Of a stretch of DNA of 36,503 bases, positions 1 to 36,503 are shown piece by piece. Position 1 is the stretch's first letter. Every line of letters starts with the position of its first letter. The notes beneath the pieces were generated by a model, which ran no database searches, had not been told where the DNA came from, and saw only the letters and a list, made by a program, of their open reading frames with translations. Origin of the DNA: a virus; the IMG/VR virus record IMGVR_UViG_3300027837_000003, positions 1 to 36,503 of that record. One strand, written 5' to 3'. The translations under genes and the position numbers were made by a program.

Positions 1-1
1 C

Positions 2-307
2 CCTTACCGGAACTCTGACCATGAATTGCTGACCGCGCTCAATAGCGGTCTTTATGAATTGAAAAGGCTACGCCCAGACGCGTGGCTTTCTTACTTAGGT
101 GTTGGTGTAGAACTTCCCCAATACGCGGATACCCCGCTAGACCTAGCAATGGTCATCCCGATAAACCCCACGTTTTACCAAAGCCTGATTTATTTTGTGT
201 CTGGTTATGCTGAGCTCAAAGACGATGAGTACACAGTTGACTCACGTGCGGCTTTGCTGCTGAGGGCGTTTGGTAACAACAACACACAACCCGGGAGTAT
301 CGGCTAA
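2..307 (+). CDS. Phage neck/structural protein, DUF6682-like (5' end cut by window edge)
   Basis: The reading frame is open from the first complete codon to the TAA at 305-307, so the gene begins left of the window; the internal TTG at 26 is not needed as a start. About 101 residues are visible. The C-terminal part, with FYQSLIYFV, an acidic patch and then SRAALLLRAF, resembles the end of the DUF6682 phage structural family, where a helix near the C-terminus is followed by a conserved alanine/leucine-rich helix. The role is inferred to be in the virion neck or head-tail joining region, because the next gene resembles a connector protein. It overlaps the next gene by a single base (TAATG). Family assignment is from pattern recognition only. 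Confidence 0.6.
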   Translation, partial: PYRNSDHELLTALNSGLYELKRLRPDAWLSYLGVGVELPQYADTPLDLAMVIPINPTFYQSLIYFVSGYAELKDDEYTVDSRAALLLRAFGNNNTQPGSIG

Positions 308-969
308 TGAGCACCAAGCTAGAAGACTTCCTCCCTGAGATTATGACCCGCCTCCCCGGCATAACTGATGAACTGGCTATGCAGGAAATATTTGCAGCAG
401 TGCGCCAGCTTTGCGAGGATGGCCGTGCATGGACAGAGCTGTTTGGACCTATGAGCAGCAAGGCGAACAACCCGACCATTTATTTAGACCCCTTGTTTCA
501 AGGTGCTCGCGTTGGGTATGTTCACCGCTGTACTTTTCAGGGCAACTCAAATGTCCGAAAAATATTATACCCAGCGCCTGAGTATCCTCTATATGACCAG
601 TTTGCTATAGAGCCGCGTGCCTTCCTTATGGTGGGGCCGGGAACGGTCGAGTTATCGCCTACCCCGAACAGGGATTGGTCTAAGCGGTATTTATTTGATC
701 TATCGGTTATCCCTACTGAATCAACCTGTAAGCTCCCTGACCTCTTTAGAACGCACTGGCGGGACGCTGTTATCGATGGGACCTGTGCACGGTGTATGTC
801 GATGATATCCAAGCCATGGACCAACCAGCAGCAAGCAATCATACATGGGCGATCCTTCCGCAATCATATTAAGCGGTGTAGAGCAATAACCTCTGCTAAG
901 TTTTCTCCACAAGCTGCATGGTCATTTCCTGATTTTGCACGGCAGCGTGTTGGTGAGGGGTTCATATAA
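307..969 (+). CDS. Phage neck/head-tail connector-like protein
   Basis: This 220-aa soluble protein has the layout of a phage connector/neck family. An N-terminal helix starting LPEIMTRLPGITDELAMQEI is followed by AVRQLCEDGRAW, then a beta-rich centre with a polar ligand-like stretch. The C-terminal segment contains KPWTNQQQAIIHGRSF, which in relatives reads like PWs.p.lA..y...F. There is no signal peptide or membrane segment. The ATG at 307 overlaps the TAA of the gene before it, so translation is probably coupled. It sits at the start of the tail module and likely joins the head portal complex to tail components. Precise position in the virion is inferred. Confidence 0.6.
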   Translation: MSTKLEDFLPEIMTRLPGITDELAMQEIFAAVRQLCEDGRAWTELFGPMSSKANNPTIYLDPLFQGARVGYVHRCTFQGNSNVRKILYPAPEYPLYDQFAIEPRAFLMVGPGTVELSPTPNRDWSKRYLFDLSVIPTESTCKLPDLFRTHWRDAVIDGTCARCMSMISKPWTNQQQAIIHGRSFRNHIKRCRAITSAKFSPQAAWSFPDFARQRVGEGFI

Positions 970-972
970 ACC

Positions 973-1182
973 ATGAGTATTGCGTCGAAACCAATTGCAG
1001 GGTGCTCGCCAATTGCAGCAGGTGAATGTGATTTGGCTCCGACTGGAGCCACTGAAATCGGGGAGTGCATCCTCGTTCCAGCGCACGACAATTATACTTG
1101 CGTTCCCGGGTTTTACGACTGCTCAACTGTCGTACTTCCCGGATTCCAAAAATGTAGCAAGGAGCCGCGACAATGCTGCTAG
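973..1182 (+). CDS. Small cysteine-rich protein of unknown function
   Basis: A 69-aa protein with eight cysteines (residues 11, 19, 32, 43, 50, 61, 68 and 69) and no signal peptide or membrane segment. The cysteines are spread along the chain rather than arranged as one CxxC zinc finger. The ATG at 973 follows a GAGGGG ribosome-binding sequence, and the TAG at 1180-1182 overlaps the next gene's ATG at 1173, the close packing seen across this operon. An overlapping frame from 980 to 1186 is nearly as long but has a poor start and is basic without features, so it was not chosen. Function unknown; a small structural or metal/disulfide-stabilised virion part is possible given its place among neck and fibre-adaptor genes. 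Confidence 0.5.
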   Translation: MSIASKPIAGCSPIAAGECDLAPTGATEIGECILVPAHDNYTCVPGFYDCSTVVLPGFQKCSKEPRQCC

Positions 1183-1466
1183 ATAGATTCAGAGTCCAAC
1201 CAGCCGAAGTGCGGAAGTTTACTGTTGATTATTCGTTACGGTTGCCAGACCCAAATATGTTATTAGCAATTTCCAGCATTGCTATTGATGTCGTGACAGT
1301 ACCTGCTTTTGACGTGACAGGTGAACTGACTATCGATGCGAAGAAAATTGTATTGACGACCCAAGGTGGTCTCGATGCTAATGACTACCAAGCTGATATC
1401 ACGGTGACAACAACTGAAGGCCAAACATGGCAAGATGAAATCATTTTTATCTGCGAGGAAATATAA
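1173..1466 (+). CDS. Fibre-tail adaptor-like protein (Gp77-type)
   Basis: A 97-aa beta-rich protein. The early motif EVRKFTVDYSLRLPDPNMLLA, the middle GGLDANDYQADITVTT and the ending in hydrophobic strands match the pattern of the phage fibre-tail adaptor family (often called Gp77), where the chain reads like D..vDWs..L..gDti..s and then GG..G..Y.v...i.T..G. These are small Ig-like domains that attach fibres to the tail. The next two genes are also small beta-rich adaptors and the fibres follow, which fits. It overlaps both neighbours (ATG before the upstream stop; TAATG with the next gene). Confidence 0.6.
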   Translation: MLLDRFRVQPAEVRKFTVDYSLRLPDPNMLLAISSIAIDVVTVPAFDVTGELTIDAKKIVLTTQGGLDANDYQADITVTTTEGQTWQDEIIFICEEI

Positions 1467-1786
1467 TGGAAGTTCTATTCAACAATTTTGCTTCTGGGAC
1501 CTTGCTATTTGATATCTTGGGTAGTGACACTAGTATCGAGTTGGATGTTGGGGAAGGCCAGTTTTTCCCTACACCCATAGTTGGTGCTGAGTACTGTATA
1601 TTAGTGATTGAAGATATTTCCGGAATAAAGGAGATCGTGCACATGGTAGAGCGTATCGGGGATATTCTAACCTGTACGCGTGGGGAAGAAGGCACGATTG
1701 CACAGGCTTATGAAAAGGGTTCAAGAATTGAACTCAGGGCCACGGCGGGATTTTTCAGTGAATTTGTAGACGCAGGGACTTACTAA
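1466..1786 (+). CDS. Small phage tail/fibre-adaptor domain protein
   Basis: A 106-aa beta-rich protein that resembles the widespread phage domain LFxNNASGTL..., with LFNNFASGTLLFDI at the N-terminus, EGQFFPTP in the middle, then KEIVHMVERIGDILTCTRGEEGTIAQAY and a final GSRIELR strand. The EIV-V-GD-LT-RG-EGT-A order is typical of small domains found alone or at the N-terminus of tail fibres. GAGGAAATATA gives a good ribosome-binding site 5' of the ATG. The neighbouring 127-aa protein has the same order of motifs, so the two are probably paralogues. Role in fibre attachment is inferred from position. Confidence 0.6.
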   Translation: MEVLFNNFASGTLLFDILGSDTSIELDVGEGQFFPTPIVGAEYCILVIEDISGIKEIVHMVERIGDILTCTRGEEGTIAQAYEKGSRIELRATAGFFSEFVDAGTY

Positions 1787-2169
1787 TGGGCCATCCAATT
1801 CAGTTCGCTAACCAAGGGCAAAGTTTTCTAGCGCTGCCGCTAACAGCAGGAGCTCTGGGTATTGTGGTTCTCGACGCATCGACATTCCCAACGATAAATT
1901 CACCAGACGAATTTTACTTTCTGGTTGTTGAAGATTTGGATGTAACAAAATTTGAAGTGGTCAAGGTAACGGGCGCTGCTGGTAACACCTTAACCGTAGT
2001 GCGTGGGCAGGATGGTTCTACGCCGAAAGCTTTTGATGCTGGTTCCCGGGTAGAAAACCGAATTAACAAAGGCGCTTTGGATGAATTTCGGCAAGGCTCA
2101 AATATTGACGGTGGTAGCGCTTCAAGTGTTTACCTTGACCCTCAGCAGATTGACGGAGGATCAGCGTAA
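1786..2169 (+). CDS. Small phage tail/fibre-adaptor protein with C-terminal DGGSA repeats
   Basis: A 127-aa paralogue of the preceding gene: FANQGQSFLALPLTAG at the N-terminus, then DLDVTKFEVVKVTGAAGNTL, VVRGQDGST and GSRVENR. The C-terminus adds two copies of a DGGSA pentapeptide separated by a short linker containing SSVYLDPQQ. The last copy is encoded by GACGGAGGATCAGC, in which GGAGGA lies eight bases before the next ATG (2169) and so doubles as its Shine-Dalgarno sequence. The stop and next start share TAATG. This protein probably forms the platform to which the following fibre binds. The exact role is not known. Confidence 0.6.
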   Translation: MGHPIQFANQGQSFLALPLTAGALGIVVLDASTFPTINSPDEFYFLVVEDLDVTKFEVVKVTGAAGNTLTVVRGQDGSTPKAFDAGSRVENRINKGALDEFRQGSNIDGGSASSVYLDPQQIDGGSA

Positions 2170-4142
2170 TGCCTTCCATTATACAACTTAGACGAGACAC
2201 AGCCGCAAACTGGACATCGGTCAACCCGATACTCGCAGATGGTGAGCAAGGGTATGAAAAAGATACTGGATTACAGAAAATAGGTGATGGTCTCAGCTTG
2301 TGGACATTACTGCCCTATTTTTCCAGCGGTGCTGGCGGCATCGACGCTGTTGTTGACGACTTAACACCACACCTGGGTGGCAATCTTGACATCAATGGGT
2401 CTGCGATATTTTCTGTAAGTGATAGCGAAAACACCAACGACATCAATATCCTCGCTGGCTCCACAAATTATAACAATGACGAGACACAAGCTAGTGGGAT
2501 TAACCTAGTAGGTGGTGATCATTTAGCTAGTGCCGGGGAAGCAGGTAGAGCTGGTGGTATTAGGCTGACTGGTGGTGCTATGCCTGATTCAGTCGGTTCG
2601 ACCGTAACTGGATACGGTGGCGAGGTTGTTTTAACTGGCGGTAATGTACCCGAAGCAGCGGAGGCTTGGGGTGGACGTATTATTCTACGCGGTGGCGACT
2701 CCTATTCCGCATCTGGTAGGTCTAATGGTGGGCGAGTTCATCTCAAAGGTGGCGAAGCATTTGATTTTCCCGGTGACGTTTGGCTTGAGCCGGGCGGTGC
2801 CTACGGTGACCAAAATCCTGACGGTATGGTAGTCATACGATCCAATGTTTATGTTGGAGGGCTTGGCACTTACGGCGGTCAGGAAATGACCACAGTTCTG
2901 GCATTTGAGGGGCTGCAAAGCAACACTACATTGGGCCTCAATAGCGAACGAATTAAAGATAATTTCGTTGGTATAAGAGCTCCAGACGCTGTGAATACGG
3001 AGTATCTGATTACACTCCCAGCGGATGCACCTACCGGCCCCGGCGAAGTCTTGACCACGGATACTTTCTCTGGTGGATCAAGAAATCTGGTCTGGGCTGT
3101 TCCCGGTGGCGGTGGCGGTGGCGTAAACAACCCAATGACTGAAAATTTGGTAACTGGTGGTTACGCTATTACTGGTGCTGATGGTCCCGTAGGACAAACC
3201 GTAAGTATCAATGCTGGCGCTTCATCAACTCCCGGCGCTTATGGTGGTCGTGTTGATATCATGGGCGGCGATTCAGTTTACAGTGGCGGTGGTGTCAACC
3301 TCGTCGGTGGTAATACTACTGGAGCGTTTAACGGTGGTAATATTGCTTTGTATGGCGGTAGCCCACTTGGAACAATAGGGGTGGGTGGCAGGATATCTTT
3401 CAGAGCTGGTGACGGTGGCTCAGTTTCTGGTGATGGTGGTGACATTTTGTTAGAGCCCGGTGGTGCACAGCCGGGATCATCAAAAGGCGGTATTCTGATA
3501 CCTGACCAAGTTGAAGCCCCACTTGTCACTACTAACAAAATGTATAACGCTGGTGGCAATCTGTATTGGGACGGAGTCGCACTCAATGGGCAAAGTGGCG
3601 GGTCAATTACTGGTCAATATAAGTTTGAGACCAGCACAGCAATCGCCCCCGGCGCGGGTAAGATACGGTTTAATAATGCGGTCTTAGCATCAGTCACTGA
3701 GCTGTTTATTTCACAGACTACTGATGATGGGTTCGATGCGCTAAATTTTCTGAACGGACTAGCTTCTGGCAACCAAATTTATATTCAGGACCCCACTGAT
3801 GCCGCAGATTTTGCTGTCTGGGAAGTATCAGGCGCGGTAACTGACGAGGGTTCATGGTTCCGAGTCCCAGCAACATTGTTGAATGGTGGCGACCCAATAG
3901 GCAACGGAAATAAGATATCGACAACATTCTTGTACACCTCAGCCATCACTGCTAGCGCACCATTAACGGCTACCACAGCTGAGCTAACTGATATCACCAA
4001 TGCAGTTAATACTAATGCGAATAAGGTAGCTGGGTTGATGGTGTGGAACACGACAACTACTGCACCAGTTTGGGCGTTAGATGATACTGATGGCGGTATT
4101 TGGTTAGATGCTACAGGTACATTGGCGCATATACCGGCTTAA
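2169..4142 (+). CDS. Tail fibre/spike with Mtd-type N-terminus and glycine-repeat shaft
   Basis: A 657-aa tail fibre. Residues 1-51 match the N-terminal domain of the major tropism determinant family, with LRRDTAANWTSVNPILADGE, DTGLQKIGDG and LWTLLPYF. A VVDDLTPHLGGNLDING linker follows. The shaft (about residues 90-490) repeats GG-x-I/V-x-L-x-GG at short intervals and is interrupted by a poly-Gly linker near residues 313-318, suggesting a polyglycine or beta-solenoid fold. The C-terminal part (about 480-610), KFETSTAIAPGAGKIRFNNA and then IYIQDPTDAADFAVWEV, is a common phage fibre beta-domain. It is probably trimeric and receptor-facing. The 5' end is nearly identical in places to that of the next fibre gene, showing duplication. 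Confidence 0.75.
   Translation: MPSIIQLRRDTAANWTSVNPILADGEQGYEKDTGLQKIGDGLSLWTLLPYFSSGAGGIDAVVDDLTPHLGGNLDINGSAIFSVSDSENTNDINILAGSTNYNNDETQASGINLVGGDHLASAGEAGRAGGIRLTGGAMPDSVGSTVTGYGGEVVLTGGNVPEAAEAWGGRIILRGGDSYSASGRSNGGRVHLKGGEAFDFPGDVWLEPGGAYGDQNPDGMVVIRSNVYVGGLGTYGGQEMTTVLAFEGLQSNTTLGLNSERIKDNFVGIRAPDAVNTEYLITLPADAPTGPGEVLTTDTFSGGSRNLVWAVPGGGGGGVNNPMTENLVTGGYAITGADGPVGQTVSINAGASSTPGAYGGRVDIMGGDSVYSGGGVNLVGGNTTGAFNGGNIALYGGSPLGTIGVGGRISFRAGDGGSVSGDGGDILLEPGGAQPGSSKGGILIPDQVEAPLVTTNKMYNAGGNLYWDGVALNGQSGGSITGQYKFETSTAIAPGAGKIRFNNAVLASVTELFISQTTDDGFDALNFLNGLASGNQIYIQDPTDAADFAVWEVSGAVTDEGSWFRVPATLLNGGDPIGNGNKISTTFLYTSAITASAPLTATTAELTDITNAVNTNANKVAGLMVWNTTTTAPVWALDDTDGGIWLDATGTLAHIPA
2190..2215 (+). 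repeat. 26-bp exact repeat at the fibre gene starts, copy 1
   Basis: AGACGAGACACAGCCGCAAA and the six bases after it (CTGGAC) are identical at 2190-2215 and 4192-4217, encoding RRDTAANWT in both fibres. Direct orientation, about 2 kb apart. Confidence 0.9.
2345..2371 (+). repeat. 27-bp exact repeat in the VVDDLTP linker, copy 1
   Basis: CGCTGTTGTTGACGACTTAA plus ACACCACA (in all 27 bases) is repeated exactly at 4350-4376, and with two changes at 5526-5552. It encodes the AVVDDLTP linker that precedes each glycine-repeat shaft. Confidence 0.85.
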
Positions 4143-4144
4143 CG

Positions 4145-4171
4145 ATGAATCAGGACGGAGGATCAGCTTAA
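4145..4171 (+). CDS. Eight-residue mini-ORF MNQDGGSA carrying the next gene's ribosome-binding site
   Basis: ATG at 4145, two bases after the TAA of the first fibre gene, opens an eight-codon frame ending in TAA at 4169-4171. The peptide ends in DGGSA, the same as the C-terminus of the 127-aa adaptor upstream of the first fibre, and its GACGGAGGATCAGC (4154-4167) is identical in DNA to 2152-2165. Both copies end in TAATG with the start of a fibre gene. It looks like the retained 3' tip of an adaptor gene duplicated together with the fibre. It may act as a coupling peptide for translation rather than as a functional product. Confidence 0.35.
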   Translation: MNQDGGSA

Positions 4172-5949
4172 TGGCTGACATCATACAGACAAGACGAGAC
4201 ACAGCCGCAAACTGGACGTTAGCGAACCCGATACTAGCGGATGGTGAAAAAGGTTGGGAGCGCGACACTGGTAAAGAGAAAATCGGTGATGGTGTTAGCT
4301 TGTGGTCCCTACTGCCTTATTTTGGCGGCGGTGGTGGTGGCGGTTTAGCCGCTGTTGTTGACGACTTAACACCACAGCTTGGCGGTGCATTGGATGTTAA
4401 TGGGCAGCTTATATCAGCAGTGCCCGGTATTGGTAATGACATCAACTTAGTCACTTTCGCTGATAGCCCTGCGGGGTCAACAGGCGGCATAAATATTGTC
4501 GTTGGCGATGCTCAAGGTAACACCAATTCCTTGATAGCAGGACAAGACGAAACAGATTACGTTTTTAATTTTAATGATGGTTCCTCATACGTTGTTGGTG
4601 ATGTAATCACCCTCACAGATGGGTCTACAGTAACGGTCGATGCCGTATCAGGCGGTTCAGTAACAGAGTTTACTGTTACTACTTCTGGTGGCACTTTTGT
4701 GGTGACTGAACCACGAACTAATTTGTTTCAAGCCAGTACGACTGGCAGTGGTCAGTTCTTCGCTTTAGAGCCGCGCCCAAGCAATGTAAATACGACTAAT
4801 TGGGATGGTGGTTCTGTAGCCATTAAAGCTGGCGGTGCTTCTGGTCAAGGTGATCGCGGTGGCATATCGATTCTCGCTGGTGATGGTGGCGCTAGTGGCG
4901 GCGAAATACTCATCAAAAGTGGTGACAGTGACGCGTTAGGCGGTGGTAATGGTGGCTACGCTGGCACACTAGAGATAGCGGTAGGGACAAGTTTTGGTGC
5001 ATCTGGTCAAGACATGCTCATTCGCGGCGGTAACACTGACTACCAAGGTGGCGATGCTTTTGGTGGACAAGTAATCATTCGTGGCGGTGCCTCATACGCC
5101 AGCACAGGTAACCCCGCTAATAGCTACGGTGGAAATGTAAGGCTTGAAGCTGGGCCGGGTCAGTACGCTGGATATCCTGCTGTTGAAGACGGTGGTGATG
5201 TAAGAATATACGCTGGTGATGGTACGCAAGTTGGTGGTGATATTTTATTGCAGGTCGGTGACGACACCACTAATGGATCAAACCCCGGCACGGTCGAGCT
5301 ACGTGGACCGAATGGTATGCCCACAGCCCCTATTTTTGAGTTCACTGAAGCTAGGGCAAATGGTTCTGAAAAGGTAGGTATCCGTGCTTCCGCGCAAATG
5401 GACGGTGGTGAATCCTACATCCTAACGCTTCCCCCAACGAACTCAACAGGAGTACAAGTACTCACTAACGATGGTACTGGTATTTTGAGTTGGGAAGATG
5501 GTGGTGGTGGTGGTGGTGGCATCAGCGCTGTTGTTGAGGACTTGACACCACAGCTTGGTGGCCCATTGGATGTCAATGGCCAGCAAATTATTTCGGTCCC
5601 GGGTGCGGCGATCAATATAATTTCCCAGACGACTAATTATTATGGTGGTGATATAAACATACTGTCTGGCCCCACCTCAACCTACAACCCTCCCCAGATA
5701 AACATAGCTGCCGGTGATGGCGCGTACTACGGTGGTAAGGTAATCCTAACTGCCGGTGACTCACCAAGCGGTTACTATGGTGGGGATATAGAGTTGAGGC
5801 CCGGTACTTGCAACTACGGAACCAGAACGGGTGCTGTGCTTATAGCTAATAACGGTGCTACTGGTAACCCGGTAGGTGGCTTAACAGACAAGCTATATAA
5901 CATTGGGGGTGCGTTATACTGGAATGGCACTCTGATAGGGCCAGCTTAA
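4171..5949 (+). CDS. Second tail fibre/spike, paralogue of the preceding fibre
   Basis: A 592-aa fibre starting at the ATG at 4171, chosen because GGAGGA lies eight bases upstream and because MADIIQTRRDTAANWT aligns with the start of the preceding fibre; an upstream extension lacks that homology. Residues 1-50 form the Mtd-type N-terminal domain. Two VVxDLTPQLGGxLDVNGQ linkers (about residues 64 and 456) follow poly-Gly runs, suggesting internal duplication. A non-glycine insert near residues 130-200, with YVVGDVITLTDGSTVTVDAV and SGGSVTEFTV, matches a module common in phage particle proteins. The remainder is GG-repeat shaft. It lacks the C-terminal beta-domain of the first fibre and ends with KLYNIGGALYWNGTLIG. 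Probably a second receptor-binding or accessory fibre. Confidence 0.75.
   Translation: MADIIQTRRDTAANWTLANPILADGEKGWERDTGKEKIGDGVSLWSLLPYFGGGGGGGLAAVVDDLTPQLGGALDVNGQLISAVPGIGNDINLVTFADSPAGSTGGINIVVGDAQGNTNSLIAGQDETDYVFNFNDGSSYVVGDVITLTDGSTVTVDAVSGGSVTEFTVTTSGGTFVVTEPRTNLFQASTTGSGQFFALEPRPSNVNTTNWDGGSVAIKAGGASGQGDRGGISILAGDGGASGGEILIKSGDSDALGGGNGGYAGTLEIAVGTSFGASGQDMLIRGGNTDYQGGDAFGGQVIIRGGASYASTGNPANSYGGNVRLEAGPGQYAGYPAVEDGGDVRIYAGDGTQVGGDILLQVGDDTTNGSNPGTVELRGPNGMPTAPIFEFTEARANGSEKVGIRASAQMDGGESYILTLPPTNSTGVQVLTNDGTGILSWEDGGGGGGGISAVVEDLTPQLGGPLDVNGQQIISVPGAAINIISQTTNYYGGDINILSGPTSTYNPPQINIAAGDGAYYGGKVILTAGDSPSGYYGGDIELRPGTCNYGTRTGAVLIANNGATGNPVGGLTDKLYNIGGALYWNGTLIGPA
4192..4217 (+). repeat. 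26-bp exact repeat at the fibre gene starts, copy 2
   Basis: Second copy of the 26-bp direct repeat at 2190-2215. Recombination between them would remove about 2 kb and join the two fibres in frame. Confidence 0.9.
4350..4376 (+). repeat. 27-bp exact repeat in the VVDDLTP linker, copy 2
   Basis: Identical to 2345-2371. It follows a poly-Gly run in the second fibre, as a module hinge. Confidence 0.85.
5526..5552 (+). repeat. 27-bp diverged repeat in the VVEDLTP linker, copy 3
   Basis: Two changes relative to the other copies (GACGACTTA to GAGGACTTG), encoding AVVEDLTP. It also follows a poly-Gly run, so a third module boundary occurs inside the second fibre. Confidence 0.85.
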
Positions 5950-5980
5950 TTAGCGGTAGATACCGCACGGAGAAACAAGC

Positions 5981-7126
5981 ATGACAGTTCGACAGAAAAT
6001 TCTGCGGAGTTCAGCACCTTTAGCTCGACCGACTTCGGGTGTTAGGAGCCCCGGCGAGCTATATACAAACTTCGCAGACGGGCAGCTAGGTGTCATCGAT
6101 GCAAATCAGGAGCCGATAGACCTTATTGGTGTTCGGTATTTCTCCGCGCTGACAGAGTACTTCCTCAACGATGTAGTTGTTAATCCATTTGATAATGTAC
6201 TGTATCAGTGTCTCGTTGCAAATGGTCCCGGCCCGTTCAATGCTCCTGACTGGACAACAACAGCTGACTCATTTGAAAAGCGGTTGTTGGGCTATTCTGT
6301 TGAAGGTCTGCATGATGAATACATTGGTGATATTGACCTTATTCTGGTGAACAGTTTGTATACTGTGAACGATGCAACCATTGTCGGAGCACCAGCTACG
6401 TTTTCTGGTATTGGGTTCTTAGAGACCACCATGTGGAGCGCTGCCACGAGAGGTAAGCAAACGCTAACAGCCTTGACCAATGACGATGCCAAGTCCAAGT
6501 TCACTCGTGTCCTTACAGGCGGCTTGTGGCAACCTTGGGAGGCTGAGGCTAGTGGTTCAGCATTGGGGTCAGTCGTTGAACTCCCCGGCTTAATATCAGT
6601 ACCAGCGGGGCTTGGTCTTGTTGCAGCCGCAGGACAAACTTTGCTCAGAGCGGATTACCCTACTTTCTGGGATTACCTACAGGCAAACGCTGGGCTAATA
6701 ACTGATGCTACGTGGTTAGCAGCAGCTAACGGTGGTGCCAATGGTGTAGGTTATTACTCATCTGGCGATGGTATCACCGATTTCAGAATGGTGGACCTCA
6801 GAGGGGAATTCCGAAGGGGCGTAAATAATGGTGCTGGCGGTTCGGGTAGCCGCGATCCGAACAGAAGTAATAATTCACTCGATTGGCAAGATGGCATTAA
6901 TAAAGCTCACAGCCATGGCACTACTGAATCCGATCACACTCACCCATTTACAGCAGCTCAGTGGATAGGCGGGTACACTGATAACGGTGGGTCACCTGAC
7001 CAGCGTAGTGTTTCAAGCGTTACGAATACGCAGGGTGCTAAGACAAATTTGAGTATAAATAACGATGGTGGTTCAGAAGCTCGGCCCAGAAACATACCTA
7101 CTTTGGTTGCTATTCAGGTAGCCTAG
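5981..7126 (+). CDS. Tail fibre with C-terminal collar domain
   Basis: A 381-aa fibre protein. The N-terminal region (FADGQLGVIDANQEPIDLIG) resembles the attachment segment of phage fibres, followed by a carbohydrate-binding-like stretch YFSALTEYFLNDVVV. From about residue 195 it resembles tail collar domains: DYPTFWDYL, DFRMVDLRGEFRRGVN, then a histidine-rich loop with H310, H312, H319 and H321, a pattern that binds metal ions in T4 gp12-like fibres. The end EARPRNIPTLVAIQ is the classic collar-fibre terminus. CGGAGAAACAAGC precedes the ATG. It probably is a trimeric receptor-binding fibre that works with the two glycine-repeat fibres upstream. Confidence 0.75.
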   Translation: MTVRQKILRSSAPLARPTSGVRSPGELYTNFADGQLGVIDANQEPIDLIGVRYFSALTEYFLNDVVVNPFDNVLYQCLVANGPGPFNAPDWTTTADSFEKRLLGYSVEGLHDEYIGDIDLILVNSLYTVNDATIVGAPATFSGIGFLETTMWSAATRGKQTLTALTNDDAKSKFTRVLTGGLWQPWEAEASGSALGSVVELPGLISVPAGLGLVAAAGQTLLRADYPTFWDYLQANAGLITDATWLAAANGGANGVGYYSSGDGITDFRMVDLRGEFRRGVNNGAGGSGSRDPNRSNNSLDWQDGINKAHSHGTTESDHTHPFTAAQWIGGYTDNGGSPDQRSVSSVTNTQGAKTNLSINNDGGSEARPRNIPTLVAIQVA

Positions 7127-7143
7127 TCTTGTGGAGAAGTGCA

Positions 7144-7173
7144 ATGAAAAAGGAAAGAAATGCCCGATGTTGA
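7144..7173 (+). CDS. Nine-codon mini-ORF overlapping the first lysis gene start
   Basis: GGAGAAG at 7133-7139 sets up a strong ribosome-binding site for ATG 7144, whose frame (MKKERNARC) stops at TGA 7171-7173, downstream of the ATG of the membrane-protein gene at 7160 and in another frame. The AAAAAGGAAAGAA inside it would serve as the ribosome-binding site of 7160. Two competing starts before a lysis-cassette gene suggest translational tuning. Coding of a stable product is unlikely. Confidence 0.25.
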   Translation: MKKERNARC

Positions 7174-7456
7174 GCTGGAAAAAATAACTGGTAAAAAGGT
7201 GACAATAGGAACACTTTTAGCATTAGTTTTAGGGAGCGGCGGGTATATATCTGTGGCGGGTAACCCTGTGTATGGTCTACTTGATGATAGGTATGTCACT
7301 ATTGCCGCGCAAAACGTAGAGCTTCAGTTTAACATTGAGGATGAACTAGCACAGATTCAGAGGCACATCGACAACGGTTCGGTGACTAACGACGAGTTAA
7401 TACGGAAGGCCGTATTAGAAGAACGACTAAAAAGGTTGGAGGTTAGTAATCAATGA
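7160..7456 (+). CDS. Small single-helix membrane protein of the lysis cassette
   Basis: A 98-aa protein with a charged N-terminus (residues 1-14), one hydrophobic segment at about residues 15-35 (VTIGTLLALVLGSGG onward) and a charged C-terminal half that should form a coiled coil (about residues 55-97, with ELAQIQRHI and LEERLKRL). Topology and position directly before the endolysin suit a spanin-like inner-membrane subunit or a small holin, but no family is recognised. No second, lipoprotein spanin is seen. It overlaps the endolysin start by ATGA (7453-7456). The ATG at 7160 is preceded by AAGGAAAG. Confidence 0.6.
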   Translation: MPDVELEKITGKKVTIGTLLALVLGSGGYISVAGNPVYGLLDDRYVTIAAQNVELQFNIEDELAQIQRHIDNGSVTNDELIRKAVLEERLKRLEVSNQ

Positions 7457-7767
7457 AACTAAGTCGCAAGCAAAGAGATTTTACAGCAGCCCTGACGAAG
7501 TTGTTGGTATGGGCTCACAAGCAAGGTTACGAGTTCAGCCTTGGTGACGCGTGGGCAAAAACTGGACATATCGACGGTAGCTATCATTACCAGAGACTAG
7601 CGATTGACTTGAACCTATTCATCGACGACAAGTACCAGACTACCACCAAAGCTCATCAACCTATCGGTGAAAAATGGGAGCAGCTTGGCGGCACTTGGGG
7701 TGGACGCTTCCGCAACAAGGATGGCAACCATTACAGCTGGGGCGAGTCGCGGGGAAAGTCAAAGTGA
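7453..7767 (+). CDS. Endolysin, M15-type zinc peptidase
   Basis: A 104-aa enzyme of the M15 (VanY/L-alanyl-D-glutamate peptidase-like) family that would cut peptide cross-bridges of host peptidoglycan. Zinc ligands are visible: H45 and D52 in GSYHYQRLAIDLNLF, and H93 in the late GNHYSW. D90 (KDGNH) is placed like the catalytic acid. GEKWEQLGGTWGGRF matches the conserved GxxWExLGGxWGG segment. There is no signal peptide, so release needs a holin. It is short, a single catalytic domain without a wall-binding domain, as usual for Gram-negative phages. It overlaps both neighbours (ATGA before, GTGA after). Confidence 0.85.
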   Translation: MKLSRKQRDFTAALTKLLVWAHKQGYEFSLGDAWAKTGHIDGSYHYQRLAIDLNLFIDDKYQTTTKAHQPIGEKWEQLGGTWGGRFRNKDGNHYSWGESRGKSK

Positions 7768-8339
7768 GTTCGCTTTGGGACATCGTCAAGACTGTTGGCG
7801 CGAACGTCATCAGTAATTCGGTCCCGGGTGGCGCTATCCTCCTTGCAGGGATCAACGCCTTGTTGCCTGAAGATAAGCAGCTGCCAGCAGACGCTACAGG
7901 CCAACAGGCCCAAGACGCTATAAGCGCACTGCCTCCCGAGCAGAGGGCAGCGGTCATGGAGAAGAAATTCGATGTGCAGCTGGCGCAGATAAACCAGAGT
8001 GGTGAGACCTTACGAACAATGCTGGTTCAGGACGCAGTCAACCCACAGTCAACCCGCCCGAAGATTGCCTACCAAGGCTTTCAAGTCGTCGCTGCCATAT
8101 CCCTGATCATCGTAGCCACGTGGGCTTACGCTGTCATCACAGAGAACGCTGATATGGTGGAGAAGATTCAGACAGGCTGGCCGTTTGTAGCAGCGATAGT
8201 CCTTCCCTTTGTGGGCTGGATCAATTCCTATTTTGGTAAGCTTGTAGTCGAGCAGCGGCAGAAACTCGATGCTGCTACGGGCCGAACAGCACCACACGGT
8301 ATAGCTGGGTTACTATCAGGATTGGTGGGTAAGAAATGA
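7764..8339 (+). CDS. Holin-like membrane protein (GTA 3TM holin type)
   Basis: A 191-aa protein starting at GTG 7764, chosen because GTGA overlaps the endolysin stop and GGGGAAAG lies upstream; the longer frame to 7674 lies inside the endolysin gene. A mildly hydrophobic N-terminal helix (about residues 20-33) and two clear transmembrane helices (about 106-125 and 140-157) surround a charged helical segment (50-90). This resembles the three-helix holin family of gene transfer agents and phages, with a glycine-rich C-terminus ending in lysines. It would form the inner-membrane lesion that frees the endolysin. A virion-associated membrane protein is a weaker alternative. Confidence 0.6.
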   Translation: MSSLWDIVKTVGANVISNSVPGGAILLAGINALLPEDKQLPADATGQQAQDAISALPPEQRAAVMEKKFDVQLAQINQSGETLRTMLVQDAVNPQSTRPKIAYQGFQVVAAISLIIVATWAYAVITENADMVEKIQTGWPFVAAIVLPFVGWINSYFGKLVVEQRQKLDAATGRTAPHGIAGLLSGLVGKK

Positions 8340-10174
8340 CAGGCGCACGCGTTAGAATCGAAGATTTCAAGGGACAAATACCCAAGCGCAGTGATCGCTT
8401 AATAGGTAACTCCCAAGGTCAGATTGCACGAAACATTCGGCTCACATCAGGCTCAATTGAAGGTATGCGTGATTGGGGATTGCTGTACAACTTCAACGAC
8501 CCATTCATCCAAAAAGCCTACCGCTTACCGGACCCACAGTCTGCCCAGCAAGAGCTTTGGGTAGGCTTTACTAGCCCTTTGGTCAACCTGTATCCGGGGC
8601 CACTACTGAACGATGTGTATGATCGTTACTATAAGTTTGGCGATGGTAGGCCGCAATACAACACGCTGGAGCGGCTACGCAATGGTGAGCCTTATTACTG
8701 GCTTGGCGTACCTTCGCCAGTGCTTCCCGGCACGCTCAGTGCTGCTGGTGGTACGGCACTGGACGAGGAACGGTTCTACGTCTATACGCTGGTGTCTGAA
8801 TTCCAAGAAGAAGGTCAGCCTTCAATACCTGTTTCTGCCATAGGCAAAGAAGATGGTGCATGGACTCTGGCTAACATGGACACCTCAGTGCCAAATCCGG
8901 ATGAGCAACCGATCCTATACAAAAATATTTATCGGACAGTAGCAGGGTTCACAACGGCAGAGTTCTTTTTTGTCGCGCAAATACCGATAGATAGTGCCTT
9001 TTACGTGGACTCAGCACCTTCAGATGAAATCGCCCGTAGCAGCATACTGGAGTCCACAGATTGGGCTCCACCACCTTTGGGCCTCGATAACGCTGTCGTC
9101 ATGCCCAATGGTTTCTTTCTGGCGTGGGAAGGTAGAAACATTCATTTCAGTGAAACTTACCGCCCCCATGCGTGGCCAGCAGCTTACGATTTGAGTACTC
9201 AGTATGATGTTATCGGCGCTGGTGTGTTTGGTCAGTCAGCGGGTATTGTAACTGCGGGTCATCCATATTTTGCAACAGGCACTAATCCGGAAAGTACGAC
9301 ACTCACAAAGCACAATAGTGCTGAGCCGGGACTATCACCATTGTCTATCGTATCACTTTCATATGGAGTGCTTTACGCCAGCCAAAATGGTTTATCTCTG
9401 CTCAACGAGAAAGGTGTTATACCGGCGACTCAGGACATCATCACGAAAGACGAATGGCTAAATCTTTATAGCCCCGGCACGTTAAAAGCAGCGCAGTATG
9501 AAGATCAATGGCTGGGCTTCTATACGGAAAACAAAGGCATTTCGATCAACCCGGGTGACGAGCAGGAATCATTTATCGAGTTTGATTCATTCAATCGCGT
9601 GGACATGATTCAGACTGATGAACGCACTGGTGAGGTATATGTCATTCGATCAGGGGCGATATATCTTTGGGATGATTCAAATCGTGACCGAGTGGCCTAC
9701 CAATGGAAGTCCAAAGAATTTTATTTTCAGAAGCCTTGTAACTTGGGTGCCGCAGTTATTGATATGTGCTCCATAGCTGATGTGATAAAAGATATTGAGG
9801 GCGTGACAATAGCGGCTCGCGAATATAATACTGAGCGCATAAAGACTAGACTCAACCCCATTGGGTCAAGTGCAATGGGTAGTTCCTACGTGCAGGATTT
9901 GCCAGCACCTTTCGATTTGGTGCCGCAGAACAGGCTTGCTATAGGCGGGTCACCATTGATCGATCTCGCGCAGATATTCAAGAGAAATGCTGATGTAACT
10001 TTCACAGTCTGGGCCGATGATAGGATCGTGTATTCACAACAGGTCAGAGATAAGAAAATGATTAAGCTACCTGCTGGGTTTAAGAACGATATCTGGACCT
10101 TTGAAGTAAGGGGTCGGCGTAGAATTTATTCAATAACAGTTGCCGAAACAGGCAAAGGATTAGCTGATGTCTAG
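8336..10174 (+). CDS. Large phage tail/virion structural protein
   Basis: A 612-aa beta-rich protein. The N-terminal RIEDFKGQIPKRSDRLIGNSQGQIARNIRLTSGSIEG matches a phage family recognised by R..dF.G..P..s.rlL....A..A.N..L..G.l.P, which is widely found in podovirus and siphovirus structural modules. It may be a tail tube or nozzle protein, analogous in place to the large tail tubular proteins of T7-like phages. There is no signal peptide or membrane segment. The middle region has regular aromatic strands (e.g. SLSYGVLYASQNGLSLLNEKG), which could form a propeller. It overlaps the holin-like gene by ATGA and the next gene by eight bases. Confidence 0.65.
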   Translation: MTGARVRIEDFKGQIPKRSDRLIGNSQGQIARNIRLTSGSIEGMRDWGLLYNFNDPFIQKAYRLPDPQSAQQELWVGFTSPLVNLYPGPLLNDVYDRYYKFGDGRPQYNTLERLRNGEPYYWLGVPSPVLPGTLSAAGGTALDEERFYVYTLVSEFQEEGQPSIPVSAIGKEDGAWTLANMDTSVPNPDEQPILYKNIYRTVAGFTTAEFFFVAQIPIDSAFYVDSAPSDEIARSSILESTDWAPPPLGLDNAVVMPNGFFLAWEGRNIHFSETYRPHAWPAAYDLSTQYDVIGAGVFGQSAGIVTAGHPYFATGTNPESTTLTKHNSAEPGLSPLSIVSLSYGVLYASQNGLSLLNEKGVIPATQDIITKDEWLNLYSPGTLKAAQYEDQWLGFYTENKGISINPGDEQESFIEFDSFNRVDMIQTDERTGEVYVIRSGAIYLWDDSNRDRVAYQWKSKEFYFQKPCNLGAAVIDMCSIADVIKDIEGVTIAAREYNTERIKTRLNPIGSSAMGSSYVQDLPAPFDLVPQNRLAIGGSPLIDLAQIFKRNADVTFTVWADDRIVYSQQVRDKKMIKLPAGFKNDIWTFEVRGRRRIYSITVAETGKGLADV

Positions 10175-10439
10175 TGTACCTATTCTAAGAGGTATATTTG
10201 GTAAGCGGAGGTGGCCGGGGATACCCCAGCCAGAGTCTTCGGTCGAGTCTATCAATTCCTCAGTGCTTGCGTTAAGTGAACGATCACGCGTGCAGGGTAG
10301 GGAGAAGGGAGACATACTGGATAGTTATAGCACCGTACAGGACCTAATCAATATCGGTGTTGTTGATGTCTCAGGAAGAACACTAGAGCAGCGAGTTGCT
10401 GATCTTGAAAGGCGGTTACGCATGGCGGGAATCCCCTAA
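10167..10439 (+). CDS. Small coiled-coil phage protein
   Basis: A 90-aa protein with a basic, proline-containing N-terminus (GKRRWPGIPQPESS), a central serine/charge-rich part and a C-terminal helix DVSGRTLEQRVADLERRLRMAG with heptad spacing, suggesting a coiled coil. No family is recognised. The ATG lies inside the end of the large tail protein gene and its TAA overlaps the next ATG (TAATG). It is probably a minor virion or assembly protein; this is inferred from position. Confidence 0.6.
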   Translation: MSSVPILRGIFGKRRWPGIPQPESSVESINSSVLALSERSRVQGREKGDILDSYSTVQDLINIGVVDVSGRTLEQRVADLERRLRMAGIP

Positions 10440-10876
10440 TGCTTATTGTCGAACCCCAAGGTGTTATCAAGCACTGGCTCTGCGATCAAATAGGGTACAT
10501 CCCTACGGCAGAGTTCATTTGTATTGGGCAGTTCGATGAAAAGAAACAAGATTTAATTGGGGCCATTGGGTATGACGGATGGTCCAAGAATATGGTGGAA
10601 ATGCACAGCGCCGGGGTCCCGGGCAGCTACTGGCTGACTAAGGAGTTTCTGTTCAAATGCTTCCACTTCCCTTTTATTGTACATGGTCGTGAGATCGTGA
10701 CATCAAGGGTATCTACAGGCAATCCTGTAGCTGTGAAAATGAATTTACAGGCGGGGTTTACCGAGCAGTGTCGAATAAAAGGCGGTGCTGATGACGGGGA
10801 TTTGATAATATTTACCATGTATCGGGCCGAATGTAAGTGGCTTCGCATGGGAAAACTGTACAAAGAGGCAGCGTAA
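10439..10876 (+). CDS. GNAT-family acetyltransferase-like protein
   Basis: A 145-aa protein with the outline of phage GNAT N-acetyltransferases. The early strand EFICIGQFDEKKQDLIGAIGYDGW is followed by a helix and strand region, then SRVSTGNPVAVKMNLQAGFTEQCRIK, in which N..A.k.n.qaGFte matches the end of the GNAT fold that binds acetyl-CoA. The ending IIFTMYRAECKWL is typical of phage members. The classical R/QxxGxG/A loop is not obvious. Such genes often lie next to internal-virion genes in short-tailed phages. The substrate is unknown. It shares TAATG overlaps on both sides. Confidence 0.65.
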   Translation: MLIVEPQGVIKHWLCDQIGYIPTAEFICIGQFDEKKQDLIGAIGYDGWSKNMVEMHSAGVPGSYWLTKEFLFKCFHFPFIVHGREIVTSRVSTGNPVAVKMNLQAGFTEQCRIKGGADDGDLIIFTMYRAECKWLRMGKLYKEAA

Positions 10877-12303
10877 TGGGAAAGAAATCCACACCTTCGG
10901 GCACTAGCGATGCACTAAAAGGCTTTGACGAGATTGGTGAAATCTCGAAGGCCCAGCTTGAATCGCAGTATGGGATGGCCGATGAGCGTCAACAATATGA
11001 CCAAGAACAATGGCGGCAAAACAGGGACCGGCTTTCTGGTATTGATGACTCAATGCTGGGTTACTCGGAGGACTCAATACGCCGCGCTGGTGAGGATCGA
11101 GCTAGGTACGAGGAACTTTACCAACCCATTGAGGAACAGTATCTTGATAAGGTTAAGAATTTTGACACAGCGGAAAGACGGACTTCCGAAGCCGCCGCCG
11201 CACAGACGGAAGTTGCCGCACAATCCGAAGCTGCACGCCAGAGTGCCCTTCGCCGGTTAGAGTCGTATGGCGTTGACCCCTCTCAGACAAGGAATGCAGC
11301 CCTTGATGTAGGTGTTCGCATGGAGGAAGCAAAAGCTAAAGCTGGTGCTGCCACTGATGCACGCCGAAGTGTAGAGCAGACAGGCATGGCGCTTGAGCAA
11401 GGGACCATAGATCAAGGTCGCGGTCTTGATGCGATGGGGAAAAGTAACTTTGCAGCTGGAGCTAGTGCTATCCCCACGTATGGGCAAGACGCTGGCGATA
11501 TGTATGGGCAAGGTAACGCCGCGTTAGATGCGTGGGGCAGCGCCATAGGCTCCAAAGCTGAGACTTCAGCAGCGAATCAGTCTAACAAAAACCAAGCGGG
11601 TGGTGATATGTTGGGTTCTGCCGCAATGATCGGTGCCGCAGCTATTCCATTTATGGCTGAAGGTGGCGAGATTGAAGGCCCGGGTGGTCCGACTGATGAC
11701 GCTATTGATGCCAAGCTATCTGACGGTGAATTCGTGATTCCAGCTGATGTTGTTAAGCGCAAAGGAACAGAGTTTTTCGACAAGATGATCGTGAAAGTGC
11801 AGCAAGAACTTGCTGAGCGTGAGCAAACTGCACAGGTTACCGACGAAGCTTTAGGTATACCACCTCCTGAGGCCGTAGCACCAGATATGGGCATGTATAA
11901 AGGTGGCGAAGTAATGGGTTTTGCTCAAGGCGGTTGGGTAGATATTGAGCAACCTGCTAAGCGTTCAGGTATGCTTAAAGGAGCGGCAAGTATCGCCAGC
12001 GGTCTTGACAAGCTTCGTGCTAACCAAGTAGAAGCGGAGCCGGTTGTAACACCAGTCGTGACAGCACCAGCACCAGCACCAGCGATGAGGGCTCGCCCTA
12101 ACGCGCGGTATATTCCTACACCCGTATATGATGGTCCAAGTTTCGCAGCTGGTGGTGAGGTCTCAGCCATACCAACTAATCCAGATATCAGGGCTGGCTA
12201 CCAAATGACCAGAGACCCGAGTGCTCACGCTTATGCAGGACCAGAAACTAAGTGGCCAGCGGATAAATACCCGCCGCCACCTAATGCAGTAGGAGCAAAT
12301 TGA
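10876..12303 (+). CDS. Internal virion/ejection-type protein
   Basis: A 475-aa protein from ATG 10876 (TAATG overlap with the GNAT gene). Residues 1-180 are charged and helical with long coiled-coil stretches (YEELYQPIEEQYLDKVKNF, then alanine/glutamate-rich helices). A hydrophobic, alanine-rich segment at about residues 245-270 precedes a motif common in phage internal or tape-like proteins: GGEIEGPGGPTDDAIDAKLSDGEFVIPADVV. Similar GGxV boxes recur (YKGGEVMGFAQGGWV; FAAGGEVSAIP). The C-terminus has a proline/alanine linker (APAPAPA). It is probably packed in the capsid and ejected, like other helical proteins in this cluster. No enzymatic motif seen. Confidence 0.6.
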   Translation: MGKKSTPSGTSDALKGFDEIGEISKAQLESQYGMADERQQYDQEQWRQNRDRLSGIDDSMLGYSEDSIRRAGEDRARYEELYQPIEEQYLDKVKNFDTAERRTSEAAAAQTEVAAQSEAARQSALRRLESYGVDPSQTRNAALDVGVRMEEAKAKAGAATDARRSVEQTGMALEQGTIDQGRGLDAMGKSNFAAGASAIPTYGQDAGDMYGQGNAALDAWGSAIGSKAETSAANQSNKNQAGGDMLGSAAMIGAAAIPFMAEGGEIEGPGGPTDDAIDAKLSDGEFVIPADVVKRKGTEFFDKMIVKVQQELAEREQTAQVTDEALGIPPPEAVAPDMGMYKGGEVMGFAQGGWVDIEQPAKRSGMLKGAASIASGLDKLRANQVEAEPVVTPVVTAPAPAPAMRARPNARYIPTPVYDGPSFAAGGEVSAIPTNPDIRAGYQMTRDPSAHAYAGPETKWPADKYPPPPNAVGAN

Positions 12304-12304
12304 A

Positions 12305-13855
12305 ATGGCTAAATGGGTAAGTGCTGATGCACTGAGAGTCCAAGATTTAGGGCTCACTAATGCTGTCAATCAGGGCATTGCAGGGTACAGATTCGGGCAA
12401 GAGCAAAAAGGCATTCGAGACCAAGAAGAACTTGGTTCTATGATGGCAGCTATTCCTGAAGCTGAGCAGACAACACAAATGGTTGCTTCAGAGCAAAGCA
12501 ACATGCTCGCAGACCAGACTGCTGACTTTGCTGATGAGCCGGTAATAGCAAACCCCCACCAAGTAACTGCTATTCCTGAATCTGAGGCTGCGGTGCAGCA
12601 AATGGGCAAGCGGAAGAAAACCACTACCAGTAAAGATTGGAAGTCTTGGGAAGAAGGTATTCGAAAAAAAGCCGGGGCTATGGGACCCAAAGCACTTGCA
12701 GATGCTAACGCTCACATATCCACCACAAAGCAGGGTTCGTTGCGTGAGAACGCAGCTACTGCTATGGCAGCTATGAGGGCGGGTGACCTCAGGACCGCTA
12801 AGGATGCCCTACAGGAAGCGTACACTAGCTTCCCTGATGGTAACCGTGCGGAGATTGAAGAAGTTGGCGGGAAACTCGTTGCAAATATCTACAACGAGGA
12901 TACTGGGCAACTCGTAGAAAGTAAGCCTATTGGCCCACAAGATATGGCTGACATCGTCAGGATATCTGAGGACCCTGTCGCATACGCTGACGCTGTTCGT
13001 CAAGCGGAACTCGACGCAGTCGCAGTCGCAGAAGATCGTACCCGTTTTGATATCACTGAAGGTCGCCTATCAACACAAGTCAGTAACGATATGACCCTTG
13101 GTGAGCGCCGGTTGAAGATGCAGGAAGGCCAAGCGGCTATTGACGCGGTCAGGTCTGGCGTACAGAACGAGGAATCTCGTCAGAAGATGGCGCAAATCGT
13201 AAGCAACATGGAGGAACTGGTTAAAGCTTCAAAGCGTGCTGACGATATGACTGAAGCGGATATTAACAAGGCTGAGTCTTCTATTGAGAAAACAAAAGCG
13301 GATATGGAAATCGACGCTGCTAAGCTGAAACTCGAGCAGATTGCCTATATTGGTGATGGTGCTAGCCGTAATCTGAAGCGGCAAAAAATCGACGCTGAAA
13401 TTAAGGAGCTTGAAGCTAAAGCCGCATACTACGCAGGTGGTGGTACTAAGGCAGCTGGCAAGACCTATTTTGCCAAGCGTAACGATTTGTTGCAGAGGAT
13501 GAACACTGCTGCTAAGAGTATGGAGGCTGCAGATGAAGCTATGGCTTCAGAAAACAAACGCGCAGAGTTTGCTAAGAGTAAGGGTAAGCCATACACAATC
13601 AACCCAACTGTTGAAAAAGCTTACCAGCGTGAGCAAGAGCGATACAAACTTATCACTGATATGTGGACTAGCCTTGAACAGCAATATGAACCAAAGGATG
13701 GACCAGAAGTTGTATCACCAGCTTCAGCGATACCAGCCCCGGGCACCCCAGCTGCTACCCCATCGACTGCTGGTCCTGCAATCGGAGCAACAGCGACCAA
13801 CCCGACCACGGGGGAAGTAGTAGAGTGGGATGGTACTAACTGGATTCCCATGTAA
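12305..13855 (+). CDS. Internal virion protein, long helical
   Basis: A 516-aa, almost wholly helical, charged protein, with coiled-coil runs at about residues 230-400 (SNMEELVKASKRADDMTEAD; IEKTKADMEIDAAKLKLEQ). The C-terminus has a proline/alanine/threonine linker followed by TNPTTGEVVEWDGTNWIPM, an end commonly seen on phage ejection proteins. A TAGGAG sequence lies before the ATG at 12305, and its TAA shares TAATG with the next gene. With the preceding 475-aa protein and the following 2645-aa protein it makes a three-gene set in the place where short-tailed phages keep the proteins ejected ahead of their DNA. Function otherwise unknown. Confidence 0.6.
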   Translation: MAKWVSADALRVQDLGLTNAVNQGIAGYRFGQEQKGIRDQEELGSMMAAIPEAEQTTQMVASEQSNMLADQTADFADEPVIANPHQVTAIPESEAAVQQMGKRKKTTTSKDWKSWEEGIRKKAGAMGPKALADANAHISTTKQGSLRENAATAMAAMRAGDLRTAKDALQEAYTSFPDGNRAEIEEVGGKLVANIYNEDTGQLVESKPIGPQDMADIVRISEDPVAYADAVRQAELDAVAVAEDRTRFDITEGRLSTQVSNDMTLGERRLKMQEGQAAIDAVRSGVQNEESRQKMAQIVSNMEELVKASKRADDMTEADINKAESSIEKTKADMEIDAAKLKLEQIAYIGDGASRNLKRQKIDAEIKELEAKAAYYAGGGTKAAGKTYFAKRNDLLQRMNTAAKSMEAADEAMASENKRAEFAKSKGKPYTINPTVEKAYQREQERYKLITDMWTSLEQQYEPKDGPEVVSPASAIPAPGTPAATPSTAGPAIGATATNPTTGEVVEWDGTNWIPM

Positions 13856-16800
13856 TGGCGGCTCAACTTCCAGCCGGTTTCGTACTCGATGAGAGCGAGG
13901 AACAAACTGCGGGTGCGCTTCCCCCGGGTTTTCAGCTGGATGCCCCTAAACCACCACCTTTATTAGCTAGGGATGAGTCCGTAACATCAGGTATCCCTGA
14001 GAAGACCACTTCTGAAAATATTGGTACTTTGGTTGATAAAGGCAATATCAGAAACGCACAGGCAGTTGGCGGCTTGGCGATGGCCGCTGCAGACGCTGGT
14101 ACTGGTGAGTACGACTGGTCACTGATGGGTGACGAAACCCACTATCCAGTTTGGTCAGTACAAGGTGCGCTTGATCTTGTTGGTGACGTTACCAAAAAAA
14201 TTGGTGGTGACATCGTAGGACTAGGTGTCGATGCTGCGGATATGGTTATCGATGGTGATGTTCGCGCTTCATTGCAAGAGACTGGCAAGCTGTTGCAGGA
14301 AGGCGGCAACTTAATGCTGAACGACCCTAAAAACCAGATCGACGCAGAGGGGTTTGAAGGGTATCTATACGAAGTTGGTGAAGGCTTGTATGGTATGGCT
14401 GGCCCACTGGCGGTGGGTGCGCTCACTGGTGGTGTTGGTATGTTCGGCGCACTCGCCGCGCAAGTAGGTGGTGCCAAATATGGCGAAGTGATGGAGAAGA
14501 CCGGCGGCGATCACGTTAAAGCATCAAATGCTGCCTTATTTGCAGTCGCTGCTGAAGCACTTCCTGAAATGATCCCAATGAATGCTGCCCTTAGAAAGGG
14601 TGGTGGTGGCGAAGCATTTTCACGCATCATTGAAACCACGTTAGGTGAAGGTGCACAAGAGTGGCTGACCAGTATTCTTGAGCAGACTTACGATGCTAAT
14701 CAGCTAGAAAATATGTCGCTAAAGGACGCTATTCTTGGTGTCGATTTATCTGAGGCTAATCACTCATTTCTTGTTGGCTTGGGTGTCGGTACTGGCTTGG
14801 GTACTCCCGGTGCTATCGCGGACCTCGCTGCTGAAAAAGAAGCAATCGCTAGTGGAATAGATAAGACAAAAGCTACTTTCAGCGACATGGCTGATAAGAT
14901 TCTTGAAGGGACTGGTCTTGGTAAAAAGCCAGAGCCTGAAAACTATGTTGATGACTTCTCAGCACCAGCTGAGCAAGACAGTGTCGATATGGACTTGGAC
15001 CTCAACGAGTATGTCGTAGCAGACATGAAAGCTGCTGACGAGGCCGCAGCATTAGTCCCTGACGGGGCTGTTGTGCCTGAGGCTCCAGAGACCATTGAGC
15101 GCCAACTTGAAGTCATGCGCGACCCAGCGGCAGAGCGCAAGGCAGTATATCTGCCTGAGGGGCAAGCAGTACCCGATCTTCCTGAAGGTGAAAGAGCTAT
15201 GGCTCTTGGCGATGGAAGCACCTTAGTGTTTCCTGAATCTGCTGAAAGCATACAGATAGTAACTGACCTGTACGAGGCCATACAGAATGGCGATGAAGCA
15301 GCTAAACAAGCAGTTATCGCTAGTGCCACTGGTATTGGTGGTCAGGGTAAGACTCCCGGCGCTCCCGCAGTTGTAGTAACGGACCCTGATGGTACGGTCG
15401 TACAGTCAGCGGTCGCTGATCCTGCTGGTGAGGTCTTGGCAGCTGCTGAAGCCGTAGCCGCACCCCGTGGTGCTGAGGTCTCAGTAGAAGACCCACAGGC
15501 TGTTGTTGCTGACCGGGGAATACCTACTGATTTAGAAGCCGGTTTAGAAACTGCGCCTGTGACAGATTTAGAGGCCGGTTTGGAAACTGCGCCTGTGACA
15601 GATTTGGAAGCTGGCCTCAATGAAACACTTGAGTATGGCCAGCCGCAGACTCTTGGTACACAACAAGCTATTGATGCTGTTCAGTTAGGTCTTACAAACC
15701 ATCAAGCGGCTATTGATGCGTATGCTGGCGAGCCCGGGCGTAAGCCTAGAGGCAATGAAGAACAGCTCATGGCTGCGGATTCAGTGTGGGTGACCATGGC
15801 GAATAACGTGATACCTCAGCTTGAACAGGAAGGCTATGACGTTACTCAGCTAAAAGCGATATTGCAAAAAGCGGCAGGGAATAAACCAGCCACTATGGGC
15901 ACCGCTAAAATGCGCGGTAATGCGCCTATCGCTGGCCGAAGGAGTAACCCGGGTGGTAGGGGTCGTCGGTCACCTACTGGTGGGTGGGGTCCTGTACTGG
16001 ATACGTTCTACAAGGGCATGAGTGCGGAAGTTAATCGCTTAATAAATGAAGGTCCTACCGGCATACCGAAAGTAGTCGCACCGCTAGCCAAGAAAGCAGC
16101 AGCAGTTACTAAGGCTCGTCGCGCGAAAGCTGCACCTGTTGCTGAGCCCGTAACACCTATTGCTGAGCCCGTAACACCTGTTGCTGAGCCCGTAACACCT
16201 ACCCCTGAGTATGAAGGTGTTGCTGAGGAAGCTTCAGCTGAGCCAGTCACTGAAGAAGAAAAGGAAATTCTCGATACTGAGGCTAAGCTCACAACAGAAG
16301 AAGCAGAGGCCCGTGGGACGGACGTAGCAGGTAAAGGGGTAGCTGATATAGAAGTCAGTAAAAAATACGCAAAAAGCCAACGTAGCAGCCCTGAGGAAGA
16401 AGCGGCCATCCTTGCTGAGCGTGCGGAAAAAGAAGAAAAAAATATCAGTGATAAGTTGATCGCTAAGCAACGTAAAAAAGTAGAGTCGGAAGCTGCCGCT
16501 GCCAAGCAAGCGGAGGAAATTACCGCTGCCGCTGAAGCCGCTGCAAAAGCCAAGCCAGTCATCAAAGTAAAAAAGAAGCCTCGCAAACGAGCAGAGACCG
16601 CCGATGCTAAGAAGGCCAGACTAACGGCCAAGATGGAAGCTGAATCAAAAGCATTCGCAGCTGAAATGAAAGGTGGCGGTCGCCGCAAAAAGGCCCCTGC
16701 CCCAATGGGTAAAGAAAGCTTAGGCATAACCACGCCAGCTGCTGAAGCTAAGCCTACAACATGGGTCGAGGAACAAGCGACAAGGCGCATACCAGATACA

Positions 16801-19800
16801 GGCAAGCCAGCGAAGAAGACGCTCAGTGATATTGACATCGTAGCAGTAGGTATGAAGGGTGGTGCTGAAGTCGTAGCACAATCTGTTGCCAACTCCACGC
16901 AAACGGGTGACATCGCTACTCTCAGCATGAAGGCTGGGGATGCTGTCGTGTCACCGGCTAATAATAAAGGCTACATGAAAGGAAACATGAAGGCCGCTGG
17001 CAAGAATATCGATGGTGCTTATGTCGATATGTTTGGTGACCAAATCCAAGACCGTGTACAGGCTAAGATGCAAGCTTTGTATGATGGGGATATGCCTCTG
17101 GGTGAGGCGTTTGTAATACGCACCTATCCAGAAGGTACGCCGATACCCGTGGGTAAGCCGGGTTGGCTGGTAGTTTCTCCGACAGTGACTTATCAAGAAT
17201 CAGGTATGCCCCCAAAAGCTACGCCAGATTTAGCGGGTAAGGCAATGACCAATGTCCTGAAGGCCGTAGGTGATGCTGGTATTGATCGCGTGTTTATGCC
17301 AGCTATGGGCATGGGCTCGACGGTCGGTGCTAAAAACATGCAGAACGATTTCCGTAAGGAATTCCAGAATGCCTATGATGTGGCCGACGAGTATCTTGAT
17401 GCTAACGCTAACCCGTCTACGAACCAGACTTCAGAGCTGAGTGAAGAAGACACCGCTTTCCTCGCTGATCTAGCTGGTGGCACGGTGCTGGAAGATAAGT
17501 CACCCAACAAGAAAGTTGCTGACTACGAGCGTGTTGTTGCTGAGCTTGAAGCTGACATGCAGAAGCTTAACAAGCAGCACTTCGACGAGACCGGGGAACG
17601 CCTTGTCTATCTGGTGCATGGTGGCTCCAAAGTGAACGCTGCAGCTCTGGCTATGGACCCACGCCTGAAGATGACCCGCTATGGTATACGGGGGGTTTAT
17701 GCTACGCCCTCGAATGCGAAGTCTGCTGCTGAGTTCGCAGTGACAAAGAAAGGCCCTGATGGTGTTGGCTTAGCAACATGGGTTATGACCGAGTCAGAAT
17801 ATGCACGGCAACAGCGACTAGGCAACATTGTCTTGGGCACGATGGATATCATCAACCCGAAGACAGGTGATATTAAGTCTGTCCCTGAGGTCGTAATATC
17901 AGAGGTTGCTTTGGCTTATGTTGAGGACTCACGGGCATACATGGACTCAGCGCCAGAAGCACAAGCTAAGTCACTGGCGGGTAATCCTGAAGCCAAAAAT
18001 ATTATGTTTGGCCGGGAAATAGCCGCAGGGTATTTGGACGAAGTTTATGACGAGCGCGGCACTGTGCGAGCCAACGATATCCTAGATATTATTGATGCTG
18101 AACTGGCCGAAGGTGATCCCTATAAAACTCTGATCCAGAGAATGCGGGACGTAGGCGTGGCCAAAATAATGACCATGCGTGCTACTCCGGAGCAAATGGG
18201 CAGAGTTGCCAAACCTACGACTAACGGTGCATTCGTCAATGGGCTCAGTGGTGAGCCTAAGATCATGTTGAACGATAGCATTATGGGTGACGGGTTTAGC
18301 GTTAAGGTATTCATGCACGAAATGATTCACGCCATGACAAGCGAGGCACTGCGTACAAACAACGCTACGGCCTTAAAGCTTGAAGCCTTACGCAAGCGCG
18401 TGATTAAAGAGTTAGAACGTGAGGGAGGCAAATACGCAGCGCAGGACTATGGCTTTACAAATGTTGATGAGTTCGTTGCAGAAGCGATGACTAACCCAAG
18501 CTTTCAACGTGCACTAGCCGGTGTAAATGTTGGTAAGGGTGAGACCTTGTGGACAAAGTTCGTAGACATCGTGGCCAACATGCTTGGGGTTCCAGTCGAA
18601 TCCAAGTCTGCTCTTGCTGAGGCGTTGACACTAAGCAACAACCTGTTTATGAGCCCAACTGAAATAGCTCAAACCCGAGCAGAAAACGCAGCACCCTACA
18701 TTGTGCCCCGGCAAGCTGTGACTCAGCGACCTCTGAGCCAGATACCTGATATCAATGAGTACAATCCTACCGAGGAAGAACTGATGGCTCAGATGCTGGG
18801 CGATGGATCACTGCGTGTTCTTCAGCATCAGAGTGTTCGCGATACCGTGCAAGGCATGGGCGATATTATAAATAGAAAAGTGGATGCAAAAGAATTTGCT
18901 AAGGATGCTGCTAATTCGTTTACAGTACGGTTGAACCTCAGCACGATGGATCAGGTCATCCGAAATCATTCGCATAGGTTTGTTAAAAACGGTAAGAATT
19001 TACTGAAAAATCTCCAGACTATTCATCGAAAGAAGACACAGATTGCACGCGACTTGCAGCAAAAAGCTGGCGCTATCGATAAGCTCTGGAAAGAAATGGA
19101 GAAGTTCAAGGGCGGGTATAAAATGACCGAGCAGCTGGGTAAGCTGATGCGGGATTCTACTTTGAATAATATCCACCCTGATGCCGCGTTCTACAGTATG
19201 AAGAACAAGCACCTCTGGTTTAAGAAAAGCCCAGCTACTATCAAGCGTAATCAGGAAAGGCACACTGCCGCGCAAGCTGAGTTCAATAAGCTTACTGGCC
19301 GAGCTAAGAGTATTTTTCGTCAGGTCCGGGAGTTCTATAAGGACCAGCGTGTTGAAATGCGTAAGGCCACCATCGAGAAAATAGCCAAGGCCAATAAGCT
19401 CGATGGTCAGCTGTCAGCTGCGGACATGGTAACCATACTCAACGCAAAAGAACCTGCTGATATTGCGGACGTAGATTTTACCCCAATGGCTGATATGGCT
19501 GATGGTGTTAAGCAGTCATTAGAAACAGTGTTGTTCTCCACTTCGGTCGAGGGTCCATACTTCCCACTTCGTCGATTTGGTGACGTTGCTGTTGATGCAG
19601 AAAGGATAACTACCTCACTGGCTCACCCAGACCGAAAGTCAGCATATGCGGCGGCAAAGGCTCTGCGTGCTGAGCATCCGCTAGATAAAATAAAGTCCCG
19701 CAAAATTGATGGGTCATGGGTTGTCGAGCGTTCAGAGAGAATTTACGAAACATTCGAAACTGAGCGTGCAGCTAGAAAACGTGTGCACCAGCTGAACAGT

Positions 19801-21792
19801 GGTCCTAACCCGTTCAAGATGCGCGGACAAGATGGTCCTGTCGAGTCTACTTTACAGCAACCGTCTAATCATGTTGAGGGGTCAGGAGCAGGGGCCTTAT
19901 TGCAAAAAGCCAAGGGCAAGCTTGACGAAAACAGCCAAGAGTTCAAGGCTTTGGAAACTGCGTTCACTGAAATGTTGTTGGCTAACTCTCTCCGTAAAGC
20001 GGAGCTGAAGCGTAACCGTGTTAAGGGCGCGTCGATCAACATGCGCCGGGGATTCGCTGAGCGTGCTTTTGCTGGGTCATGGGCGCTGGCTGATTTGAAA
20101 ACATCGTTTGATCAAGCTGAAGCTATGTCAGAACTTGATAAGTTCGCTCGCACAGAAGCCAAGGATAAAATAAAAGCCGGTAAGATAGTAAAAACTTTGA
20201 ATCAACGCTGGAACAAAGAGCTGTCTGAGCGCAAAACATCCAAGTGGGACGCAGTAATGTCCAAGCTGGGATTCACGTGGTTCTTGATGTCACCGTCTTA
20301 CACACTGATCAACATGACTCAACCTATGTTAGTGGCTCAGCCATACCTCATAGGCAAGTATGGGGTCAAAGGTGCTGGTGCTTTGTTCAAAGCGTACAAT
20401 GGTGTCACTCAGGTAGCAGTCAAAGAACTGTGGAAAACTAAAGCTGGTTGGCAGAGTGGGCCTGAAAATATGCTGGACCTTGTAGTCGCTGAGTATAAGG
20501 GCACACCTACCGGCGACATGATCCAAACGCTAGCTGACCAAGGCATTATCGATGCTACATTTATGCAGGAACTCTATGAGGCCAGCCAAGGGAAAAGTGA
20601 TAGGGGTGTCGGTGCCAAGGTCGTGAACAAGACTATGGATATTGCGCGGACCATGCCTCAGATTGCTGAGGTCGTAAACCGTGTTGTTGTCGCCAAGGCA
20701 GCGTATGAGCTGGAGATTAAGCAAGGGGCAACTCACGAACAGGCAGTCGAAGGTGCTGGTGAAGCCATTTTACAAACTCAGTTTGATTACTCCGACCAAA
20801 ATAAGCCACCGCTATTTAAAGGATTCCCCGGGGTCAAGTCCGTGATGATGTTCAAAATGTATGGGCAGGGGATGTATGCTTTGTTCGCCTCGAATATTGT
20901 TAAGACTTTCAAAGGCGGTACTCCAGAGTTAAGGGCTGAAGGCATCAAGACAGTATCATTACTTCTCGCGAGCCACACTGCTGCCGCTGGTACGCTGGGC
21001 GGTTTGATGTTGGAGCCAATCAGGGCGCTGCTTTGGGCGCTCAGCCAGCTGCTTGAAGAAGATGACGAGGAATGGGATGTCGATGCTACTATCGAGATAT
21101 TCTTGAAAGACACGCTGGGTGATGGGTTTTGGGGTGAAGCTGCTACCAGAGGTTTATTCTCAGCTGCAGATATAGGTGGTGGTGAGCGCGTAGCACTATC
21201 AAGCGCCTTGTTGATGCCCCCCAACGATACAAAGGATGTTCGCGCGGCTTGGATCGAGCTGCTGCTAAAGCTTGGCGGTCCCGTGGTTGGTGCTACGGTC
21301 TCAATAGCAGATGGTATACAGCAGATCAAGAATGGTGACTATGTGAAGGGCACTGAGAAAATAGTACCTAAAGGATTCAGGGACATGATGCGCGGCGGTT
21401 ACCGATATCCAACTGAAGGCCCAACGGGCTATGGTGGTGAACAACTCCCTGTTGACTTGGGTGCTGGGGATATGATTTCACAATTTTTTGGTGTTACGCC
21501 AGCAGCGATGACTAAATATTACGCTGGTGCCGGGGCATTGAAAAAGCACCAGACACAAATAGAAACCAAGCGTAAGTCGCTTATCCACGAGTGGAGCCGG
21601 TCTGACAATCCTGTCGAGTTTGAAATGGAGCACGTGATGCCATTCAACATGCGTCACGATCCTAAGTGGGAAGTCACTGAGGAAAATCTCAAGAATAAGC
21701 TCGAGGGTAGAGAGGACAAGCAAGACCTGTTAATGTTTGGTGATGATGACTTCTCAATGGAAGAAATGGAACTGCAAAGGTTGATACCATAA
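13855..21792 (+). CDS. Giant multidomain ejection protein: macro, ART-like and metallopeptidase domains
   Basis: A 2645-aa protein. Region order: LPAGFVLDE-type N-terminus (1-35); glycine/alanine-rich, possibly membrane-inserting helices (about 175-330); acidic linkers with 12-residue repeats (559-588) and AEPVTP repeats (763-782); a lysine/alanine/glutamate-rich helical stretch (about 830-950). A macro domain spans about 986-1186 (GDIATL, VVSPANNKGYMKG, PLGEAF, MPAMGMGSTVG). A possible ADP-ribosyltransferase-like domain spans about 1230-1360, with H1255 in LVHGGS, Y1282 in YGIRGVYATP and acidic residues near 1345-1350. A zinc peptidase-like domain has H1488-E1489-x-x-H1492 and EFVAEAMTN (1539-1547). 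The rest is helical, with YFPLRRFG and membrane-like helices (about 2366-2400), resembling large polyvalent phage proteins. No lytic transglycosylase was recognised. It is probably ejected into the host. Confidence 0.75.
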   Translation: MAAQLPAGFVLDESEEQTAGALPPGFQLDAPKPPPLLARDESVTSGIPEKTTSENIGTLVDKGNIRNAQAVGGLAMAAADAGTGEYDWSLMGDETHYPVWSVQGALDLVGDVTKKIGGDIVGLGVDAADMVIDGDVRASLQETGKLLQEGGNLMLNDPKNQIDAEGFEGYLYEVGEGLYGMAGPLAVGALTGGVGMFGALAAQVGGAKYGEVMEKTGGDHVKASNAALFAVAAEALPEMIPMNAALRKGGGGEAFSRIIETTLGEGAQEWLTSILEQTYDANQLENMSLKDAILGVDLSEANHSFLVGLGVGTGLGTPGAIADLAAEKEAIASGIDKTKATFSDMADKILEGTGLGKKPEPENYVDDFSAPAEQDSVDMDLDLNEYVVADMKAADEAAALVPDGAVVPEAPETIERQLEVMRDPAAERKAVYLPEGQAVPDLPEGERAMALGDGSTLVFPESAESIQIVTDLYEAIQNGDEAAKQAVIASATGIGGQGKTPGAPAVVVTDPDGTVVQSAVADPAGEVLAAAEAVAAPRGAEVSVEDPQAVVADRGIPTDLEAGLETAPVTDLEAGLETAPVTDLEAGLNETLEYGQPQTLGTQQAIDAVQLGLTNHQAAIDAYAGEPGRKPRGNEEQLMAADSVWVTMANNVIPQLEQEGYDVTQLKAILQKAAGNKPATMGTAKMRGNAPIAGRRSNPGGRGRRSPTGGWGPVLDTFYKGMSAEVNRLINEGPTGIPKVVAPLAKKAAAVTKARRAKAAPVAEPVTPIAEPVTPVAEPVTPTPEYEGVAEEASAEPVTEEEKEILDTEAKLTTEEAEARGTDVAGKGVADIEVSKKYAKSQRSSPEEEAAILAERAEKEEKNISDKLIAKQRKKVESEAAAAKQAEEITAAAEAAAKAKPVIKVKKKPRKRAETADAKKARLTAKMEAESKAFAAEMKGGGRRKKAPAPMGKESLGITTPAAEAKPTTWVEEQATRRIPDTGKPAKKTLSDIDIVAVGMKGGAEVVAQSVANSTQTGDIATLSMKAGDAVVSPANNKGYMKGNMKAAGKNIDGAYVDMFGDQIQDRVQAKMQALYDGDMPLGEAFVIRTYPEGTPIPVGKPGWLVVSPTVTYQESGMPPKATPDLAGKAMTNVLKAVGDAGIDRVFMPAMGMGSTVGAKNMQNDFRKEFQNAYDVADEYLDANANPSTNQTSELSEEDTAFLADLAGGTVLEDKSPNKKVADYERVVAELEADMQKLNKQHFDETGERLVYLVHGGSKVNAAALAMDPRLKMTRYGIRGVYATPSNAKSAAEFAVTKKGPDGVGLATWVMTESEYARQQRLGNIVLGTMDIINPKTGDIKSVPEVVISEVALAYVEDSRAYMDSAPEAQAKSLAGNPEAKNIMFGREIAAGYLDEVYDERGTVRANDILDIIDAELAEGDPYKTLIQRMRDVGVAKIMTMRATPEQMGRVAKPTTNGAFVNGLSGEPKIMLNDSIMGDGFSVKVFMHEMIHAMTSEALRTNNATALKLEALRKRVIKELEREGGKYAAQDYGFTNVDEFVAEAMTNPSFQRALAGVNVGKGETLWTKFVDIVANMLGVPVESKSALAEALTLSNNLFMSPTEIAQTRAENAAPYIVPRQAVTQRPLSQIPDINEYNPTEEELMAQMLGDGSLRVLQHQSVRDTVQGMGDIINRKVDAKEFAKDAANSFTVRLNLSTMDQVIRNHSHRFVKNGKNLLKNLQTIHRKKTQIARDLQQKAGAIDKLWKEMEKFKGGYKMTEQLGKLMRDSTLNNIHPDAAFYSMKNKHLWFKKSPATIKRNQERHTAAQAEFNKLTGRAKSIFRQVREFYKDQRVEMRKATIEKIAKANKLDGQLSAADMVTILNAKEPADIADVDFTPMADMADGVKQSLETVLFSTSVEGPYFPLRRFGDVAVDAERITTSLAHPDRKSAYAAAKALRAEHPLDKIKSRKIDGSWVVERSERIYETFETERAARKRVHQLNSGPNPFKMRGQDGPVESTLQQPSNHVEGSGAGALLQKAKGKLDENSQEFKALETAFTEMLLANSLRKAELKRNRVKGASINMRRGFAERAFAGSWALADLKTSFDQAEAMSELDKFARTEAKDKIKAGKIVKTLNQRWNKELSERKTSKWDAVMSKLGFTWFLMSPSYTLINMTQPMLVAQPYLIGKYGVKGAGALFKAYNGVTQVAVKELWKTKAGWQSGPENMLDLVVAEYKGTPTGDMIQTLADQGIIDATFMQELYEASQGKSDRGVGAKVVNKTMDIARTMPQIAEVVNRVVVAKAAYELEIKQGATHEQAVEGAGEAILQTQFDYSDQNKPPLFKGFPGVKSVMMFKMYGQGMYALFASNIVKTFKGGTPELRAEGIKTVSLLLASHTAAAGTLGGLMLEPIRALLWALSQLLEEDDEEWDVDATIEIFLKDTLGDGFWGEAATRGLFSAADIGGGERVALSSALLMPPNDTKDVRAAWIELLLKLGGPVVGATVSIADGIQQIKNGDYVKGTEKIVPKGFRDMMRGGYRYPTEGPTGYGGEQLPVDLGAGDMISQFFGVTPAAMTKYYAGAGALKKHQTQIETKRKSLIHEWSRSDNPVEFEMEHVMPFNMRHDPKWEVTEENLKNKLEGREDKQDLLMFGDDDFSMEEMELQRLIP
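15529..15618 (+). repeat. 36-bp in-frame tandem repeat inside the giant protein gene
   Basis: Two full copies and one half copy of a 36-bp unit encode DLEAGLETAPVT twice and then DLEAGL (residues 559-588). Copies differ only at a few third-codon positions, so duplication is fairly recent or maintained by slippage. It lies in an acidic, probably flexible linker ahead of the catalytic-looking domains. Confidence 0.85.
16141..16200 (+). repeat. 21-bp in-frame tandem repeat (AEPVTP units)
   Basis: Three near-identical 21-bp units encode AEPVTP separated by I or V (residues 763-782). The proline/threonine composition suggests an extended hinge between the N-terminal part and the charged helical stretch of the giant protein. 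Confidence 0.85.
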
Positions 21793-22127
21793 TGGCTAAA
21801 ATGAAAGCAGGAGTTAGATCACCGACCGCACACCGAACTAAGGAGCAAGCGTCTGCTCAGTGGGCTGGTAGGTCTGATGCTTCCAAGGCAAAAAACAAAG
21901 TATGGAAAAAGGCGCGGCGGGTGATGGAAAAGAAAGGCGCTGTAACCAAAGGTGATGGGAAGGACGTAGGTCACAAGACTCCGCTTTCAAAGGGTGGCTC
22001 AAATTCGGAGTCGAACCTACAGGTCCAGAGCCAAGCCAGCAACCGGGGTCATGGTATGTCTCCCGGTGGGACAAAAAAAGGGACGACGATCCAAAAGGCG
22101 AAGAAGTATCGGAACCCATATACCTAG
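21792..22127 (+). CDS. Small HNH-like phage protein with altered motif
   Basis: A 111-aa basic protein. The C-terminal GKDVGHKTPLSKGGSNSESN then LQVQSQASNRGHG matches the core of small HNH-type phage proteins (DVDHk.PLskGGsn..sNl.v.s.s.NR). The residue before the key histidine is glycine where aspartate is usual in active nucleases, so activity is doubtful. The basic N-terminal half could bind nucleic acid. It is the last gene of the late operon: TAATG overlap with the giant gene, and its TAG shares a CTAG with the primase gene stop on the other strand. Confidence 0.6.
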   Translation: MAKMKAGVRSPTAHRTKEQASAQWAGRSDASKAKNKVWKKARRVMEKKGAVTKGDGKDVGHKTPLSKGGSNSESNLQVQSQASNRGHGMSPGGTKKGTTIQKAKKYRNPYT

Positions 22128-22137
22128 TCGGCTAGGT
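22122..22137. terminator. Perfect hairpin over the shared stop of the convergent operons
   Basis: ACCTAG, TCGG, CTAGGT form a six-base-pair perfect inverted repeat with a four-base loop. CTAG at 22124-22127 holds the TAG stops of both converging genes. No T-run follows on either strand, so it is not a canonical intrinsic terminator. A weak leftward candidate (short GGAT/GTCC stem plus seven Ts on the - strand, 22073-22092) lies just beyond. Confidence 0.35.
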
Positions 22138-24847
22138 CGCCAAACGCCTTCTTGAATGATTGGTTGGTCAGTGGAAAGTCTAAGCATTGTTGCCGACCAC
22201 CACCTAAATCCGTGCCAGCATCAATCGATGAGCGTACCCGCTTCATACCCTGATCTGTCAGGTCTTTCATAACATGCGTCACAGTGGCTCCATATTGCCC
22301 GTAGAGCCATTGTTCAAAATCTCGCTGAACGACACGGATAATCTTGTCGGTCACAGCGATGCGGACGCTAGGGGGGTTCTTGATGGCATTTCGCATGATC
22401 TTATAGGTCCGCTTACCCTTCATAGGCATTAGATCGGATTTTATAGTGAAGTCTTTGAACTCATGGATGAATCGAGCAACCATTGATACTGAGTGGTCCA
22501 GAGGCTTTTCGTACTTAGTCTTCTTCACAGTCCGCATTTCATGGAACTGTTCTACCAAATAGGTCTTTAGCTCGGGCACATTGAATTTGCAAATCCCTAT
22601 CTTGTTGGCCAGAAAGGCTCCAGCTAACAGGGTGGACATTGTGGTTAGCCAGAAGCGTTCATCTGAAGTTGTCTTCAGCGCTTTAGCTAGCCCCTGCTCA
22701 ATCTTGTTCACAAGGTCTTTAGCTGAAGCCTCATTCTGAGCTAGCCACGCGGCGTACTCAGCGCCAGCACACCCATAGTTCTTGCTGGCTTTTGAATAGA
22801 AGTGTCTAGCGGTGGCATCATCCATCGATTCATCTTTTATCGGGACAGCATAGATTTCGTAGACACGAGCCATACCTGCGTCAGAGCTGCCGCCTACCTG
22901 CTCGATGTGGTCCCGCATTGCTTCATTGGATGCTACGGTTAGCATCAGCTCCCACTTCCCTACCGCGCGCTCCTGAATACTGCTGGTAAGGCGTTGCTTC
23001 TCAATACCCTGCGCGATCCGGAAAATAGTCTTGATGAATTTCTGGACCTCGTCTTTTTCCCTGACCTCGTCCCAATAGGCAGGGAGGTGAGTTAGGGTGC
23101 CTAGCCGGTGAGCTACAGCGTTGTCTGTCGCGTCTACCGCAAGCATACCGCCCTGAGGATTCCCCCAGACCGCCTGTGCTACTCGCATGGCTGTACTCTT
23201 GCCTGTGCCGGTGTCACGGCTAACTACGCTTAGAATCGCGCCTACGGAGCCTGTGAAGGTCACCAGTGGTGATGCAAACGCAGCAGCAAGGATGCACCAG
23301 ACCGCGTGCCTCGGTTGACTCAGTATGTGATTGGCGCACTGCTGCCATGGCCCTATGTCACCATGTGGTGAAAAGGTATCGTGGAAATTCTGATCTTTGA
23401 TAAAAGCTGGGGTGTCTGAGCCATCCTTGTTGTAGATTTTTCCACCATAATGAAACCCGTCTTTAGTCCAGCCAAGGCTTGATACCATGGGGTGCGATTT
23501 CTTTTGTTCCTCAAGTTCTTTTGTCCATGCGTTCATTAGACGAGTCAGCTCCTGTATATGGGGTTGGTTCATTGTCCGGTTATATTTTGCCAGTAGAGTG
23601 TTCGTCGTGCGGGGGTCACCAAATTGGGTCATATCTGTATTGATTGTCTTATCACCCATATTAAACTTCACGTAGGTCGCGACACCAAAGTCGCACGCTA
23701 TGCTCACGTTACCTACGCGCCATGGTATTACCTGCTCCCATTCATCGTCATCCGAATTGTATCGCTCTACACCGTAGGTGCCATCGCGCCATGGGTACGG
23801 GAGTAAACTCTTTTGTCCATACGCCAAAGCAATAGGCGAGTTGATGTTGCCATAGTAAGGACAGGTCTGGCAGACGTTTGAATTTTTGGCAAAGGTGGAG
23901 CACAAATAAGGACCATTGTCTGACTTGGTCCTGAGACCTTCAGCATACTTCTTGTCAACTTTGTTTGGATCATAGTCCGGATGCTGGTCGCTTATTTTGT
24001 GGATATAATCTATACCATCGTCAGTGTAGACAAGGGTCTTGATAAGTCCTCTCCACAAAGGCTCAAGGTGGTGCTGGCCTCCAGTGGCTACGGCCTCCCC
24101 AAACAAAGGGCATTGATCGATCATATCCTGAGTTTTACTTGGCTTGCTGGATTGTAGACCACCCCATAATTCAGAATTCATATCAGGGTTTGCCTGATTG
24201 ATGGGTACGACATTGGATGGTTTATGGGTAGGGGCTGTGTCTTTAAATGGTTGGAATACTTTCTTGAACGACTCGAAATCAAATAGCTTCCCCTCAATGA
24301 CGATTTTGCAGGGTAGTGGATGATCTGGGTTTTTCTGGTTCAGTGTCTCAGGAGCGCGGAGTATTCGCGCAGCGTCCTTGGTGCTAGTTGGGTCAATCTT
24401 CAAATTGGTTGTTGAGCACGCTGTCTCAATTGCGCGTGACCATTCTTCCCATGTACCCTTGGTTACTTCGTCTTTGATTACCCAATACAAGTGATACCCG
24501 TTGCCCGAATCTACGACTATCGATGGTCTCGGTAATCCAGCAACCAGAGCCTCTTTTATGGCTTGGGTAGCCAGCGCCTTGGAGTCGTATTCTTTCCCCG
24601 GCTTACAATCAATATCAACATACCAGCATCGTTTGGTGGTGCAGTCTCCCTGTGTACGCTTCCCTCTAAACGCGCCGGTAGCGAAAAAAGCATTATGGTG
24701 TCGTGCTTTGATCTGCCGCAGTGAGTCAACAGATGCCTCAATGGTTTCGTGATTGAATTGTCTGACAATACCTTGGTTGGTTATTTGGACAGTATAATAA
24801 TTACCCTGTGTCGGCAGGACAGTTCGTAAAAAGTCGGTCAGTTGCAT
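22124..24847 (-). CDS. Fused primase (AEP type) and ATPase/helicase
   Basis: A 907-aa replication protein. The N-terminal half carries an archaeo-eukaryotic-type primase pattern: D78 and D80 in WYVDIDC, H119 in SGNGYHLYW, and D158/R161 in DAARILRAPETLN. A cysteine-containing middle (CPLFGE ... CSTFAKNSNVCQTCPYYG) resembles the zinc-binding part of viral primases. The C-terminal half has a Walker A box (SRDTGTGKSTAMRVAQAVWG, about residues 540-560) and a Walker B-like LPAYWDEV (about 590), of the DUF927/D5-type ATPase class. It probably primes and unwinds the phage genome. AGAGAC lies four bases before the ATG. It is the last gene of the leftward operon and has its own putative promoter and structured leader. 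Confidence 0.8.
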   Translation of the reverse strand: MQLTDFLRTVLPTQGNYYTVQITNQGIVRQFNHETIEASVDSLRQIKARHHNAFFATGAFRGKRTQGDCTTKRCWYVDIDCKPGKEYDSKALATQAIKEALVAGLPRPSIVVDSGNGYHLYWVIKDEVTKGTWEEWSRAIETACSTTNLKIDPTSTKDAARILRAPETLNQKNPDHPLPCKIVIEGKLFDFESFKKVFQPFKDTAPTHKPSNVVPINQANPDMNSELWGGLQSSKPSKTQDMIDQCPLFGEAVATGGQHHLEPLWRGLIKTLVYTDDGIDYIHKISDQHPDYDPNKVDKKYAEGLRTKSDNGPYLCSTFAKNSNVCQTCPYYGNINSPIALAYGQKSLLPYPWRDGTYGVERYNSDDDEWEQVIPWRVGNVSIACDFGVATYVKFNMGDKTINTDMTQFGDPRTTNTLLAKYNRTMNQPHIQELTRLMNAWTKELEEQKKSHPMVSSLGWTKDGFHYGGKIYNKDGSDTPAFIKDQNFHDTFSPHGDIGPWQQCANHILSQPRHAVWCILAAAFASPLVTFTGSVGAILSVVSRDTGTGKSTAMRVAQAVWGNPQGGMLAVDATDNAVAHRLGTLTHLPAYWDEVREKDEVQKFIKTIFRIAQGIEKQRLTSSIQERAVGKWELMLTVASNEAMRDHIEQVGGSSDAGMARVYEIYAVPIKDESMDDATARHFYSKASKNYGCAGAEYAAWLAQNEASAKDLVNKIEQGLAKALKTTSDERFWLTTMSTLLAGAFLANKIGICKFNVPELKTYLVEQFHEMRTVKKTKYEKPLDHSVSMVARFIHEFKDFTIKSDLMPMKGKRTYKIMRNAIKNPPSVRIAVTDKIIRVVQRDFEQWLYGQYGATVTHVMKDLTDQGMKRVRSSIDAGTDLGGGRQQCLDFPLTNQSFKKAFGDLAD

Positions 24848-24872
24848 AGCAGTCTCTTATTGTAAAAGAAGG

Positions 24873-24934
24873 CGGTGCCTCACTCCCACGTGCTGCTCTT
24901 GGGTCTAGCCAGAACAGGGGGAAGCAAGGCACCG
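24873..24934 (-). promoter_or_regulatory. Long structured RNA hairpin in the primase leader
   Basis: Read on the - strand, CGGTGCCT (24934-24927) pairs perfectly with AGGCACCG (24880-24873). Inside, CTTCCCC pairs with GTGGGAG (one mismatch) and CTGTTCT pairs with AGAGCAG (one G-U), around an 11-base loop. The sequence after the helix is CCTTCTTTT. No start codon leads to a useful ORF in this 106-base gap. It could be a leader stem, an attenuator, or a short stable RNA ending in the T-rich stretch. Confidence 0.5.
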
Positions 24935-24941
24935 GCCCATC

Positions 24942-24970
24942 AGCATAGGCTTATTACCCGAGACTGTCCA
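24942..24970 (-). promoter_or_regulatory. Putative sigma70 promoter for the primase gene
   Basis: TGGACA (24965-24970, - strand) and TATGCT (24942-24947) are separated by 17 bases. The -35 box has five of six consensus bases, the -10 four of six. The -35 lies within the last codons of the upstream SSB-like gene. The predicted transcription start, near 24935, falls exactly at the base of the leader hairpin. Confidence 0.4.
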
Positions 24971-25928
24971 GATCGGCCAAAAGATCATCAAGACTGGATT
25001 CTTCTTCGGAATCTTCCTCAACTTCTTCAACTGACTCGACTGGCTTTGCAGCAGCTTTCTTCGTGGCTGCTTTCTTTGTAGCTGCCTTTTTCTTAGGCGG
25101 TTCTGCAACTTCTTCCTCAGCAATTTCGACTTCGTCCTCAAAGTCCAGTGATACTGCGGCCTGAGGCTCGGGCTTTGGTTCAACAGCAGCAGCCGGTGCT
25201 GCGTGCTCAGCAGCAACTTCAAGGATTGCCTGAACCTGTGGGCTCCGACTCACTTCAGCCACTTCCATGAGTTGTTCCTCGGTCAGAGGACGAGTAGGCC
25301 GAAAGGTCAGCTTGGGGAAGCTGGCATCAAGATCAAAACCCATTTTTGTCCCGACTGCGTTATAGGGGAAACCCTTACCCGCCATCCCCTTGCCATACAG
25401 CGCGAGGTCAGCCAGTGAAGCAGCAGGGACACGCAACAGCATGGCACCGTCATACTTCTTGTTCAGGATGTCACCCAGAGGGACGACTGCGATACGGCGG
25501 TTATCGCCACAAGCTTTTGTCTTCTTGCCAGCCGGGGTAATCTTGCTGCCCCACACATTCTGAGGACAAGTGGCGCAGGTATTTGACTGCGGTGTTCCTG
25601 AACCAGCATCGGGCGTAATACCATCGACGGACCAGCAGTCAGGGGCCTCAGCATCGCCTTCAGCATAAGCCTCAGCATAGAAGATTTTGCTTACATTGCG
25701 TGAGGCTTTGACGATGACACATTCCAGTGATGCTACTGGCTCACCATCAGCGGTCACTACCGGCTCAGTTTCACCACCTTTGGATATGCGCCAGCGACTG
25801 CCACGAATAGAGACCACGGCAAAGCCAGCTTGGATACCATCGTACAAGTCACCGGCAAGGTCGTCGGTGTTGAATACATCCGCAATCTCTGCGGGTAAAT
25901 TGTTTCTAATGTTGGCTAGATCGCCCAT
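24954..25928 (-). CDS. Probable single-stranded DNA-binding protein
   Basis: A 324-aa protein. The core (residues 1-220) is beta-rich and has four cysteines at 98, 118, 121 and 140, in DCWSVDG, CATCPQNVWGSK and KACGDNRR, a likely zinc site. This CxxCPxNxWGS...KxC arrangement is found in phage proteins of replication clusters, some annotated as SSB. A basic KKKAATKKAATKKAAAK linker (about 275-292) is followed by an acidic C-terminal tail ending in DDLLADLDSLG, the hallmark layout of SSB tails that dock replication partners. It precedes the primase gene, consistent with this role. Family membership is inferred. GGAG lies 5' of the ATG. Confidence 0.6.
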   Translation of the reverse strand: MGDLANIRNNLPAEIADVFNTDDLAGDLYDGIQAGFAVVSIRGSRWRISKGGETEPVVTADGEPVASLECVIVKASRNVSKIFYAEAYAEGDAEAPDCWSVDGITPDAGSGTPQSNTCATCPQNVWGSKITPAGKKTKACGDNRRIAVVPLGDILNKKYDGAMLLRVPAASLADLALYGKGMAGKGFPYNAVGTKMGFDLDASFPKLTFRPTRPLTEEQLMEVAEVSRSPQVQAILEVAAEHAAPAAAVEPKPEPQAAVSLDFEDEVEIAEEEVAEPPKKKAATKKAATKKAAAKPVESVEEVEEDSEEESSLDDLLADLDSLG

Positions 25929-25942
25929 AGGTTATTGCTCCG

Positions 25943-26140
25943 TTAGTTTCCAGTATTTTTCTTGGGTGCGGCTTTCTTAGTCGCGGCTTTCTTCGGCGCT
26001 GGGGGTTTTGCCCTAAGTGCTTGTTCGTTCCGGACCTTCGAGGTTATGTCCACCATTGCCGGGGCTTCTTCGCCCGATAGTTGGACACGGTTTAAAAAAG
26101 CTAGCAGGTTGTTCAGGTTTGCATCGGTAAGTTGTATCAT
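25943..26140 (-). CDS. Small basic-tailed protein
   Basis: A 65-aa protein with a helical N-terminal half (LTDANLNNLLAFLNRVQL) and a lysine/alanine-rich C-terminus (APKKAATKKAAPKK) that closely resembles the linker of the SSB-like protein encoded next. It overlaps the upstream gene by ATGA (26137-26140). No family is recognised; the basic tail suggests nucleic-acid binding or interaction with the same partner as the SSB-like protein. The Lys/Ala tail could have spread between the two genes by duplication. Confidence 0.55.
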   Translation of the reverse strand: MIQLTDANLNNLLAFLNRVQLSGEEAPAMVDITSKVRNEQALRAKPPAPKKAATKKAAPKKNTGN

Positions 26141-26523
26141 TTTTTGAACCTCGCGAAGGTCTCTGATGTGATGACGACCCCCGGGGGGAGCTCGCCGGTT
26201 GATTCCCTGAACTGGTCAACAGCCTCGGGAGTAAGTTTCATCTGCATCATGTCAATCAAGTCATTATCCAGAATGAATGGGCGCAGCAACTTCCAGTCGT
26301 CGATCTTGGGACGAACAGTTGTGCTCTGGTACGTTGTACCTGCTGCAGTCTTCATGTTTTGAACACCCGCTTTCTGCAGTTCAGCAAGCACGAGGTTTTC
26401 AATCTTGGTCATTGCCTCGTTGTAAGGTGCGAGAATGAGTTTGTGCTCATCCGTAAGCACTTTCTTTTTGTCGCGTAGTTCAATGAACTTAGCTACGGCT
26501 CGCTCAATTACTTGGTCGGTCAT
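26137..26523 (-). CDS. Conserved phage replication-cluster protein
   Basis: A 128-aa protein. An N-terminal charged helical half (KFIELRDKKKVLTDEHKLI; MTKIENLVLAELQKAGVQ) is followed by MKTAAGTTYQSTTVRPKIDDWKLLRPFILDNDL and an ending containing ELPPGVVI. This pattern, helix then GTxY...DW..l..fi and PPGv, recurs in uncharacterised phage proteins that travel with SSB and recombination genes. It overlaps both neighbours by ATGA. A DNA-associated role is likely; no catalytic motif is visible. Confidence 0.6.
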   Translation of the reverse strand: MTDQVIERAVAKFIELRDKKKVLTDEHKLILAPYNEAMTKIENLVLAELQKAGVQNMKTAAGTTYQSTTVRPKIDDWKLLRPFILDNDLIDMMQMKLTPEAVDQFRESTGELPPGVVITSETFARFKK

Positions 26524-26822
26524 AGCAGCATATCCCCTGTTTCATATTTACGAGCTATATCGTCATCCCATGGCAGGGGTTCAGGTTCATCGTGGAATAC
26601 GATGCGGGTCCCATATTCAGGGTGACCGTGTACCAGCATGGCAGTCTTGAAGCTGTCCCACACAGAGGTGGACTTGCAAGCGGTAAGCCAGCGAATGGCA
26701 CAAGAGCCATCGGTGAAAATGATGCCTTCGTATTGGGCTTCACCTTCGGGGTTTTTTTGGTTTGAGTTGTGAGTAGCATGGTGCGTATCCATGTCGTCAC
26801 GGTATGCGGTAAATCGTTTCAT
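26520..26822 (-). CDS. Conserved phage protein of unknown function
   Basis: A 100-aa soluble protein with a polar, histidine-rich N-terminus and a conserved-looking centre YEGIIFTDGSCAIRWLTACKSTSVWDSFKTAML followed by HGHPEYGTRI. Similar segments occur in uncharacterised phage proteins. Its ATG at 26822 follows AGAGAC five bases upstream and is the first gene after a strong promoter-like sequence (26857-26884). It therefore probably leads the SSB/primase transcript. It ends in an ATGA overlap with the next gene. No enzymatic motif recognised. Confidence 0.55.
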   Translation of the reverse strand: MKRFTAYRDDMDTHHATHNSNQKNPEGEAQYEGIIFTDGSCAIRWLTACKSTSVWDSFKTAMLVHGHPEYGTRIVFHDEPEPLPWDDDIARKYETGDMLL

Positions 26823-26856
26823 TGTCAGTCTCTCTGGTTATATCTCAGTCGCAATA

Positions 26857-26884
26857 ACTATACACTAATTTAGAGTATTGTCAA
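26857..26884 (-). promoter_or_regulatory. Sigma70-like promoter upstream of the SSB/primase cluster
   Basis: TTGACA (26879-26884, - strand) and TATAGT (26857-26862) are separated by 16 bases. The -35 is a perfect consensus and the -10 matches five of six. The TGA within TTGACA is the stop codon of the upstream helicase gene. The predicted start near 26850 leaves a leader of about 28 bases, without obvious structure, before the ATG at 26822. Confidence 0.65.
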
Positions 26885-28449
26885 AGCCCCATTTCATCCC
26901 TGAACATTGTGAGCAAGTCGCTCTGCATGTTCCCACGTTTTTCTAATGTATTGTAAATGCGTTTTTCTATAGGTGTTGCCTGTAAATGTATAATATGTGT
27001 GTGGTGTTTCTGGCCCGGGCGACGAATTCTAGCTGATGCCTGTTCATAAATCTCTAAATTCGGTAGCGGTGAATACCACACGATAATATTTGCTGCTGTG
27101 AGCGTGAGGCCATGAGCCATACACTGAGGGTGAGCCGCTAACACTTTGATGTTGGCCGTGTGCTGGAAGTTATAAAATATCCGGTCCCGGTTTGACTTGT
27201 TGACATCACCTGATACGTGGTCCGTATCGTAATCAGTTTCGAGCTGGGCTTGCAGTAGTTCTACTGACCGCTTGAATGGTGTAAACACAATGACTTTCCG
27301 GTCAGTACCGTTGATGATTTCACGTAGCTCGTTGATTCTAGGTGCGTGCGGTATCGCTGCAATAACCCCGTCTTTACCGTAAGCAAACCCGGCACCGATC
27401 TGCAGCAGCTTGCTGGTTTGTACACCAGCGTTCATGGCGGTGATTTGGCCTTCTTCCATCTGTAAGAAATATTCTTCCTTCATTTGTTTGTAAGCTAATT
27501 TCTGTTCTTTGGTGAGCTCGACTTCACGCGTTGACAGTGTAATCGGCGGGATGTCCGTGCAGTCATCTAGCTTGTATCGCACAGCTGGCTTTAAGGCAGC
27601 AAACGCGGTTTCTTTTGAGTCGGGTCGCGGTATCCATTTGAAAGGCGTGATTTGCGTCATCGTTTCATTCTTAAACGTCTTGAAGTATTTCGGTACTAGC
27701 TTGGGTGTTAGCAGCTTGCTTTGACCATACACGTCAGTCGGGTCCTTAGGCATTGGGCCACCTGTCATGCCCCACACAAAGGCACGCGGTGAAACAATAG
27801 CGTTAGTAATTTTCCATCGTGTAGTGTTGGCGTTGCGTAGTACTGCTAACTCGTCGATAACAACCGCCTGTATATCGTCCCGTGCCATCAGTTCCTCTTT
27901 GATAACCTCGAGTCCATCGTGATTGATGACATAGTAATCGTGTTCCTCAGCCAGTTTCTTGAGGCGTTGTTTCTTGGTGCCGTGAAGTGATATTGCGGTG
28001 CGGTGAGAGAAGCTATCAAATACCTCATGCTCCCACACAGTTGATAGTGTCGATAGTGGGGCAATGATTAGCGTCCGCTTCACCTCACCAACCTTCATCA
28101 AGTAGTCAGTTGCGTACAAAGCCGCTCTAGTCTTGCCTGTTCCCATATCGCTGAGGACATAGGCACGCTTATTGGCAACCATCATGGCAGCGGTTACACG
28201 CTGGGAATCAAAGGGGGTTGTGCCGCACCAGTCATAGTGGTGCAGGATTGGCGATGGTATCTTGAACCCCATGTTGTTGAGTAGCAGGGTCTCAGTGGGC
28301 CTGTGTGGCACTGCTGTGAACCGCTTACCATTATGCTGGAGTTCTTTTGAGTGGGGGATCAACCCCTGAATAGAGGGACTATGTGCCATTAATATGGCGG
28401 TATGCTTTGGGCTTATTCTGAACGAAGCCATTCTACCAATATTGTCCAT
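26881..28449 (-). CDS. SNF2-like superfamily 2 helicase
   Basis: A 522-aa helicase. Walker A is DMGTGKT (residues 101-107), Walker B is VIDE (D199, E200) in place of DEAH/DEAD, motif III is WGMTGGP, motif V is in MAHGLTLTAANIIVW, and motif VI is QASARIRRPGQ with arginines near 474-477. The last is characteristic of SNF2-like proteins of phage replication modules, usually paired with VRR-NUC and family A polymerase genes as here. It probably remodels or unwinds DNA at forks. The ATG at 28449 has GAGG four bases before it; M7 at 28431 is an alternative. It overlaps the VRR-NUC gene. Confidence 0.85.
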   Translation of the reverse strand: MDNIGRMASFRISPKHTAILMAHSPSIQGLIPHSKELQHNGKRFTAVPHRPTETLLLNNMGFKIPSPILHHYDWCGTTPFDSQRVTAAMMVANKRAYVLSDMGTGKTRAALYATDYLMKVGEVKRTLIIAPLSTLSTVWEHEVFDSFSHRTAISLHGTKKQRLKKLAEEHDYYVINHDGLEVIKEELMARDDIQAVVIDELAVLRNANTTRWKITNAIVSPRAFVWGMTGGPMPKDPTDVYGQSKLLTPKLVPKYFKTFKNETMTQITPFKWIPRPDSKETAFAALKPAVRYKLDDCTDIPPITLSTREVELTKEQKLAYKQMKEEYFLQMEEGQITAMNAGVQTSKLLQIGAGFAYGKDGVIAAIPHAPRINELREIINGTDRKVIVFTPFKRSVELLQAQLETDYDTDHVSGDVNKSNRDRIFYNFQHTANIKVLAAHPQCMAHGLTLTAANIIVWYSPLPNLEIYEQASARIRRPGQKHHTHIIHLQATPIEKRIYNTLEKRGNMQSDLLTMFRDEMGL

Positions 28450-28706
28450 GTCGCCTCATCGTCGTTAATTAAAAATGCCTTACCCCCAGCTTGCTCAACC
28501 AACCGAGCGATTTGGGTTTGGCGTGGTGTCATCACGCCCAAGGCTGCTTTTGTTTCAATCTGGAAATACCTACCTTTGTGGCAGCAGATATAGTCCAGTG
28601 CTGGTGAACCGTACCCGCTCTGCACAGGCATGAAATAGTTCACATCGTAGAAGCCCAGCAGCTTGCTGAGTTTCCGTTTTACTTTACCTTCTGGCGTGCT
28701 AGCCAT
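28413..28706 (-). CDS. VRR-NUC domain nuclease
   Basis: A 97-aa stand-alone VRR-NUC (PD-(D/E)XK superfamily) nuclease. The N-terminus TPEGKVKRKL is followed by PVQSGYGSPALDYICCHKGRYFQIETKA, holding the glycine, D (in ALDY) and E-x-K (ETK) catalytic residues, then TPRQTQIARLVEQAGGKAFLI, where Q and GG match the family. Phage members probably resolve branched DNA or act in replication. It overlaps the helicase gene downstream and is followed by it, the usual phage order. Its own start overlaps the stop of a possible 42-aa ORF. Confidence 0.85.
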   Translation of the reverse strand: MASTPEGKVKRKLSKLLGFYDVNYFMPVQSGYGSPALDYICCHKGRYFQIETKAALGVMTPRQTQIARLVEQAGGKAFLINDDEATWTILVEWLRSE

Positions 28707-28827
28707 TATCTATTAACCACTTCAACCTTTCCTCATACTGATGGTCTTTCACACCTGATTTTTCGGCAACAATAAGACAACTCCGAGTACCTAAAAATGT
28801 CACGCCTTCATACTCAGGCGTTTCCAC
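28699..28827 (-). CDS. Possible 42-residue small protein
   Basis: Between the PD-(D/E)XK gene stop (28814) and the VRR-NUC start (28706), one frame codes for a chain containing EYEGVTFLGTRSCLIVAEKSG and ending in YEERLKWLIDNG. It looks like a normal globular protein, not a shadow. The only in-frame starts are GTG at 28827 or GTG at 28803, and neither has a good ribosome-binding site. A longer version continuing upstream would overlap the nuclease gene in another frame and is not credible. It may need translational coupling. Function unknown. Confidence 0.35.
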   Translation of the reverse strand: METPEYEGVTFLGTRSCLIVAEKSGVKDHQYEERLKWLIDNG

Positions 28828-29476
28828 AATGTGGGCATGATTTGACCCAGCACCAATTTTTGCACAAGAATCCCGGGGTAGCTGGGAACTCTGAATTCTT
28901 GATCGCGTGCTCGAGCGCATCTGCGCGAGGGATAAAGTTGTTCCAGATTTCTGCGATGTCGTGTCTGTCATAGGTAACACTTTTGAACTCCTTCTCTTTT
29001 GCCCAATAGTAGGCTGATGCAATGTACTCAATCTCAGGCATCGAGGCGAATATCACAGCGGCCATGAGGTCAAGTTGGTCATCACCTTTCTTCTGCTTAC
29101 CGAACTTCCAGTCAATGATTAATGCTTTGTTTCCTTCCACCACCATGAAATCGATGATGACCCGCACCCACACGTCTTTGTCGAAGAAGCCCGTGAGTTC
29201 AAATTTATCATTAAGTGCCAACTTTTGCTCGCCGTATTTATCACCCGGGCGCTGGGATATTTTTGACAGTGTGGTTTCGTGGTGGCGAAGATCGAGAGGC
29301 AACGGCTTCTCTTTCATCATCCGGTTTTCAAAATGCTTGTGTGCGGCTGATCCGTAGTCACCTGCATCGTTGGACGGTTCTTTCACATCCTTTGCGATGT
29401 TCACGTGGTAATGCTTCTTGGCACAGAGTTCATAAGAGGACAGTGCGCTGAAGGACCATGCGAATTTCTTAGCCAT
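28814..29476 (-). CDS. PD-(D/E)XK nuclease, RecB/Cas4-like
   Basis: A 220-aa nuclease of the PDDEXK_1/RecB-like type. SFSALSSYELCAKKHY is the first conserved motif (FSalssYe.CpkkyY), followed by GSAAHKHFENRM with the metal-binding histidine, VIIDFMV (D), ALIIDWKFGK (D-x-K) and the QLDLMAAVIFA helix (QxxlYA). The C-terminus has four cysteines in CKNWCWVKSCPHCG, as seen in Cas4/AddB-like relatives with a metal or Fe-S cluster. Together with the polymerase, helicase and VRR-NUC it forms the replication-recombination set. Start overlaps the preceding gene by TAATG. Confidence 0.8.
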   Translation of the reverse strand: MAKKFAWSFSALSSYELCAKKHYHVNIAKDVKEPSNDAGDYGSAAHKHFENRMMKEKPLPLDLRHHETTLSKISQRPGDKYGEQKLALNDKFELTGFFDKDVWVRVIIDFMVVEGNKALIIDWKFGKQKKGDDQLDLMAAVIFASMPEIEYIASAYYWAKEKEFKSVTYDRHDIAEIWNNFIPRADALEHAIKNSEFPATPGFLCKNWCWVKSCPHCGNA

Positions 29477-29673
29477 TATCTTGCGGCTCCTTCATAGCGG
29501 TGCATTGCATCGTTGAGTGTAGTGATGTGACCTCGTGGTTTGAACTTCAGTTCACGACAGTTGTCCATCGTGATTGGCTCGCTTTTCTCTATCTTCCATA
29601 GAAGGTCAACCAATTCCTCATTGTTGCAGGACCAGTAAGCCCCCATCCACTTGAAATATACTCGAGTTTCCAT
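29476..29673 (-). CDS. Small phage protein between polymerase and nuclease
   Basis: A 65-aa protein starting at ATG 29673, chosen because GGAGAC lies eight bases upstream; a longer start at 29733 would extend into the polymerase gene. The sequence METRVYFKWMGAYWSCNNEE, LVDLLWKIEKSEPITMDN has aromatic residues and an acidic helix, with no recognised family. It lies between the DNA polymerase (13 bases) and the PD-(D/E)XK nuclease (TAATG overlap), so it is probably co-translated with the replication set. Function unknown. Confidence 0.6.
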   Translation of the reverse strand: METRVYFKWMGAYWSCNNEELVDLLWKIEKSEPITMDNCRELKFKPRGHITTLNDAMHRYEGAAR

Positions 29674-29686
29674 ATTTGCCAGTCTC

Positions 29687-31579
29687 CTACTTCGCGTCTG
29701 CGTATGTATCACCATGAGATACTTCTGCTGCAACAGGTAACTCAGGCATCCATGGCACCGGCTGGGTTAATACCCGTTCCAGTACCAGTGAGAATTTTCC
29801 GACCAAATTGTCGGGTACGGAAAAGATGAGTTCGTCGTGAACCTGCATCGCCGCGCGGAACCCAGCATCGTAGAGGCGAATTTCAGCTGCGGCAATAATG
29901 ATCCGCGCAAGCGCCTGTACAAGGTTTTCAACTAACTTTGCTCCGTATAATTTGGTCTCTTTACCCCGGTAATCATACACCCAATCAAGATACTTTTCAC
30001 CCTCTATTTGATGTAGGTTTGGATACCGTAGTTTCATCCCGTTAGGTAGTACAATGGCCTCGAACTCGGTATAAATCCCGAACCCAAGGTCCATGCACGT
30101 GCCATTGACCATGGCGGGGATGACCTGCTTGTCGAATTTCTTCCACATATCGACAATCTTATCGTTCGTTCTCCGGTATATAGATACATACTGGATACAG
30201 CTATCTAGTGTAGTGTCTGGGTCGCCAAGCTTGAGTGATGCAAACAGCGTGTCATGTGCTACGCCAAACCCTAGCCCCAGAATGCAGGTCTTACCTACGA
30301 ATCGCTCGGTCGTGTTGGCCTTACTCACACTGAAGCCGAATAGCTTCGACGCGAATAGTGAGTATACGTCCTCACCATTACGGAACTGATCAACGAGGTC
30401 CCATTGTCCTGCTAGCACAGCGGTGATTCGTGCCTCGATCTGACTCAGGTCACCGGCTATGATCTTTCGCCCGAATGCAGCGATAATGGCTCGACGTAGT
30501 TCGCCGCCGCGCTTGAGGTTCTGGAGGTTCAACTTGTCCCAGCCACCGAAGCGGTGAGTATGTGCAGCACAGTAGAGCAGCGGCACACCAAAGGCTGCAC
30601 CAGTAGCGTCCATAACGTGGCTGACATCGAGAAATCGTTGCAGCCTTGTTTCTTCCTGAGTGCTCTTGACCTTCAGGCGTGCCGCTACGATCAACTGTAC
30701 TCTCACGTCCTCATGCTCAAGTAGGGCTTTGAATTCAAGGTCAACCTTCGCGAAGGCATAGGTTTCCTTGCCGGTACGTGGTGAGATTTTTCGTGGTGGG
30801 TTAACTCCGAAATTTATCAAGGCAGCGGCAAACTGGTCATTAGACATCAGCATGTCCCGTGTCTCCAACCCAGCGGCGATCAATACATTCTGTTTTTCCT
30901 GCAGTACGTCGGCCAACCTTGCTCTCACCACATCAGCATCAAGCATCAACACGGGCCGACAAAACTTCTTGATGGTGGCATCGATCAGCTTAATCTCTGG
31001 CTTGGTCATCTGGGGCACGTGCTCCTTGAAAATCTTGAACGACAACATGGCATCGTGTTCACAGTAATCGAGGTAGTTTTTCATCTGCCCCGGGGTGAAG
31101 TCTCTACGCCGCATCCCTATGGCTCGGGTCACCTCAGTACCTTTGGCTTTGTATTCGTAGTAGTCAGCGATAGTGGCTAGCGATACCTTGCCCCTGATGG
31201 TGAACGGTGCACAGATAGGCCGACTACTCATCATCGTGCAGAACCACATTTTTGGGTGTATATCGAATATCCATTCCAGTATGGCTGAATCAAACATTGC
31301 GTTGTGTGCAATGGCGATTGATGTTTCCCACGGGAATTGCAGCAGCCATTCCTTGGTTGCTTGGTGAGTACCTGTAAAACTGGTGGACATGCCGTTCCAG
31401 ACGACTGATACACAGATACACTCAAAGTGTGGGGATAACACATACTCCTGAGTGGTCATCTTCTGTAGTCCGTATTCCTTTGAATAAAACGATTCAAAGT
31501 CTATGGCTAATAGCTGCATGGGTTTCCTTGGGGTTGCAATTATTGGTGTGCCGACTATACTCACTGTCTCCAGCGTCAT
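29687..31579 (-). CDS. Family A DNA polymerase with 3'-5' exonuclease
   Basis: A 630-aa replicative polymerase. Exonuclease motifs: D27/E29 in AIDFESF, D97 in AHNAMFD, and Y172-x3-D176 in YCEHDAM, so proofreading should be active. Polymerase motifs: A with D377 (IIAGDLSQIEARI), B with R426-x3-K430 and F438 (RFVGKTCILGLGFG), C with H581-D582-E583 (QVHDELIF). There is no 5'-3' exonuclease domain. Start ATG 31579 has AGAGACCGAC just upstream, a ribosome-binding pattern shared by several other early genes. M21 at 31519, with AAGGAAA upstream, starts directly at the first beta strand and is a credible alternative. Confidence 0.9.
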   Translation of the reverse strand: MTLETVSIVGTPIIATPRKPMQLLAIDFESFYSKEYGLQKMTTQEYVLSPHFECICVSVVWNGMSTSFTGTHQATKEWLLQFPWETSIAIAHNAMFDSAILEWIFDIHPKMWFCTMMSSRPICAPFTIRGKVSLATIADYYEYKAKGTEVTRAIGMRRRDFTPGQMKNYLDYCEHDAMLSFKIFKEHVPQMTKPEIKLIDATIKKFCRPVLMLDADVVRARLADVLQEKQNVLIAAGLETRDMLMSNDQFAAALINFGVNPPRKISPRTGKETYAFAKVDLEFKALLEHEDVRVQLIVAARLKVKSTQEETRLQRFLDVSHVMDATGAAFGVPLLYCAAHTHRFGGWDKLNLQNLKRGGELRRAIIAAFGRKIIAGDLSQIEARITAVLAGQWDLVDQFRNGEDVYSLFASKLFGFSVSKANTTERFVGKTCILGLGFGVAHDTLFASLKLGDPDTTLDSCIQYVSIYRRTNDKIVDMWKKFDKQVIPAMVNGTCMDLGFGIYTEFEAIVLPNGMKLRYPNLHQIEGEKYLDWVYDYRGKETKLYGAKLVENLVQALARIIIAAAEIRLYDAGFRAAMQVHDELIFSVPDNLVGKFSLVLERVLTQPVPWMPELPVAAEVSHGDTYADAK

Positions 31580-31599
31580 GTCGGTCTCTGGATCAGCGC

Positions 31600-31827
31600 C
31601 TAGTCAGCGCGGGATGAAGCCTCACTTTGTGGGGCTTTTTTCTTTGGGGCCGTATATAATTTGGGGCGTTCTTCAATTGTTACACCCCAGCCGGGGTCGT
31701 TACCGCCACCTCCAAATGTTATGTGGGCGTTGACCTCCATACCTTCAGGCACAGAAACATAATCAAGCAAAGCGTTGTGCAGTGCACCCGCCTTATCCAT
31801 AGTGTCGCATTGGAATTTAACTTTCAT
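31600..31827 (-). CDS. Small phage protein of unknown function
   Basis: A 75-aa protein with a beta-alpha-like start (MKVKFQCDTMDKAGALHNALLDYV), a glycine-rich loop HITFGGGGNDPGWGV and a lysine/serine-rich tail (KKKAPQSEASSRAD). It overlaps the previous gene by eleven bases and ends 20 bases before the polymerase ATG. The DNA that codes for its tail also forms a + strand intrinsic terminator (31617-31641), which explains the run of lysine codons. No family recognised. Confidence 0.6.
   Translation of the reverse strand: MKVKFQCDTMDKAGALHNALLDYVSVPEGMEVNAHITFGGGGNDPGWGVTIEERPKLYTAPKKKAPQSEASSRAD
31617..31641 (+). terminator. Intrinsic terminator oriented along the + strand
   Basis: AAGCCTCAC and GTGGGGCTT pair over nine positions (one G-T) around a three-base TTT loop, followed by TTTT then CTTT. 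This is a classical intrinsic terminator for + strand transcription, yet it lies inside leftward early genes. Read on the other strand the hairpin is followed by CATCCC, so it should not stop the early transcript. Confidence 0.7.
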
Positions 31828-32005
31828 CGTTTTCTACCATTTGGGGGAATTTTGCACGGTCTTCGTCAGTGGCCTCAGTGTCACCAACCCAGCCGAACCC
31901 AACCCAATCTTTGACGATTCCATCAATGATGACAGTGCTGTAATTTTTTTCGTTGCCAGCCACCATTTTAATATTGGTTAGCTCACTTCGCATTACTGTT
32001 CTCAT
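31817..32005 (-). CDS. Small conserved phage protein
   Basis: A 62-aa protein, with an N-terminal strand-rich part (NYSTVIIDGIVKDWVGFGWVG) and a charged ending TEATDEDRAKFPQMVEND. The order IDG-VK-WVG-GW followed by an acidic ATDEDR-K-P segment is common to short phage proteins in early operons, often of unknown function. GGAG about nine bases upstream and an ATGA overlap with the stop of the preceding gene set the start; an internal ATG (M5) is an alternative. Function unknown. Confidence 0.6.
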   Translation of the reverse strand: MRTVMRSELTNIKMVAGNEKNYSTVIIDGIVKDWVGFGWVGDTEATDEDRAKFPQMVENDES

Positions 32006-32766
32006 ACCAGTTTCACTCCTTCCTCGTTACGTGGTGGTGCGCCGTTACCAGCAGCATCCTCGTCAATAAACATTTGGATTATTTCTCGTATCCGCTCGGG
32101 GTTATCCTCTGATGACACGTACTCACCAGTGGCGGGATCGACCAACTGCACTGTGCGGCCTTCCTGAGGCACGTCAGCGTTATCCATCATCGCTGCGACT
32201 GCCATGATCGCGTCTATATCAGGTTTACCCCCTGCTAGGGCCTCAGATAGCTCCTGAGACATCATCGCCTGTGCATGGTCTTCGTCCACTTCCTCTTGGT
32301 CGAGCGGCCTCTGGGTTACTCCTGAGTCGGGGTGGTGGTCGTCCTTGACCGCGCGTACCGCCCAACCTATTGGTAAGCGTAAATCAGGGTCATCGAAAAC
32401 AAATAGATGGTACTGATTAGCCGTGTCAACCAAGCGAGTCGCGCTGGGGTACAGCTCAAACCCTTCGTGATTTGGGCCGACCAGTGAATCCTTGATTGCT
32501 TGCTTGTGCCGCCAGTCTGTAATGGGTTTCTTATCAAGTCGTTTAATCGATAGGTGCACCATAGGCACTCCCATCATATTGTTAGGTACGTTGTCACCCC
32601 GGGCTATGTTGACCTGATAGATATCGTTCACCCATATCTCGTCTTCCTTGAGGCGGTCATACTGCCACTTTGCTTGCTTGCGTGTGAGTCCGTCAACTTC
32701 CATTGACTTCTTGATGAAGTCCTTAACCTTGGGTAGGTTAAGTGTGGTTTGTTTAAAATCTTTCAT
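32002..32766 (-). CDS. Conserved phage protein, DUF7694-like
   Basis: A 254-aa protein. Residues about 68-160 carry PMVHLSIKRLDKKPITDWRH, KDSLVGPNHEGFELYPSATR and LVDTANQYHLFVFDDPDLRLPIGWAVR, matching a conserved phage domain with LSIkR.D..pi.DWR..q.ik..lvG...E..ELyP...RlvDta.qyHL. The N-terminal part is helical (KKSMEVDGLTRKQAKW); the C-terminal part is acidic, with EAL, MAV and IREIIQMFIDED helices. The molecular role of this family is not known to me. It is coupled to both neighbours by ATGA overlaps. Confidence 0.65.
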   Translation of the reverse strand: MKDFKQTTLNLPKVKDFIKKSMEVDGLTRKQAKWQYDRLKEDEIWVNDIYQVNIARGDNVPNNMMGVPMVHLSIKRLDKKPITDWRHKQAIKDSLVGPNHEGFELYPSATRLVDTANQYHLFVFDDPDLRLPIGWAVRAVKDDHHPDSGVTQRPLDQEEVDEDHAQAMMSQELSEALAGGKPDIDAIMAVAAMMDNADVPQEGRTVQLVDPATGEYVSSEDNPERIREIIQMFIDEDAAGNGAPPRNEEGVKLV

Positions 32767-33125
32767 TCTACCCCCATCGCGTCGATTTCTTTATCACGGT
32801 CAAGCAGTGTCTGTGACCATGGCCCATAAGTGCCAAGCCTAGCCAGTTCTTGCCGCACCATCCCGACGGTGTACTTTTGCACGTACTCTATCTCACCGGC
32901 TGCATAGTATAAGTCCTTTGGATACCAGCAGTCTTTGCTCGGTTCCCAGCACATGCCTTCGTGCTCGATCCATGCGTGAGGATAGCGACCGACCTTAGCC
33001 GCCTCGCCACCTTGTCCCATAGGAAGACCATGCACCAGAATATATCCTGATGGATCGATACTTTCATCAACCATTTTCTGGCCAGTTAGTGTGAAGCACT
33101 CACCAGTACGTTTAGCTTTTGTCAT
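32763..33125 (-). CDS. Phage protein of unknown function
   Basis: A 120-aa protein with a central segment YILVHGLPMGQGGEAAKVGRY followed by PHAWIEHEGMCWEPSKDCWYP, giving a His-rich, C/W-rich core (H-G...H-A-W-I-E), and a helical C-terminus. The HAWxE element resembles uncharacterised phage proteins and, remotely, papain-like folds where H and acidic residues sit together, but catalytic identity is not supported. AGAGACAACGAC directly precedes the ATG. It overlaps the next gene by ATGA. Confidence 0.55.
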   Translation of the reverse strand: MTKAKRTGECFTLTGQKMVDESIDPSGYILVHGLPMGQGGEAAKVGRYPHAWIEHEGMCWEPSKDCWYPKDLYYAAGEIEYVQKYTVGMVRQELARLGTYGPWSQTLLDRDKEIDAMGVE

Positions 33126-33136
33126 GTCGTTGTCTC

Positions 33137-33427
33137 TTAGTCTTGTTTCGGTTTATCGCCTGTCAGTAGCACGGCGAAGATTCGGTATGATCCTATCAGG
33201 TCAACATACTTCATTGCACGCCCTCGCGCTTCGTGTGGCTTGTCACGCTCTAGCTGTTCAGCGGTCTCACTCACACACGCCATCGCATCGGCTGAGCCTA
33301 AGCCCATAGCCTTACAGTGTTCGTATGCCGCGTCCCTTCGGAAATCAGGGATGGGCTTGCCCATGGCACTAAAGCCATCATCGTAGGCAGGGTCGTGTGT
33401 TCGGTCTTGTTGTAAGAATTCAGCCAT
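33137..33427 (-). CDS. Phage protein of unknown function
   Basis: A 96-aa mainly helical protein. The N-terminus MAEFLQQDRTHDPAYDDGF is polar; the middle (FRRDAAYEHCKAMGLGSADAMACVSETAEQL) is a helical pair and the C-terminus has a hydrophobic strand (YRIFAVLL) before a short charged end. No motif or family recognised. The start follows GAGGTGACTTAAA. It lies 1 base from the preceding gene's stop and 11 bases before the next gene's start. Confidence 0.5.
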   Translation of the reverse strand: MAEFLQQDRTHDPAYDDGFSAMGKPIPDFRRDAAYEHCKAMGLGSADAMACVSETAEQLERDKPHEARGRAMKYVDLIGSYRIFAVLLTGDKPKQD

Positions 33428-33428
33428 T

Positions 33429-33680
33429 TTAAGTCACCTCAACAGTCACGGTCTTCCATTCGGCATCGACCGGGCGCGGTTCCTTTAAAACAATAACGTC
33501 TTGCGCGAATTCAGGACGGGCCGTGGGGATGAAGTTCACTCGGTACTGTAAAACACACCATTCACCATCGACTTTGACTGCGTTATCTTCTACGGGCATG
33601 GTGACTGTCGTTGACATACCGTTGCCTTGGTCTTCTGCGTGACTGATTGTTTTGGCTCTGCGCCAGTGGAACTGAATCAT
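33429..33680 (-). CDS. Phage protein of unknown function
   Basis: An 83-aa beta-rich protein with strands VDGEWCVLQYRVNFIPTARP and FAQDVIVLKEP and a C-terminus KTVTVEVT. A GAGGTAAAACA ribosome-binding site supports ATG 33680; the internal ATG at residue 22 (MSTTVTMPVEDN) also is plausible but has a weaker site. No family recognised. It follows the 88-aa coiled-coil gene by 13 bases. Confidence 0.5.
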   Translation of the reverse strand: MIQFHWRRAKTISHAEDQGNGMSTTVTMPVEDNAVKVDGEWCVLQYRVNFIPTARPEFAQDVIVLKEPRPVDAEWKTVTVEVT

Positions 33681-33693
33681 TGTTTTACCTCGG

Positions 33694-33960
33694 TTATTTC
33701 TGGGCTGGGTCGCCGCCTTCTGGTGGCACCCAATTCAAGTCAGTGTCATCGCTATGCTTCGGTGTCGTGAACGGCTTCTCAAGTTCATTAACACGGCGTT
33801 GCAGGGTTTCGACTTGTCCCTCTAGCCCTCGCATTTCGACTTTCTTCTCACCGATGCGGTTGAGTAGTTGTCTCACCAACTCAGTAGCAACACGGTCTTT
33901 TGAAGTGGCAATGAAGCGATTGGCCTGTATGACTGCAGCGTCATCGTCGTGAGTGCTCAT
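33694..33960 (-). CDS. Small coiled-coil phage protein
   Basis: An 88-aa protein starting at ATG 33960, because GGGAGGACAAGG lies immediately upstream and the longer frame to 34056 would run through the small membrane-protein gene. About residues 30-62 form a coiled coil (LVRQLLNRIGEKKVEMRGLEGQVETLQRRVNELEK). The C-terminus is proline-rich and disordered. It shares ATGA with the preceding gene's TGA. It could oligomerise or bind a partner; no family recognised. Confidence 0.55.
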   Translation of the reverse strand: MSTHDDDAAVIQANRFIATSKDRVATELVRQLLNRIGEKKVEMRGLEGQVETLQRRVNELEKPFTTPKHSDDTDLNWVPPEGGDPAQK

Positions 33961-34112
33961 CCCTTGTCCTCCCATGCCAAAAATACACCATAAAACAGAA
34001 CACCCACCGTGAGCAAAAGTGCTAGGGTCGCGTAATACACGGGGAACACAACCCAACTGAACACGCGGCCCAACGGGTGTAGATCATCCCACAACTCAAT
34101 CGGATTCTTCAT
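33957..34112 (-). CDS. 51-aa single-pass membrane protein
   Basis: A 51-aa frame from ATG 34112 to TGA 33957-33959. The N-terminus MKNPIELWDDLHPLG is amphipathic, followed by one long hydrophobic segment from about residue 18 to 46 (WVVFPVYYATLALLLTVGV onward), and a short charged tail WEDKG. GGAAG is five bases before the start. TAATG overlaps the upstream gene and ATGA overlaps the downstream gene, the same tight packing as its neighbours. Such small inner-membrane proteins in early operons often affect the host envelope or exclusion of other phages, but here the role is unknown. Confidence 0.6.
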   Translation of the reverse strand: MKNPIELWDDLHPLGRVFSWVVFPVYYATLALLLTVGVLFYGVFLAWEDKG

Positions 34113-34393
34113 TAGTGCTTCCTCTTAATTGTGTGGGTTCCCGGCTCTTGCCCTACTAATGACCAGCCACCCTCGTTGATGTCAGAAAGAATGGCACCCC
34201 CGATTTCCTTCAGGTCACCGCCGTGCATGTCAGGGTCGAGCGACAGTGCGCTGCGGACACACGTGGCAAAGAACTGAGTCAGTTCAGTTTGTGTCACCGG
34301 CTCTTGAGGTTCTTCGCCTCGTATCAGCTGGGCAAAGTGCTGGCTCTGCTCGTCGTTGAGAGTGATGCTGAAATTGAATTTCGTTCTACTCAT
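34112..34393 (-). CDS. Phage protein of unknown function
   Basis: A 93-aa protein with a strand-like start (KFNFSITLNDEQSQHFAQLI), an acidic linker EEPQEPVTQTELTQ, a helix FFATCVRSALSLDP and a final beta part (GGWSLVGQEPGTHTIKRKH). Resembles a small alpha/beta fold but no family is recognised. ATGA overlap with the previous gene; TAATG overlap with the next. Confidence 0.5.
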   Translation of the reverse strand: MSRTKFNFSITLNDEQSQHFAQLIRGEEPQEPVTQTELTQFFATCVRSALSLDPDMHGGDLKEIGGAILSDINEGGWSLVGQEPGTHTIKRKH

Positions 34394-34650
34394 AACCGCT
34401 CACTCAAGTGTTGTATCACGCGGTCAGGATGAACAGCGTCAAGGTCAACACTGCAAAACACCTTGATGGATGCGACATCATCTGAAATCTGAAAGTATCG
34501 ATACAGGGAGTACTTTATCTCCATGCTGTTGCTGGCACGAAACTTGACTATTCGCTCAACGGTATCCTCCTGCGTGTCAATGATGCGAATAACTTCACAG
34601 CCTTGCGGCTCCCAATCTTCAATTGCTTCTTCAAGTAATTCCTGATTCAT
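34390..34650 (-). CDS. Phage protein of unknown function
   Basis: An 86-aa protein with a charged start (NQELLEEAIEDWEPQGCEVIRIID) and alternating strand pattern (ERIVKFRASNSMEIKYSLYRYFQI), ending in a helix HPDRVIQHLSERL. No motif or family recognised. Coupled by ATGA to both neighbours in the early operon. Confidence 0.5.
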   Translation of the reverse strand: MNQELLEEAIEDWEPQGCEVIRIIDTQEDTVERIVKFRASNSMEIKYSLYRYFQISDDVASIKVFCSVDLDAVHPDRVIQHLSERL

Positions 34651-34967
34651 ACTAGTTTCAACTCCGTGAGTTCAACGTCCCTTGGGTTCGGGGGCATTTT
34701 GTTTTCGAGGTAGGCAATCTTCAGCCCGTATATGGGGTGCTTATATGGTGCCAGCACGTCAAACACATCCAGCTTGCTGAGGTCTACGCCTGAGGTCTCG
34801 TGGTAATGCTTTACTGCCTTCGCCCACTCGAGCTCATAATCTATCGAGTATGTATCGCTCTCCAGCCCATGCTCAACGAGGACCTTCGTGCGCCATTCGA
34901 TTTTACTTACTGCGTGATAACCATCAGCAGCAAGAAACACCACAGCCATTTCTTTTAGCTTTGTCAT
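34647..34967 (-). CDS. Phage protein of unknown function
   Basis: A 106-aa protein. The N-terminus starts MTKLKEMAVVFLAADGYHAVSK (strand and glycine turn), then EWRTKVLVEHGLESDTYSI and acidic helices with YELEWAKAVKHYHETSGVDL. Its C-terminus PPNPRDVELTELKLV is extended. The fold cannot be identified. Its start overlaps the preceding stop by one base (TAATG). Confidence 0.5.
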   Translation of the reverse strand: MTKLKEMAVVFLAADGYHAVSKIEWRTKVLVEHGLESDTYSIDYELEWAKAVKHYHETSGVDLSKLDVFDVLAPYKHPIYGLKIAYLENKMPPNPRDVELTELKLV

Positions 34968-35227
34968 TACAGATACTCCGAGTGTAGTAATTCAAATTGG
35001 TTAGTAACGTCCACCCATTCGATGCGGGTGATCGAACTTATATCAAACGACAAACGGCCATCACACAGACGCACCAGCATTTCACTTGGATGGGAGATAT
35101 ATAGAAACGGGTTGCGGTGGTCGTTGGCCATGTAGTCAGCAACGGGGATATATAGCTTTCCAGTACACCACGCACTATCTTCTTTCGGGCCTTCGGGGGG
35201 TCTCGGATCGGGGGCAGTAATCTTCAT
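34967..35227 (-). CDS. First gene of the main early operon; unknown function
   Basis: An 86-aa protein with a proline-rich start (MKITAPDPRPPEGPKEDSAW) and a beta-rich body (LYISHPSEMLVRLCDGRLSFDISSITRIEWVDV). No family recognised. GGAGACCGACAC lies before the ATG. It is the first gene after the promoter at 35354-35381 and the structured leader (35256-35349), so it should be made early and abundantly. A role in early host takeover is plausible by position only. Confidence 0.5.
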   Translation of the reverse strand: MKITAPDPRPPEGPKEDSAWCTGKLYIPVADYMANDHRNPFLYISHPSEMLVRLCDGRLSFDISSITRIEWVDVTNQFELLHSEYL

Positions 35228-35255
35228 GTGTCGGTCTCCTAGTCAAGGATGGTTG

Positions 35256-35349
35256 TTTCTCTCGCAGTGCTATCACACCCCGTACTGCCTTACAGTCACG
35301 ATAGATGGGTCCCGGCAGACTTTGCAGGTCCAAGGGGATACGAGAGAAA
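35256..35349 (-). promoter_or_regulatory. Structured 5' leader RNA of the main early operon
   Basis: On the - strand, TTTCTCTCG (35349-35341) pairs with CGAGAGAAA (35264-35256); a G-U and an A-U pair extend the helix to eleven pairs. The enclosed sequence allows a CCCC/GGGG helix, a CTGCC/GGCAG helix, and a possible CTATC/GATAG pairing that would cross it as a pseudoknot. There is no ATG in the whole gap (35228-35377), which argues it is non-coding. Regulatory function is inferred. Confidence 0.5.
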
Positions 35350-35353
35350 TGGT

Positions 35354-35381
35354 AGTTTAACAGGCTGTTAGCCTATGTCAA
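35354..35381 (-). promoter_or_regulatory. Early sigma70-like promoter with overlapping palindromic operators
   Basis: TTGACA (35376-35381, - strand) and TAAACT (35354-35359) are 16 bases apart. Between them lie two overlapping perfect palindromes on the + strand: TAACA-GGC-TGTTA (35358-35370) and AGGCT-GTT-AGCCT (35362-35374). The -35 contains the TGA stop of the HNH gene. The predicted start, about 35347, opens the leader helix. Confidence 0.65.
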
Positions 35382-35869
35382 GGTGTATCTTCGATGTATG
35401 TGTTTCCTTTCTCGATATTTTCCTCCGCTAGTATTATTCGTAGGTTAGCAGGTACATGCAGACCACTCACTGTCTTGCCGTTGAGCGGTATGTGATGGTC
35501 AACATGGTATAGCGTGCCCGATATCCATGACTGGTTAGCAGCATCGAAATATATGTTGAGTATTTCTTCTCGCATTTCAGGCCACGTCACCCAGCCCCAA
35601 GGACACCGATTACGGAAGCTACGGCGCTGGGCTATGGTCCCTTGCTTCAACCGGAATGCTCGACGCATCATTTGTCGTCGTGATTTGTTGGTTGGGTCGC
35701 TTGGTTTGGGTATGAATGCACTCATCGTCTTAGATATACTCCTGTCAAAGTCGATGCGGCATTGCTTATGCTCAGCCGCGAATTGGTGTCGTTGTGGTGC
35801 GGTCAGGTAGTATTGCCTACCAAACTCCTGCTTGGCACCGCATACACACCGGATATAGTTCTTAGTCAC
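35378..35869 (-). CDS. HNH endonuclease
   Basis: A 163-aa protein. The C-terminal [38 protein letters not shown] has the HNH core: D-H-H, then GLHVPxNLR and N-x-x-K-x-N, with the usual loop between. An N-terminal [22 protein letters not shown] hints at a small zinc-finger-like element (CxC and later C). The central part is basic. Such HNH proteins in phages may be homing or DNA-packaging nucleases; here it lies far from the packaging genes, and could be a free-standing homing enzyme or an early nuclease. The start is GTG (35869), sharing GTGA with the preceding gene's stop. Confidence 0.75.
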
Positions 35870-36180
35870 GGGTTCTCACGCATCGTGTCGATCGATCGCT
35901 GTGCTATTCTGAGCTGGCGCTTGCTAGGCTCGTAGTCTTGAGCATGTAGCTCACACATTTCCTTGCACTGTGCCAGTGTTGGGGTGTTGGCACCGGCTTG
36001 CTTCGATGGGTTCACATAGTCACCCCAATTTTCATACCCTATGGGGGGAATGTAATAGCACTGCCAATACTCTGGCACGCCTTGACGATCTCTATTGGGG
36101 TAATTACTGATCTTGTAAATGCCTGACCACCAGTGAACGCGGCCCCATTCGATAACTTCTTCCCATTGTAATTTGCTCAT
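35866..36180 (-). CDS. Phage protein of unknown function
   Basis: A 104-aa protein from ATG 36180, preceded by GAGGAAAGCCAACA; a frame extending to 36264 lies inside the next gene and is rejected. Sequence [30 protein letters not shown] then aromatic strands ([20 protein letters not shown]), and a helical C-terminus with cysteines ([16 protein letters not shown]). Rich in Trp/Tyr, suggesting a compact fold; no family recognised. ATGA/GTGA couplings with both neighbours. Confidence 0.55.
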
Positions 36181-36503
36181 TGTTGGCTTTCCTCGAATTT
36201 CTCTAAGGCTAGGTTGTATCGGTGGCTGCACGCTTGGCACCGCATGATTTTGTGACTGTGGCACTCCCCCGTGCTGAGATTGAAATACAGCGACCGCTCA
36301 GGTTCCTTTGGCTTGGGTGGATCGTCTTCACGCTGGCGGTTCAGGATGTTGTCGATCTTGGCTGATACGACTTCCAATCGGTCAATCGCTTCGTCAGCCC
36401 AATCAACCAATTTTGTGCCGGTGCCAAGCGAGTCATATTTCTTGGGGGCGCAGGTATGTATTAACTCAGCCAGCTTGCGTACCTCGGTGGATTGAGCCAG
36501 CAG
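36177..36503 (-). CDS. Phage protein with C-terminal zinc-like site (5' end cut by window edge)
   Basis: An open frame runs from TGA at 36177-36179 to the right edge, 109 codons, with no stop, so the start lies outside the window or within it at a non-ATG start such as TTG 36410. Visible parts: a helical segment TEVRKLAELIHTCAPKKYDS, DWADEAIDRLEVVSAKIDNIL and a C-terminal TGECHSHKIMRCQACSHRYN with a CxH...CxxC metal-binding-like pattern. No family recognised. ATGA overlap with the next gene. Confidence 0.5.
   Translation of the reverse strand: MLAQSTEVRKLAELIHTCAPKKYDSLGTGTKLVDWADEAIDRLEVVSAKIDNILNRQREDDPPKPKEPERSLYFNLSTGECHSHKIMRCQACSHRYNLALEKFEESQQ

Follow-up and report, generated by a model that had tools for sequence, protein, structure and literature searches.

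An intergenic region within the replication genes of this virus carries a sigma-70-type promoter-like site, and transcription from it would produce an untranslated leader whose 5′ end is paired in the predicted fold. The reading that we prefer, and to which we give an even chance, is that an internal early promoter is followed here by a lineage-specific 5′ UTR, the paired 5′ end of which may slow decay of the mRNA as it does in ompA. Overall, the combination of promoter and leader is an ordinary finding.

Genomic setting and promoter-like site

The window, by which we mean the whole stretch of DNA analysed, is one virus record of 36,503 bases and probably a fragment. Tail and virion genes occupy the plus strand and the replication genes, coding for a DUF927 primase/helicase, an SNF2 helicase, a RecB-like exonuclease and a family A DNA polymerase, the minus strand. 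A 2645-aa open reading frame (13855-21792, plus strand) adjoins the virion genes; in a distant relative, Rhizobium phage RHph_TM3_14A, a very long gene of ~6.9 kb likewise faces the replication genes.

On the minus strand a gap of 150 nt (35377-35228) separates the gene of an HNH-type endonuclease, directly upstream (35378-35869), from a gene of 86 aa (34967-35227) for which neither a family nor any relative was found. The gap lies upstream of the small genes leading to the DNA polymerase. The initial annotation had reported that it contains no ATG, and this was confirmed across 35377-35228, where all frames scored unlike the genes of the phage. A hidden reading frame was considered and rejected, the best frame having a codon score of -0.25, whereas the median for genes is +0.25. 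Scanning for tRNA and tmRNA returned zero matches.

The promoter-like site (35354-35381, minus strand) reads TTGACA-16-TAAACT and scores 10 of 12 matches, a value attained by 1.2% of gap shuffles. Its -35 hexamer, TTGACA (35381-35376), shares bases with the HNH gene's stop codon, and its -10 hexamer, TAAACT (35359-35354), has a TG one base upstream (TGTTAAACT), which makes it an extended -10. As in sigma-70-type promoters, both hexamers are present, the 16-nt spacer falls within the range of 16-18 nt and the position is intergenic. A purine is absent at the usual distance from TAAACT, and the start is a prediction. From its sequence, a promoter before the 86-aa gene is credible. The site had been described as an early promoter; the promoter-like site is there, but "early" is less apt than a description as a promoter internal to the early/replication operon. 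Within the right half of the window a different promoter-like site scores best, TTGACA-16-TATAGT with 11 of 12 matches (26884-26857, minus strand), which sits in the 58-nt gap preceding gene 26520-26822.

The two hexamers surround a pair of overlapping palindromes, both of which were located as initially described (35374-35358, minus strand). One, TAACAGCCTGTTA (35370-35358), is a perfect 13-bp palindrome of the form 6+1+6; the other, AGGCTaacAGCCT (35374-35362), overlaps it. When the 28-bp promoter was shuffled, a perfect palindrome with arms of at least 6 appeared in 1.6% of the shuffles and both palindromes together in 0.08%. Window-wide, palindromes with arms of at least 6 are at chance level, with 37 observed and 36 expected.

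Promoter/operator sites in which a palindrome separates the -35 and -10 hexamers are a general kind known from phages. A dimeric phage or host regulator could bind the palindrome as an operator and shut the promoter, and this would be the main regulation at the site. The exact placement of a perfect palindrome and a second, overlapping one between the hexamers, and the rarity of the pair among shuffles, favour such an operator, and to this extent the operator-like arrangement proposed in the initial annotation stands as possible. Recurrent sites were, however, found neither in the window nor in the closest relative (L006, described below): the window has no convincing second site above chance and L006 has none, and the promoter of L006 lacks a palindrome. 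The small genes scanned include no cognate regulator, though the record is incomplete. An operator as the main regulation here is considered unlikely. The site resembles the general promoter/operator sites in having its palindrome inside the promoter and differs from them in being single, with no regulator found.

The predicted leader and its fold

Placed by the position of the -10 hexamer, the transcript would carry a 5′ untranslated leader of ~120 nt (35228-35350, minus strand), which is non-coding by codon score and by its lack of an ATG. Within it, a 94-nt segment (35256-35349) is closed by a helix of 11 pairs, one of them G-U, between arms 35349-35339 and 35266-35256. This is the eleven-pair helix of the initial annotation, and in the predicted fold its pair probability is ~1 in the middle. 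The accompanying proposal that the 5′ end is buried in the helix also agrees with the model, in which starts predicted at 35350-35346 leave 0-1 free 5′ nucleotides; for these starts, themselves predicted positions, the 5′ end would be paired, as in ompA-type messages. Among 1000 gap shuffles, 3 gave a helix of 11 pairs; since the window has ~10 gaps, this rarity is no more than suggestive. Along the minus strand, helices of such size and span number 2 against ~2.4 expected and are not commoner than chance. Taken as a modelled feature, the closing helix is credible.

The minimum free energy (MFE) fold of the leader has an energy of about -32 kcal/mol (z -1.9 to -2.05), which 5.7% of minus-strand windows match or beat. 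The most stable by far of the intergenic folds tested lies elsewhere, at 24848-24953 (minus strand; -48.9 kcal/mol, z -5.4), and consists of a long GGUGCCUUGCUUCCCC/GGGAGUGAGGCACC stem ahead of the DUF927 primase/helicase gene; the corresponding gap of L006 has a strong but different hairpin (16095-16163, -23.5 kcal/mol, z -2.6).

The interior of the leader had been read as a set of CCCC/GGGG and CTGCC/GGCAG helices with a crossing CTATC/GATAG pair. These complementary stretches are all present, but they are not the predicted fold. The MFE structure retains the closing helix and neither of the inner ones, whose pair probabilities are 0.04 (CCCC/GGGG) and 0.003 (CTGCC/GGCAG), and the nested scheme, at -22.4 kcal/mol, lies 9 kcal/mol above the MFE of -31.8 kcal/mol. 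The crossing duplex adds ~-2.8 kcal/mol. Pseudoknots lie outside the model of the folding program, so these energies disfavour the pseudoknotted scheme rather than exclude it. Any crossing pair of 5-bp helices was present in 22% of shuffled interiors and the exact nested-plus-crossing topology, which was picked post hoc, in 0.5%.

The low frequency of that exact topology is what speaks for a multi-branched, pseudoknotted leader acting as a regulatory RNA, a sensor of some signal or of a phage protein. Against it stand the inner-helix probabilities and energies and also the environment of the ribosome-binding site. The Shine-Dalgarno sequence AGGAGA (35235-35240, minus strand) lies in a predicted local hairpin of 4 bp (UCCU/AGGA) that is independent of the leader; its pairing is equal with or without the leader, and thus no translational switch is apparent.

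The Rfam result likewise counts against a sensing RNA. Rfam returned no match, either for the window at the gathering threshold or for the leader with a permissive E-value, and the leader thus corresponds to none of the cis-regulatory RNA or riboswitch families described there. By blastn, phage and plasmid records contained no significant match. Two single-sequence covariance models, one built on the initially proposed fold and one on the MFE fold, found no relatives in ~1.7 Mb of fetched DNA that included the whole of L006, the best other matches having E-values of ~1 or above. Scanning viral contigs for the exact arms of the closing helix yielded 5 stretches, and a core-pattern scan of genome contigs showed scattered hits among the matches listed; because none scores convincingly with the covariance model, these stretches were taken as chance. 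With no relatives from blastn or the covariance models and no such leader in the closest relative, no structure preserved through compensatory changes was found. We therefore regard a sensing leader as very improbable, and equally so the more specific proposal that this lineage-specific leader forms a closed pseudoknotted domain controlling early expression, perhaps through the binding of a phage protein. The leader interior probably does not form any defined device.

A similar promoter in the closest relative

Among the viral contigs one close relative was identified, IMGVR_UViG_3300028598_000002 (L006), with identities of 66-67% for the DNA polymerase, 69% for the SNF2 helicase and 62% for the HNH protein. 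Alignment searches with the early genes, the HNH gene and the DNA polymerase returned L006 again and nothing else as close, and none among the genome contigs. Literature searches yielded general mRNA-decay reviews and no paper on the phage group.

L006 has a promoter of the same type, TTGACA-17-TACACT (best -10; 4236-4264), standing 24 nt ahead of the orthologue of the third gene downstream of the window's leader (34390-34650). Like the window's promoter, it has TTGACA as its -35 and TAAACTAC in the -10 region and precedes the orthologous gene block, and both are followed by the Shine-Dalgarno context AGGAGACCGACA. It differs in its 17-nt spacer, in its TACACT hexamer, in having no palindrome and in its leader, which is ~18 nt long and without appreciable structure. 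A Shine-Dalgarno context GGAGACCGACATG is stereotyped before many early genes of L006 (790-8429); GGAGACYGRC occurs at 9 places in L006, and the window gene behind the leader has the context too (35240).

The HNH gene of L006 lies further down the operon, where the next gene follows after 11 nt with no promoter or leader between. No counterpart was detected in L006 for the first two genes that follow the leader in the window. Judging from gene order, the promoter position looks shared by the two phages, and on the sequences compared the palindrome and leader occur only in the lineage of the window, next to an HNH gene whose place has changed. Since a similar promoter stands in the nearest known relative without this leader, there is no sign of a conserved RNA device.

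These differences bear on the possibility that the promoter works and the leader is functionless, a spacer left by gene shuffling beside the mobile HNH gene, with the helix a chance inverted repeat. L006 lacks the leader as well as the two genes that follow it, the HNH gene has moved, no relatives of the leader were found anywhere searched, the strand shows no excess of helices this large over chance, and the stability of the fold is modest. Such a spacer would, on the other hand, have to contain by accident an 11-pair helix in this very gap that begins at the predicted start, the 3-in-1000 event of the gap shuffles. We consider it possible, with rather less than an even chance, and it comes a close second to protection of the 5′ end.

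Proposed protection of the 5′ end

In the preferred reading of 5′-end protection, the virus is a DNA phage whose early/replication operon contains an internal promoter; a host polymerase of the sigma-70 type would transcribe from it the small-gene block that leads up to the DNA polymerase. The transcript probably begins near the predicted start at 35347, and its 5′ end, paired in a predicted helix of 9-11 pairs, would slow 5′-end-dependent decay by RppH and RNase E in the manner of ompA. Both enzymes need single-stranded 5′ ends, which explains stabilisation by 5′ structures (PMC3997798, section 6), and for this reason protection of the message is the most economical function for the helix. 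Transcripts reading through from upstream genes would have no paired 5′ end and hence no protection.

Several results agree with this reading: the intergenic promoter match with its extended -10, the comparable promoter of L006, the helix probability of ~1 and the non-coding nature of the gap. Counting against it are the absence of a purine at the usual distance, the chance-level frequency of helices this large along the strand, the modest stability of the fold (z ~-1.9), the unprotected readthrough transcripts and the fact that L006 manages without the leader. If the helix works as we infer, this would add a further case of a phage mRNA shielded at its 5′ end, and the protection would have arisen or disappeared recently at a promoter which the relative keeps without such a leader. 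It would then illustrate the turnover of leaders at a shared promoter and leave the picture of phage gene control unchanged.

The known systems closest to the proposed arrangement are the 5′-terminal stem-loops that stabilise the ompA and papA mRNAs in E. coli. In these, as predicted here, the helix lies at or within ~1 nt of the 5′ end and does not sequester the ribosome site. They are short hairpins, whereas the helix of the window closes a branched segment of 94 nt, is absent from the nearest relative and is placed at the 5′ end by a predicted start.
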